DNA of 50,068 bases, from the NCBI GenBank assembly GCA_016215705.1, contig JACRIR010000239.1:1-50068 (forward strand), in the 5' to 3' direction. The stretch is from Candidatus Poribacteria bacterium. GTDB taxonomy: Bacteria; Abyssobacteria; SURF-5. A program made the translations under genes and the position numbers. The notes under the pieces were generated by a model. That model did not search any database and was not told where the DNA came from. It was given only the letters and a program-made list of their open reading frames with translations. Positions 1-50,068 of the stretch are shown here, in pieces. Every line of letters starts with the position of its first letter. Position 1 is the first letter of the stretch.

Positions 1-338
1 CCCGACCATCGATTATCCGCGTCCCTCTGCCACTCGAGCAGATTGCTAATCCAGCGGACTTCGTACGTGGCGCCATCGGCGTCAACAAACGTAAACGGAA
101 CCTTCATTCCGACGGACACGTCGGCGTACCAGTCACGGAGCGCCTCATAGTCGTCGTCGCGCACGCCCGCGAACGCGCGCACGAGTGTAAGCGACGGCGC
201 CGCTTTCCGGCTGACGTACACGTCGCCGCCACCCGAAACGCCCATCGCAAGCCCGAGGTCCAACTCTTCCTTGTGCGGATAGATAAGCCCCCTCAGCTTG
301 AGGGCGCTATTCCCTGAAATCAGGTAAACGTATGACAT
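1..338 (-). CDS. Phage tail/virion structural protein, partial (3' end beyond window)
   Basis: The reading frame is open from an ATG at 338 to the window edge, giving 112 residues that begin MSYVYLISGNSALKLRG. I do not recognise a named family with certainty. It follows a capsid and a head-tail connector gene on the same strand, so a tail or neck protein is the natural reading. The visible part has a short-strand-rich N-terminus (Y-V-Y-L-I-S-G-N), then a stretch with many Asp and Tyr (V-R-D-D-D-Y-E-A-L-R-D-W-Y-A-D). That pattern resembles small phage tail components, but this is inference. The frame is supported by normal codon use and no stops. The product cannot be completed from this window. 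Confidence 0.6.
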   Translation of the reverse strand, partial: MSYVYLISGNSALKLRGLIYPHKEELDLGLAMGVSGGGDVYVSRKAAPSLTLVRAFAGVRDDDYEALRDWYADVSVGMKVPFTFVDADGATYEVRWISNLLEWQRDADNRWS

Positions 339-392
339 TGTCTTCCCCGCTGGTAATGTGCTGCTCCCGCTGACTGCGGGAGACGCCTATTC

Positions 393-429
393 ATTCGGGG
401 ACACGATGTCGCATCGTATGCCCGAATAA
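393..429. repeat. REP-like palindrome, TTCGGGGACAC family (copy 1)
   Basis: An imperfect inverted repeat built from ATTCGGGGACACGATG, a TC loop and GCATCGTATGCCCGAAT. It belongs to the same family as the copies at 5651, 10888, 16636 and 17729. Its position between two phage structural genes suggests that this phage DNA has sat in the chromosome long enough to be colonised by a host repeat. Confidence 0.75.
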
Positions 430-490
430 ACGCCTTGCCGCATGGCATCCTCGAATCAAGAACGTGTTTTTCTTCTTTCCTCTTCTACTA

Positions 491-1048
491 TCAGACCGTC
501 CCTACTTTCACCCTGCGATACTTGTCCAGGATGATCGCGACCGACAACGGAATCGCCTCGCCCACGAACTTTTCGGCCGTCTGGTTGGCGCGCCGGTCGG
601 TCAAGCCTTCGGCGCCACGGAGATTGAATTTGAACGCGACGAGTTGGATGCATGCATCCACGAGATCGGCCGGTGGCGCTCCGGCGCCTGCATCAAAGAG
701 GCCGGCCGAATACGTGACCGCCACATTCAACTCGCCCGGTGTGAACAACCGCGACGGCAGTCGAACGTAGTCGTCATAGACTTTGAAATCTTCGGGCTGG
801 ACAGCCTCTCCATCGATCTCAAGCGATGCGACGGAGATAATGGGCGTGTTGTCGAGGAATAAGATATCGCTCGCGTTGCCGTCGTAGGTCTCGCCATAGC
901 TTTTTATCTCGAGCGTTCGACCGCAGTGGCCCTCGATCTGGCGGCTCGACGCAGCTATGAGCCTGCCCAACAGCGAGTCGAACTTTATCTCATCCGCCCC
1001 GATGTCCAAATACTCTTTCACGTCTGCCAGTGTTGTAAGGTCTGCCAT
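491..1048 (-). CDS. Phage gp6-like head-tail connector protein
   Basis: A 185-residue protein. Its N-terminus (MADLTTLADVKEYLDIGADE, then D-S-L-L-G-R-L-I-A-A-S-S-R-Q-I-E) is typical of the HK97 gp6-like connector family, which forms a ring under the portal and joins head to tail. The N-terminal half is helical. The middle (I-I-S-V-A-S-L-E-I-D-G near residue 70) and the end (A-C-I-Q-L-V-A-F-K-F-N) also match the usual connector pattern, and the length is somewhat above the usual 100-200. It lies directly downstream of the capsid gene, the standard order. Family assignment is from recalled motifs. Confidence 0.75.
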   Translation of the reverse strand: MADLTTLADVKEYLDIGADEIKFDSLLGRLIAASSRQIEGHCGRTLEIKSYGETYDGNASDILFLDNTPIISVASLEIDGEAVQPEDFKVYDDYVRLPSRLFTPGELNVAVTYSAGLFDAGAGAPPADLVDACIQLVAFKFNLRGAEGLTDRRANQTAEKFVGEAIPLSVAIILDKYRRVKVGTV

Positions 1049-1075
1049 CTCTTCACCGTCTCTCTATCCGGAAGC

Positions 1076-1100
1076 CTCGCCTTTCGCGCCTTCGCGGTAA
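1076..1100. repeat. Dispersed CTTTCGCGCCTTCGCGG spacer repeat
   Basis: A short copy of the pyrimidine-rich CTTTCGCC / GCGCCTTTGCGG repeat that recurs in intergenic space across the window. Here it separates two phage genes. Confidence 0.5.
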
Positions 1101-1182
1101 GATTCCTTTTTTTCTTCTTCTTGCGGTTGTAGGGGCGACTCGCCGAGCCGCCCCTTTCACCATTTAGACTTCACCCTTCGGA

Positions 1183-2478
1183 TTAGGAGGCGATGTTGTA
1201 CCCCAATCCCACGATCGTCTCCGCCGCCGAGTTCTGCACCGGCCGGAAATCCAGCCGCTGCGTCGCTATCGCCACGTCCTGGTCGGTCTCCATGTAAAGC
1301 TCATGGCTCACGCGCAGAGTGATGCTCCTGCGGTCGCCGTAGAGAAACGCGGGGCGGTAGACGAGCGGAAGCACGCTATTATCCGTCGTCACTCCGTCAT
1401 AGACTCCGCTCGCGTTCAAATCCTCGCGAATAAACTCGCTCACGATGACCGAAATCCCGTCGAGCTTCGCAAGCTCGCCAGTGAGAACGGTAGCCCTGCG
1501 GCCGTACTTGTCCACGGTCATGACTTCCCCGAGGCTGAGCATCTTATTGAAGACACTGACGCCTGCGATCCATGCAAGGTCGTTCGGGTTGACGCCGTAT
1601 TTGCCCATCGCCGTCCGTATCGCGCGCAGGCTCGCAATGTTGAACGTCGAGCAGTCCACCTTCGCAGCCGCGAGCGCCAGCTTGCGGTAGCCGCTCCAGG
1701 ACTTGCGCACGTCCGAGGCCGATGTGACATCGCTGTCCATATGCGTCGCGGTCGTGTCGCCGTTGATGGTCGCGTTCTCCTGCGCCTCGGCAAGCGCCCT
1801 CACGATCTTGTCGCGAAGCAGCGGAAGAATGGCTACGACGCTGTCTTCATCGAGCTCAGCCGAAACGAGCACGCGGCATGCGAGCTTGACGGCGTCGAAC
1901 GTGACGTTGCTCGAGCCGGGAGTCGAAGCGGTTATCTTCGTCGCCGTATCGCTGGTCGATTCGGCGGTCAGATACGCGACCGCGTCCGCGCCGTCGATCG
2001 GCAGCTTGAACGGGTTCGTCGGCATCGCGAACCGCCCGTGAAGCGCCGCCACCTTGAGGCCGAGCTTCACCTTCTGGATCAGGTCCGCCGAGAAGCCGGT
2101 GGGTATCCATTCGAGACCTTCGCCCGAGGTCGCCGTGTCCATCGCTTTGCGCAGTTCCGAGGCCTCGCGCGCAAAATCGCCCCACATTTTCAGGCTGCGA
2201 GGGTCGCGCCTGAGAAGCTTCGAGACGAGATAAATGTCGTCGGCGCGCGTCTGCAACTCGGCGGACATATTCGGCCTCGCCGAGCGTCCGGCCTCGGTGT
2301 CCACGCTGTATTCACCTTTCCGCGTCGCGCGGTCACGCACGGCCTCTTTCTGCTGTTTGAGCGCGTCTTGTATCATTGCGGCAATGAGTTCGTGCTGAGC
2401 GCCCGACTCGACTTTCTCCTTGATCTCGCGCACGAGTGTAAGCAGTTCCGTTTCCGGTTTGGTTTTTACTTCTGTCAT
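1183..2478 (-). CDS. HK97-family phage major capsid protein
   Basis: A 431-residue protein. Residues 1 to about 110 are charged and helical (T-E-L-L-T-L-V-R-E-I-K-E-K-V-E), like the delta (scaffold) domain that the prohead protease removes from HK97 capsid subunits. The rest carries the HK97-fold signatures: E-G-L-E-W-I-P-T-G-F near 123, A-L-A-E-A-Q-E-N-A-T-I-N-G-D near 230 to 245, and a C-terminal V-L-P-L-V-Y-R-P-A-F-L-Y-G-D-R-R-S-I-T-L-R-V. The ATG at 2478 is preceded by GGAGGAACTC. The gene sits between the protease and connector genes. The subunits would assemble the icosahedral head. No disruption is visible. Confidence 0.9.
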   Translation of the reverse strand: MTEVKTKPETELLTLVREIKEKVESGAQHELIAAMIQDALKQQKEAVRDRATRKGEYSVDTEAGRSARPNMSAELQTRADDIYLVSKLLRRDPRSLKMWGDFAREASELRKAMDTATSGEGLEWIPTGFSADLIQKVKLGLKVAALHGRFAMPTNPFKLPIDGADAVAYLTAESTSDTATKITASTPGSSNVTFDAVKLACRVLVSAELDEDSVVAILPLLRDKIVRALAEAQENATINGDTTATHMDSDVTSASDVRKSWSGYRKLALAAAKVDCSTFNIASLRAIRTAMGKYGVNPNDLAWIAGVSVFNKMLSLGEVMTVDKYGRRATVLTGELAKLDGISVIVSEFIREDLNASGVYDGVTTDNSVLPLVYRPAFLYGDRRSITLRVSHELYMETDQDVAIATQRLDFRPVQNSAAETIVGLGYNIAS

Positions 2479-2551
2479 GAGTTCCTCCGTTTTGCTTTTG
2501 TGTGCTTGTTTATTCTCTGCTTCTGTTTGTTGACGCCTTGATTGCGCGAAC

Positions 2552-3442
2552 TCATTCGCGCACGTTCGCTCCGTTCAGTTTCTCCATCACCCCCTTCAGA
2601 ATCGCGTGGGCTTCTCCGAGTTCGGCATCCATAACCGACACTTCCGGTTCTCCGGCTCCGTCAGCGGAGGGCGTCGCGACTTCAATGTGTTCCTTGTTCA
2701 CATTTCCTTGTTCCTGGTTTTCTTCCATCTCGGAACTCGAAACTATAGACTCGGAACCAGGAACCCTGCGCGCTTCGCGCAGTTCCCCTTCGTCTTGCTC
2801 CTTTCGTCTTTCCCCTTCGTTTGCGCAATTCGCGCAAACGATGTCCGTACCGCGCATCAGCCCCTTCGCCACCGAGAACAGCGCCCTGCGGTTAGCGGGA
2901 ATGCTGACGATTGCGACCTCATAGAGCCTGAGTTTCAGAATATGGTTTGCGCCGTCAACGAGTTTTTCCTCGACAACTTCGTACCCGATCGAGAAGGCCC
3001 GCAGCACGCCTTCCTCGATCAGCTTCCAAACTTTGCCCGCAGTCTCCGATATCTCCGCCCGGATGAACAGGCCGACGTCATCCGTGCGCGCATCGACCAC
3101 CTTGCCGATGGGGTCGGACCAGTCGTGCATATACGTCACGACCGGATTCGCCATGAAATCCTTCAGGCTTTCCGCAAAAGCGCCCGGCTCGACCACCTCG
3201 CCCGTGAGGTCGAGGTCACGTGTTGACGCATAGCCCTCGATGTTGCGCCGCGCTGGATCGGTCCCAACGAGCTTCATGTGGAACCGGAACGTGCGTTTCG
3301 GCCGCGCGCTCGCAATCGTCCGCTTGATCTCGGCCGCCTGCTCCGGTGTCAGCACCGTCTGGCGAAACGAGTCGTGAGCCGACTTGCGTGATGCCCCGTG
3401 ATTGGTTTCTCCCGATGTTTCCATTTCTGCCCGATTCTCCAT
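2552..3442 (-). CDS. HK97-family prohead protease with charged C-terminal tail
   Basis: A 296-residue serine protease of the U35 / HK97 gp4 type, which matures the capsid by cleaving the delta domain. The core spans about residues 50 to 190: G-Y-A-S-T-R-D-L-D-L-T-G-E near 70, catalytic His106 in T-Y-M-H-D-W, and Ser151 in R-A-F-S-I-G-Y. The last 100 residues are low-complexity and Glu/Lys-rich. Part of that tail (G-E-R-R-K-E-Q-D-E-G-E-L) is encoded by the CTTTCGTC-type spacer repeat at 2796 to 2831, so a repeat seems to have been read into the protein. No portal or terminase gene lies upstream, where they normally are. Confidence 0.88.
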   Translation of the reverse strand: MENRAEMETSGETNHGASRKSAHDSFRQTVLTPEQAAEIKRTIASARPKRTFRFHMKLVGTDPARRNIEGYASTRDLDLTGEVVEPGAFAESLKDFMANPVVTYMHDWSDPIGKVVDARTDDVGLFIRAEISETAGKVWKLIEEGVLRAFSIGYEVVEEKLVDGANHILKLRLYEVAIVSIPANRRALFSVAKGLMRGTDIVCANCANEGERRKEQDEGELREARRVPGSESIVSSSEMEENQEQGNVNKEHIEVATPSADGAGEPEVSVMDAELGEAHAILKGVMEKLNGANVRE

Positions 3443-3913
3443 ACTCGTTTCCTTTCAGCGTTTTTGGATTTTGGATTCCCGATCAAAGACGAAGACTTTT
3501 TTCGGATTGCGGTCCAATTGAGAGAGTTTCCCTCTTCACCGTTTTTCCGTTCTCCTCTTCGCTTATCTTAAGAAATACCATGTGGGCAAAAACCGAGCAA
3601 CGAACTTTTTGTTAACAAAAATGACCAATGCAGTTAACGGATTGGAGATGGGCAGGTTACGGCCTTCATTTTTTTGTCGGATAAGTCAGTCGCTGAAGAA
3701 AAGAGGACAAACTACGTGTAGTGATCCGGAAGACGAGAGACGGGAATGACAAGGATTATGCGGGAATTAAGTGAAGTTTCCGCCATAGCGCGGCATAGCC
3801 GCAACTAGACAGCACATGTCGGGCGCGATGAATCGCGCCCCTACAGGATTCCTTGATTCATGCCTGCTGCGTTTCATGTTCGCCCTTTCGCCTTGTTCCT
3901 TTCGCCTCTTTCA
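3443..3913. other. Gene-free interval at the phage/host boundary
   Basis: No ORF on either strand looks like a gene, and there is no portal or terminase remnant. The interval holds a 24-nt repeat (3593 to 3616), a short palindrome GGGCGCGA-TGAA-TCGCGCCC near 3819 to 3838, and a CTTTCGCC spacer near 3889 to 3913. The phage module therefore ends abruptly next to a host gene. Confidence 0.6.
3593..3616 (+). repeat. 24-nt exact direct repeat, copy A
   Basis: The sequence contains CGAGCAACGAACTTTTTG and ends in TTAAC. An identical copy lies at 41489 to 41512 in the same orientation, with weak flanking similarity (GGGCAAAAA versus GGGGAAAG before it). Two copies 38 kb apart in intergenic DNA suggest a dispersed repeat or a site-specific element. 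Confidence 0.8.
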
Positions 3914-5476
3914 TCAAAGGACGATTGTCAGGTACCGCATGAACCTCTCTATATCGGGAAAGCAAATATCCGCGTGCGGGCTGACCCGGTTATTCTTGTC
4001 AAAGAGAATGCAAGCCCACCGGCAATCCGCTTCACGGCACGACAGGATATCGTACAATGAGTCGCCCACGCAAAGAGTCCTCCCGGGCGACGCGCCGAGG
4101 CGCCTGGCTGCCTCGGATACGGGAGCGCCGGATGGTTTGTAGAGGCCGGAGTCGCGCGTGATGACTACACCAAACTCCAGCTTGAATTCCTCGAGAAGGT
4201 AGGCGACATTGACATCGGAGTTGTTCGTGACCAGGGCCGTCTTGATGCCTTTTCGCGCGAGCAACTCGAGCAGCTCGCGGGCGCCGGGCTTGAGCCTGGC
4301 GGCAAGCGTGGCCGCATGTTCGATCTCGCGAAGTTTCGCCCATTTCCTTTCTCTTTCCTCTCCCTCGAGGCCGTTCAGATCGTCGAGAATCGAAACGCCC
4401 TTCACGTCGAGCGCGGCCCGTATGGAGAGCCAGTCGTAGTCCGAATCGATCAACGTGCCGTCCATATCGAGGACGCACGCTTCTATTCCTTCGAGGAGCC
4501 GCGCCCTGAGTATTTCGTCTCTCTCAAAGCGGGCGAGCGTGGTGGACAATTCGTCTCTTGCCGCCTCCGCCTCCCCGATCCAGAAGAACGGAATGCCTCG
4601 GCCGGCGAGCGCTTTTTCCAACTCTTCTTTTCCTTCCCGCGCGCAACCGACGAGCAGGCTGCCTGAGCCTATCAGCCCGAACGGGCTCATTCCGAGATCG
4701 GAACAGATAAGTTTCGTAGCGGAAAGCATTGGAACGCGGTCGGCGTCGACGCTAACGAATCGCCCCGAAGCCCTCGCCATCTCATACAGGGCCTCGCCGA
4801 CGCCACCCTCGGTCACATCGTGCAGGGCGCTCACGTACGGGCATGCCGCTGCAATAGTGGCCTCGGGCACGACGCTGAGCCAGTCTCTCTTCAGAATCTC
4901 CTCGGCCTCGCGAAACGCCGCAGGTCCGTGAATCTCGCGCAGGCGCTCTCCGAACTCGCTCAGAAGGATCGATGTCCCTTCAAGACCCGCCCATTTCGTC
5001 ATCCCGACAAGGTCCCCGTCTCGCAAGCCGCCGGTGGTAATCGGACGCCCCATCACTTTCCCGAGCATTGTGCCGACGATGACGGTTTGGGGCAGGCCGG
5101 GCGAGACCTCGGTGTGCCCGCCGATGAGCGCCACGCCCAAGGTTTCGCATGTTTCTCGAATCTCATCGAGCAGCATGCCGACGTACTCCTCGTCTGCCGC
5201 TTCGGGTGAGACAAGAACGACGACTATATAGTAGAGCGGCCTGGCGCCGCGAACAACAATATCATTTGCATTGACGATGACCGAGAGTTTGCCCGCGCCC
5301 TTGGATGTGAATGTGATCGGGTCGGATGCGACGGCCCATGTCTCGCCGCCAATCTTGATGAGCGCCGCATCCTCGCCGAGAGCGGGTCCGAGAATGACAT
5401 CGGGTGGCAGCTTCATGCGCACTTTTTCCGCAATCTTGTCCCACGGCGCCTTGCCGGGAGAAAGTTTCTTAGTCAT
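3914..5476 (-). CDS. PurM-type AIR synthase-related protein fused to a HAD phosphatase
   Basis: A 520-residue two-domain protein. Residues 1 to about 320 have the PurM/HypE/ThiL superfamily pattern of ATP-dependent enzymes: G-E-D-A-A-L near 34, S-D-P-I-T-F near 51, G-G-H-T-E at 119 to 123 and H-D-V-T-E-G-G-V-G-E-A-L at 219 to 230. The HypE C-terminal Pro-Arg-Ile-Cys end is absent. Residues 331 to 520 form a HAD hydrolase with D337-M-D339-G-T, T417-N-N-S, K447 and G471-D-S-L-Y-D476. That is a complete phosphatase catalytic set, close to the phosphoglycolate phosphatase/pyrophosphatase type. The fusion implies one pathway in which an ATP-made phosphorylated intermediate or side product is dephosphorylated. 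The substrate is unknown. It is unlikely to be SelD, since it lacks the N-terminal Cys/Sec loop. Confidence 0.82.
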   Translation of the reverse strand: MTKKLSPGKAPWDKIAEKVRMKLPPDVILGPALGEDAALIKIGGETWAVASDPITFTSKGAGKLSVIVNANDIVVRGARPLYYIVVVLVSPEAADEEYVGMLLDEIRETCETLGVALIGGHTEVSPGLPQTVIVGTMLGKVMGRPITTGGLRDGDLVGMTKWAGLEGTSILLSEFGERLREIHGPAAFREAEEILKRDWLSVVPEATIAAACPYVSALHDVTEGGVGEALYEMARASGRFVSVDADRVPMLSATKLICSDLGMSPFGLIGSGSLLVGCAREGKEELEKALAGRGIPFFWIGEAEAARDELSTTLARFERDEILRARLLEGIEACVLDMDGTLIDSDYDWLSIRAALDVKGVSILDDLNGLEGEERERKWAKLREIEHAATLAARLKPGARELLELLARKGIKTALVTNNSDVNVAYLLEEFKLEFGVVITRDSGLYKPSGAPVSEAARRLGASPGRTLCVGDSLYDILSCREADCRWACILFDKNNRVSPHADICFPDIERFMRYLTIVL

Positions 5477-5650
5477 TACAGTTCACCTGTTCGCGCCATA
5501 TTCATTGCCGCAAGAGGCCATAAGTCTATTCCATAAGTATACCAGAAAGGGGCTTTCTGGTTTCCAGTTTAAGAAAGCCAGGACAATGAATCGAAGTTAT
5601 CATCCAACGAGATTCTTCGCTTTGCTCCCGAGAAACCGGTAACTGTTTCC

Positions 5651-5693
5651 CTTAATTCGGGGACACCATGCGGCATGGTGTCCCCGAATTAAG
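5651..5693. repeat. REP-like palindrome, TTCGGGGACAC family (copy 2)
   Basis: A perfect 20-bp-arm palindrome with a CGG loop. The arms run from CTTAATTCGGGGACAC to GTGTCCCCGAATTAAG. It would fold into a long cruciform or RNA hairpin and lies between the divergent PurM-HAD and PHP genes. Confidence 0.85.
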
Positions 5694-5763
5694 GGCCGGT
5701 TTTTTCACACATACCCCCGCCGCAGGTGAGTCAGTCGCTCAGGATGCCATTTCTTAAGGTTCC

Positions 5764-5806
5764 CTTTCGTCTCTGTCTCCTCTGCGCACTTTGCGCCTTT
5801 GCGGTG
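5764..5806. repeat. Dispersed GCGCCTTTGCGG spacer repeat
   Basis: A copy of the widespread CGCAAAG-type spacer (TCTGCGCACTTTGCGCC followed by TTTGCGG). Related copies lie at 25488, 39521 and, as CCGCAGAGGGCGCGGAGG, at 45433. No coding function is seen. Confidence 0.6.
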
Positions 5807-5835
5807 AAAAAGTTCCTGTTTGCGGCATCGGCGTT

Positions 5836-5864
5836 TTGACTATTTAGTAGTCCGGTGGTATAAT
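5836..5864 (+). promoter_or_regulatory. sigma70-type promoter of the PHP-lipoprotein-TPR run
   Basis: TTGACT (5836 to 5841), a 17-bp spacer and TATAAT (5859 to 5864). Transcription would start near 5871, 24 nt before the ATG at 5895, which rules out the longer ORF beginning at 5820. Confidence 0.75.
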
Positions 5865-5894
5865 CCCGCCAATAAATTAGGGGTTTTTTCAAGA

Positions 5895-6590
5895 ATGCGC
5901 GAAGCGATCATTGATCTTCATATGCACACGCTCCTGAGCGACGGAGAACTTCTGCCGTCGGAACTGGCGCAGCGATGTGTCGCGGCCGGCTACAGCGCCA
6001 TGGCGATCACCGACCATGCCGACTCCTCGAACCTCGAGCAGCTTATCATGTCGGCATGCAGGATCGCGCAGGATTTCAACTCGAAGAAGAATCCGCGCAT
6101 ACGTGTTGTCCCCGGCATAGAGCTCACGCACGTGATCCCGAACATGATTGCCGGAATGACGGAGCGAGCGCGCTCGTTGGGCGCGCGCATCGTCGTGGTT
6201 CACGGCGAGACGGTATGCGAGCCCGTCCCGAAAGGGACAAACCGCGCGGCTATCGAAGCGGGCGTCGACATTTTGGCGCATCCCGGCCTTATCGCGAAAG
6301 AAGACGTCGAGCGTGCGCGTGACCGTGGCGTCGCCCTCGAGATCACCACGCGTAGGGCGCACGGGATCACGAACGGTCACGTGGCCCGGCTCGCTCGCGA
6401 AGCAGGCGCTACGATGGTGCTGAACTCCGATACGCATGGGCCGGATGACATTCTGAGCGCTCGCGTAAGAGAGCGCGCGATTCTGGGAGCGGGTCTGGAC
6501 GCCGGATTCCTCGAGAAGCTGGCGAGCAATTCTTTTCGGCTCGTAGAAAAGCTCATGGGGAAAATCATGAACGAAGGAGGAGGAAAATGA
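5895..6590 (+). CDS. PHP-domain metal-dependent phosphoesterase
   Basis: A 231-residue PHP-family hydrolase, a TIM-barrel-like fold with a trinuclear metal site, as in histidinol phosphatase and the PolX C-terminus. Visible ligands: D-L-H9-M-H11 with S-D-G-E, I-T-D-H, G-I-E-L-T-H, V-V-H-G-E, I-L-A-H-P-G and N-S-D-T-H. The start at 5895 is chosen because a promoter with TATAAT at 5859 lies downstream of the first possible ATG (5820), and AGGGG precedes 5895. It overlaps the next gene by 4 nt (ATGA), so the two are co-translated. It probably hydrolyses a phosphomonoester or phosphodiester. The substrate cannot be told. Confidence 0.88.
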   Translation: MREAIIDLHMHTLLSDGELLPSELAQRCVAAGYSAMAITDHADSSNLEQLIMSACRIAQDFNSKKNPRIRVVPGIELTHVIPNMIAGMTERARSLGARIVVVHGETVCEPVPKGTNRAAIEAGVDILAHPGLIAKEDVERARDRGVALEITTRRAHGITNGHVARLAREAGATMVLNSDTHGPDDILSARVRERAILGAGLDAGFLEKLASNSFRLVEKLMGKIMNEGGGK

Positions 6591-7051
6591 AGCTCAAACT
6601 GGCTTTCGTCATAGTTTTGTGCATGCTTGTTCCCATCGCCGAGGGCTGTGCCACCAGCCGCGCGGCGACTCCAGCGGAGCCGACATCAGGCGGGGACATA
6701 TCGAGCGGCCTTCCGCTTGCGCCTGATTTCCGCATCCCCGACATTCCGATCCCGGCCGGCTTCGAGTTTGACCGCGCCGGCTCGTTCGTCTTCCAAAACA
6801 GTTCTCTCGACGTCGGCAAGATTCAGTACGCGGGTAACTCGCCGATCAACGACGTGGCCCAGTTCTTCCTCGATGAAATGCCACGTTACCACTGGAAAAT
6901 CCTGAACGTGGCCGAACACCAGACCATCACCATGTTTTTTGACAAGGAAAACAAGTCGTGCCAGGTAATACTCACTCCGAAGACTATCCGGGGCACGCTA
7001 ATCCAGATTTCTTTCTATCCCAAAGCTGCGGCGCCGACCGAGCGCGAATAA
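6587..7051 (+). CDS. Small predicted lipoprotein of unknown function
   Basis: A 154-residue protein with a lipoprotein signal (hydrophobic residues 4 to 17, then I-A-E-G-C21), so it is probably anchored to a membrane after cleavage before Cys21. The mature part has a recurring small-domain pattern (N-S-S-L-D-V-G-K-I-Q-Y near 71, then A-Q-F-F-L-D-E-M-P near 90 and W-K-I-L). I recall similar domains in short uncharacterised lipoproteins, but I cannot name the family. GGAGGAGG precedes the ATG, which overlaps the PHP stop codon. The TPR membrane protein follows after 9 nt, suggesting a shared envelope role. Confidence 0.75.
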   Translation: MKLKLAFVIVLCMLVPIAEGCATSRAATPAEPTSGGDISSGLPLAPDFRIPDIPIPAGFEFDRAGSFVFQNSSLDVGKIQYAGNSPINDVAQFFLDEMPRYHWKILNVAEHQTITMFFDKENKSCQVILTPKTIRGTLIQISFYPKAAAPTERE

Positions 7052-7060
7052 GGACACAAA

Positions 7061-7792
7061 ATGCCTCCAGCCCCGAAAGTAACCAGAAGAGACCTGAAAG
7101 AGGATAAGGTCTATGTGAGCATCGCAAGCGTGGTCGACTTCTTCGCCCGCAACCGCATGTGGGCCGCTTTGACCGCCCTCGCCGTGGTTCTCGCGTTCGG
7201 CCTCGGCTACTATTGGACTATCCGCTCGCATCGACTCGCCTCCGAGGCTTCATGGGCGCTGTACAAGGCGGGCGAAATCGAATCGCCCTCCGAAAAGACC
7301 GCCGCTCTGAGAAAGGTAGCATCCGATTTTAGCGGCACTCCGTCCGCCCGCGCCGCGTTGTTCGAGGCGGCAAATACCCTTTACGCAAACGGTCAGTACG
7401 ACGAAGCGTTGAAGGCATACACAGACTTTCTCAAGAAATATCCGAACCATCTGCTTTCGGCGGCCGCGATGGAAGCCGTCGGATATTGCCACGAGTCGCT
7501 CGGCAAATGGAAAGAAGCGATAGGCGATTACCAGCGCTTGATCCAGAGCCGCCCGGGCTCGCCGGAGGCCGCGCGGGCAAATTATCGGCTCGGCCTCTGC
7601 TATGAAAAAGTCGGAGAGCCGGACAAAGCCATGGTGGTCTACAAGAAAGCCGCCGAGCTTCTCCCAAAAACTCTCTGGGCCGAGTACGCCGAGGCCCGCA
7701 TTGCCTCGCTCAGCCCGCCGGCCGTGACGTCTCCCGGGCCGGGGACGCAAGAACCGCCGGATGCATCGGCGAAACCGGCCGGGAAAAAATAG
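7061..7792 (+). CDS. Membrane-anchored TPR protein (YfgM/CpoB-like)
   Basis: A 243-residue protein with a cytoplasmic N-terminus, one membrane segment at about residues 33 to 50 (A-L-T-A-L-A-V-V-L-A-F-G-L-G-Y-Y-W) and three or four TPR-like repeats. The clearest are A-L-F-E-A-A-N-T-L-Y-A-N-G-Q-Y-D-E-A-L-K (about 107 to 126), the G-Y-C-H-E-S-L-G-K-W-K-E-A-I unit and the L-G-L-C-Y-E-K-V-G-E-P-D-K-A unit. The tail is Pro/Gly-rich. The topology resembles YfgM and the repeats resemble CpoB/BamD-type periplasmic scaffolds. It is the last gene of the run starting at 5895. It should act as a protein-protein adaptor in the envelope. Confidence 0.8.
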   Translation: MPPAPKVTRRDLKEDKVYVSIASVVDFFARNRMWAALTALAVVLAFGLGYYWTIRSHRLASEASWALYKAGEIESPSEKTAALRKVASDFSGTPSARAALFEAANTLYANGQYDEALKAYTDFLKKYPNHLLSAAAMEAVGYCHESLGKWKEAIGDYQRLIQSRPGSPEAARANYRLGLCYEKVGEPDKAMVVYKKAAELLPKTLWAEYAEARIASLSPPAVTSPGPGTQEPPDASAKPAGKK

Positions 7793-7812
7793 CGCCGGGA
7801 GTTAGCGCCCTG

Positions 7813-7841
7813 TTGACAGGGTGACAGATTAGCAGTATAAT
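7813..7841 (+). promoter_or_regulatory. Consensus sigma70 promoter upstream of HU
   Basis: TTGACA (7813 to 7818), a 17-bp spacer and TATAAT (7836 to 7841): a perfect match to the housekeeping consensus, fitting high expression of a DNA-packing protein. Start predicted near 7848, giving a leader of about 58 nt. Confidence 0.85.
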
Positions 7842-7905
7842 TCCGAGTAGTCTTTGCAAACTTTCCTGTTTGGCGAAGCGTTTGTGAGAACCGGAGGAGA
7901 AAGAA

Positions 7906-8193
7906 ATGGCAAAAGCGATCACAAAAGCAGAGTTGATTTCACGCCTCGCGGCGAAGACGGAGATTTCCAAGAAGCAGGTTTCGGGACTGCTCGATGAGTT
8001 GACCTCCATCGCGTACAAAGAGGCCAAGAACGGCTTCACGCTTCCGGGGCTGGGCAAGCTCGTGGTCGTCAACCGCAAAGCCCGCATGGGCCGCAATCCT
8101 GCTACCGGCGAAGCCATTAAGATTCCCGCCAAGCGGGCGCTCAAGTTCAGAGTGGCCAAGGCAGCCAAAGACTCGGTCCTCGGCAAGAAGTAA
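7906..8193 (+). CDS. HU/IHF-family DNA-binding protein
   Basis: A 95-residue histone-like protein with the family layout: N-terminal helices (I-T-K-A-E-L-I-S-R-L-A), G-F-T-L-P-G-L-G-K-L near 43 to 52, the R-N-P-A-T-G-E signature of the DNA-intercalating arm (about 64 to 70) and a basic end. GGAGGAGAAAGAA precedes the ATG. It binds and bends DNA in the nucleoid. It differs from typical HU in starting A-K-A-I-T-K-A-E, as in many deltaproteobacterial paralogues. Its perfect promoter is annotated separately. Confidence 0.92.
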   Translation: MAKAITKAELISRLAAKTEISKKQVSGLLDELTSIAYKEAKNGFTLPGLGKLVVVNRKARMGRNPATGEAIKIPAKRALKFRVAKAAKDSVLGKK

Positions 8194-8334
8194 CTTTTGT
8201 CATCCTCACATTTATGGCGGACAGAGTTCTCCCATCGGACAGCCTGCAATTGCCGGGTATGCTCCGCAGGGAGGTGGTTGTTCTTCGTCGGCGCTCTGAC
8301 GAATCGATTTGTTTCATAGAGGCGGAAACCAAAA

Positions 8335-8799
8335 ATGGGCAAAATTGAAAGCACCCTCAAAACCGAAATTTCCCGTCTCGCCAGAAAGGAACTGCGGACT
8401 GCCGTAGGCTCGCTATCGAAAAGGGTCGGAGAGCTAAAACAGAAGATTTCTCAACTCTCGAAGATAGTCGCCAATATGAATAAGGCCGCCACGCTTGAAC
8501 CGGGGAGCCGAACGGCAAAGGGTCAACCCCAGCCCGCTTCAAATGCAGAAATCAAAGCGGCGCGCATCACGGGACGGGTTGTCAGGAACATTCGCAAGAA
8601 ACTCGACATAACGCAGGATAAGCTCGCGTTGCTTCTCGACGTGAGCCCCGGCGCCGTCGCCTTCTGGGAGCAAGGGCGCGCGCGGCCCCGCGGCGCAAAC
8701 AAAGCGGCCATAGTCGCCCTTCGCAAACTTGGGCGGCGCGATGTCAAACGGTTCCTCGCAGAAAAAGGCGCTGCCGCGAAGTCAAGAAAAACAAAGTAG
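8335..8799 (+). CDS. Coiled-coil plus XRE-type helix-turn-helix protein
   Basis: A 154-residue protein in two parts. Residues 1 to about 50 are a charged heptad-like helix (L-S-K-R-V-G-E-L-K-Q-K-I-S-Q-L-S-K-I-V), likely to oligomerise. Residues about 76 to 135 hold an XRE-like HTH: I-R-K-K-L-D-I-T-Q-D-K-L-A-L-L-L-D-V-S-P-G-A-V-A-F-W-E-Q-G with R-P-R-G-A-N-K following. The ends are Lys-rich. It follows HU by 141 nt on the same strand, so both may be chromatin or regulatory factors. The target is unknown. Confidence 0.75.
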   Translation: MGKIESTLKTEISRLARKELRTAVGSLSKRVGELKQKISQLSKIVANMNKAATLEPGSRTAKGQPQPASNAEIKAARITGRVVRNIRKKLDITQDKLALLLDVSPGAVAFWEQGRARPRGANKAAIVALRKLGRRDVKRFLAEKGAAAKSRKTK

Positions 8800-8942
8800 C
8801 TGGGTGACAGCCATCGAGGGGATAGCGCTTTTCTGAATCCGCCCCTCAATTGGGCATTCATGGCCGGACCCCGGCATGCGCGAATTTATTCGCACAATGT
8901 TTCTGGCCTTTTTTCGTCTTGCTCATGCGAATGAGTCAGATT

Positions 8943-8975
8943 CCCCCTCTCCCCTATACAAAGGGGGAGAGGGGA
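8943..8975. terminator. GC-rich inverted repeat between convergent genes
   Basis: CCCCCTCTCCCC and GGGGAGAGGGG-type arms around TATACAAA, placed between the ends of the HTH gene (8799) and the hydrolase gene (9006). It belongs to the CCCCTTTG-type repeats also seen at 14059 and 15676, and its position suits a bidirectional terminator. Only a short T run follows. Confidence 0.5.
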
Positions 8976-9005
8976 TTCTTGCCTACGGGCCTGTTACCCA
9001 GTCAA

Positions 9006-9893
9006 TCACTCCCCAATATGCTCCTTAAAGAAGTCGGTGGCCGCCGTTGCGGAGCGTATCGCCTGTTCAGCTTTGTAGAACTCGAAATGGCGCGTTTTCT
9101 CGAACACCATCCATTTCTTCGGCTCGGGCGCTTTGTCGTAAAGCTCTTTATAATTCTCCATCGGGCACACCACATCGAATTCGGCCGCTATGAGCAGCAG
9201 CGGGCGGCTGCCTTTCTTCTCAATGACGCTGATCGGCGAAAACTCCAGGTGCGCCTCGAGGAATTGAAGCATTATCTGCCGACCGGCAAGCTGCGGCAGC
9301 CTCTTCGATTCCTCCTCGAAAAACTCGGTCATCTCGGGATCACTCGCCAACACCATCGCGTCAGCGTAGCCCGGGTTGTTGTGAAGCACCCTCTGCCTTC
9401 TGTCCTCTTCTATCATGCCGCGGAAGACCTCGATCTCCTCCGGCGGTATCCGGCCGGCGGCCGCCGCATATCCGTCGGAGAAACCGAGTTGGCCTACGCA
9501 CGCCTTCACGCGGTCATCGAGCGCAAAAGCATACGGTGCGAGCGCCCCTCCATACGACGTCCCCCACAGTCCCAGTCTTGCCGAATCCACTTCCGGACGT
9601 GTCGAGAGAAAAGTGACGGCGTTGCGCGCGTCGGCTGCCTGCTCCTGCCAAAGCAGCCGGCCGCGCTGCCCATCGGATTCCCCGAACCCGCGATAGTCGA
9701 ATGTGAGAGCGGCGAATCCGGCGGCGGCAAACGCCTGAGCGTAATGCGGGAGTATCGTCTCCTTGATGCCGGTAAAACCATGACACAGTACGATCCCCGC
9801 GCATTTTGCTTCTTCGCTCGCTGTATCAGGCAGATAAAGCGTTCCGGCCAATCGCGCGCCTTCTGAATAGAAACGAACCTGCTCGATGTTCAT
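9006..9893 (-). CDS. Alpha/beta hydrolase (dienelactone hydrolase / peptidase S9-like)
   Basis: A 295-residue alpha/beta hydrolase. Seen: oxyanion-region C-H-G-F-T-G near 38, D-Y-R-G-F-G-E-S-D near 66, nucleophile elbow G-T-S-Y-G-G near 110, the acid in A-A-E-F-D-V-V-C-P near 240, and catalytic His in T-R-H-F-E-F-Y near 270. GGAGGATGT precedes the ATG at 9893. It has no signal peptide, so it should be cytoplasmic. It most likely cleaves an ester or peptide bond. Substrate specificity cannot be read from the sequence. The gene is monocistronic and divergent from comF. Confidence 0.88.
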   Translation of the reverse strand: MNIEQVRFYSEGARLAGTLYLPDTASEEAKCAGIVLCHGFTGIKETILPHYAQAFAAAGFAALTFDYRGFGESDGQRGRLLWQEQAADARNAVTFLSTRPEVDSARLGLWGTSYGGALAPYAFALDDRVKACVGQLGFSDGYAAAAGRIPPEEIEVFRGMIEEDRRQRVLHNNPGYADAMVLASDPEMTEFFEEESKRLPQLAGRQIMLQFLEAHLEFSPISVIEKKGSRPLLLIAAEFDVVCPMENYKELYDKAPEPKKWMVFEKTRHFEFYKAEQAIRSATAATDFFKEHIGE

Positions 9894-10080
9894 ACATCCT
9901 CCTTTTTATTTGCTCGACGGGAGTAATGATACATCACGCCTCATCGTTTTGGCCAGAGGATTCTTTGATGGCCTCTCATTCGCGCAATTCGTCTCAGTCG
10001 TCATTCATGATTCGTATGTAGTCTCTTCTCCTTCTTTTTACAACGTGAAATATGCTATCATATCCACGAACGAGGTGTGT

Positions 10081-10869
10081 ATGGCTGCGCTTCAAACCGA
10101 CATCTCCGCAAGGTCCGCCTCTCGGAGCTTTGCTTCGGAGTTTGTTCTCAGTCTCAAAAATCTTTTTCTGCCGGCGCTTTGTCACAAATGCGGCGAGCGA
10201 ATTCTGACCGAAGAGAACCTCTATTTCTGTGAGACGTGCTGGGCGACGATCGATCTCGTCCGGGAACCAAAGTGTCCGCGTTGCGGCAGGCCGCATCCGA
10301 GACGCCCCGGCTTCGAGGCGCCCGAGAGTTTTGTGTGTCTGGAATGCGCGGAGCAGAAATCATGGGTCGAAAGAACTCACGCTGCGGCGCTTCATGCAGG
10401 CGTCTTGCGCGATGCGATCCATCTGCTGAAGTACCGGCGCAAGAGGTTGATTGCCGTTCCGCTTAGTCGCCTCATTCTCGAGACGGTTTTCAAAGAAATT
10501 GACGCGGCTGCATACGACGCAATCATTCCCGTTCCTTTGCATAGGAGCAGGCTCCGTCGCCGGGGATACAATCAATCAGACCTCATCGCTCGAAACTTGT
10601 GCGCCGTGCTCGGCGCAACGCATCTCCCCATTCTCAAACGCGTGAAAGATACGGCAAGCTTCAGCATGCTCGGCGCTCAGCAAAGGCGGAACCAGATTAA
10701 GGACGCTTTCCGGACCGTGCCGGACGCAAACGTGAAGAAGAAGAGGCTGCTCCTGGTGGATGACGTGGTGACAACGGGCGCGACGACAAACGAATGCGCG
10801 CGCATGCTCCGAAAGGCCGGCGCTCAGTCCGTAGACGTCGTCTCCGTGGCAGCGGCAAAGATGTTGTAG
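10081..10869 (+). CDS. comF: ComF-family phosphoribosyltransferase-like protein
   Basis: A 262-residue ComF homologue, related to DNA-uptake proteins that work with the ComFA helicase. An N-terminal zinc-binding part has C-H-K-C-G-E, F-C-E-T-C and C-P-R-C-G-R cysteine pairs. The C-terminal PRTase fold has Y-D-A-I-I-P-V-P-L-H, R-R-R-G-Y-N-Q-S-D-L-I-A and the PRPP loop L-L-L-V-D-D-V-V-T-T-G-A-T. The start at 10081 (M-A-A-L-Q-T) is preferred over 9886: GAGGTGTGT lies just before it, and the extra 65 residues overlap the divergent hydrolase and look non-coding. It is followed directly by the REP cluster. Confidence 0.88.
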   Translation: MAALQTDISARSASRSFASEFVLSLKNLFLPALCHKCGERILTEENLYFCETCWATIDLVREPKCPRCGRPHPRRPGFEAPESFVCLECAEQKSWVERTHAAALHAGVLRDAIHLLKYRRKRLIAVPLSRLILETVFKEIDAAAYDAIIPVPLHRSRLRRRGYNQSDLIARNLCAVLGATHLPILKRVKDTASFSMLGAQQRRNQIKDAFRTVPDANVKKKRLLLVDDVVTTGATTNECARMLRKAGAQSVDVVSVAAAKML

Positions 10870-10887
10870 AAAGTTCTTGCTTATTGA

Positions 10888-10987
10888 GCTTATTCGGGGA
10901 TAGCTGCGGCATAAAGCTTATTCGGGGACACGATGCGGCATAAAGCTTATTCGGGGACATGATGCGGCATCGTGTCCCCGAATAAGC
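10888..10987. repeat. Three tandem REP-like units, TTCGGGGACAC family (copy 3)
   Basis: Three consecutive units each start GCTTATTCGGGGA. The first two are half units ending GCGGCATAAA. The third is a full palindrome ending GTGTCCCCGAATAAGC. This is a BIME-like cluster between comF and the VanZ gene. The longest VanZ ORF would begin inside it, which argues against that start. Confidence 0.85.
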
Positions 10988-11058
10988 CCTATTTCCGTAG
11001 GAGAAAACCTCTGGCCGGTAACTTCAAACAACCCTTATCCATTGGGAGCTTGATTTCG

Positions 11059-11439
11059 ATGCCCTTTCTCGTCGCAACGATCGCCTACTGCGTTCTTCTG
11101 TTCTATTTGTCGTCTGTTCCCTCTTTCCCGCTTTCGGAGCCCTTCAAACATTTTGACAAACTGGTCCACTTCTGTTTGTTTGGCGGCCTGAGCGCAACGA
11201 TTGCAGCCGGTCTGCGGCGCGCCCGGCGCGAATATGCGTACACCACTTTGTTCGCTCTCCCCGTCGGATTCTCTGTGCTGTATGGACTGAGTGACGAAAT
11301 CCATCAGTTATTCGTACCCAATAGAACGTTCACGGCTGCCGACCTCATAGCCGATGCGCTCGGCGCCATCGCCGCCGCCGCGCTCATGCTGCTGCTGTAT
11401 CATCGAAGGAACAACCGAAGGAAGACCACGGCCAAATAA
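11059..11439 (+). CDS. VanZ-like family membrane protein
   Basis: A 126-residue integral membrane protein with about four hydrophobic segments. Motifs seen: S-S-V-P-S-F-P after the first segment, D-K-L-V-H-F-C-L-F-G-G-L, and Y-G-L-S-D-E-I-H-Q-L-F-V-P-N-R-T-F. The last is the VanZ-like signature (D-E-x-H-Q with R-x-x-x-x-x-D). VanZ relatives confer teicoplanin tolerance in some Gram-positives, but most members have no known role. GGGAG at 11044 supports the ATG at 11059. The longer frame would start in the REP cluster at 10972. Confidence 0.82.
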   Translation: MPFLVATIAYCVLLFYLSSVPSFPLSEPFKHFDKLVHFCLFGGLSATIAAGLRRARREYAYTTLFALPVGFSVLYGLSDEIHQLFVPNRTFTAADLIADALGAIAAAALMLLLYHRRNNRRKTTAK

Positions 11440-11477
11440 GGCGCTCGATGAAGGCTGCTTCTTGACTCCCTTTCGCC

Positions 11478-12875
11478 TTACTCGAGCCAGTGACATATGC
11501 GCGCGCTGCACAAGAAGAAACTATTGTGCCTTATCTTCTTGATCCGCTCTTCGTAGACAAACTTCGGACTGTTCTCCGGATTGTGGCATGTTTCACATTT
11601 TTCTCTCTTCACCTCGCCGTATTTGTCTTTGAGCGGCTCCTCAACGTGCTTGCTGCCCGGCCCATGACAGTTCTCGCAGCCAACGTTTTCTAACATCGGC
11701 GTCGCGTCGGCAGTGGCGAATCCCGTCGTGTACCCGAACCCCACTACATGGCATTCGACGCATTCAGGGTCATATTCGCGCCCTTTCTTCGCGATGGGCT
11801 CGAAAGCGTGCGCATGTTTGTCCTTTCGGCGGAACCGGAAAGAAGACCACGAATGACACTTCCTGCACTTCTCGTTTCCGGTGAACTCGCCCGCCGGGTG
11901 TTCGGTCCTCGGAAATGATCCCAGAAGGTTCTCCGCCTTCACCATCTGCTGGTAGTCATCGATCGCGGCGAGAATGCGCGCAGAATCGCTCACTGTCTTG
12001 TCCAGCTTCTTGACCGAATATGACTCAAGCTTCGCGCCGCCGGCTCTTGTCATGAATCGGCATACACCTATGTGCATCCCCTTGGCGCCTGCGAACACAA
12101 TTGATGTGTCGCCCACCGAAATCGGCGCAGGGTTCGGATCGTCGCCGCTGTGACTTGCGATGATGAGGTCGATGCTCGAGAATCGCTCGGCGACCGCGCG
12201 CGCCTCCTCTTCGGGCATGTGACCAAGCAGCACAAGCAGGTCGGTCTTTTTCCGAAGCGCCGGAATGAGTTTTTCCAACACGGGTCCGTAATCTTCGACA
12301 ACAAGCTCCGGATTGGTCTCTTCGATGGCGCCCTTGAATTCAGTGGAGATTACTCCCGTGACGGCGACAGCCACCGCCTTTTCAGAAGGACCCGTCTTCC
12401 GGACGACTGACTGCTGGAAAACGGACTCCCCCCGGATGTTGGCAATGTTGGCGCTGAGAAGAGGGATACCCGTAAAGTCAGAGACGTATTTGAGATAGTC
12501 ATGCCCGATCAGCAAATCTTGCTCGCCGACGTTCGCCGCAAGATAACCCATTTCCGCCATAGCTTTCATGGCGGTTTCATACTTCAGCTCCGCCTGGCGG
12601 CCGTATCCCCTGTTCAGGTCACCATTATCCAGCAGAAGGACTTCGCCGCTTGAGCGCATCGCGCCGATGAACGTGTCCCGCCTGGGAAGACCTCCCAGTT
12701 GCTCCTCGCTTCACCCACAAGGCTCAAGGTAGCCATGAACGTCGCTCGTAAAGAGAATCGACACCTCTGCGCCGCCTTCAGGCTGCGGGCCGATCGAAGA
12801 CGGAACAAGAAGGAGCACGACGACAAAGAAACTCAATAACGCGCTTTGTTTTGTGTGAAAATGTGATGGGATCAT
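11478..12875 (-). CDS. Candidate selenoprotein: secreted metallophosphatase-multihaem cytochrome c, TGA at codon 55
   Basis: Read through one in-frame TGA (12713 to 12711), this is a 465-codon gene. Residues 12 to 30 are a signal peptide (L-L-S-F-F-V-V-V-L-L-L). Residues 38 to about 300 resemble the UshA/5'-nucleotidase metallophosphoesterase fold: F-T-S-D-V-H-G-Y-L-E-P-C53-G54-TGA55, then S-E-E-Q-L-G-G-L-P-R-R, D-N-G-D-L, N-V-G-E-Q-D and L-L-G-H-M. Residues 330 to 435 hold four CXXCH haem motifs (Cys337, 372, 400, 427) and one CX4CH near the end, as in cytochrome c554-type proteins. Without read-through, the ATG at 12659 would give a leaderless cytoplasmic stump that cannot receive haem. As I recall, relatives carry Pro-Cys-Gly-Cys at this site, so TGA replaces Cys. 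A SECIS-like hairpin follows. The alternative is a nonsense mutation. Confidence 0.72.
12682..12698 (-). promoter_or_regulatory. SECIS-like hairpin downstream of the in-frame TGA
   Basis: In the mRNA, arms CUGGGA and UCCCAG (6 perfect pairs) enclose a GGUCU loop. Twelve nt separate the UGA from the stem and 18 nt separate it from the loop. Bacterial SECIS rules known to me ask for a loop 16 to 37 nt after UGA with G in its first two positions. The E. coli fdhF loop AGGUCU is matched if the top A-U pair opens. Confidence 0.65.
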
Positions 12876-12885
12876 CCGGGAAATG

Positions 12886-12915
12886 ATTATAGTCGTCAGA
12901 CGCTTGGAGAGTCAA
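12886..12915 (-). promoter_or_regulatory. sigma70-type promoter of the candidate selenoprotein gene
   Basis: On the minus strand, TTGACT (12915 to 12910), an 18-bp spacer and TATAAT (12891 to 12886). The start would fall near 12879, only about 4 nt before the ATG at 12875, so the mRNA may be nearly leaderless. The position supports the long reading frame through TGA. Confidence 0.65.
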
Positions 12916-12926
12916 ACACGCAATCC

Positions 12927-13091
12927 TTACACGCTATCTACAATCAGTTTCTGATTCGGCGCAAGAGCCCACACGTAACACTTCATCTTGTCGTCCCAAT
13001 GCACGTAGTACCACAGGCCCCTGCGCTCATCGTAGTATTTCCTCGGGTTTGCATCTTCCACTTTTCTTCGCCTCCATCCGCTCAAGACCAC
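12927..13091 (-). pseudogene. Short protein-like reading frame or gene remnant
   Basis: A 54-residue frame with GTG as the earliest possible start and a stop (TAA) directly upstream of it. It reads like a real protein: P-R-K-Y-Y-D-E-R-R-G-L-W-Y-Y-V-H-W-D-D-K-M-K-C-Y-V-W-A-L-A-P. No ATG or clear ribosome site precedes it, so it is either a small unannotated protein or the tail of a decayed gene. Function unknown. It ends just before the promoter at 12915. Confidence 0.35.
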
Positions 13092-13146
13092 CGATTAAGT
13101 TTGCCGCAAAAACTGTTGTTCCGCCAATTGATGGAGGCCTGCATGG

Positions 13147-14514
13147 TCAGGAGTCCGCTACTCGTGTGGGCGGACTCTCCTTTTCTTCGTTCTTTCTCTT
13201 CCCTTTCGCCTTGTCGCCTTCGCCTTTCGCCTTTTTCTCAAAAGGAGCCGACGTTTCCCGCAGCATCTGGGCTTTCGAGACCATCAGCGAGCGGATGTAC
13301 CCGACGGTCACCGTCCTCGCTTGTTGAGTCTCAGCCCTTTGCCCGAAACGCCTGCAAAGTGAGGCAAAACCCGCAGCGTACCCCCGAAGGTTCGTCAGGT
13401 CACGATTCTGAATGGCTGACCGTAGGCTGTTCTTGACGCAGAACCACGCAATCGCCGGCAGGCGTTGGCGAAGGATTGGGCCGGGCATATTTCTGGCAAC
13501 TACCCTTATGAAATGCCGGCAACTATAAAAGCGGGCCGTCCGGCCGTGATAAGGAACAGTCGCCCCGCCGGCATGATACACGACTGCGCCGGCCCCGTAC
13601 ATGCACTTGTATCCCATTAGTTGCGCGCGAAAACTCAGGTCCGCGTCGTCGTAGCAAAGAAAAAAATCCTCGTCAAAAAGTCCGGTTCGCTCGAGCATCT
13701 TCCGCCGGAACATCGCAGCGCCGCCGCACGCCCCGAACACAAGTCGGTCGCCGGCATACTCCGGCCCGTCGGAGCAATAAAACCCCCGGTCATAAGGCAG
13801 CCCATAGTCGGTTATCCCGATACCCGCATTGTTGACGCGGGTCTTGTCCCACAAAAAGAGCATCTTCGACGCGCAGAACCCGATCTCTTCGCTCTCGAGC
13901 ATCGGGCGCGTGAGACGCTCGAGCCATCCGGAGTCGGCGACGGCGTCGTTGTTGAGCAGCGCTATGAATTCGCCGGAGGATTCGCGGATGCCCGCGTTCG
14001 TGGCGCGCGCAAATCCGGCGTTATACCCCATCGAGATGAGCTTGATTTCCGGTTGCGTGTGTGCGGGAAATCCCCCCTCCCCCCCTTTGCTAAAGGGGGG
14101 TAACAATACATTTCTATCAGAGGGAAGCAATGAGACGCCTTTGGCAGAGGACTCTCCAGAGTCCCCCCCTTTGCTAACGGCCCTTCCCGCATCTCCCCCT
14201 TTCGAAATGATTCCTCCTGCATCCCCCTTTTGGGAAAGGCCCGCTCTTACGTCCCCCCTCTTGGAAAGGCCTCCCCCCAGCTTCCCCCCTTTTGCAAAGG
14301 GGGGTGAGGGGGGATTTATCAAACATGCCCCATATACGCTTTTCAGAAATTCCGCCGAGCCGTCACTGGAGGCGTTGTCCACCACGAAAACCTCGACGGG
14401 CTTTAAGGTCTGCGACAAGACGGAATCAAGGCAGTCGGCCAAAAACCTCCTGCCGTTGTAGTTCGTGATGACAACGCTTATGGACGGGATTTCAACCCGA
14501 GGTCGAATCGTCAT
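13147..14514 (-). CDS. GT2-family glycosyltransferase with in-frame repeat insertion
   Basis: A 455-residue GT-A transferase of the rhamnosyltransferase type, probably for polysaccharide assembly at the inner membrane. The nucleotide-sugar fold starts I-S-V-V-I-T-N-Y-N-G (12 to 21) and F-V-V-D-N-A-S-S-D-G-S (43 to 53). It resumes at P-E-I-K-L-I with G-Y-N-A-G-F-A-R-A-T-N-A-G, L-L-N-N-D (187 to 190), G-A-C-G-G-A-A-M-F-R-R and E-D-F-F-L-C-Y-D-D-A-D-L. Between Tyr61 and about residue 153 sits a low-complexity insertion rich in K-G-G-D units. The last 30 residues (K-G-E-G-D-K-A-K-G-K-R) are read from a CTTTCGCC spacer repeat. The ATG at 14514 overlaps the end of the AI-2E gene by 23 nt, so the two are coupled. 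Confidence 0.85.
   Translation of the reverse strand: MTIRPRVEIPSISVVITNYNGRRFLADCLDSVLSQTLKPVEVFVVDNASSDGSAEFLKSVYGACLINPPSPPFAKGGKLGGGLSKRGDVRAGLSQKGDAGGIISKGGDAGRAVSKGGDSGESSAKGVSLLPSDRNVLLPPFSKGGEGGFPAHTQPEIKLISMGYNAGFARATNAGIRESSGEFIALLNNDAVADSGWLERLTRPMLESEEIGFCASKMLFLWDKTRVNNAGIGITDYGLPYDRGFYCSDGPEYAGDRLVFGACGGAAMFRRKMLERTGLFDEDFFLCYDDADLSFRAQLMGYKCMYGAGAVVYHAGGATVPYHGRTARFYSCRHFIRVVARNMPGPILRQRLPAIAWFCVKNSLRSAIQNRDLTNLRGYAAGFASLCRRFGQRAETQQARTVTVGYIRSLMVSKAQMLRETSAPFEKKAKGEGDKAKGKRKNEEKESPPTRVADS
14059..14319. repeat. CCCCTTTGCAAAGGGG-type repeat block inside the glycosyltransferase gene
   Basis: About 260 nt made of two outer CCCCCCTTTGC(T/A)AAAGGGGGG palindromes (near 14083 and 14285) and four to five degenerate 30-nt units between them, each with TTTGGGAAAGG- or TTTCGAAATG-like cores. 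Read on the minus strand it gives 10-residue units such as G-L-S-Q-K-G-D-A-G-G. No stop appears in the coding frame. Confidence 0.85.
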
Positions 14515-15598
14515 GTGCCTTTGACAAAAAGAGGTTGGACTGCTTGTAGCGGGCCACCGCCTCACCGACCAACACCTTCAGAACTGCAGCAAGCGGCACA
14601 GCCAAGATGATTCCCAGAAAACCGAGTAATTGGGCAAACGTGAGGATGGCAAGGATTATGACAACAGGGTGAAGGCCTATCCTGTCACCCATGATCTTCG
14701 GAGATATGACAGTTCCCTCGAGCAGTTGGCCAACCACAAAAACGCAGATTGCTCCAAGCGGGTGCGCGAGGTCCGCAAACTCGACAAGCGCCAGAACCGC
14801 CGCGAGAATAATCCCGCTTGCCGTGCCAAGATAAGGAACGATCTGTCCGTAGCCTCCCACGATTCCAATCACCAGAGCGAAAGGCACACCGACGATGCTC
14901 AGACCGATGCAGTAGATGACCGCAAGAATTGTGCAGACGGTTATCTGACCGCGGAAAAAGCCTCGCAGATTGGCATCCACTTTCAAAACGACTCTGAGCG
15001 CCGGTTCTTTGTATGCCGGGGGAATTAGCGCCTGCGCCTTTGCCGTCACTTTATTGAAATCCTTCAGAAGATAGACGCCCACAACAGCAAAAAGCAGGAA
15101 GTTGGCGACGAAACCGACTACCCCGACTGTGCGCGTCACGATGCCCGCAAGCAGTGTCTGCATGGATTGCAGCAGCTGGGGCATGTGGCTCTCGAGGGCG
15201 TCCAGCAGAGCAGTGAGATTCGAGGCGACCTTTCCGGCTATCCGCGAGTCCATGAGCTGAACAACCTGTATCCGCAGTCTTTCTTCCATCTCAGGAAAGC
15301 GTTGGTTGAGGGATTGTGCGATGTCGCCGGCTTCCCGAACCAGCCGGGGAATGATTATGAGAAGCGATCCTGTGAAAGCCGCCATAATGAGCGCCAGCAG
15401 TGTGGCTATCGTGACCACGCGCGGCACGCGGCGCTTCTCGAGAGCGTCGACCAGCGGATGGAAAATATAAGCGACGATGAAAGCGAGTGCAAGCGGGATG
15501 AGTATCTGGCGCAACTCATAACACGCCCACAGGAACAACGCAACCAGCGCAAGGACAACGACCAGGCGGACCCATATGTTATCCCAAAGCTTTCGCAA
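14492..15598 (-). CDS. AI-2E family transporter (UPF0118, PerM/TqsA-like)
   Basis: A 368-residue polytopic membrane protein. The N-terminal pair of segments (L-V-V-V-L-A-L-V-A-L-F-L-W-A, then I-P-L-A-L-A-F-I-V-A-Y-I-F-H-P) and the D-A-L-E-K-R-R-V-P-R motif are typical, as is the C-terminal group (Y-L-G-T-A-S-G, G-D-R-I-G-L-H-P-V, L-G-F-L-G-I-I-L-A-V-P-L-A-A). Seven to eight membrane segments are expected. Family members export autoinducer-2 or act as Na+/H+ antiporters; which applies here is unknown. The start is a TTG at 15598 with AGGAGG four nt before it. It is followed by the overlapping glycosyltransferase gene. Confidence 0.88.
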   Translation of the reverse strand: MRKLWDNIWVRLVVVLALVALFLWACYELRQILIPLALAFIVAYIFHPLVDALEKRRVPRVVTIATLLALIMAAFTGSLLIIIPRLVREAGDIAQSLNQRFPEMEERLRIQVVQLMDSRIAGKVASNLTALLDALESHMPQLLQSMQTLLAGIVTRTVGVVGFVANFLLFAVVGVYLLKDFNKVTAKAQALIPPAYKEPALRVVLKVDANLRGFFRGQITVCTILAVIYCIGLSIVGVPFALVIGIVGGYGQIVPYLGTASGIILAAVLALVEFADLAHPLGAICVFVVGQLLEGTVISPKIMGDRIGLHPVVIILAILTFAQLLGFLGIILAVPLAAVLKVLVGEAVARYKQSNLFLSKAHDDSTSG

Positions 15599-15675
15599 AT
15601 CGCCTCCTAACAGAACAGGTTCACGGTTTACAGTTTACGGTTCACAGTCTACGGTTGAAGAAGCATTTGCTCCTC

Positions 15676-15701
15676 TTCCCCCCTTTGCAAAGGGGGGGAT
15701 T
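15676..15701. repeat. CCCCTTTGCAAAGGGG palindrome, intergenic copy
   Basis: A free copy of the palindrome found twice in the glycosyltransferase insertion. It lies between the Memo-like and AI-2E genes and shows the element in its intergenic form. Confidence 0.75.
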
Positions 15702-15738
15702 TATCCTCTATTCTTGCTTGAAACTGTTTCTTCCGCAA

Positions 15739-16602
15739 TCAACCGGACCGCTGAGTGCCGCAGAAAACCATTCCCACGTAGCCGACACCCATGCGGAATA
15801 CGGGCTCCGGCATGACATCGTAACTGGTCGTGTATTCAATGACACGACCGGTGGTCGAGCCGAGGGCCCTTGCCGCTGCCACGGTCGCCGCCATCGCGCC
15901 CGGCCCGCATGCGTTCTTCTTTCGGGTCGCCTCCGGCAATATCTCCTCGGCTTTCATCTTGACTGCAAGCTCGATGATCCGCGCGTCATTCTGCCTTATC
16001 CACTCGAGCGCGGCGGGACCGCTCCCGCGAGGCGCAAAATAGTATGCGTCTCCATAATGGGTGAGATCGGTCGTCCCGACTACGAACGCGTTTGCCCCGC
16101 TCTCCTTCAGAAATTCGCCCACCTTTCTCCCAAGAACAGGCGCATTCTCGTCCGGAAGAACCGCTATCGGCGCCGCTTTCGCGCACGGAAAAAAATGCTT
16201 CAGAAAGGGCATCTGGACTTCAATGGAATGCTCATGGAAATGGGCCGATTCGTCCGCCTCAAGCAAGCCTTCCGTCCGGCTCAGAATACCGCCGACGAGC
16301 GATTCGTCTATCTGCACTTCGCCAAGCGGTGTATGCCACGACCCGCTCGGATAGATCGCGTTGCAGCGGATATCATGGTGAACTGTCCCGAATAGCACAA
16401 TCGTTTCCGGCTTCCTGCTGCATTCAATGGATTTGAAGACCTTGGCCGCGACCGCGCCCGAGAAATCCCAACCGGCATGCGGGACTAACCCGGCAACGAG
16501 AGGCGAATCGAATCGAGCCGGCGTATACCCCTTCAAGAACTTCTCTATTCGGGATGCCGACGCCCCTGCGTAGAAATTGGCGGCATACTGTTTTCGTGGC
16601 AT
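15739..16602 (-). CDS. amrB: AmmeMemoRadiSam system protein B (Memo-like)
   Basis: A 287-residue protein of the Memo family, related in fold to class III extradiol dioxygenases. Visible conserved sites: L-V-P-H-A-G-W-D-F-S-G near 37, F-G-T-V-H-H near 67, H-E-H-S-I-E-V-Q-M-P-F near 115, V-G-T-T-D-L-T-H-Y-G near 170 and N-A-C-G-P-G-A-M near 226. These include the metal-site histidines. The ATG at 16602 has GAGGTG upstream; a longer frame to 16746 would run through a REP palindrome and is rejected. It sits 77 nt downstream of the AMMECR1 gene, the usual partner. The third partner, a radical SAM enzyme, is not adjacent. Confidence 0.85.
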   Translation of the reverse strand: MPRKQYAANFYAGASASRIEKFLKGYTPARFDSPLVAGLVPHAGWDFSGAVAAKVFKSIECSRKPETIVLFGTVHHDIRCNAIYPSGSWHTPLGEVQIDESLVGGILSRTEGLLEADESAHFHEHSIEVQMPFLKHFFPCAKAAPIAVLPDENAPVLGRKVGEFLKESGANAFVVGTTDLTHYGDAYYFAPRGSGPAALEWIRQNDARIIELAVKMKAEEILPEATRKKNACGPGAMAATVAAARALGSTTGRVIEYTTSYDVMPEPVFRMGVGYVGMVFCGTQRSG

Positions 16603-16635
16603 GCGCGATCCACCTCGTTCCCGGGAAACCAGCCA

Positions 16636-16677
16636 GTTATTCGGGGACACCTTGCCGCAAGGTGTCCCCGAATAAAC
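16636..16677. repeat. REP-like palindrome, TTCGGGGACAC family (copy 4)
   Basis: Near-perfect arms (GTTATTCGGGGACACCTTG and CAAGGTGTCCCCGAATAAAC) around CCG. It lies in the 77-nt gap between the AMMECR1 and Memo genes, where a hairpin could change relative expression of the two. Confidence 0.85.
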
Positions 16678-16679
16678 GT

Positions 16680-17249
16680 TCACATCAAACTGCGTCCGAA
16701 AACCTGCGCGGAAAAAATGAATATCTTCGCATCGGCCTCTTTCCACGCATCGCCGTCAAGGCCCGCCTTTCTGCACGTTTCTCTCAGAAACTGGCGCCGG
16801 TCCCACCGGTACTCCGTCGCTACCTGCGGCAAAAGCAGGCCCGAGAAATACCCCTTCTTGATCATAAGCCCGTGTTGTCCGACGGAAATCCTGTCAACAT
16901 CGCGAATTTCTTCCAATGGAGTGAGAACTGATATTTCGAGGTCGAGGTTTGAAAATTCGTCTGCGGTCACAGGGTCGAATCGAGGGTCCCTCGTCGAACA
17001 GGCAATCGACATCTCGACGATTGTCTCCAACAAAGACTTTATCGGTTCGACGTACCCGATGCAGCCCCGCAAGGCGCCGCGTTTCTCATGAAGCGTCACG
17101 AACGCCCCGCGCTTCTCTTTGAACCGGGGATCCTCGGTCTCGAACAGGGGAATCTTCCCATTCGTCACGTATCCCATGATTGTTGCGCGGGCAACATCGA
17201 GGAGAAACTCCTGGTCGCCCTCGTCAAGCAAGCTGGATGGGGTGTCCAT
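16680..17249 (-). CDS. amrA: AMMECR1-domain protein (AmmeMemoRadiSam system protein A)
   Basis: A 189-residue AMMECR1 domain protein with the invariant A-L-R-G-C-I-G-Y (about 59 to 66), the G-A-F-V-T-L strand before it, S-T-R-D-P-R-F-D-P-V-T (about 85 to 95), L-E-I-S-V-L-T-P and S-G-L-L-L-P-Q-V-A. The biochemical role of the family is not established, but bacterial members occur with Memo and a radical SAM protein. It lies 51 nt downstream of thioredoxin and upstream of Memo on the same strand, so a three-gene unit is likely. Confidence 0.88.
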   Translation of the reverse strand: MDTPSSLLDEGDQEFLLDVARATIMGYVTNGKIPLFETEDPRFKEKRGAFVTLHEKRGALRGCIGYVEPIKSLLETIVEMSIACSTRDPRFDPVTADEFSNLDLEISVLTPLEEIRDVDRISVGQHGLMIKKGYFSGLLLPQVATEYRWDRRQFLRETCRKAGLDGDAWKEADAKIFIFSAQVFGRSLM

Positions 17250-17300
17250 CGGCAGGGGCCCCTTTGCGTTGACGCGCGGCGGGATGCGCGCAGAAGATGC

Positions 17301-17630
17301 TTACAGCATCCCGTCTATTTTTTCCATGATCGTCTTCTTCGTCTCGACGCCGACGAGACGCGCAGTTTCTTTGCCGGCCTTGAAGAAAATCATGGTCGGA
17401 ATGGCGTGTATCTTATACTGGGTAGCGGTCGCCCTGTTATCGTCCACGTTCAACTTGGCTATTACGGCCTTGTCCTGGCATTCCTTCGCAACTTCCTCGA
17501 GTGTCGGCGCAACCATGCGACATGGCCCGCACCATTCCGCCCAGAAATCGACGACGACAGGAAGCGCGCTCCTCAGCACTTTCTCCTCAAAATCGCCGTC
17601 GGTCACCTGAAGAATCGTATCACTCGCCAT
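17301..17630 (-). CDS. trxA: Thioredoxin
   Basis: A 109-residue thioredoxin with the active site W-C-G-P-C near 34 to 38 in D-F-W-A-E-W-C-G-P-C-R, D-D-N-R at the next strand and the cis-proline I-P-T-M-I-F-F near 76. It reduces disulfides in the cytoplasm and has no signal peptide. The ATG at 17630 follows AAGGAGGCCGTG; a GTG three nt earlier is too close to that site. It is the first gene of the run with AMMECR1 and Memo. Active-site cysteines are standard TGC/TGT, not TGA. Confidence 0.93.
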   Translation of the reverse strand: MASDTILQVTDGDFEEKVLRSALPVVVDFWAEWCGPCRMVAPTLEEVAKECQDKAVIAKLNVDDNRATATQYKIHAIPTMIFFKAGKETARLVGVETKKTIMEKIDGML

Positions 17631-17728
17631 CACGGCCTCCTTGTCCGATATACGTAACTAGCGAACCTGAACGTTATTCTGAGCATTCGACCCCACCGCA
17701 GCGGGGTTAAGTGTAGAAGAAACGCTCC

Positions 17729-17800
17729 TTAATTCGGGGACATGATGCCTCATCGTCAGCTTATTCGGGGACACCTTGCCGCAAGGTGTCCCCGAATAGG
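17729..17800. repeat. REP-like pair, TTCGGGGACAC family (copy 5)
   Basis: A half unit (TTAATTCGGGGACATGATG..CATCGTCAGC) followed at once by a full palindrome with CACCTTG-CCG-CAAGGTG centre. It lies between the tyrosyl-tRNA synthetase and thioredoxin genes. Confidence 0.82.
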
Positions 17801-17840
17801 CGATCAGTTTCTTAGGAGCGAAACGAAGAATCTCTTTGTT

Positions 17841-19064
17841 TCATTCTATCACTATCTGCGCGAACCGCCGCTTCCCCGCCTGCAGGACGTCCCCATTCTT
17901 GATCTCGATGTCGGATTTGTCCGGCATGATTTCCTGCTGATTTATGCGGACGCCACCCTGCTCGATGAGCCGGCGCGCCTCTGCATTTGACTGCGCAAAC
18001 CCTGAAACAACGAGCAATTTAACCGCCCACACCTTCCCGTTCGCAAGGTCAGCTCGCTTGAGGACGACGCGCGCCATTTCGTCGGGCATCTCCTTGCGCG
18101 CAAACACCTTCTCGAAATGCTCTTCGGCGCTCTGTGCGGCAGCCTTCCCGTGATACAGCGTGACAATCTCGCGCGCCAGCCGCTGCTTGGCCAGCTTCGG
18201 ATTCATCGCCCCGGATTCGACCTGCATTCTCAGTTGCTCGAACTCATTCTCAGGAACATCGGTCGTGAGCGCGAAATACTTCCATATCAGATCATCCGAG
18301 ATCGACATCGTTTTCCCGTATATCTCTTCGGGCGGCTCATTGATTCCGATATGGTTGCCGATGCTCTTGCTCATCTTCTGAACGCCGTCAACGCCCTCGA
18401 GCAACGGCATAGTGAGAACCACTTGCGGCTCCTGGCCGTACTCGCGCTGAAGAACGCGCCCAACGAGCAGATTGAATTTCTGGTCGGTCCCGCCGAGCTC
18501 GACGTCGGCCTCAAGAGAGACCGAGTCGTATCCCTGAACCAGCGGATACAACAGCTCGAGGATGCTAATGGGTTGGTTATTGGCCAGGCGCTTCGCAAAA
18601 TCGTCCCGCTCGAGTATCCGGGCGACTGTGTAACGTGACGCCAGCCCTATGACGTCCTCGAATTTCATCGGGCTGCACCACCGGCTATTGAAGTCGACGC
18701 GCGTCCGCTCCGGGGCCAGAATCTTGTAGATTTGTTTCTCGTAAGTCTTGGCGTTCGCGTTCACTTCCTCGCGCGACAGTTGCCTCCGCGTCTCGCTTTT
18801 GCCCGACGGGTCACCTATCATTCCCGTGAAATCGCCTATCAAGAATATGACCTCGTGGCCGAGTTCCTGAAAATGCTTCATCTTCCGCAGAACGACGGCG
18901 CTGCCTACGTGCAGGTCGGGCGCAGTCGGGTCGAAGCCCGCCTTTATTTTGAGCGGTCTTCCCGTCTCCTGCGACTTCCTCAGCTTCTTTAGAAGCTCCT
19001 CTTCCGTGATGATTTCGGCTGCCCCGCGCTTGATTATCTTGAGTTGTTCCTCTGGACTCAACAT
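17841..19064 (-). CDS. tyrS: Tyrosyl-tRNA synthetase
   Basis: A 407-residue class I synthetase that charges tRNA-Tyr. The Rossmann domain has [12 protein letters not shown] (45 to 55; HVGS is the HIGH-motif variant of this TyrRS subtype), [13 protein letters not shown] and G-G-T-D-Q-K-F-N. The second signature is K-M-S-K-S at 230 to 234. A C-terminal S4 RNA-binding domain covers about 345 to 405 ([18 protein letters not shown]). Length and domains are normal and complete. It is a housekeeping gene, flanked on the downstream side by REP elements. Confidence 0.95.
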
Positions 19065-19432
19065 GTCTGCCTTTCCGATTGTGTTTCCCGTTCATCTTGC
19101 TCTGAACCGGCTCATTATATCACCGCATGAAAAGGCTTTGCAAGGCGCGGCGTCGGTCATTCGCGAAAGCGGAAATCCATCTTCCCTTCAAAGGCGCAAA
19201 GGCGGGAGAAGACGAAAGGGACCGGTTCCACGAATTCTTGGAGCATGAATGGCGCGGATTGTTCTTGCAATCGCGAAATCATGAAAATATAATCATTTCG
19301 TGATGCGGGGACAGTTCGAGAAGGGCGCAGCATGCTGTGCCCCTATAATTGATTCGTCCCATTCGTGACATTAGTGTTCCCGGAGTTTCCTTGGTTGCGG
19401 TCGCGCTGCGTTGAAGACGGAAAGGGTTCGCT
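19065..19432. other. Gene-free interval between divergent tyrS and URO-D gene
   Basis: No coding frame is credible. It holds a GGAGAAGACGAAAGGG spacer-type stretch near 19202 and a short palindromic repeat GGGCGCAGCATGCTGTGCCCC near 19323 to 19343, another dispersed intergenic element. Promoters for both genes must lie here, but none is convincing. Confidence 0.5.
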
Positions 19433-20530
19433 ATGTTGCCGAGAGAAAGACTCCTTGCTGCGCTCGATCTGAGGGAGCCCGACCGCGTTCCGCACTTCGA
19501 GAACGCATATAATGAAGCCAGCATCATCGGAATCGCAAAGCATTTCACAGATAAACTTCCACAGCTCAAACCTGCCGCCGAGATGTCACCGGAGGAACTC
19601 ATGATGATATCGGATGCCTTCGCTCTCTTCATCGATGAACTCGATATTGATGGAGTGTTCGCGCGGGTGTTCGAGCGCGGAGAGGAACTGGGCGACGGAT
19701 ACTTCAAGGACGCATGGGGAATTACTTTCAAACGGAATCCACATGGGCAAGGATATCCGATGGATGGGCCGGTCAAGTCCCTGGCTGACTTGAAAGCTTA
19801 TCGGCCCCCGAAGATTGATCCGGATGTGGATTTCATTATGCTGAACATGATGAAGTCGCGATTTGAAGGAAAAAGGGCGGTCGTCTTTTGCTCGAACGAC
19901 TGTTTCGTCACGGGTTGGGAATTGCGGGGAGGCCTCGAACATCTGCTCGTCGACTATCTTGAAAACGCCGAGCTTGCCCATGGCATAGCCCGCGTCTCGA
20001 CTGATTATTATAAGGAATTGCTCACCGAAGCCATTGCCGCAGGCGCCGACGCGATACTGCTCGGCAGTGATCTCGCATTCAACGCAAACACGCTGATGTC
20101 ACCCGCCCAGTTTGACGAATTCATAGCGCCCTATCTCAAAGAACTCGTGGATGTCGTTCACGAAGGCGGCGTAAAGGTAATCAAGCATTCGGACGGGAAT
20201 CTATGGCCCATACTCGACCGGCTGATCGAGATAGGCTTTGATGGGATTCACCCGATCCAGCCTCAATGCATGGACCTGAAAGAGGTGAAGGACCATTGCG
20301 GCAAGAACGTGTGTCTCATCGGAAACATTGACTGTATTGATCTTCTGCCCTCGGGTACTGAAGAAGAAGTTGAAGAAGCGGTCAAACAGGCTATCAAGGT
20401 TGCGGCCCCGGGCGGAGGCTATATTCTTGGCTCTTCGAACTCGATTCATCCCGGCTGCAAACCGGAAAACTATATAGCCATGGTGAGAGCAACCCACAAG
20501 TACGGCAACTATCCGATCTCGCTCGAATAG
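19433..20530 (+). CDS. Uroporphyrinogen decarboxylase (URO-D) family protein
   Basis: A 365-residue TIM-barrel protein of the URO-D superfamily. It opens L-P-R-E-R-L-L-A-A-L-D-L-R-E-P-D-R-V-P, typical of the corrinoid-methyltransferase-like branch (MtaA/MtbA/CmuA relatives) rather than HemE. Other sites: L-L-G-S-D-L-A-F near 205, I-K-H-S-D-G-N near 251, G-F-D-G-I-H-P-I-Q-P-Q near 265 and I-G-N-I-D-C near 300. The His-Ser-Asp-Gly and Gly-Asn-Ile-Asp sites suit metal-dependent methyl transfer. No corrinoid protein or HemE partner is adjacent. Substrate unknown. Confidence 0.85.
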   Translation: MLPRERLLAALDLREPDRVPHFENAYNEASIIGIAKHFTDKLPQLKPAAEMSPEELMMISDAFALFIDELDIDGVFARVFERGEELGDGYFKDAWGITFKRNPHGQGYPMDGPVKSLADLKAYRPPKIDPDVDFIMLNMMKSRFEGKRAVVFCSNDCFVTGWELRGGLEHLLVDYLENAELAHGIARVSTDYYKELLTEAIAAGADAILLGSDLAFNANTLMSPAQFDEFIAPYLKELVDVVHEGGVKVIKHSDGNLWPILDRLIEIGFDGIHPIQPQCMDLKEVKDHCGKNVCLIGNIDCIDLLPSGTEEEVEEAVKQAIKVAAPGGGYILGSSNSIHPGCKPENYIAMVRATHKYGNYPISLE

Positions 20531-20609
20531 AAACGGCTGATGTTCTCGGTCTAGATTATTGCGGGGCAGTCTTCTTATCCCCTTCGCCCTTGCCCTTTCG
20601 CTTCCTTTA

Positions 20610-22292
20610 TCAGGTTACAAGCTCGAACGGCCACGTGAAGACGCCGCCGTCCATGAATTTCGTGTCTTTGAATCCGCCGGCCTCGAGTATCTTGCACGCC
20701 TCATAACCCCGCAGGCTTATCTTGCAAAACGTGATTATCTCCTTGTCTTTCGGCAGTTCCCCCATGCGTTCCCTGAGCTGCCCGAGCGGAATGAGCACCG
20801 ACTCCTCGATGTGGATATCATCGTACTCGTTCTGGTTCCTGACATCGAGAAAGACGAAGTCCTCATGAGCTTCAAGTTTGCGCCTGACCGCCATCGGAGA
20901 GATGCCGCGCGCGTCGCCGGATAGCTTATTGCGGAGCACGTTGATTGCCGTGAGCGCAGGTCCGATGGGTGACGAATACGGCGGCGCGTATGCGAGGTCA
21001 ACATTCCCCAATGCTTCCGCCGTCGCCTTCATGTTTATGAGCGCCGCAAAGATGTCGGTCCGTTTGTCGGCGTCTCCCATCCCGACAACCTGCGCGCCCA
21101 GGAGTCTGCCGGTCTTCTTTTCGGCGACGAGTTTCGTGGCAATCAGTTTGGCGTTCGGATAGTAGTGCGAGCGGTCGTGCGCCGGAACGATAACCGTCTC
21201 GACATCATACCCCATCGCGCGCGCGTCCTTCTCCGTCAGGCCGGTGCGCCCCACGTTCATGTCGAACGTCTTGAATATGAGCGTGCCGAGTACGCCCGGA
21301 AACGTCTCGCGTCCGCCGGTCACATTGATTCCGACGACGCGCCCCTGCTTATTGGCGGTCGAGCCAAGCGGCACAAAAACCGGTTTGTCACATACCAGAT
21401 GACGCATCTCGACGCAGTCACCCGCCGCGTAGATGTTCCGGTCGCTCGTCTGCATGCGTTCATCAACTTTGATCGCGCCCGTCAATCCGATCTCGAGGCC
21501 GGCCTCGCGCGCGAGCGCCACGTTTGGCTTGACGCCGATGCCGAGAACAGCGAAATCAGCATCGAGCGTCGTCTTTTCAGTCACGACTTGTTTTAGGTTG
21601 CCAAGGTCGTCGCCCTTGAATTCCAGAACGGCATCGGACGTGCTTACCGTTACCCCTTTGTCTTCAAGATGCCGCTTTACGATGACCGACATCTCATAGT
21701 CGAGCGCTAGCATTATTTGATCGGCCTTCTCGACAAGCGTGGTCTCGACGCCGCGCTCGACGAGCGCCTCGGCGGCCTCGAGCCCGATAAACCCGCCTCC
21801 CACGATCACACCCTTTTTCCCTTTGCCGACCAGCCTTCGCAACACCTCTGAGTCTTCGATGGTCTGCAGCGTGTGGATGTTCTTCAGGTCGGCGCCCGGT
21901 ATCCGGGGAACAATCGCTTGCGCGCCGGTAGCTATCAAGAGCTCGTCGTACTCGAATGAGAAATCCTCTCCTGTCTCGTGGTTCCTTCCGGCAACCCGCC
22001 TGTCATTGCGATCAATCGAGGTTACCTCGTGGTGCGTGAGTATCTCCAGCCCTTTCATTTTCTTGAAGAACTGCGGCGTCCGCGGCACGCCGAGCAAGTT
22101 CGAATAGAGCGCGTCCTGCCTTGATACCTTGCCGCTCACGTAGTAAGGAAGCCCACACGCAGCGTACGAAATGAAATGTCCCTTGTGGAGAACCGTTATT
22201 CTCATGTTCGGATCGCGCCTGCGCGCCTTCGAGGCGGCCTTCAGACCCGCCGCATTAGCGCCTATTACCACAAAATGCCTAGTATCGACCAT
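20610..22292 (-). CDS. CoA-disulfide reductase-type flavoprotein with rhodanese domain
   Basis: A 560-residue enzyme. Residues 1 to about 450 are a FAD/NAD(P)H disulfide oxidoreductase: F-V-V-I-G-A-N-A-A-G (7 to 16), single redox Cys46 in S-Y-A-A-C-G-L-P-Y-Y, the second dinucleotide site V-I-V-G-G-G-F-I-G-L-E-A-A-E and I-Y-A-A-G-D-C-V. The single Cys places it with CoA-disulfide, NADH or persulfide reductases (CoADR, Nox, Npsr). Residues 465 to 555 are a rhodanese domain with Cys523 in F-C-K-I-S-L-R. The pair suggests reduction of CoA-persulfide or polysulfide. The ATG at 22292 has GGGAG upstream; the 24 residues before it are rejected. Confidence 0.9.
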   Translation of the reverse strand: MVDTRHFVVIGANAAGLKAASKARRRDPNMRITVLHKGHFISYAACGLPYYVSGKVSRQDALYSNLLGVPRTPQFFKKMKGLEILTHHEVTSIDRNDRRVAGRNHETGEDFSFEYDELLIATGAQAIVPRIPGADLKNIHTLQTIEDSEVLRRLVGKGKKGVIVGGGFIGLEAAEALVERGVETTLVEKADQIMLALDYEMSVIVKRHLEDKGVTVSTSDAVLEFKGDDLGNLKQVVTEKTTLDADFAVLGIGVKPNVALAREAGLEIGLTGAIKVDERMQTSDRNIYAAGDCVEMRHLVCDKPVFVPLGSTANKQGRVVGINVTGGRETFPGVLGTLIFKTFDMNVGRTGLTEKDARAMGYDVETVIVPAHDRSHYYPNAKLIATKLVAEKKTGRLLGAQVVGMGDADKRTDIFAALINMKATAEALGNVDLAYAPPYSSPIGPALTAINVLRNKLSGDARGISPMAVRRKLEAHEDFVFLDVRNQNEYDDIHIEESVLIPLGQLRERMGELPKDKEIITFCKISLRGYEACKILEAGGFKDTKFMDGGVFTWPFELVT

Positions 22293-22456
22293 CGTTCGTT
22301 CTCCCTTCGTGTTTTCTTCCAGCCGGGTGAATGCCTGAGTCGAGAGGGTCGTCAGTTCTCTCAAACATACACAAGGTTATCATGTTCGTCAGAACGATTC
22401 AAGAGTGTCGGCCTCCGGGTTTTGACACGCCCACGGCGCCATGTTACGATAAAGCC

Positions 22457-23872
22457 ATGTCGGGTAAACACGTGCTCTTGGTCGCCCCTTACATCCACGA
22501 CTTCGCGGCCTACGACCTCTGGCTCAAGCCTCTTGGGCTGCTTTATGTCGCCGCAGCGGCGGAAGCAGCAGGGTACAGCGTTCGCATCCTGAACTGCCTC
22601 GACAGACGACATCCCGCCGTGACGTCTTCGCCAGGACCTTCTCGCGCGCGAAACCACCCGCACGGCACGGGCAAATTCAGTTGGGAACCGATTCCAAAGC
22701 CCCCTCCCCTCGCCATGATTCCGCGCAGATACAAACGATACGGCATCCCTCTCGAAGCTTTCAGAAACGGACTCGCCGATGGACCGCCGCCTGACGCTAT
22801 AGGCGTCAGCTCGATGATGACCTACTGGTGCGATGGCGTCGGCGAAACGATCTCGCTTGCGCGTGAAGCGTGGCCGGGCGTGCCCGTGATCCTTGGCGGA
22901 GTATATGCTTCCCTCTGCCCCGACCACGCGCGTGAACATGCCGGAGCCGACTATTTAGTCACCGGCCCGGGTGAAGAGGGGTTCGTCGAAATTCTCCGCA
23001 GCATCATCGGAAAGGGAGCGGGGCCGCGGGCTGACTCGGACCGGCTCGCGGGAAGTTCCTCGCCTCGAGAGGCGCGGTTCGGAATGACTTCCGTGCCGGC
23101 GTATCATTTGCTCGACAACCTTGATTCCGTCAGCATGCTCACGTCTTTCGGATGCCCCTTCGCATGCGCTTATTGCGCCTCCAAGCTGCTCCGGAACGGC
23201 TTCATACAAAGGCCCGTGAAGGATGTCGTTGAGGAAATCGAATATTATGTCAATGACAGAAAAATCCGCGATATCGCGCTCTATGACGACGCGCTCCTTG
23301 TGAAACCCGACGACCACATCAAACCGATTTTGCGCGAGGTCATCGCGGAGGGGCTGCAGGCGTGCTTCCACGCGCCGAACGGACTCCATGCCAACATGAT
23401 CGATGAGGAACTTGCGCATCTCATGAAAGAGACCGGTTTCGCGACTGTGCGTCTTAGTATCGAGAGCATCGATGCCGCACGCCTCAAGGATTCGTGCGCG
23501 AAGGTGACTCCGGACGGCTTTAAGAGAGCGGTTTCGTGCCTGCTCGCCGCAGGGTTCGAGATCGGCGACTTGCAGGCATACCTGCTCATGGGAGTGCCGG
23601 GCCAGCAAGAGTCCGAGGTCAAAGAAACAATGCTTTTCGCACACGAGATGAACACGCTCGTACGCCTCTCAGATTTCTCCCCCATCCCCGGGACAGGCTA
23701 CTTCAGGGCCGCCACGGAAACATATGGCCTCGACCTCTCAGAACCGCTGCTCCAGAACAGCTCCGTATACCCTTATCTTGTGCCGGGACTGGCAGACCGC
23801 TATAAAAGGCTGAAGGAGCTTGCTCGGTCATTGAACACCGAACTCCTGCGCCACACGGAGAACGTGCTCTAA
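22457..23872 (+). CDS. B12-binding-domain radical SAM protein (first)
   Basis: A 471-residue protein. An N-terminal cobalamin-binding-like domain (H-V-L-L-V-A-P, L-G-L-L-Y-V-A-A-A-A-E-A-A-G-Y, V-I-L-G-G-V-Y) is followed by a radical SAM domain with C233-P-F-A-C237-A-Y-C240, D-D-A-L-L and S-I-E-S-I-D. The chemistry is radical methylation or rearrangement of an unknown substrate. The start at 22457 is chosen because the earlier 42 residues overlap the divergent flavoprotein's leader. Between the domains (about residues 190 to 215, G-P-R-A-D-S-D-R-L-A-G-S-S-S) is a stretch read from a dispersed repeat. AEC transporter and second radical SAM genes follow. Confidence 0.85.
   Translation: MSGKHVLLVAPYIHDFAAYDLWLKPLGLLYVAAAAEAAGYSVRILNCLDRRHPAVTSSPGPSRARNHPHGTGKFSWEPIPKPPPLAMIPRRYKRYGIPLEAFRNGLADGPPPDAIGVSSMMTYWCDGVGETISLAREAWPGVPVILGGVYASLCPDHAREHAGADYLVTGPGEEGFVEILRSIIGKGAGPRADSDRLAGSSSPREARFGMTSVPAYHLLDNLDSVSMLTSFGCPFACAYCASKLLRNGFIQRPVKDVVEEIEYYVNDRKIRDIALYDDALLVKPDDHIKPILREVIAEGLQACFHAPNGLHANMIDEELAHLMKETGFATVRLSIESIDAARLKDSCAKVTPDGFKRAVSCLLAAGFEIGDLQAYLLMGVPGQQESEVKETMLFAHEMNTLVRLSDFSPIPGTGYFRAATETYGLDLSEPLLQNSSVYPYLVPGLADRYKRLKELARSLNTELLRHTENVL
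23040..23090. repeat. Dispersed GTCATTCCGA-type repeat inside a radical SAM gene
   Basis: On the minus strand it reads GTCATTCCGAACCGCG, then CTCGAGGCGAGGAACTTC. This resembles the widespread intergenic GTCATTCCGAG..GCGAGGAA repeat of many environmental bacteria. Here it is in frame within the coding region, between domains. Confidence 0.5.
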
Positions 23873-24115
23873 ACCGGCGAAAGCTCGGATACCGCATCAC
23901 GTCCCCCTCCGATCCAGTCTCTTTCTCTTCTTTCCTTGTCATTCATCATTTCCTCCGGATTCTTGCTTCCCCTCTGCACTTCCCTCTTCTTCTCTGCCGG
24001 GTTCCTCTGCTCACCCAAGCTTTCTGCCCCAAATAAGTCCAAATAGCACCTTTTTCAGGGGCTCTTGGCCATTGGGCCAAGAAACAGGGTGTTTAATTGA
24101 AACACTCATGGAACG

Positions 24116-24141
24116 CATGAAACGGTGATTACTGTTTCATG
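24116..24141. promoter_or_regulatory. Palindromic site, possible sigma54-activator binding site
   Basis: Perfect 8-bp arms CATGAAAC and GTTTCATG separated by 10 bp, so the half-site centres are 18 bp apart. It lies about 240 bp upstream of the sigma54 promoter at 24352, a workable distance for an enhancer-binding protein. The binding protein is unknown. Confidence 0.4.
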
Positions 24142-24351
24142 AGACATCTTTGTGCAGCTTTTCAAAGCATCGAGTGCTGCCTATCCGGCAGAAGTTGTCG
24201 GCTAATAATATATCATTTATCCGATTGAGATTGTCATATATTCCTCGCTAATAAGTTGATACACGGCTAGTTCTGAATCCGCCTGTGCGGGGGTTTCCAT
24301 GCAGAAAGAGTGGCCAAACAGGGCCTACCCTGGCGCAATAGGAGACGGAAA

Positions 24352-24367
24352 TGGCATATTAATTGCT
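24352..24367 (+). promoter_or_regulatory. sigma54 (-24/-12) promoter
   Basis: TGGCAT, five bases, TTGCT. The GG (24353) and GC (24365) are exactly 12 bp apart, and the match to TGGCAC-N5-TTGCW fails at one base only. The start would be near 24378, immediately before the first hairpin of the candidate RNA. Confidence 0.7.
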
Positions 24368-24377
24368 CTTATTCTTC

Positions 24378-24462
24378 AGTGATATTTGCCCGCCACACGG
24401 GCAGATATCTTTCTCCTCATTGGGCTGGGTGTTAGGGGTGGCACCCAGCCTCCTCTCCTTTT
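24378..24462 (+). ncRNA. Candidate sigma54-dependent small RNA with two hairpins
   Basis: A predicted 84-nt transcript. Hairpin 1 (24381 to 24409) has arms GATATTTGCCCG and CGGGCAGATATC (11 of 12 positions complementary) and a CCACA loop. A CU-rich single strand follows (TTTCTCCTC, complementary to Shine-Dalgarno sites). Hairpin 2 (24423 to 24450) has perfect 9-bp arms GGCTGGGTG and CACCCAGCC, then TCCTCTCCTTTT, which could terminate transcription. It contains no ORF of note. It may instead be a leader of the AEC gene at 24606, in which case hairpin 2 would act as an attenuator. Confidence 0.5.
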
Positions 24463-24605
24463 AGGGCCCGACTCGGTTTGCTTGAATTCTGCATATCTCT
24501 GTGCTACCATTGTGCACGTTTATCGACCATCAGGCTTGTGTCTGTTCTGAGGGGCACAGTGCGCAACGCCGACAGGGGAGCGGGCGATTTGGGAGTATTT
24601 CTGAC

Positions 24606-25472
24606 TTGACAGTAATAAATGTGGTATTCCCCGTATTTGCCATCGTGGCGCTGGGCTATCTCCTGGCCCGCAGAAAAACGATGGACGTGTCCACCATCTC
24701 TGAGATCATGGTAAACCTTACCAGTCCCTGCCTCGTCTTCACATCGATAGCGAAACGCGAAATCGCCCCATCGGAATGGCTGGTGATGGGAGGCGCGGCA
24801 GTCGCCATAGTGCTTGGCAACGGAGCTATGATGTGGGTGTACCAGAGAACGAACAGAGTGCGCATGCGCGGACTTTTCCTTCCCGCGATGTTCATGAACA
24901 CGGGCAACATGGGCCTGCCTTTTTCGCTCCTCGCATTTGGGCAACCGGGATTGGACAAAGCAATTATTTTCCTCATCGCTGTCGTCCTTATTCAATACTC
25001 GCTGGGTGTTCTGATCGCGAAAGGCGAGGGCGGCCTTCGCGAAATGTTTAGGCTCCCGCTCATTTATGCCGCGTTCACAGGATTCGCGTTCTCCGTGTTT
25101 GACGTGAACCTTCCCAAATTCCTCCTGACGCCGGTCGAAATGCTTGCAGACGTCTCGATTCCCTTGATGATCCTTAACCTCGGTATCCAACTTCACACCC
25201 TTTCGGTTTCCAGCATCCGCCATGCGGTTGCCGCAGCAAGCATTCGCATGGGTGGCGGTTTTATTATCGCCCTCGTCTTTGTGACGGTCGTCCGCGTATT
25301 TGGCGTGAGCCGGAACGTCATCTTCCTCGATTCGCTCATGCCACCAGCCGTTTTCAATGTTATACTTGCGCAGAAATACGGCGCCGACCCGGACGCCGTC
25401 GCCTCAACAATCGTTCTCGGCACGCTGCTCAGTGTGATCACAACGCCCCTTTTTCTTGCCTTCGTCACATGA
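24606..25472 (+). CDS. AEC-family transporter (auxin efflux carrier type)
   Basis: A 288-residue membrane protein with about ten hydrophobic segments. Its features fit the AEC family: V-F-P-V-F-A-I-V-A-L-G-Y near the start, N-L-T-S-P-C-L-V-F (about 36 to 44), N-T-G-N-M-G-L-P-F-S after the third or fourth segment, and M-P-P-A-V-F-N-V-I-L-A near 248. Members move organic anions such as malate or malonate. The start is taken as the TTG at 24606, with GGGAG ten nt upstream; the ATG at 24501 would add 35 residues that look non-coding. It lies between two radical SAM genes and may belong with them. Confidence 0.82.
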   Translation: MTVINVVFPVFAIVALGYLLARRKTMDVSTISEIMVNLTSPCLVFTSIAKREIAPSEWLVMGGAAVAIVLGNGAMMWVYQRTNRVRMRGLFLPAMFMNTGNMGLPFSLLAFGQPGLDKAIIFLIAVVLIQYSLGVLIAKGEGGLREMFRLPLIYAAFTGFAFSVFDVNLPKFLLTPVEMLADVSIPLMILNLGIQLHTLSVSSIRHAVAAASIRMGGGFIIALVFVTVVRVFGVSRNVIFLDSLMPPAVFNVILAQKYGADPDAVASTIVLGTLLSVITTPLFLAFVT

Positions 25473-25487
25473 ACTCAAAGACGCCTT

Positions 25488-25540
25488 GCCCCTTTTCGTC
25501 TCTTGCCACTTTGCGTTCTTTGCGCCTTTGCGGTTAAAAT
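25488..25540. repeat. Dispersed GCGCCTTTGCGG spacer repeat
   Basis: CCCCTTTTCGTCTC, then TTTGCGTTCTTTGCGCC and TTTGCGG. It joins the pyrimidine-rich and CGCAAAG repeat types in one block just before a ribosome site. Confidence 0.6.
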
Positions 25541-25557
25541 AGTCTTGGAGGTGTTCC

Positions 25558-26880
25558 ATGAAGCTACTGTTCATATCGACTAATCGGCTCAGGCGCGTGA
25601 TGCCGCCCATGCCGCTCGGCCTGGCAAGCATCATCGGCCAGCTTGATGACACGCGCCACGAGATACGCGTGCTCGACCTGATGTTCTCGGAGCAGCCGGA
25701 GACCGACCTGAAAGCTGTTCTGTCCGAGTTCGACCCCAACATCATCGCGATATCCGTGAGGAACGTCGATAACCAGTCTTATCTCCATACCGAATATCTG
25801 CTGCCGCAGGCGAAGGAAGTCGTCGCTTTGTGCCGCGCCAATTCCGACGCGACCATTGTCGTCGGCGGGTCAGCGTTCACCGTGAGCCCGGTCGCGATTT
25901 TCGATTACCTCGAGCCTGACTTCGGGGTCGTCGGCGAAGGAGAGATCGTTTTCCGTGAACTCGTGGACCGCATCGAGAAAGAAAGCGATTGCGCTGACTT
26001 GCCCGGCCTCGTCTGGCGCGAGGAACGCGAGCAAGGTAGCCGCATGCCGGGAGACATCCGCATGAATCCTCGAAGGCACATCGAGGACCTGGATTCGCTT
26101 CGGCCCCCACGCCGCGAGTTTTTCGACAACCAGCGCTACGCGGCTGCGGGTGGATTCGCGAACGTCATCGTCAAGCAGGGCTGCGGGTTCAGGTGCCTCT
26201 ATTGCGATGGTCCGTACGCGATGGGGCGGGGCTGGCGCAAGAAATCGCCCGAAAGAGTCGCCGATGAAGTCGAATCGCTCGAGAAAGACCTCGGTGTCAC
26301 CGTCGCCTACTTCTCTGACGCTATTTTCAATTATCCGGTGGAACACGCGAAGGAAGTGTGCCGCGCGATAATTCGCCGTAACCTCGGCGTTCATTGGGCG
26401 ACGTCGTTCCATCCTGCTTTCGCCGACAGACAGCTTGTCGAGCTGATGCGAGAGGCCGGCTGCAGCGCCATCTCGCTCGGGTGCGACACCTGCTCCGAGA
26501 AGATGCTCAAAGTCTTGCGTAAAGGTTTCACGAAGGAGCATTTGGGCGCCGCGATGGATATGTTCGAGGAAATGGAAATCAATTACATCCTCTCGCTTCT
26601 TATCGGCGGGCCCGGCGAGAACCGGCAGACCGTCGAGGAGAGCGTCGCCTTCCTAAAAGACCGCCGTCCGTTCATGCTCGATTTCTGCGTCGGCATCCGG
26701 CTTATGCCGGGCACAGCGCTGCGCGAGATCGCGGTTCAGGAGGGTGTCATCTCGGCGAATGACCCTCTAATGGAACCCAGGTTCTACATCAGCCGGGACG
26801 TCAAAGACTGGGTCGCCGACTATCTGCTCGGTGTCTGCTCCGAACACTCTAATTGGACTGTGGCGCATATCGAGCCGTGA
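25558..26880 (+). CDS. B12-binding-domain radical SAM protein (second)
   Basis: A 440-residue protein with an N-terminal cobalamin-binding-like domain (M-P-P-M-P-L-G-L-A-S-I-I-G, V-L-D-L-M-F, I-V-V-G-G-S-A-F-T-V, G-V-V-G-E-G-E-I-V-F-R-E-L) and a radical SAM domain with C209-G-F-R-C213-L-Y-C216. Further sites are F-S-D-A-I-F-N, G-C-D-T-C-S-E-K-M-L and I-G-G-P-G-E-N. The ribosome site GGAGGTGTTCC precedes the ATG. It is similar in layout to the gene at 22457 but clearly a different subfamily. Likely anaerobic radical chemistry such as methylation. Substrate unknown. Confidence 0.88.
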   Translation: MKLLFISTNRLRRVMPPMPLGLASIIGQLDDTRHEIRVLDLMFSEQPETDLKAVLSEFDPNIIAISVRNVDNQSYLHTEYLLPQAKEVVALCRANSDATIVVGGSAFTVSPVAIFDYLEPDFGVVGEGEIVFRELVDRIEKESDCADLPGLVWREEREQGSRMPGDIRMNPRRHIEDLDSLRPPRREFFDNQRYAAAGGFANVIVKQGCGFRCLYCDGPYAMGRGWRKKSPERVADEVESLEKDLGVTVAYFSDAIFNYPVEHAKEVCRAIIRRNLGVHWATSFHPAFADRQLVELMREAGCSAISLGCDTCSEKMLKVLRKGFTKEHLGAAMDMFEEMEINYILSLLIGGPGENRQTVEESVAFLKDRRPFMLDFCVGIRLMPGTALREIAVQEGVISANDPLMEPRFYISRDVKDWVADYLLGVCSEHSNWTVAHIEP

Positions 26881-27394
26881 CGGCACTCAGCCGGTTTACG
26901 GCTTACAGTCCACCGTTTGGGTTTTCGGCCCCCTCCCGCGCGGTTGGAACAGAACTTGCATTCTTCTTTGTCAACTGTTAAGGCGGCGCGGACACTCCCT
27001 TGCCTGTAATCGTAGTAACTTGCCGGATGAGTATTGTTATGGTAAAATATGCTCGCATTTGCTAGCCACCCATATAATCCCCATTATGCTTCCCTTTGCG
27101 GGAACCGCACGGGCCACGTAAGGAGCTTATATGCGAATGATGTGGTCCCTTGTCAACCAGGCGAAAGACGAAAGGGGCAGGGTGAGAACGGTATTGTATT
27201 GATTTTTTCTTTGCTCTTTTCTCGTTTCTCCCCTTTCGTCTTTCCCCTTTCGCCTTTCCCCTATTCTCAGAGGAGGTGATCGTCGGCGATATGCCAAATT
27301 TGTAATCGCGGAAGCTCCAATTCGTGATTTGCAGAGGTACGTTGAGGGTTTGTATGGTGATGGGCTTTTCATTAAGATGCGGAGGGCTGCAAGA
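26881..27394. other. Intergenic region with weak promoter and CTTTCGTC repeats
   Basis: No gene is supported. A TTGCCG (27020), 17-bp spacer, TAAAAT (27043) pair could be a promoter. Between 27165 and 27270 the sequence is a run of CTTTCGTC/CCCCTTTCGCC spacer repeats. Confidence 0.45.
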
Positions 27395-28378
27395 ATGAGG
27401 ACAGTAAATGCAGTTGTAGCTTCATTGGCGATTTTGCTGGTCATAACCGTTGCGCCCGCGTTTGCACAAACGTGCCCGGACCCGGGAAGCGGCGCAGCGG
27501 GTGTTGAAGAGTTCCAGAACGCGATCACAAACTGTGACGAGAATCCTGCAATCACCTGTAACAGCGAATTCAGCATCGAGGCTTTCCCGCCGGTCCGCGA
27601 CGGCAGGTTGGTCACGTTTTCTTATGAAGTATGCAAGATCGCGGAAGCAGTCGAGGTCTACGACCTTAACTACTGGATGTTGGGGTTGGGCCAGATGCTG
27701 GACTGCTTGGCCGCCAATAAGACGATCTATGACCTCGTATCAATCTGCTCGGTGTATGACGGAGGCGAGTGCGGATTCACGGATGACGCCGCGACACAGG
27801 TGTTCGGCGTGAGATTCGACGCGACCGTCGGCGACGGCGAGTGCAAGTTGTTCTCGGTTACGCTCGATGAGACCGCGCTTGAAGCAGGCTTCGGTGTCGG
27901 CACGGGGTGCGCACTGGCGGCGACACAAGGGGACGACCAGGATATTCAATCGGCAGAGAGCCCGGTTCCTGGCTACGCAGCCGTAGCAGGACCTGTCTGC
28001 GAGGAGTTCACGTGCCCCAGAAGCCAGGGCTATTGGAAGAATCACGCCGAAGCGTGGCCGGTCGCCTCGCTTACGCTCGGAAGCCAGACTTATACGCAGG
28101 CTGAGCTTATAGCGCTCATGAAGAAACCGGTGCGAGGTGATGCCAGCCTCATTCTCACGAAACAGCTTGTGGCCGCCAAACTCAACATCGAGAACGGCGC
28201 CGACCCGGTTCCCGCGAGCGATACAATCGAGGACGCCGACAATCTGCTCAGCGGCTTCAATGGCAAGCTGCCATACAAAGTGCGGCCATGCACGCCGACA
28301 GGGAAATCCATGGTCACAGACGCCTGGATGCTTGACTTTTACAACAACGGCTTCTTTACCCCTGTCTGCTCCCATTGA
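27395..28378 (+). CDS. Secreted protein with C-terminal SQGYWKNH domain
   Basis: A 327-residue exported protein. Residues 1 to about 26 form a Sec signal peptide ending A-P-A-F-A-Q. The middle (about 27 to 215) is acidic and Cys-rich (C-P-D-P-G-S-G, I-T-C-N-S-E-F, C-S-V-Y-D-G-G-E-C-G-F), suggesting disulfides outside the cytoplasm. From about 218 the C-P-R-S-Q-G-Y-W-K-N-H-A-E-A-W-P motif begins a small domain I recall in many secreted environmental proteins, with no firm function. It ends D-F-Y-N-N-G-F-F-T-P-V-C-S-H. GGAGGG nine nt upstream supports the ATG at 27395. A strong terminator follows. Confidence 0.8.
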   Translation: MRTVNAVVASLAILLVITVAPAFAQTCPDPGSGAAGVEEFQNAITNCDENPAITCNSEFSIEAFPPVRDGRLVTFSYEVCKIAEAVEVYDLNYWMLGLGQMLDCLAANKTIYDLVSICSVYDGGECGFTDDAATQVFGVRFDATVGDGECKLFSVTLDETALEAGFGVGTGCALAATQGDDQDIQSAESPVPGYAAVAGPVCEEFTCPRSQGYWKNHAEAWPVASLTLGSQTYTQAELIALMKKPVRGDASLILTKQLVAAKLNIENGADPVPASDTIEDADNLLSGFNGKLPYKVRPCTPTGKSMVTDAWMLDFYNNGFFTPVCSH

Positions 28379-28403
28379 CCCAAATAAGACCATAACCAAC
28401 GTT

Positions 28404-28437
28404 AAGGGGGGAGAGGTGAAAACCTCTCCCCCTTTTT
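28404..28437 (+). terminator. Intrinsic terminator after the secreted-protein gene
   Basis: Perfect 11-bp stem GGGGGAGAGGT / ACCTCTCCCCC with a GAAA loop and a run of five T. It lies 26 nt after the stop codon at 28378. Confidence 0.92.
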
Positions 28438-28445
28438 CATGCTTT

Positions 28446-28631
28446 CCAATCGATGCACGAAATCCCTCGAACCCGAAACTCGTTCTCACCGGCCGCGACC
28501 GGTGGCCCTATCGTGCCACGCAAGGCAACATAATTATCAAGCCGGAAACAATTGTTGAACCTCTCATCGAGGCTCTGCGTCTCATTGTCCGGGAGTGGGA
28601 ACCGAAAGCGAGAACAAATCAACCTGGATAA
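28446..28631 (+). pseudogene. Gene remnant before the restriction-modification locus
   Basis: An open frame without a start codon. It reads as protein-like sequence: L-T-G-R-D-R-W-P-Y-R-A-T-Q-G-N-I-I-I-K-P, then E-T-I-V-E-P-L-I-E-A-L-R-L-I-V-R-E-W-E-P. It begins right after a terminator and ends 144 nt before the methyltransferase gene. It may be the tail of a gene truncated when the restriction locus arrived. Family unknown. Confidence 0.3.
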
Positions 28632-28740
28632 TGCGACAGGCTTGAACCCGCATAGGCGGTCAGAATCAAGAATGGTATAATACGCATGATCGTGACGCGC
28701 TTCCAGGCGCACGCGGTTTCGAGGTCTGCCGCACAAATGC

Positions 28741-28746
28741 TATAAT
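28741..28746 (+). promoter_or_regulatory. -10 element of the methyltransferase promoter
   Basis: A perfect TATAAT 29 nt before the chosen start at 28776. The matching -35 (TTTCGA, 18 bp upstream) is poor, as expected for a promoter that needs help or is weak. Confidence 0.45.
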
Positions 28747-28775
28747 GGATCGAAATTAGGAAGGGAATGCGGGCA

Positions 28776-30542
28776 ATGCGTAGCAGCAAAAGCGTGACTC
28801 TGAAAAAGGAAACCGGATCGCACTTCACACCACCTGAGCTTGCACGTTTCGTTGCCTCCAGAATAATTAACGTTCTTAGGCTCGATTCCTTGCATTCATT
28901 GACCGTTCTTGACCCGGCCTGTGGAGACGGAGAACTGCTCTTGGCTTTTGCGAAATCTTTCCCTCCAGACCACCTCCAGCGAGTCACTTTTCTGGGGGTC
29001 GAGTCGGATGCTTCGGCACTTGAGCGAGCAAGAGAAAGGCTTATTAACCTTCCCATGGGACGGCTAGAACTTATGAACGCCGACTTCTTGGGGCTTTGTG
29101 ACGGCCACCAGCGCCAATCGGAGTTATTTCAGGACGCGTTGTCAAGAAACGCTTGCTGCGAGAATGTTGACGTAATTATTGCCAATCCACCTTATGTGAG
29201 AACTCAAGTGCTCGGTTCACAGAAAGCTCAAGACTTGGCAAGGCAGTTCGCTTTGAGTGGCCGGGTCGATCTTTATCATGCCTTCTTGATATCTATGACT
29301 GAATCGTTGTTTCCTGGTGGGATTATCGGAGTCATAACTTCCAATCGTTACCTGTCGACGAATAGTGGCGCAACGATAAGGCAGTTCTTGGCGTCTCAGT
29401 ACGATATCCTTGAGGTGTTCGACTTAGGTGATACGAAGCTATTCGAGGCATCTGTTTTGCCTTCAGTGTTTATAGGAAGAAGGCGACCTCAGAATGCTAC
29501 AGATAGAAAGCATTCGAGTCACGCAGCCAGATTTGTCCGCATTTATGAACAATTCAATGAGGTTGATTGCGGGCCTCGGAAAGAAAGGGAGGCTGACTCT
29601 GTTTACACCCTTCTGGAAGCTGCTGACACCGGCATTTACCGTATTTCCGGACGACGCTACAAAGTCTCCACAGGATCTCTGGTTCTTCCTCCGCATTCTA
29701 CAGAACCCTGGGTCATGGCCACGTCGGATGAACGCGCTTGGCTTAATACCGTGAACACTCGCGCAAAGTTTCGCGTCTGCGATTTGGCAATTGTCAGGGT
29801 CGGCATCAAAACCACCGCTGATGAGGTGTTCATTAGAAAAGACTGGTCCGATCTGCCCGAAGATGTCAGACCCGAGAAGGAACTCTTGCTTCCGCTGCTT
29901 TCTCATGATTGCGCGGATCGATGGCTGGCAAAAGGAGACTGTGCTCAATCTCGCCAAGTGCTTTACACCCACGAAATCAGAAAAGGGCTGCGTGCCACGA
30001 TAGAGTTATCGGAGTATCCCAAGGCATCTGCATATCTGCAGAAACATCGAACTCGACTGGAAGCACGCGCTTACGTGCGAGAGGCCAGACGCAAGTGGTA
30101 CGAGATATGGGTCCCGCAAGACCCGGCCGCATGGATCCAACCAAAGCTCGTTTTTCCGGATATAGCGCCAGAACCACTGTTCTTTTACGACTTACGGGGT
30201 TGTATTGTAGATGGCAACTGCTATTGGATTGTTCTCAAACCGAATCAGGACCCTGATTTACTTTTCCTTATTCAGGGCGTGGCCAATTCCAGCTTGATGA
30301 CACATTATCACGACCTGTCCTTCAGCAACAAACTCTACGCCGGTCGTCGCCGATACCTGACACAATATGTACAAAAATATCCAATACCAAATCCCACCGC
30401 AGAGCCTTCGAGGCAAATAATTTCGCTTGTGAAGGATTTGGTCTCTGAGCCCCTTCCCGAGCAGGCACTTGGGAAGATAGAGTATGAGTTAGAGCTTTTA
30501 GTGGCAAGCGCCTTCGGCGTCGATCCGGTTTTTGCTTGCTAA
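28776..30542 (+). CDS. Type II N6-adenine DNA methyltransferase (Eco57I/TaqI-like)
   Basis: A 588-residue modification enzyme. Order of motifs: F-T-P-P-E-L-A (motif X-like, near 19), motif I D46-P-A-C-G-D-G-E, motif IV N137-P-P-Y140 (the adenine N6 signature) and T-S-N-R-Y-L-S-T-N-S-G-A-T-I-R-Q-F-L (Eco57I-type). A C-terminal half of about 350 residues is the likely target-recognition domain. It should protect host DNA by methylating adenine. AAGGAAGGG lies ten nt before the ATG at 28776; an ATG at 28767 is too close. It converges with the endonuclease gene and overlaps it by 4 nt. Codon use is more A/T-rich than in most neighbours, a sign of transfer. Confidence 0.9.
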   Translation: MRSSKSVTLKKETGSHFTPPELARFVASRIINVLRLDSLHSLTVLDPACGDGELLLAFAKSFPPDHLQRVTFLGVESDASALERARERLINLPMGRLELMNADFLGLCDGHQRQSELFQDALSRNACCENVDVIIANPPYVRTQVLGSQKAQDLARQFALSGRVDLYHAFLISMTESLFPGGIIGVITSNRYLSTNSGATIRQFLASQYDILEVFDLGDTKLFEASVLPSVFIGRRRPQNATDRKHSSHAARFVRIYEQFNEVDCGPRKEREADSVYTLLEAADTGIYRISGRRYKVSTGSLVLPPHSTEPWVMATSDERAWLNTVNTRAKFRVCDLAIVRVGIKTTADEVFIRKDWSDLPEDVRPEKELLLPLLSHDCADRWLAKGDCAQSRQVLYTHEIRKGLRATIELSEYPKASAYLQKHRTRLEARAYVREARRKWYEIWVPQDPAAWIQPKLVFPDIAPEPLFFYDLRGCIVDGNCYWIVLKPNQDPDLLFLIQGVANSSLMTHYHDLSFSNKLYAGRRRYLTQYVQKYPIPNPTAEPSRQIISLVKDLVSEPLPEQALGKIEYELELLVASAFGVDPVFAC

Positions 30543-31654
30543 GGATCATATAGGCTCCGTCCTTCGTATCCGTCGAAAAACTCCATTGGGATCGAACGCT
30601 GACACTTGTAGCTGGTGTCGCTCACGTAAGAGAAATGTTCGCCAAGCCTCATACCAGGGCATAGGACTAATCCTTCGACCAGACCTGTCTCCTTGTCTGC
30701 CAGGGCAATCAAGTACCGGATACCAAACGTGGTCATCCCGGGGCAAGACGACACACTTTCTTCGAATTCCGGGCTGTATATTCCAAGGTCGACGGTTGGA
30801 GAATCCTGCACTTTTACCTCCAGAGCCTGATTTCGTATATCGGGGTATCCACCCGCCAGCAGTTCGCTCTCTTCCATCTTGTATCCCAAGTGCTCGGCTA
30901 CCAGCATCTCAAGAGCTTGGCCTCGTTTTTTTGTTGCTGCCGGGCCCATCCGCGTCCTCAAAATGCGACCCAACAGTCTCTCACGTAGTATCTCCAACGA
31001 CATGATCCCGCCCGACGCTGGCGATTCGTGAATCGAACCTTGCGGAGCCCGGAACTTGCGCGCAACCATTCCAGTAACAGCAGGCGTGTCGGGATAGAAC
31101 AGTACCGGTGGCTTACGGTCCATGATTGATTTCCGTGCTCTCGAAGAGATCAATAATTGGTGCTTAATGGTTGGCTTTCCGAAGCGTCCAAACTTACTTT
31201 CAATGTACTCCGGCGAGAGGATGACTACCGAGCTGATTGCCTCGGTATCCGGGCTGACCCTGACAAAAACGAATCTCACGTCTTTTGCTAGCAACCGTTC
31301 TCCTGAAACAAACTCCACCTGCACCGAGCTACTTGCCGGGTTGCGGTTCCAGACCTGCAAATTATAAGAATGACCGCTCGTAACTATGCATGTGTCGACA
31401 TAATCCCGCAGAATTCTCGGGACGCCTTTTCGTCGCGGCGGCACGATCGTATAAGAATCATCGGGAGCAGCGGGAGGCAGAGGATAGTTCTCAAGCGTTC
31501 GTGCGACGAGCTTCCGTATGTTCGAACCATCCGTCCTAGTTTTGCCGCTTAGAAGAAAGGGCCCGCCGACTAGTGCGCTAAGTCGTTCCGCTAAAACTTC
31601 CGGTGGAGTTAGAAGACGTTTGCTCGCTGGTGGAATGGAGAAAGCTTTGTTCAT
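30539..31654 (-). CDS. Type II restriction endonuclease, PD-(D/E)XK fold
   Basis: A 371-residue protein with no clear family name. Its C-terminal third has the nuclease pattern: E249-M-L-V-A-E-H-L near the start of the core, then G-G-Y-P271-D272-I-R-N-Q-A-L-E279-V-K281-V-Q. That is the PD-x6-ExK arrangement, with D272, E279 and K281 as metal-site residues. The N-terminal 200 residues may recognise DNA. Its position (converging with a methyltransferase, 20 nt downstream of a C protein) supports the call. The recognition site cannot be predicted. Expression should depend on the controller protein. Confidence 0.82.
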   Translation of the reverse strand: MNKAFSIPPASKRLLTPPEVLAERLSALVGGPFLLSGKTRTDGSNIRKLVARTLENYPLPPAAPDDSYTIVPPRRKGVPRILRDYVDTCIVTSGHSYNLQVWNRNPASSSVQVEFVSGERLLAKDVRFVFVRVSPDTEAISSVVILSPEYIESKFGRFGKPTIKHQLLISSRARKSIMDRKPPVLFYPDTPAVTGMVARKFRAPQGSIHESPASGGIMSLEILRERLLGRILRTRMGPAATKKRGQALEMLVAEHLGYKMEESELLAGGYPDIRNQALEVKVQDSPTVDLGIYSPEFEESVSSCPGMTTFGIRYLIALADKETGLVEGLVLCPGMRLGEHFSYVSDTSYKCQRSIPMEFFDGYEGRSLYDP

Positions 31655-31674
31655 CTACCCAAACCTGAAGACTC

Positions 31675-31905
31675 CTATTCATCGCGAAATAGCTCGGCCA
31701 GAGAAATCCCAAGAGCGTCCGCGATCTTCCTCAGATTGATGACCGCAATATTTCTCTCGCCCCGCTCCACGCTTCCAATATAAGTGCGATCAAGGCTGCA
31801 CTCAAACGAGAGTTCTTCCTGCGACCATCCCTTGTTTTCCCGCAGACCCCGAATTCTTGATCCGAGCTGTTTCAGAAATCGCTTGTCGGCTTTGTTGTAT
31901 GCCAT
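31675..31905 (-). CDS. Restriction-modification controller (C) protein, XRE family
   Basis: A 76-residue HTH protein of the C.AhdI/C.Esp1396I type: F-L-K-Q-L-G-S-R-I-R-G-L-R-E-N-K-G-W-S-Q-E-E-L, S-L-D-R-T-Y-I-G-S-V-E-R-G-E-R-N-I (recognition helix), then L-R-K-I-A-D-A-L-G-I-S-L-A-E-L-F. The ATG at 31905 has TGGTGGAT upstream; TTG and GTG codons at 31914 and 31911 are alternatives. It is followed after 20 nt by the endonuclease, so it autoregulates and delays nuclease expression. Its binding site is visible directly upstream. Confidence 0.9.
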   Translation of the reverse strand: MAYNKADKRFLKQLGSRIRGLRENKGWSQEELSFECSLDRTYIGSVERGERNIAVINLRKIADALGISLAELFRDE

Positions 31906-31928
31906 ATCCACCAATATGACGTTTCGCC

Positions 31929-31954
31929 GACTATCAGTCTACGGACTATAAGTA
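31929..31954 (-). promoter_or_regulatory. C-box operator of the restriction-modification system
   Basis: On the minus strand the site reads TACTTATAGTCCG then TAGACTGATAGTC. It is two GACT..AGTC half-sites closely matching the C-box consensus (ACTTATAGTCCGT type) of AhdI/Esp1396I-like systems. It lies 23 nt before the C gene start, as expected. Confidence 0.85.
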
Positions 31955-32371
31955 GCATACAGGCAAGTGACAGCGCTCCCTTTATTAAAAACCAACGACA
32001 GAAGAAAGCCCTCGACAGGATTCCTTTTCTCACACCGCCAGACGATACTTAGGACAGCAATCGTTCCCATCTTCATTATCTTGGGATTTCGTCGACAAGC
32101 CGATGTTGTGCGATATAGGAAAAATGGTATAATGCCATGAGTCATGAAAAATGTTTCCATGCGCGGGTCTTCCACACAGACAATGCCGCTAAAGCATGAA
32201 CCCTAGACCATGAACCGAGTTTCTTGGGAGCAACCGACCCCACTGCACGGGGTTGCCAGGAGAAGAAAGGCGAAGCTTGGAAACCAGGAACAAGTCCCTT
32301 TTCCTTTTCTGAATCCTTCCCTTTCGCCTTGCTCCTTTCGTCTTTCGCCTATTTCTTAGGAGGGAAAACAC
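31955..32371. other. Intergenic region upstream of the LURP-one gene
   Basis: No gene is supported. TTGTGC (32106) and TATAAT (32128) with a 16-bp spacer may be the promoter for 32372. A CTTTCGCC/CTTTCGTC spacer repeat fills 32294 to 32358 up to the ribosome site. Confidence 0.45.
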
Positions 32372-32953
32372 ATGACCTTGGACCTGTTTGGACATTCGAT
32401 GTATCTGATCAGAAGAAAAATCTTCACGCTGTTCGGGGGCGCCTTTCACGTCTACGATCCGACAGGGCAACTCGTTTTCTACTCGAGATTGAAAGCCTTC
32501 AAACTGAAGGAAGACATCCGCCTTTACACCGGCGAAGACATGCAGACCGAGGCGCTCGTCATCAAGGCGCGGCAGGTGCTCGATATCTCGGCCACATATG
32601 ATGTCGTTGATCCCTCGACAAATCAGAAGGTCGGCGCGTTGAGGAGAAAGGGCTTGAAGTCGATCCTGAAAGACGAATGGATTTTCATGGACGCAAATGA
32701 TCGCGAGATCGGGTTCGTGAAGGAAGACAGTATGGCGCTTGCGCTGGTCAGGCGCTTCTTGACCAACCTCATTCCCCAGAAATATCACGGCGACATAGGC
32801 GGCATGCCCGTTTGCATTTTCAAGCAGAACTTCAATCCGTTCGTAATGAAAATCACTGCCGATTTCTCTCCGGATATAAACAGACAGCTCGACAGGCGCC
32901 TCGGCATCGCCGCCGCCATTCTCCTGTGCGCAATCGAGGGCCGGCAACAATAG
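32372..32953 (+). CDS. LURP-one-related (tubby-like / scramblase-like fold) protein
   Basis: A 193-residue protein matching the bacterial YxjI/LURP-one family. It has an early Y-L-I-R-R-K-I-F-T-L-F-G-G-A-F-H-V-Y-D strand pair, F-Y-S-R-L-K-A-F-K-L-K-E-D-I-R-L-Y, L-D-I-S-A-T-Y-D-V-V-D, V-G-A-L-R-R-K-G-L-K-S and a hydrophobic C-terminal helix (L-G-I-A-A-A-I-L-L-C-A-I-E). That helix is normal for the tubby-like fold. TAGGAGGG precedes the ATG. The function of bacterial members is not established. It has no export signal. Confidence 0.82.
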   Translation: MTLDLFGHSMYLIRRKIFTLFGGAFHVYDPTGQLVFYSRLKAFKLKEDIRLYTGEDMQTEALVIKARQVLDISATYDVVDPSTNQKVGALRRKGLKSILKDEWIFMDANDREIGFVKEDSMALALVRRFLTNLIPQKYHGDIGGMPVCIFKQNFNPFVMKITADFSPDINRQLDRRLGIAAAILLCAIEGRQQ

Positions 32954-33000
32954 GATGATCGGCAACCAACAAGCCAGAAATTTGCCGACACGGTTGATCA

Positions 33001-33465
33001 ATGAGGATCGAAAAGAACAGCGTCATCATAACGAGTTCTGAAGACCCGAGCAGCCCGGATGCTCTGGCACTCATGCGAGAGCTCGATGAGGAATTACTGA
33101 ATAGATATCCGGCGCAGAGCGTTCATGGAATGAAACCGTCTGAAGCCGATGTTTTCATAATAGCAAGATTTGATGGACTCGCCGTCGGATGCGGCGCTCT
33201 TCGGCGTGTGTCAAAAGAAATTGTCGAAATCAAGCGCATGTTTGTGAGACCCACTCATCGCGGCAGAGGCATTTCCAGACAAATCCTCAACAAACTGGAG
33301 TCAACCGCCGGCGCGTTCGGATACAAGAAAATATGGCTTGAAACCGGAGACGCTCAACCAGAGGCAATCCGCCTCTATGAATCATCGGGTTATTGTCGCA
33401 TTCCATGCTACGGCGAGTACGGCCATGATCCGCGAAGCGTTTGCTTTGGAAAACGATCCCAGTAA
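33001..33465 (+). CDS. GNAT-family N-acetyltransferase
   Basis: A 154-residue acetyl-CoA-dependent transferase. Motif A is visible as E-I-K-R-M-F-V-R-P-T-H-R-G-R-G-I-S-R-Q-I (about 75 to 95), with R-x-x-G-x-G/A-type acetyl-CoA contact, followed by L-E-T-G-D-A-Q-P-E-A-I-R-L-Y-E-S-S-G-Y (about 116 to 134). It resembles the small amino-acid or antibiotic acetylating GNATs of the YafP/PanZ type, but the substrate is unknown. No good ribosome site is visible before the ATG, and the gene lies 47 nt after the LURP-one gene, so translation may be coupled or the start slightly different. Confidence 0.85.
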   Translation: MRIEKNSVIITSSEDPSSPDALALMRELDEELLNRYPAQSVHGMKPSEADVFIIARFDGLAVGCGALRRVSKEIVEIKRMFVRPTHRGRGISRQILNKLESTAGAFGYKKIWLETGDAQPEAIRLYESSGYCRIPCYGEYGHDPRSVCFGKRSQ

Positions 33466-33620
33466 ACTATGCGGGGGGCAAAAGGAATCTGTTTCCAGCG
33501 TGTGATGGCTCGGATTTGTGACGGGAATCGAATCTCGATGTCAAGCTGGGAGGCTGGAGTGGAGCGTGACAGCAGAATGAAGGCGATTTCTTGCGAGAGA
33601 AGCGGCGCCTCAATGCAGCG

Positions 33621-36014
33621 TTACGTTTCCAGACCCATTTTCCTGAGCATTTCCGTGCATCGCGGATCGGAGCGAATGGGGTCAAACGTCGGTTCGACTT
33701 TAAGATAGCGAAGGAAGAAATCTCGCTTCTGGAAGGCCTTGGTTAACCACTCAAGAGCCGGCTCTTTCTCGCCGAGAACAATGTACAGCCTCGCTATTCC
33801 GGACGGCGGGACGTAGCCTTTTTTCGAGCGTTCGATCAGATCGTTCAGCGCTTTTTGAGCCTCGTCTTTCTTGCCGGCCTTTGCATAGCCGATTGCGAGC
33901 CATGTTTCCACAACGGGGTTCCACGTTTTGGCAAGGGCCTTTTCTTTCTGAAACTCGGCCAGGGCTTGCTCGTTTTTGGACTGCTGCAGATATACCAACC
34001 CTTGATCGAGATGGACATAAGCGAAGTTCGGGTCCATTTCCATCGTCTTCCGGATCGCTTGCAGAGCCTTCTCGTATTGTCCGGCGTAGTAGTATATGTG
34101 TCCCACCGTTCTGTTAGCGACAAGGGAAAGCGGGTCGAGCTCCTGCGCGAGGAGCACCTCTTTGACGGATTGGTCGAAACGGCCTACGAACAGAAGGTCA
34201 AACGCGTACCAGCGATGGGCCGCCGCATAACCCGGATTCAGTTCGATGGCCCGCAGACATTCGCTCTCGGCCCCCTTCCAGTCCCATTCGTAATTCATCT
34301 TGATCCACGCATGCGAAGCGTGAGCCTCAGCGAGGGTGTCGTCAAGTTCCAGCGCCTTTGTGACCGCCTGTTTCGCCCGCGTGTAGGCTTCCTGGGGCGA
34401 GAAGGCGCTATAGAGTGGAAGGTTCATGTACGAATCAGCGAGTCCGGCATAAGCCGGCGCATAGTCCGGCGCTTTTTCTATTGCCTGCTCGAAATACTCG
34501 ATTGCCTTCTTCAGTCCCTCTTCCGTCATCTTATTCCAGAAATAGCGGCCTTGCAGATACGAGTTGTAGGCGTCAAAACCTGTGCCCTGCTGTCTGGCTA
34601 GCCGCTCCCTTTCCTCGCCCAGCAGTTTGATCTGCAGGTTGTCCACTATTGCCACGGTGATTTCATCCTGGACGGCAAAGACGCCCGCCATGTCGCGGTC
34701 ATATCGTTCGGACCAGAGATGGTAACCATCGGCCACGCTTACAAGCTGTGCGGTTATCCGGAGCTTGTTGCCCGCTTTTCGCACACTGCCCTCGAGCACG
34801 GCGTCGACACCCAGTTTCTTGCCGATATCGCGCACGTCGATCATTTCTCCTTTGAAAGAGAAAGCCGAAGTCCGAGCGACGACCCGTAAGCCCTTGACCT
34901 GGCTGAGAGCATTGATTATTTCCTCCGCAAGGCCGTCACAGAAATATTCCTGGTCTTTTCCCGGGCTCATGTCTACGAAGGGCAGAACGACAATCGACGA
35001 TAAAGCTTTCCCCTGCGCCGGCGCAGTAAATAGGCGATAAGGTAACTTGGATTTGCGGCCTAACAAAACAACCGCGGTGAGAAGCCCCAGCACGACGGCG
35101 GCGATGACAACAGCTACGAATCTTGAGCGCTTCGACCCCGGCTTTGACATGACGACCGTTCCCGATTGCCTGCGCGCCCCGCTCTCGGTACGCGGTCTTG
35201 GGCGAATGGTTTGATAATTGCGGAGGTCATCGAGAAATTCTAAAACGCTTTCATATCTTTCTTCTCTGTCCTTTGCCAACGCTCTTGCTACGACCGCGCT
35301 TAGACCGGTCGGCACGTGAGGACTTATGTCGGCGATTTCAGCAGGCTCCTCATGAATGATCTTATGAATGAGCGAGGCGGGATTCGTCGCGATGAAGGGA
35401 GGTCTGCCCGTCAACGCTTCATACAACACTATTCCCAGCGACCATATGTCGGCGCGGTGATCGACGACTTCGCCGCGCGCCTGTTCGGGAGACATGTACT
35501 CGACGGTGCCCATGATCGTGTTCGCCGTGGTAAGCTGCGTGCGCCCCGGCAGTTTGGCCAGGCCGAAATCCATGATCTTTGCCTGGCCCTTTTCCGTCAC
35601 CATGATGTTGTCGCCTTTGATATCGCGATGGATGATCCCTTTATCGTGCGCAGCCTGAAGGCCTTCGGCAACCTGGGTGATGATGTCCAACGCCTTTTCA
35701 ATAGCGAGCGGGCCGCTTTCCAGCATCTCCTTCAGGGTCCGGCCCTCGACGTAGGCCATTGCGATAAAAGTCCGGCCCTCGCCTTCGTCGATCTCGTACG
35801 TCGTGCAGATGTTCGGATGGTCCAGCGCGGCGGCGGCCTGCGCTTCGTAAAGAAACCGTGTCTTCTCGTCGGGGTTTCCGAGGCTGCGGGGCGTGAAGAA
35901 CTTCAGCGCGACAGGGCGTTTCAGCTTGAGGTCTTCGGCCTTATATACGACGCCCATGCCGCCTTCGCCGATTTTCTCGATGACCTTGTAATGGGAAATC
36001 GTTTTGCCGATCAT
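33621..36014 (-). CDS. Ser/Thr protein kinase with TolB-like and TPR domains
   Basis: A 797-residue membrane kinase. Residues 8 to 265 are a Hanks-type kinase: G-E-G-G-M-G-V-V-Y (16 to 24), Lys38, H129-R-D131-I-K-G-D-N, D149-F-G and S-P-E-Q-A-R-G. One membrane segment lies at about 299 to 318. Residues 340 to 480 match the TolB-like/FlgO-like domain (V-L-P-F-V-D-M-S-P-G-K-D-Q-E-Y-F-C-D-G-L-A-E-E-I-I-N-A-L). About eight TPR repeats follow to residue 780. This is the common environmental kinase-TolB-TPR layout: a cytoplasmic kinase and an outside or periplasmic sensor-like region. The catalytic residues are intact. Targets unknown. Confidence 0.92.
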   Translation of the reverse strand: MIGKTISHYKVIEKIGEGGMGVVYKAEDLKLKRPVALKFFTPRSLGNPDEKTRFLYEAQAAAALDHPNICTTYEIDEGEGRTFIAMAYVEGRTLKEMLESGPLAIEKALDIITQVAEGLQAAHDKGIIHRDIKGDNIMVTEKGQAKIMDFGLAKLPGRTQLTTANTIMGTVEYMSPEQARGEVVDHRADIWSLGIVLYEALTGRPPFIATNPASLIHKIIHEEPAEIADISPHVPTGLSAVVARALAKDREERYESVLEFLDDLRNYQTIRPRPRTESGARRQSGTVVMSKPGSKRSRFVAVVIAAVVLGLLTAVVLLGRKSKLPYRLFTAPAQGKALSSIVVLPFVDMSPGKDQEYFCDGLAEEIINALSQVKGLRVVARTSAFSFKGEMIDVRDIGKKLGVDAVLEGSVRKAGNKLRITAQLVSVADGYHLWSERYDRDMAGVFAVQDEITVAIVDNLQIKLLGEERERLARQQGTGFDAYNSYLQGRYFWNKMTEEGLKKAIEYFEQAIEKAPDYAPAYAGLADSYMNLPLYSAFSPQEAYTRAKQAVTKALELDDTLAEAHASHAWIKMNYEWDWKGAESECLRAIELNPGYAAAHRWYAFDLLFVGRFDQSVKEVLLAQELDPLSLVANRTVGHIYYYAGQYEKALQAIRKTMEMDPNFAYVHLDQGLVYLQQSKNEQALAEFQKEKALAKTWNPVVETWLAIGYAKAGKKDEAQKALNDLIERSKKGYVPPSGIARLYIVLGEKEPALEWLTKAFQKRDFFLRYLKVEPTFDPIRSDPRCTEMLRKMGLET

Positions 36015-36114
36015 AGCCGTCGAAAGGTGAAGGAACCAGTGTTTGGACGTTGTTCAATATTTGTTTTGCCCACGGCTCGATGATATAACTCTTTAGATAA
36101 CAAAGTCAAGCTCC

Positions 36115-36684
36115 CTATTTGTTCCATTTGTCCGAATCCTTGTCATCGGTGTTCCATTTTTCCAGTCGTTGCGGACCGCCGACTTCGAGCGATTTCTCGA
36201 ACCGGACTCCTTTTCTGTGAATCTTGGGGATGAGCACAGCCTGGTAAGGATACGTTATGACCTGGGCATACATCATCCCCGGCGCCGGCGAGTGCTCTAT
36301 CGCTTTGACCACAACGGCTTGCTCATACTCGCGCGCTGCAACTATCTCGACGGTATATCCCGTATTCGGCCTCTGACCCAGGAACACAGTGAGGAGACTT
36401 GCGTTCTGGAAATCGATGCGCGGTATCGGTTTCAGGCCGTGTTTTGAACAGAAAGCGCGCCAGTCCTTCGACTTTCTGAAGACATATTGGCCGGCGGGCA
36501 CATTGGAAACGCTGACACCTGTGAGCCGGACCGGAGTAAGCGTGAGTTCGATGCCCTCCTTTCCGATTGCCTGCGCGTTTTTCGTTGTGCCGCAGGCCGA
36601 ACCCAAACATATTGAAAGAAGCATAGCCACTGCGCAACCAAGAGCAAGCAATCTCATGCGAGCGACATTAGCATATGTTCCCAT
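36115..36684 (-). CDS. PrcB-like lipoprotein
   Basis: A 189-residue predicted lipoprotein. After M-G-T-Y-A-N-V-A-R a hydrophobic stretch ends in L-G-S-A-C, a lipobox. The mature part has Y-V-F-R-K-S-K-D-W near 70 and F-L-G-Q-R-P-N-T-G-Y-T-V-E-I near 102 to 115, the signature I associate with the PrcB domain. That domain was named from a protease-complex subunit of spirochaetes. No PrcA-like protease lies nearby. The ATG at 36684 has GAGGAGG seven nt upstream. It overlaps the GT87 gene by 17 nt, so the pair is translationally coupled. Confidence 0.75.
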   Translation of the reverse strand: MGTYANVARMRLLALGCAVAMLLSICLGSACGTTKNAQAIGKEGIELTLTPVRLTGVSVSNVPAGQYVFRKSKDWRAFCSKHGLKPIPRIDFQNASLLTVFLGQRPNTGYTVEIVAAREYEQAVVVKAIEHSPAPGMMYAQVITYPYQAVLIPKIHRKGVRFEKSLEVGGPQRLEKWNTDDKDSDKWNK

Positions 36685-37972
36685 TCTCGACCTCCTCTTT
36701 TCGCAAAGTGGTTCTCTCTTTGAAAAGAAGCACATTGAGCACAGACCACATTATCATGGCAGTAATGAAGATTGTGCCGATTCCGCTCAAGAGATTGGAG
36801 AGGGTCCGCCCGCAAATTTCCGGGGCAGCGCCTGTTCCAAGGATAAGGGCGGCGATGATTGCCGCCTTCAAGAGCTTTTTTGAACCGTTGTCCAGCCGGC
36901 CTTCCAGCAAGTGATGAACCATCACGATCGACGGGAATATCATAGACACGTAATGCGCCTTTCGGCTATATGGCGAAATCATCGTCATCGTGAGAAGCAC
37001 GAGCGCGAATTCAATCGGCGCCGTTGTCTGCGCCGACACCGGCGAACTGCGGAAATTCCACGCCATGAGAGCGAGCATCAAACCCGAGATGCCCCGGGAG
37101 AGCAGTTCTACCGTTTCAGGCGCGAGGTTCAAGACATTTATGTACGTCGGGTTCGCGCCTGCCTCGATTGAGCTTGGTGTGAGCAGGCGCATGAGGAACG
37201 TGCGCAGGGTCTGACCGGGAACGTAAGCGCCGGTGGCCTTCGGGCCCATCGCGACGGCCATGGGCCTTGTCACGTTCCACCAGTGGGCCAGATCATGCAA
37301 TGCCTTCGAATAGCCCATCAACAGCACGGGCAGCGCCACCGAAAATAGAAAGCAGCCGAGCACGATGCCGGTCGCCATTCTCCACTGTTTCTTGTAGAGA
37401 AAAAAGGGGATAAAGAGCGCCGGAGTAACTTTCGCCGAGACGGCAACGGCCAACACGATGCCCCCGACTAGAGGAAGACCCTTTTTATAAAGCGCCAATC
37501 CCGCGAGCGTGAAGAATAAGACCACAAGATTCGATTGTCCGAGGGTCATGTTGCTTGCGATCGGCCTGAGCGCGATGACAAGCGGCAACAACCACATCAG
37601 GACGTGGATTCCGCGCAAGCGCTCTCGCACGAGGTAGATGGATAGCAAGAATGACCCGACAAGCAGTCCGAGATTGAAGAAGTACCAAACAACACAGAAG
37701 CCGGCCAAACTAAGGAACGAAAAAGGCGCCATGAAGACTGCGAAAAAAGGAGGATTGAAAAAGGCCCGCCATTCTTGCGGACCATACAGGTTTCCCCCTT
37801 CCACGATTGCCTTTCCGGCATTGTAGAAAATATACGAGTCGGTTATATGCATTCCGTGCCGAATGCATCTGAAGCTGAACATAGCCAGAATTGCGATGCC
37901 TGCCACAATGGCGGCGGCTCGCACGCGCTTCTTTCCGGCCATAACAGCCAGCCAGTCTGCGAACTTCTCCAT
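36668..37972 (-). CDS. GT87-family (DUF2029) polyprenyl-linked mannosyltransferase-like protein
   Basis: A 434-residue integral membrane protein with about ten segments. The first periplasmic loop has a D-S-Y-I-F-Y-N-A-G-K motif near 48 and F-N-P-P-F-F near 76, typical of the GT87/DUF2029 family. These enzymes transfer mannose or another sugar from polyprenyl phosphate, as in actinobacterial PimE. Further marks: L-G-Q-S-N-L-V-V-L near 145 and A-K-V-T-P-A-L-F near 180. The ATG at 37972 follows TTGGGAGGCCTC. It starts 37 nt past the stop of the sulfatase-like gene upstream, and may share its operon. Confidence 0.8.
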   Translation of the reverse strand: MEKFADWLAVMAGKKRVRAAAIVAGIAILAMFSFRCIRHGMHITDSYIFYNAGKAIVEGGNLYGPQEWRAFFNPPFFAVFMAPFSFLSLAGFCVVWYFFNLGLLVGSFLLSIYLVRERLRGIHVLMWLLPLVIALRPIASNMTLGQSNLVVLFFTLAGLALYKKGLPLVGGIVLAVAVSAKVTPALFIPFFLYKKQWRMATGIVLGCFLFSVALPVLLMGYSKALHDLAHWWNVTRPMAVAMGPKATGAYVPGQTLRTFLMRLLTPSSIEAGANPTYINVLNLAPETVELLSRGISGLMLALMAWNFRSSPVSAQTTAPIEFALVLLTMTMISPYSRKAHYVSMIFPSIVMVHHLLEGRLDNGSKKLLKAAIIAALILGTGAAPEICGRTLSNLLSGIGTIFITAMIMWSVLNVLLFKERTTLRKEEVENGNIC

Positions 37973-38009
37973 GAGGCCTCCGAGATTCTCCAAATGCGCG
38001 ATACATATC

Positions 38010-39473
38010 CTACATGTAACCGAGGCTCTTGAGCGCCTTCTTGGCTTCCTCATCGAGGTTTTCGGGGATAAGCGGGATGCCGGAAGCGGTCGTGTTGATG
38101 ACGGTGTCGAGCCTCTTCTTCAAATCCATCTGAAGCGGCTTGTACTTTCCGGCAAAGAGGTCCTTGTCCTTTTTCTCCGTTTCAACGAGGTTGTTCATCT
38201 CCGCCGGATCAGCAAGCAAATCATAGAGATCGTAGCCATTCCGCGCAGGGGCATAGATCAATTTATATTGTTCTGTCTTCAGCGACCTCAACTCATTGCC
38301 GCCTACGCGCGGCGGCAAGAGAGTTTCGGCGTACGAGTCGGGCGGCGCAGCGCTATCAACTCCGAAAGCCAGCGGGACAAGGCTCTTGCCGTGCAGCTTG
38401 ATCGCAGGCTGGACGCCGAGAAGATCGTAGACGGTGGGCGCAATATCTATTGTCCTCACGAGGTTGTCGATTACGACGCCGCCGGGTCCGTCATACGGCA
38501 AGCGAACAATGAGAGGAACCCGAAGCAGCGTCTCATAGAGCTTTCCACCGTGTTCGAAGTAATAGTCATGCTCGCCCAGGCCCTCTCCGTGGTCCGCCAC
38601 GGCAATAATGAGCGTGGACCCGGTCAGCCCCCATTGCTCGATTTTTCTTAAGAGATTCCCCACCCACACGTCCATCAGTGAAACTTCCGCATCGTACAGC
38701 TTAATCGCGCGGCTCGTTTCCTCGAGGGAAAAACTTCCTTCCTTTTGGCTGGTCGGCGCTTTGCCGGTGACGGAAGAAAGGTCGCCGTTGTACTCATAAT
38801 ATGGGGAGTGCGGGTCGAAGTAGTGCACCCATAGAAAGAACTTTTGGTCCTTGTTTTTCTCAAGCCACTCAAGCGCAGCCTTTGTGACTTCGTCGGCTCT
38901 GCGTTCGTAACCGTTGTGCGCGCCCGGGTACAGGTTGGAAGGCACGTCCCATTCAATTCCCTTCAGGATGGATTTCGAGAAATCGTCGTCATAAACGTCG
39001 AAGTGGCGGCCGAGGCCAAACTTCTTTTCCAGGACATAAGCGCTCACAAAGGCGCCTGTCCGATAGCCGCCGGCTTTGAGCGCGCCGGTGATAGTCGGAA
39101 CATTTTCTCTCAGCACATACAGTCCGTTATCACGGACACCGTGGAAGGTGGGATACAGACCAGTCAGGATTGACGTGTGCGATGCAAGCGTGATCGGCGC
39201 GCAGGTATTCGCATTGGAGAAGCCGATGCCGTCCCGAAAGAGCGTGTCCAGATTCGGAGTTCGGGTGCTCTTGCTTCCATAGCAACCCAACCTGTCTTGT
39301 CGCAGCGTATCCAATGTGATCAACACTATGTTGGGTCTGTTTTCCCGCGTTTGCTTGAGATATGCCTCCATCTTCCCGGTCTTGAATCGGCCGGACTTGA
39401 AAAAGAGCACTGCGCCGGAAAGCAGCAGGATGATAATGAGAAGGGCGGCGAGAAGTATCTTCTTTCTGAGCAA
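38010..39473 (-). CDS. Sulfatase-like hydrolase/transferase, membrane-anchored
   Basis: A 487-residue alkaline-phosphatase-superfamily protein with an N-terminal membrane anchor (L-L-A-A-L-L-I-I-I-L-L-L, about 7 to 18). Metal-site motifs: V-L-I-T-L-D-T-L-R-Q-D-R-L-G-C-Y-G (50 to 65), A-D-H-G-E-G-L-G-E-H (near 290) and H-G-K-S-L-V-P-L. The nucleophile region reads C91-A-P-I-T-L-A-S-H. A sulfatase needs C/S-x-P-x-R for formylglycine; Cys91 and Pro93 are there but the Arg is Thr95. It may therefore be a phosphohydrolase or a transferase using Thr95, not a sulfatase. The C-terminal L-K-S-L-G-Y-M is common in this group. GT87 and PrcB genes follow. Confidence 0.83.
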   Translation of the reverse strand: MLRKKILLAALLIIILLLSGAVLFFKSGRFKTGKMEAYLKQTRENRPNIVLITLDTLRQDRLGCYGSKSTRTPNLDTLFRDGIGFSNANTCAPITLASHTSILTGLYPTFHGVRDNGLYVLRENVPTITGALKAGGYRTGAFVSAYVLEKKFGLGRHFDVYDDDFSKSILKGIEWDVPSNLYPGAHNGYERRADEVTKAALEWLEKNKDQKFFLWVHYFDPHSPYYEYNGDLSSVTGKAPTSQKEGSFSLEETSRAIKLYDAEVSLMDVWVGNLLRKIEQWGLTGSTLIIAVADHGEGLGEHDYYFEHGGKLYETLLRVPLIVRLPYDGPGGVVIDNLVRTIDIAPTVYDLLGVQPAIKLHGKSLVPLAFGVDSAAPPDSYAETLLPPRVGGNELRSLKTEQYKLIYAPARNGYDLYDLLADPAEMNNLVETEKKDKDLFAGKYKPLQMDLKKRLDTVINTTASGIPLIPENLDEEAKKALKSLGYM

Positions 39474-39520
39474 CGTGAAAAGTCTCCTTGTCAGGTTCTG
39501 TTCGTGATTCCGGATCCCTT

Positions 39521-39555
39521 GTTTCTCTTTTCGTTCTTTGCGCCTTTGCGGTTTG
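39521..39555. repeat. Dispersed GCGCCTTTGCGG spacer repeat
   Basis: GTTTCTCTTTTCG, then TTCTTTGCGCC and TTTGCGG, ending just before the AbfD stop codon. It matches the copies at 5764 and 25488. Confidence 0.6.
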
Positions 39556-39561
39556 CTTCTT

Positions 39562-40998
39562 TTACTTGATTCCGCAGAGCGTCCTGGCGAACTCTTTTTT
39601 CTGCTCGAGGTTGCCCTGGCGGTAGATCATGACCCGCTGCGCCTGCGGCGAGCCTGCGCCATGCATCGACTCGACGAGGGCGGTCCCGGCGGTCATGTTT
39701 TCGATTAGTCTTAAGACCCGGATGCGGTCCTCGGCTGAGGCAGTATCCGTAGCCTTGTAGTGCTTGTGCAGCATTTCACCGATTTCCTCGTTCCGGAAGT
39801 CTTTCTCGCTCGGCAGCGTCGCTATCACGCCGCCGGCAATATCATGGGAGAGGCGGGATATTTCGTAGATATATCGCGTCACATTGTGTTTGCACACGTT
39901 AGCCAGCAGAGGGTCAACTATATATGCGCCGGACTTTGTTTTCTTTCCCTCGGACGAGCAGGCGATCGAGCAACAGTAGAGCGTTTCGGTGAGGTGCATC
40001 ATCTCGGTCAGCTTGTCGCGCACATGCGACGCGCTTGCGCATCCGTTGAGCTCAGCCGCGAGAGCCGTTGCGCCCGTAATGACGTCGCTCACGCCGCCCT
40101 TGCAGCCGCCGTAGTTCTGGCGGTGGAGCGACGCGAATCGCTCGACCAGCATGCCGGAAAACTCATACTCGCCGCACATGAACACGCGCTCCCACGGAAC
40201 GAAGACATCCTCGAGGATAATGATGGCTTCTCCGCCGACCAGTCCGAACGCGGGATTGCCTGAGTCGATTTTCTCGCCGAGGAACTTGCGGTAATCGTTC
40301 GACTGCCTGCCGAAGACCATGGTCACGCCGGGCGCATCCGCCGGGACCGCGCATGCGACCGCGAAATCCTTGTCGGCCTCGCGTAATGCTGTTGTCGGCA
40401 TGAGCAGGATTTCATGCGAGTTGACCGCGCCGGTCTGGTGCTGTTTCGAGCCTCGTATGACAATGCCGTCCTTACGCCTCTCGGTGACATGCACAAACAC
40501 GTCGGGGTCGGGCTGTTGGCTCGGTGGAAGTGAGCGGTCGCCTTTCGAGTCGGTCATCGCGCCGCAGATCATAAGGTCTTTTTCCTGCATGTCTTTCAAA
40601 TATGCGGCCAGTCTCTGGTGATACTCTGTGCTTTTTGCAGCATCAATCTCGTAGGTGGTGGAATAGACCGCGTTGATGCCGTCGAGACCGACGCACCGTT
40701 GGAAACATGAGCCCGTGCGTTGCGCCAGGAACCGGAGCATTTTCACCTTCGTCACAAGGTCTTCGGCGCTCTGGTGAATGTGGAGGAACCGATTGACCGT
40801 CTTGCCCGTAAGGTGTGATCGGGCAGTCAGGAGCGCCGCGCCCTCCTCGGTGTGAACGAGGCCATAGGTCATCGCGGCGCAGCGCACGTGCGGCGCAGTA
40901 GCCGGATGCTTGACGACGTCCTCAACCCTTTCTCCGAACGCAAAGACCCTCGTTTTCCGTTCGCGAAGGCTTTCTATGTATTGTCTTGCGGTCATCAT
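39562..40998 (-). CDS. abfD: 4-hydroxybutyryl-CoA dehydratase / vinylacetyl-CoA isomerase
   Basis: A 478-residue flavoprotein of the HpaB/AbfD family. The ligands of the [4Fe-4S] cluster are all present: C98-F-Q-R-C102 and H292-R-Q-N-Y-G-G-C299-K-G. That is the pattern of Clostridium AbfD (Cys99, Cys103, His292, Cys299), so it is a dehydratase rather than a plain monooxygenase. It converts 4-hydroxybutyryl-CoA to crotonyl-CoA in 4-aminobutyrate or succinate fermentation and in some CO2-fixation cycles. It is oxygen-sensitive, which supports anaerobic life. AGGAG precedes the first of two ATG codons (40998, 40995). No other gene of the pathway is in the window. Confidence 0.9.
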   Translation of the reverse strand: MMTARQYIESLRERKTRVFAFGERVEDVVKHPATAPHVRCAAMTYGLVHTEEGAALLTARSHLTGKTVNRFLHIHQSAEDLVTKVKMLRFLAQRTGSCFQRCVGLDGINAVYSTTYEIDAAKSTEYHQRLAAYLKDMQEKDLMICGAMTDSKGDRSLPPSQQPDPDVFVHVTERRKDGIVIRGSKQHQTGAVNSHEILLMPTTALREADKDFAVACAVPADAPGVTMVFGRQSNDYRKFLGEKIDSGNPAFGLVGGEAIIILEDVFVPWERVFMCGEYEFSGMLVERFASLHRQNYGGCKGGVSDVITGATALAAELNGCASASHVRDKLTEMMHLTETLYCCSIACSSEGKKTKSGAYIVDPLLANVCKHNVTRYIYEISRLSHDIAGGVIATLPSEKDFRNEEIGEMLHKHYKATDTASAEDRIRVLRLIENMTAGTALVESMHGAGSPQAQRVMIYRQGNLEQKKEFARTLCGIK

Positions 40999-41913
40999 AA
41001 CGGTTTGCTCCTTTCAGAATAAACAAGGGTATGATATCACACCGCTATAGAAAGGGGAAAGACGAAAGGGGACAAAACAGAAGAAGAAGAGGGAACACGA
41101 ATGGCGCGAATCGCGCAAGGCGCGGCGCGAATGATACGAATGATCGGATTTTGGATTGAAACAGAAACATAAAACTGAACGGGAATCCCGCGAGGCGCGG
41201 GACTTCCCCCGCCGAGGCGGGGTCAGCCATGCCGATGAACACCGATGGACGCCGATAGAATCCAAGGAGAAACGAGGAAAGAGAGAAAGGGCGAAAGGGA
41301 GCCGACAGCCAATGATGAGTGATGAACGATGAATGAGGAACGCGAAGAATATTGGCGAAACAGATGGTGGCGCAGGCTTGTGACGTTCATGACGAGTCGC
41401 TCCTTCTTTTTCTCCATCCCTCTTTTAACCTCATTATCCCAGCGGCAGCTCTCACGTCCTGATGTCTATGGTCCGTGCTGGGGGAAAGCCGAGCAACGAA
41501 CTTTTTGTTAACTTTTAGGGCGAATGATGGATCACTAATCGCATGGATTACGAATGGCACTAATCTGCAATCACGAATGTCGCGAATGAACAGCGAATGG
41601 GAAAGAAGAGACCAGGATCACGAATGGAACGAATGGGGCGAACTACACGAATTCAGTCCGGCGATGGTTGTGTGACCCGCCGGCGGGTAGCCGTGCTTGC
41701 GGAATGGTCACATTGACGTCGTTGGCCCGTTTGAGTATGATAGTACGAAATATATCCCTATGGAGGAATCTGGAGAGATTACAGTCTTCGCGATGGAGGC
41801 CAGATGCAGGGTGTCTCTCTCCTCCTTTTGGGCAATGCGGCCATTCTTTGGCCTGATATGATATTATAGAAACAAGTTGGCGCGTACGTTGGAATGCTGG
41901 AAGGTTGATTGTT
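40999..41913. other. 900-bp gene-free region of dispersed repeats
   Basis: No gene is credible on either strand. It holds a GGGGAAAGACGAAAGGGG spacer (41049), repeated CACGAATGGCGCGAAT-type units (41097 to 41150 and 41560 to 41655), a CCGATGAACACCGATGGACG unit (41228 to 41260), a CCCGCGAGGCGCGGG / CCCCGCCGAGGCGGGG pair (41187 to 41222) and the second 24-nt repeat. It borders the toxin-antitoxin and TcmP modules. Confidence 0.65.
41489..41512 (+). repeat. 24-nt exact direct repeat, copy B
   Basis: Identical to 3593 to 3616 and in the same orientation. It lies about 400 nt before the MntA-like gene. Confidence 0.8.
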
Positions 41914-42222
41914 GTGAATCGAATAATCGAGGATAAACGTGAAGATCTGGCGCTTCTTTGCGCGCAGCGCCGTGTTCGCCGGCTGGAGCTATTTGGCTCC
42001 GCCCTTCGAGATGATTTTGACCCACAAACGAGCGATCTCGACTTTCTCGTGGAATTTGAAAACCTGGCGCAAGGGCAGTACGCTGACAACTATTTTGGAT
42101 TGCTGGAAGATCTGGAGCGACTATTCGGTTGCCCGGTTGATTTAGTGATGACTTCTGCGATCAAGAATCCCTACTTTCTGAAGAAAATCCATGCCTCCAG
42201 AGTTACCCTTTATGCGGCTTGA
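41914..42222 (+). CDS. mntA: MntA-like minimal nucleotidyltransferase (antitoxin of a HepT/MntA pair)
   Basis: A 102-residue MNT-fold protein. The catalytic loop is F-G28[13 protein letters not shown]41-L-D43-F-L-V-E-F, with a third Asp in P-V-D-L-V. This is the G-S..x9-12..D-x-D pattern of MntA, the antitoxin that AMPylates its HEPN toxin partner. The start is taken as GTG at 41914, with GGAAGG nine nt upstream; TTG at 41905 abuts that site and is less likely. It overlaps the HEPN gene, the usual arrangement. Confidence 0.85.
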
Positions 42223-42562
42223 AGCCAAGAAGTATCTCGAAGACATCAGGCAAGCTGCAGAGCTCCTGCAACAGTTCACGCGAGGGAAGACTTTCCATAA
42301 TTACATAGCCGACCCGTTATTGCGCTCCGGCGTCGAACGCAAGTTTGAGATAATCGGAGAAGCGCTCAACAAGCTCTCAAGAATAGCTCCTTTGGTTGTT
42401 GAGAGCATCACTGAATCTCGCCGCATCATAGCCTTTCGCAACATGCTCATCCATGGATACAATGCGATCGACGATAAAGTGGTTTGGGATATTGTCGAGA
42501 CGAAACTGCCCGCCCTTGCCCGTGAGGTCGAAGCCTTACTCGCCAATGAAAGCGATACCTGA
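42212..42562 (+). CDS. hepT: HepT-like HEPN-domain RNase toxin
   Basis: A 116-residue all-helical HEPN protein of the DUF86 group. The nuclease motif R-x4-H-x-Y is intact in F-R-N-M-L-I-H-G-Y near 83 to 91. Other family marks are Y-L-E-D-I-R-Q-A (8 to 15) and [15 protein letters not shown]. HepT dimers cut RNA and are silenced by AMPylation of a Tyr next to the motif by MntA. The ATG at 42212 overlaps mntA by 11 nt; an ATG at 42191 would add seven residues. The pair stabilises DNA or limits phage. Confidence 0.88.
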
Positions 42563-42906
42563 GATTCGCTGCAAAAATCCGTGGCTTGCTTGGAATTGTT
42601 GAGTGATAGCAGTGTGTGGCCATGAAATTGTAGACTGGAGACTGGGGAAGTCGGGCCGAGCACAGAAAGTCGTTTTCAAGGATGAAGAAAACCATCCTCG
42701 TTGCAGGAGACGTGCTGACTTTGTCAAGAGTGTAGACGCGACCCATTTGTTTTTTGTTGTCCAACGCTTCTCTGGCCAGTTATTTCGCCTATCCTTTTCC
42801 CAAACCTTCTTTTCGTATTCCTCGCTGATTTCTTGAGCGAAGATGTTGAGCCAACGTTTTGCGAACACATTTCCCCCCTGACCAATTGCAGACCACCATC
42901 TAGATG
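42563..42906. other. Gap between HepT and DUF5131 genes
   Basis: A 190-residue minus-strand frame (42536 to 43108) covers much of it but runs across the DUF5131 gene in another frame and lacks family motifs. Nothing else is supported. Confidence 0.45.
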
Positions 42907-43626
42907 CTAGGCGTGTACCGACATTACAGGCAGTTGGTCCCATGTTCGGTGTTGGAGAACGCGGCCTGTGCGTTTCTTGTTTATTCCGCCCCATTGTTTG
43001 AAAAAGAAGGGGATGTTTGCGGCGAGAGCCTGATCGCGGATATCGAGCACCCATTCTTCGCGTAGTGCTCGGGATCTTGGGCCGGACTCGCCTCCGACGA
43101 TGACCCAATCGATTCCACGGAGGTCAAGGTTCGGCAGGGGCCCGAGAAGAGGTTCGAGAGACAGAAACTTGACATGGGCGTGGGTGTTCCGGAGATGATC
43201 AATTCGGAAGGCATGCGTTTGATCTTCGACGGTGACTCCCATCCAGACGTTAGGCGTCCAATCAATCCGGCAATCGAGTTCGAAGAGACGATCAGACCGT
43301 TTGGTCAGGACTTGAAACCGATGCCATGATGCGCATTGCATGACTTCAAAGATTCTCATTATGAAACTAGTTGGAACGCTTTCGTGAAAGAGGTCGCTCA
43401 TAGAGTTTACGAAGATTCGTTGCGGTTTCTTCCATTCGAGGGGCAATCCCAGCATGTGCTCGTGGACCGTTGGGCGGAAACCGTTGACATAATTCCGCTG
43501 TCCCATCGCCCGAAGTCGCAATGCCATGCGTTCGGCATAGCAGTTCTTGCAGCCAGCGCTGATCTTTGTGCAGCCAGTGACCGGATTCCATGTTGACTCC
43601 GTCCACTCTATCTTCGAGCTAGCCAT
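42907..43626 (-). CDS. DUF5131 / phage Gp37-Gp68 family protein (three-Cys motif)
   Basis: A 239-residue protein with the family opening [14 protein letters not shown]19-T-K-I-S-A-G-C26-K-N-C29-Y-A-E. The C-x6-C-x2-C cysteines resemble, but are not, the radical SAM CX3CX2C motif, so a metal or Fe-S site is possible. Further conserved parts: [11 protein letters not shown] near 72 to 82, V-L-T-K-R near 105 and W-V-I-V-G-G-E-S-G near 178. It occurs in phages and mobile islands. The gene overlaps the TcmP gene by 8 nt and would be translated from the same mRNA. Biochemical role unknown. Confidence 0.9.
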
Positions 43627-44731
43627 TTTTCACCGCCTTGATGGTCCTTATGCTTCTGTCTTTGTGGCAGCTCTTGTAGCTGCATCCAATCTGCGCATCA
43701 CAGTCAATCTTACCTTCCTTGCGCAACTTCATCATAACATCGCGTCCGTGCCTCGGGGCGTGACCATGGGCGAGGGTGAAATCGTATACGTCACGATTCG
43801 TAACTTCCCCGCTCTCTCGGATATATTCCCCCAGTTCCCGCTCGAACAGTTCCAGCTTCGTGAGCCTCTGCAACTCGGGAAAGAGTGAACCCTGTCGTTT
43901 TTCCATGTCGTCATCGATATCGAAATTGGCTTCGCCATTCAGTCTGTTTTTGTCCCATGCAATGTTCAGAAATTTTTCTACGCCGAGGGGGTGCTTGGAG
44001 CCGAAAATGAGTCCGTAAATGTTTGCTGCTTTCCTGATCGAGAAGGGGTAAAGCTTCATACTGTTGCCTGCGGGAATCTTCCGCCGGTAGTAGTCAAGAA
44101 TGGCGCGATGAGCGTTCTCGTGTCCGGCGTTGCGAATTGCGTTGGCGTTAAGATCAGGAAAATAGGTACGAACACTCTCTTCTTCCGGGAACCTCCGCAA
44201 TATTGACGATGAGATGAAGAACAGGAAATCGGTCTTCTCGAGGGCGATAAGTCTTCGGAATATGGCATCGTTCACCTCCTTGATGCCGTACTGGTCAATG
44301 AACATCAGATTGGGCTGAGCCCCAAAATCCGCGTAGCGTGCATTGAAAAACTCGCCGAAGTCTTCGTTGCAACAATCCAAAGAGATAAGATCACCAAACT
44401 GCCGCCTAATCTGCTCAATCTCGGAGAGCATCCGGGATTCCAGAATCGTGGCTTTGCCAATATTTCGCTCGTTGAGAACGACCCGTATGCGCATGGCTTT
44501 CTTGATAATGCCTTCGCGGAACTTCTCGACGGTTTTCAAAATGCGCATGGGGCTACCCGGTGTGCCTTCTGCGTCGTATCCTGAACCGGCAAAGAAGTCG
44601 CAGACAAGAAGACTACCAGAGAAGGGTGCATTGATAAAGACGGGAAGCCATGCCTCAAGATACCGTTCAAATATCTCAAGCTTTGTTATCGTGGCTTCAT
44701 CAAATGGTTTTTTGTTGATATCTTCAGGCAT
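43619..44731 (-). CDS. tcmP: Three-Cys-motif partner protein (TcmP)
   Basis: A 370-residue protein. The N-terminal part resembles a nucleic-acid methyltransferase-like fold: [15 protein letters not shown] near 16, V-C-D-F-F-A-G-S-G near 43 to 51 (motif I-like), and L-M-F-I-D-Q-Y-G near 143. A C-terminal winged-helix-like part covers about 290 to 345 ([21 protein letters not shown]). The family takes its name from pairing with the three-Cys-motif protein, which is exactly the neighbour here. Function is not established. The start codon lies inside a perfect hairpin. Confidence 0.9.
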
Positions 44732-44749
44732 TGAACGCTCCGTTCAATG
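44729..44749 (-). promoter_or_regulatory. Hairpin enclosing the TcmP ribosome site and start codon
   Basis: On the minus strand, 9-bp arms CATTGAACG and CGTTCAATG flank a GAG loop; the final ATG is the start codon. The GGAG ribosome site straddles the stem top. The hairpin could block or control translation, or be an operator in DNA. Confidence 0.55.
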
Positions 44750-44761
44750 TTTCGGCACATG

Positions 44762-44780
44762 ATCTGCAATTATAGCAGAT
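44762..44780 (-). promoter_or_regulatory. Inverted repeat around a -10 element upstream of TcmP
   Basis: ATCTGC and GCAGAT arms flank AATTATA (TATAATT on the coding strand), so a TATAAT -10 box sits inside a perfect 6-bp-arm operator. No good -35 is visible, as in repressor- or activator-controlled promoters. Confidence 0.45.
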
Positions 44781-44830
44781 TCATGTCACATGTACGTAGG
44801 TATGCGTGTGATGAAACCTTTCCGCAGGTG

Positions 44831-45046
44831 TCAAGCGCAATCAAACTCAATGTCGTAGGGCTCCTCTTCGCGAAAGCCGTAGGTGTTCAGGAAGTCGGGG
44901 ATGTCGGAGAAATCGATGTCGCAGAACTCGGCGAATTTCGTACGCGATATGAGCCCACGGTATTGGCATTTAATGGTAGGGGGAAGCGATAAAGCCGAGT
45001 GATTTTCGTTGGATGGAGTAAGAGAGCGAATGACGCATGTAAGAAG
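44831..45046 (-). pseudogene. C-terminal gene fragment upstream of TcmP
   Basis: A 71-codon frame with no start codon, bounded upstream by TAG. It reads as real protein near the end: K-C-Q-Y-R-G-L-I-S-R-T-K-F-A-E-F-C-D-I-D, then F-S-D-I-P-D-F-L-N-T-Y-G-F-R-E-E-E-P-Y-D. The family is not recognised. It is probably the tail of a gene cut when a module inserted or was lost. Confidence 0.4.
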
Positions 45047-45747
45047 CTATTTTGGATTTTGGATTGAACCAGAAAGAAGGAACAAGAAACTGCTTATTAA
45101 CTACCAATGAACGCCGACATGCGCGGACGCGAGCTATTTGGGATTTTGGCTTGCGGAAGGAAAGATTGATTGATAAGGGGATACCAGGAAGCTAGAATGC
45201 AGAATACGAAATAGTTTTGCGGGGTTACTTGACATTTGCTGAGTGAAAGTAGTAGTATGCGACTATCAAGCATCGACCGTATTCATATCATCACGGCGGT
45301 CATAGATGGGCACATTCAAAACTAAGGGGGGAGTCGCCGAAGTCCAATTACGCACTCAGCGGTCAAGCCGGGAAATGAAAACCGCCGAAATTCAAGAGTT
45401 TTTGTCACTGCTGTCCAAAACAAAAAAGCCTGAACCGCAGAGGGCGCGGAGGGGCGCAGAGAAAAACGGCAAAAAGCCAATGTTCTCAGCGTCTTCAGTG
45501 TACTCTGCGATTAATGATTTGTGCAAGCTTTTTCTCCCTTGCCGTTTATGAAAAAGAGGTTTCCTGGTTCGTGCATGTCAGCGTTACTCAATGGTGACAG
45601 ACTTTTTCGATGATTTGATTCTGCTGTCTTGGACAAGAGTGAGTTTTTGTCATTCCCGCAAAGACGGGTATCCATTTTTCCTGCAACTGAGACATTTGCG
45701 CAACATGCCGTAAAGATTGGATCCTCAACCGCCCAGGAGGAAATCTA
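45047..45747. other. Intergenic stretch before the unknown operon
   Basis: It holds a TTGACA (45229), 18-bp spacer, TAGTAT promoter-like pair and a CCGCAGAGGGCGCGGAGG repeat (45433 to 45458). An 81-codon frame at 45306 to 45551 is largely that repeat and has no ribosome site, so it is not called. Confidence 0.5.
45433..45458. repeat. CCGCAGAGGGCGCGGAGGG dispersed repeat
   Basis: The purine-strand form of the widespread CGCAGAG/CGCAAAG spacer repeat, also related to the copies at 5764, 25488 and 39521. Confidence 0.6.
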
Positions 45748-47031
45748 ATGTCAGCAAAGCTACGGATTCAGGATGGCAATCCTGTTTGGCTATCACCTTC
45801 GATTGTTCCCTCCAAAGACATTGTTGTGTCTCCAAATTCGAGCCCGTCGCTCGCAACAATCAATGTGAATTCCAATGACGTGTTTGTGTACGTCAAAGTC
45901 GAGAACACAGGTACGCTCGACTTGGGCGGATGCACATGTACAAGTACAGGCGCGTGGGCTATTCCGAGTCTTTTCCAGGGTTTTCTGGCGAATCCTACCG
46001 CTACGGCTTCACAAACGCGAGATGGAGCGACCTTCTCGGCGTCTGCCAACGGAGATTCATTGTCTGGCGCCGGGATCAATTTTTGGTTCGGCCTCTCGGC
46101 ATCCGGACGCCGGGCTTGGGCATGGAGCCCTGACGGTCGTTCCTTCGCGTACGCGGCTTCTCCAAACGGCCCTGACTGGTTTCTCACCATCGTCTCCCTG
46201 CAGAACATCACGCGATCAGACGGCAGCACGGTATTGAAAGGCCATGTTGCCGCAACAGCCTCGGGTCTGTTCGCTGGTTCAAACCCCATTCAGTATTGGA
46301 CGAACGCTAATTTCGGCTGGGCCGGGTCCAAAGCTGTGGTTGCGAGTGGTGCCTATGCCGGAGGGCCAGGGTGGACAGTTTCATTGGCATGCCCCGAGGC
46401 GCCGAGTCCGAACGTTTGGGAAAATCTGTTTCCGGTCTTTCCAGGGGAGGTCGAGTGGGCTTTACTGGTCAGCCCATGCGGATCAGTTGTCGCGTTCGCA
46501 CCCAAACGGCTCAACTCAAGCGCACCGCCACAGACTTTCTTTATGGTCTCAACAGCCACCGCGACTGAAACTCAGTTTCGCAAGAACAACGCTCCGACGA
46601 GCATAAGCAGTACCGGCGCGAATGTCTCGATGACCACGACAGCACACACAGCAAACGGGGTCACGGTGAATACGGGCAATGGTACAACGGTTACCGTAGA
46701 CGATCCTGACTGCACGCTTGTAGGAGGCGGCATCATCATTCGAGTGGATCGGGTAAAAGCGAGTACTCTGCCGTCCGCAAATCTTGGCGTTTTGCCCGTT
46801 GGCACTGCCGTACTCGGCATACTTCAGGTCGGCAAGAACAGTTGGGTCAAAGTACCGAACCAGAGCGGCTGGGCAAATCAGTCCGAAAAGCACTGGTGTC
46901 TTCTGGCTCAAGCCTATACGGTCGATGGCGCCACCATTCCGCGCCCTTGGAACGGACAGGCAGCAAATCCGCCGCCGTTTCCGATCATAAACGAAACCTG
47001 TGCGCAGCGCAACATTGAGATAAGTCCGTGA
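45748..47031 (+). CDS. Unrecognised 427-residue protein, first of a two-gene unit
   Basis: I do not recognise a family. CCCAGGAGGAAATCTA before the ATG gives a strong ribosome site. There is no signal peptide or membrane segment. The sequence is rich in Ser, Thr, Ala, Gly and Trp, with beta-strand-like alternation. The opening (P-V-W-L-S-P-S-I-V and then V-Y-V-K-V-E-N-T-G-T-L-D) recalls immunoglobulin-like folds. The middle has W-A-W-S-P-D-G-R-S-F-A-Y-A, a beta-propeller-like blade motif, and again A-L-L-V-S-P-C-G. A Thr-rich low-complexity zone (about 285 to 325) precedes a Cys-containing end. It may be an extracellular or scaffold protein that leaves by a non-Sec route. The next gene follows after 16 nt. 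Confidence 0.65.
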   Translation: MSAKLRIQDGNPVWLSPSIVPSKDIVVSPNSSPSLATINVNSNDVFVYVKVENTGTLDLGGCTCTSTGAWAIPSLFQGFLANPTATASQTRDGATFSASANGDSLSGAGINFWFGLSASGRRAWAWSPDGRSFAYAASPNGPDWFLTIVSLQNITRSDGSTVLKGHVAATASGLFAGSNPIQYWTNANFGWAGSKAVVASGAYAGGPGWTVSLACPEAPSPNVWENLFPVFPGEVEWALLVSPCGSVVAFAPKRLNSSAPPQTFFMVSTATATETQFRKNNAPTSISSTGANVSMTTTAHTANGVTVNTGNGTTVTVDDPDCTLVGGGIIIRVDRVKASTLPSANLGVLPVGTAVLGILQVGKNSWVKVPNQSGWANQSEKHWCLLAQAYTVDGATIPRPWNGQAANPPPFPIINETCAQRNIEISP

Positions 47032-47047
47032 ACGAGGAGACGCTGAA

Positions 47048-47833
47048 ATGACTACCCATCGCTTTACTGTAAACGTGCCTAATCCAACAACACAGCGTGC
47101 TTCTGTTCAATTGCGGCTTGAGCCTGCCAAGCGTCAAGGTTTTAGTTGGCTTCCACGCGAATTCCCGAAGGCCGGCCTAAAGGTAATTGCGGCTGGTCTT
47201 GCACTCGATGCGTGCGCCGAAGAAGGAAACCCGACTCTCAAACTCAAACTTGAACCATTCACCAGCATTGACGTTCATGCCGTGGTAAATACTGCCCCGT
47301 CAAAGAAACCGGGCGTCGCTGGATTTCATTTGGTGGATCACAGGAAGGGCAAGGATGTGGGAGGAGTATTCCTTGTTTGTATTGACCCGCCCCTTGACGA
47401 ACCTGTAAGTCAGACGATAACGACGCCGAATCCTTGCCCAGCCACCTTGGCAAGAAATCTCTATTTAATACAGCCTGGAGATGATCCCAGCAAGGTCTCT
47501 AGAATAAAGTCTGTGCGACCAGGTGATATCTTGGACCTTGTCGCGCAAATCACGAACCCTACAGGCAAATCGCTCAAGAACACGCAGGTTTATCTTGAAC
47601 ACCTCGGTGTAAGCAACGTGGAGTTTACGCCCAGCACATGGAACATCGGCACATTGGGTAAAGGCGCCGTCTTTTATGCTACTTGGCCAATACGCATAAC
47701 CGCATGGCAGACCGGCTCCTTCGAACCAAGCGTCGTGGTCCTATCGCAACGCACTGATCCGGTTCGTTTGAACGGCAAGCTCTCACTTGCGTTCCGCAAA
47801 GAATTGGGAGCGGGCAGCAGCTCCAATCATTGA
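47048..47833 (+). CDS. Unrecognised 261-residue protein, second of a two-gene unit
   Basis: No family is recognised. GAACGAGGAGACGCTGAA precedes the ATG at 47048, a good ribosome site. There is no signal peptide. The protein has two beta-rich halves: residues 1 to about 115 (F-T-V-N-V-P-N-P-T-T-Q-R-A-S-V-Q-L-R-L-E-P) and about 150 to 250 (L-D-L-V-A-Q-I-T-N-P-T-G-K-S-L-K, V-Y-L-E-H-L-G, A-T-W-P-I-R-I-T-A-W-Q-T-G-S-F-E). Both resemble Ig-like or CARDB-type adhesion folds. The spacing and shared style suggest that it works with the protein encoded at 45748, perhaps as a cell-surface or secreted pair. Confidence 0.65.
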   Translation: MTTHRFTVNVPNPTTQRASVQLRLEPAKRQGFSWLPREFPKAGLKVIAAGLALDACAEEGNPTLKLKLEPFTSIDVHAVVNTAPSKKPGVAGFHLVDHRKGKDVGGVFLVCIDPPLDEPVSQTITTPNPCPATLARNLYLIQPGDDPSKVSRIKSVRPGDILDLVAQITNPTGKSLKNTQVYLEHLGVSNVEFTPSTWNIGTLGKGAVFYATWPIRITAWQTGSFEPSVVVLSQRTDPVRLNGKLSLAFRKELGAGSSSNH

Positions 47834-48167
47834 GCGTACTTCGATCTCACCTTGTTCTTGGCGGTTGAGAAAGAACAAGGAATTGATGAATGATTTGCAA
47901 CCGAGATCAGCGAGGCGCAGAGAGAAGAGTCGCGCTCGGCGCGAGATTTTGACCCTCCTTTTGTCCGGCTTGTCAGGTCAGTGATAAAGGGGAAGCGAGC
48001 CTCAACAACGCCCGGTACTGCCCGCAGATGTGCCTGCCGTGACGGTTGTTGTTCCACAGCACGCTTAAGATTTATTTGAAATGCCTTCCCGAAAAGATGG
48101 ATCAAAAGATAGAATCAATTGTTTCTCAGACCCTGTTACGCGAGAATAAGAGTGGGAGAATATTGGC
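47834..48167. other. Gap between the unknown pair and the pentapeptide gene
   Basis: No gene, clear promoter or terminator is seen. Short frames lack ribosome sites. Confidence 0.4.
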
Positions 48168-49943
48168 ATGCGCCGGGCAACCTCTTTCTCAGTCGGACTG
48201 CTGATTGCTATTGGATTCGCCGTTGCACCTGTCGCCGCAACTCGAGGACAAGATACCGAAACAGTGAGGCATAAGCCCAACGATCTTGCGAGAACGCTCG
48301 AGCAACATAAGCGATGGCTTGACAGTCACCACAAAGAAGGTAGGAGAGCCGTCCTGCGTGATGCGGATCTGCGCGGGGCCGACCTGCATAAGGTCGATCT
48401 GCGTATGGCGGACCTGCACAACGCTGATCTAAGGGGGGCGAATCTCACGGACACGATCTTCGATTGGCCCGACATGTTAGAAGCGAATCTGCGTGGAGCA
48501 AAGGGCTGGTCTGGTATGTTGGCGAACAAGAATATCTTCACTCTTGAAGACCTTCGCGTGACCCTTCATGCGCATCTCAAATGGCTGGAGAGTCATCATA
48601 CGGAAGGGGCGAAAGCGGACCTGAGCGAGGCCAATCTGCGTGGGGCCAACCTGAGCAAGGCGGACCTGAGCGAGGCCGACTTGAGAGGGACCAACATGAG
48701 GGGGGCCAACCTCAGCGAGGCGGACCTGAGCGAGGCCGATCTGAGGGAGGCCAATCTCCAAGACGCGACCTTCGACTGGCCCGGTACGTTAGAAGCGGAT
48801 CTGCGTGGAGCGAAGGGCTGGTCTGGCAAGTTGGCAACCAAGAGAATCGTCTCTCTTGAAGATCTTCGCATGACCCTTCATGCACATCTCAAATGGCTGG
48901 AGACTCATTGCGCGGAAGGGGCGGCGGCCGACCTGACGGGGGCCGATTTGAGCAGGGCCAACCTGCGTGGGGGCAATCTGACCAAGGCCGTCCTGCGTGG
49001 GACAAACTTGTTCGAGGCCAACCTATTCAGGGCCAACCTGCGCCAAGCCAACTTGAGCGGGGCCAACTTGAGCGGAGCCAACCTGCGCCAGGCCGACTTG
49101 AGCATGGCCGACCTGAGCGAGGCCAATCTGACTGGGGCCATCCTGAATGACGCCATTCTGAATGAGACCGTCCTGATTGGGACCGACCTCACCGGAGCCC
49201 TTTTCTTTGATGCAGATGTGTTTCATGCTCTTTACGAGCCAAAACCGGAAAAGCTTCCTGAAATATATGGTATAGCGTACGCAAAGCATATTGACGAGAT
49301 GAATTATATTCTTACACCCTACGGGCTTGTAGAGCTTCGACAAGCATTTAAAGATGGAGGCCTTCGAAAACAAGAGCGAGAACTTACTTATGCGATCAAA
49401 CATGCTGAAAGACTAAGATCGGGTTTTCTCGAAAGCAGCCTACTTTACGCCATGTTTGAGTTTACGTGCAAGTATGGCCTCGCTCCGTTTAGGCCACTAG
49501 TTTTGCTCTTCGTAGTCATGGCGTTCTTTGCGGTTCTATACATTATCGTCTTGAGAATCGACGTCTTATTGTCCCTTATGAAGAAGTTACGTCTGCCTGT
49601 ATGCAACCCGACATGTGTCGAGGGCAGACTGGGAAGGATATGGAAAGTACGGCAAGAAGATTCTATCCATGAGGACAAGAACGCGAGAGCAGTTGAGCGT
49701 GTATTCGCGAAAGGTCTCAAGGTCATCTTGCTTGGGTTATATTTCAGCCTGCAATCGGCATTCTATATGGGCTGGCGCGATTTCAACGTGGGCAATTGGA
49801 TAGCGCGGATACAACGCGAGGAATACAGCCTGAAGGCCACAGGCTTGATTAGGACACTCTCGGGAATTCAATCGCTTATCAGCCTCTATCTGTTGGTGCT
49901 TTTTCTTCTTACTTACTTCGGGAGACCGTTCGACAATCTCTGA
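48168..49943 (+). CDS. Pentapeptide-repeat membrane protein with three homologous blocks
   Basis: A 591-residue protein. Residues 1 to about 24 look like a signal peptide or first membrane segment. Three similar blocks follow, at about 40 to 125, 126 to 228 and 229 to 345. Each starts with a helical H-L-K-W-L-E-S-H-like segment and continues with A-D-L-x-x or A-N-L-x-x pentapeptides. The first two end F-D-W-P-x-x-L-E-A-x-L-R-G-A-K-G-W-S-G. Pentapeptides coil into a square beta-helix. The C-terminal 150 residues have about three membrane segments (443 to 463, 515 to 535, 565 to 585), with a Y-F-S-L-Q-S-A-F-Y-M-G-W stretch where K+ channels carry their pore loop, but no T-V-G-Y-G. Function unknown; possibly a channel-like or sensor protein. 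Confidence 0.85.
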   Translation: MRRATSFSVGLLIAIGFAVAPVAATRGQDTETVRHKPNDLARTLEQHKRWLDSHHKEGRRAVLRDADLRGADLHKVDLRMADLHNADLRGANLTDTIFDWPDMLEANLRGAKGWSGMLANKNIFTLEDLRVTLHAHLKWLESHHTEGAKADLSEANLRGANLSKADLSEADLRGTNMRGANLSEADLSEADLREANLQDATFDWPGTLEADLRGAKGWSGKLATKRIVSLEDLRMTLHAHLKWLETHCAEGAAADLTGADLSRANLRGGNLTKAVLRGTNLFEANLFRANLRQANLSGANLSGANLRQADLSMADLSEANLTGAILNDAILNETVLIGTDLTGALFFDADVFHALYEPKPEKLPEIYGIAYAKHIDEMNYILTPYGLVELRQAFKDGGLRKQERELTYAIKHAERLRSGFLESSLLYAMFEFTCKYGLAPFRPLVLLFVVMAFFAVLYIIVLRIDVLLSLMKKLRLPVCNPTCVEGRLGRIWKVRQEDSIHEDKNARAVERVFAKGLKVILLGLYFSLQSAFYMGWRDFNVGNWIARIQREEYSLKATGLIRTLSGIQSLISLYLLVLFLLTYFGRPFDNL

Positions 49944-50068
49944 TAAACTTGATTTGAGAACCTAAGAAATCCGGGAACATAATACCCGGGTTGCTTTACA
50001 TGCTTATGCTTGCCCGCCCGCGGGTGCTGGCGAGAATGCGCGGGAGATATTGTGCGAATAAATTCGCA

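Follow-up and report, generated by a model that had tools for sequence, protein, structure and literature searches.

The UshA-like selenoproteins appear as 'COG0737, UshA-like, CxU' among the previously described selenoprotein families in the portion of Zhang and Gladyshev (2008) that treats them (PMC2398784). This portion mentions neither a cytochrome fusion nor a loss of catalytic residues. The listing is repeated in a 2022 review (PMC9312934) and in a 2026 review, which gives the accession NF041198 (PMC13188914). In the literature searched, no function was described for the UshA-like (PCGU) family. A second family, NF049981 (UshA_like_Sel_2, UshA-like (seleno)protein family 2), has a related fold and carries a CxxU motif (PMC13188914). 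Beyond the selenoproteins, the closest described systems are the UshA and CD73 5'-nucleotidases, the periplasmic thiosulfohydrolase SoxB, which is tied to sulfur redox chemistry, and the multihaem cytochrome c554.

The window analysed here is a 50,068-nucleotide stretch of Candidatus Poribacteria DNA, and one of its genes is a diverged additional member of the already known selenoprotein family. Its product scored 288 bits against NCBIfam NF041198 (UshA_like_PCGU, 'UshA-like (seleno)protein'; curated cut-off 275). In a search of the genome, the matching pieces covered positions 3-305 and 356-519 of the 519-position profile, with a joined score of 280.4. Since these matches span both halves, the curated family includes the cytochrome half, and the fusion is known. 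The sequence-only reading had announced a new selenoprotein and knew of no UshA-like/cytochrome fusion in selenoprotein lists. Given the profile match and the three published lists, novelty is not supported, and the fusion is part of the family definition itself.

The window protein shares with NF041198 the PCGU motif, the exported phosphoesterase-fold domain and the C554-like tetrahaem C-terminus, and it agrees with the entry of Zhang and Gladyshev in its CxU spacing and COG (PMC2398784). It differs from the other NF041198 members in its divergence (288 bits as compared to up to 631 for Desulfobacterota members), its origin in another phylum, an extra C-terminal CX4CH motif and the least degenerate metal site sampled. 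Against NF049981, it reached only 31 bits (cut-off 140). Overall, we consider, with a probability of roughly 0.8, that the gene encodes a selenocysteine (Sec)-decoding member of the known PCGU family, which would be of a redox type rather than a 5'-nucleotidase.

Reading frame and domain architecture

On the minus strand, the frame from the ATG at 12875 to the TAA at 11478 comprises 466 codons, with the TGA at codon 55 as the single internal stop, in the context YLEPCG-U-SEEQLGGLPRR. The P-C-G-(TGA) motif and the coordinates given in the sequence-only reading were exact. When the TGA is read as Sec, the 465-residue protein consists of an apparent signal peptide, a metallophosphoesterase-fold domain and a region with four CXXCH motifs. 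Domain and haem motif matches thus bore out the exported phosphoesterase-fold/multihaem fusion that had been proposed. The ORF from 12659, which encodes 393 aa, lacks the signal peptide, motif I and the PCGU motif. As had been argued from the letters, upstream extension restores SDVHG and the apparent signal peptide, the longer frame gaining MIPSHFHTKQSALLSFFVVVLLLVPSS and SDVHG over the short one. The coordinates of all features are collected in Table 1.

Table 1. Features of the UshA-like selenoprotein gene, in positions of the window
Feature	Positions	Strand	Basis or remark
Complete CDS, 465 aa + TAA stop, codon 55 = Sec	11478..12875	-	NF041198 member
Sigma-70-type promoter, TTGACT-18-TATAAT	12886..12915	-	10 nt from TATAAT end to ATG; conserved in orthologue
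N-terminal signal peptide, about residues 1-30	12786..12875	-	judged by eye
In-frame TGA, almost certainly selenocysteine 55 in PCGU	12711..12713	-	frame reading, homologue alignment
Bacterial SECIS hairpin, CUGGGA-GGUCU-UCCCAG, 12 nt past UGA	12682..12698	-	stem, loop and covariation analyses
Metallophosphoesterase-fold domain, residues 36-270	12066..12770	-	5/7 canonical site residues; motif III NH -> EQ
Haem motif 1, CRKCH, from residue 337	11853..11867	-	motif scan, alignment
Haem motif 2, CVECH, from residue 372	11748..11762	-	motif scan, alignment
Haem motif 3, CENCH, from residue 400	11664..11678	-	motif scan, alignment
Haem motif 4, CETCH, from residue 427	11583..11597	-	motif scan, alignment
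Possible fifth haem motif, CSARICH (CX4CH), residues 456-462	11490..11510	-	motif scan

The start was assessed against an orthologue from another genus of the same family, with 60% identity and a TGA at the identical codon. The arrangement TTGACT-18-TATAAT-10-ATG occurs once in the window and in none of 100 shuffles, and the orthologue has identical promoter elements with identical spacing before its ATG. Across the 17 codons preceding the TGA, the two genes differ at 12 positions, nine of which are third positions; these codons appear to evolve as coding sequence and look to be under purifying selection. The proposed start at 12875, with its TTGACT/TATAAT promoter, is upheld by these comparisons. 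No Shine-Dalgarno sequence was found between the TATAAT and the ATG (12876-12915 region). Considering also that the TATAAT ends 10 nt from the ATG, the mRNA is probably leaderless. In 126 kb of the genome, TATAAT-N8-12-ATG occurred eight times, as compared to two to three times for control triplets, all of these being small counts.

The haem half scored 46.2 bits against Pfam PF13435 (C554-like multihaem; cut-off 20.8), and residues 331-408 align with cytochrome c554 (PDB 1bvb; E 1.2e-8), from which the window protein differs in that the haem domain is fused to a selenoprotein domain. Its C-terminus, CSARICHWL[E/D], is found only in the window protein and the same-family orthologue, and is absent from the other members examined. 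CX4CH motifs bind haem in the tetrahaem cytochrome c3 of Desulfovibrio, so that a fifth haem is possible in the window protein. This haem-like motif had been overlooked in the earlier reading.

The metal site and a proposed redox function

Alignment with CD73 places the seven metal and catalytic positions of 5'-nucleotidases at D45, H47, D86, E118 (Asn), Q119 (the catalytic His), H219 and H242. Five of the canonical residues are therefore kept in the window protein (D45, H47, D86, H219 and H242), while the Asn-His pair is replaced by Glu-Gln. We extended the comparison to 49 sequences, namely 48 family members and, as the outgroup, an ordinary 5'-nucleotidase, with the counts depending on their MAFFT alignment. 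The outgroup retains all seven residues, whereas the catalytic Asn-His pair is kept in 0/48 family members, and 39 of the 48 retain at most two of the seven. Neither the orthologue nor most relatives have H47. Because the Asn-His pair is lost in all 48 members and further ligands are lost in most, 'UshA-like' probably describes a fold and not an activity.

The residues that are conserved in the family alignment lie elsewhere, in PCG[U/C] and GG[L/V]x[R/K]. Fused members additionally conserve the four CXXCH motifs and two further histidines. With PCG[U/C] and the haems conserved and the metal ligands not, selection has thus kept the Cys-Gly-Sec motif and the haems, not the hydrolase. As compared to UshA and CD73, the window protein shares the fold and part of the dimetal site, but it lacks the motif III Asn-His, carries Cys-Gly-Sec, and has a cytochrome in place of the nucleotidase C-domain.

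Alternatively, the window protein could truly act in the periplasm as a nucleotidase or phosphatase, or as a SoxB-like thiosulfohydrolase, in which the Sec is an extra metal ligand or a regulatory switch and the haems are redox sensors. The fold does match both the 5'-nucleotidases and SoxB, and the window copy retains five site residues; as the least degenerate metal site among the family members sampled, it makes some hydrolysis or metal binding possible in this protein. However, E118 and Q119 stand here in place of the Asn-His pair of motif III, which none of the 48 family members has, and H47 is not shared by the orthologue. As for SoxB, the match to TIGR04486 was 56.8 bits against a cut-off of 550, and SoxB has neither Sec nor fused haems. 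We therefore regard a working hydrolase as unlikely.

We instead favor a redox enzyme. UGA codon 55 is almost certainly decoded as Sec by SelB and tRNA-Sec, directed by the downstream hairpin. The product would be exported and would acquire its four or perhaps five c-type haems outside the cytoplasm. The phosphoesterase-fold domain would not be a working 5'-nucleotidase, as the absence of the Asn-His pair from all aligned members suggests. For the redox mechanism itself, built from residue conservation, we see about even odds. Cys53-Gly-Sec55, predicted to lie on the loop that follows strand 1 and borders the entrance of the former active site, would form the redox center as a selenenylsulfide/selenolate pair. 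The haem domain would then pass electrons between this center and a periplasmic multihaem chain, and possible substrates are compounds of sulfur, selenium or a metal(loid). A structure prediction from a two-sequence alignment had a mean pLDDT of 38, too poor to place Sec55 near a haem or metal.

Gene neighborhoods bear on this proposal outside the window's lineage. At four Desulfobacterota loci (L094, L095, L096 and L101), the UshA-like tetrahaem selenoprotein gene adjoins genes for a 16-haem NrfH-like and a 9-haem DmsE-like cytochrome, and some of these loci also carry a second, haem-free UshA-like paralogue. The cluster is possibly an undescribed electron-transfer module. Cytochrome neighbors of this type were not found beside the window gene, which is flanked by a convergent VanZ-like gene, also present beside the orthologue, and, by inspection, by glycosyltransferase and ComF-like genes; these neighbors give no hint of function. 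The pattern of residue conservation, together with the cytochrome neighbors in Desulfobacterota, leads us to favor an exported selenium-dependent redox enzyme.

For the UshA-like family as a whole, we give an even chance to the reading that its members are no phosphatases, but pseudo-phosphoesterases that have become Sec-dependent oxidoreductases of the periplasm with a direct connection to multihaem cytochromes. To our knowledge, no characterized selenoenzyme has such an architecture. The interest of the window gene rests mainly on this family function: a family that has long been listed with no function assigned gains a testable redox hypothesis. The present analysis adds the loss of Asn-His throughout the sampled family and the CX4CH motif of the window's branch.

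Selenocysteine decoding at codon 55

At the Sec site, the 49 aligned sequences have U in 36, C in 11, and R and K in one each, the K being that of the outgroup. Conservation of Cys or TGA at codon 55, which the sequence-only reading had expected of homologues, is thus seen in nearly the entire alignment. Furthermore, CGC occupies the site in the two next most similar phosphoesterase-tetrahaem fusions, which come from other lineages and share the architecture. Together with the aligned Cys residues, they confirm the statement that relatives carry Cys-Gly-Cys. Among the three genomes of the window's phylum that were searched, one other genus has the orthologue, and it also has a second paralogue, likewise with a TGA. 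In a phylum sample around Desulfobulbus, NF041198 matched in 99 of 297 genomes, and most matches contain one internal TGA. In one member (L060, G114:C168), PSGR replaces PCGU and the haems are retained, a natural loss of both redox residues. An in-frame TAA was flagged in two relatives; the aligned stretches contain none, and the TAA seems to lie outside the matched part.

The genome encodes the machinery that such a codon requires. A profile search identified selB (C228:43728-45614; 371.5 bits, cut-off 242), and selA adjoins it (580 bits). The selD gene (391 bits) has its own in-frame TGA, in GG-U-ACK. The tRNA-Sec matched Rfam with 68 bits, and ARAGORN concurred, assigning the anticodon TCA. 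With all four genes found in the search that had been proposed for them, the organism has a complete Sec system. A second tRNA-Sec candidate (C42) was assigned to tRNA-Leu by ARAGORN.

The SECIS hairpin was compared among 31 Sec genes of the family. The loop begins with GG in all 31 and is exactly GGUCU in 26; the SECIS of E. coli fdhF likewise has GGUCU as its apical loop. The stems fall into two registers, with a 5-nt and a 6-nt loop. Because a single-register count over all 31 genes would be poor, pairs were counted on the 11 genes sharing the window's register, in which 97% of the cells pair, as compared to 20-56% with the partner slid. The loop-closing pair is A-U in the window gene and its orthologue and C-G in the others, both changes being at synonymous third positions. 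The hairpin was not formed in any of the seven homologues without Sec that were examined. The stems were overall stronger than synonymous recodings, with a Stouffer combined p of ~1e-16 that is inflated because the genes are related and not independent. The window gene alone was not extreme against synonymous shuffles (SECIS energy p = 0.11), and an Rfam search with the hairpin gave no meaningful match.

The Sec machinery, the hairpin and the TGA/Cys exchange among homologues all back the claim that the TGA encodes Sec, and on these comparisons codon 55 almost certainly does so. Taken together, Sec decoding and membership of the UshA-like (PCGU) family are held with very high confidence. In a draft genome of 270 contigs, the TGA might be a real stop in a pseudogene or a miscall, with only the 12659 ORF or nothing being made, but the identical TGA in the orthologue and in most homologues, the SECIS hairpin and the apparent purifying selection on the codons before the TGA render this very improbable. 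Reading of the TGA as another amino acid, through a genome-wide change of the code or Trp insertion by near-cognate readthrough, would suit a frame that is open under any TGA-reading code, but has hardly any chance against a homologous residue that is Cys and never Trp, a full Sec system in the genome and a SECIS at the site. Annotation pipelines that treat TGA as a stop would truncate or misannotate the gene at 11478-12875, and the correct call therefore matters for the Poribacteria genome.

Other loci in the window

Three consecutive minus-strand ORFs at 491-3442 are phage head-like by eye (connector, major capsid and prohead protease) and form a probable prophage remnant. The 520-aa ORF at 3914-5476 resembles an AIR-synthase/HypE-type domain fused to a HAD-type hydrolase, and it gave a weak match to the selD model (7e-15). 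At 13147-14565, a glycosyltransferase-like ORF contains inserted, repeated K-G-G peptides (PPFAKGG, SKGGD), suggestive of in-frame translation of a dispersed DNA repeat. The letters PPLxRGG at 15655 resemble these K-G-G repeats.
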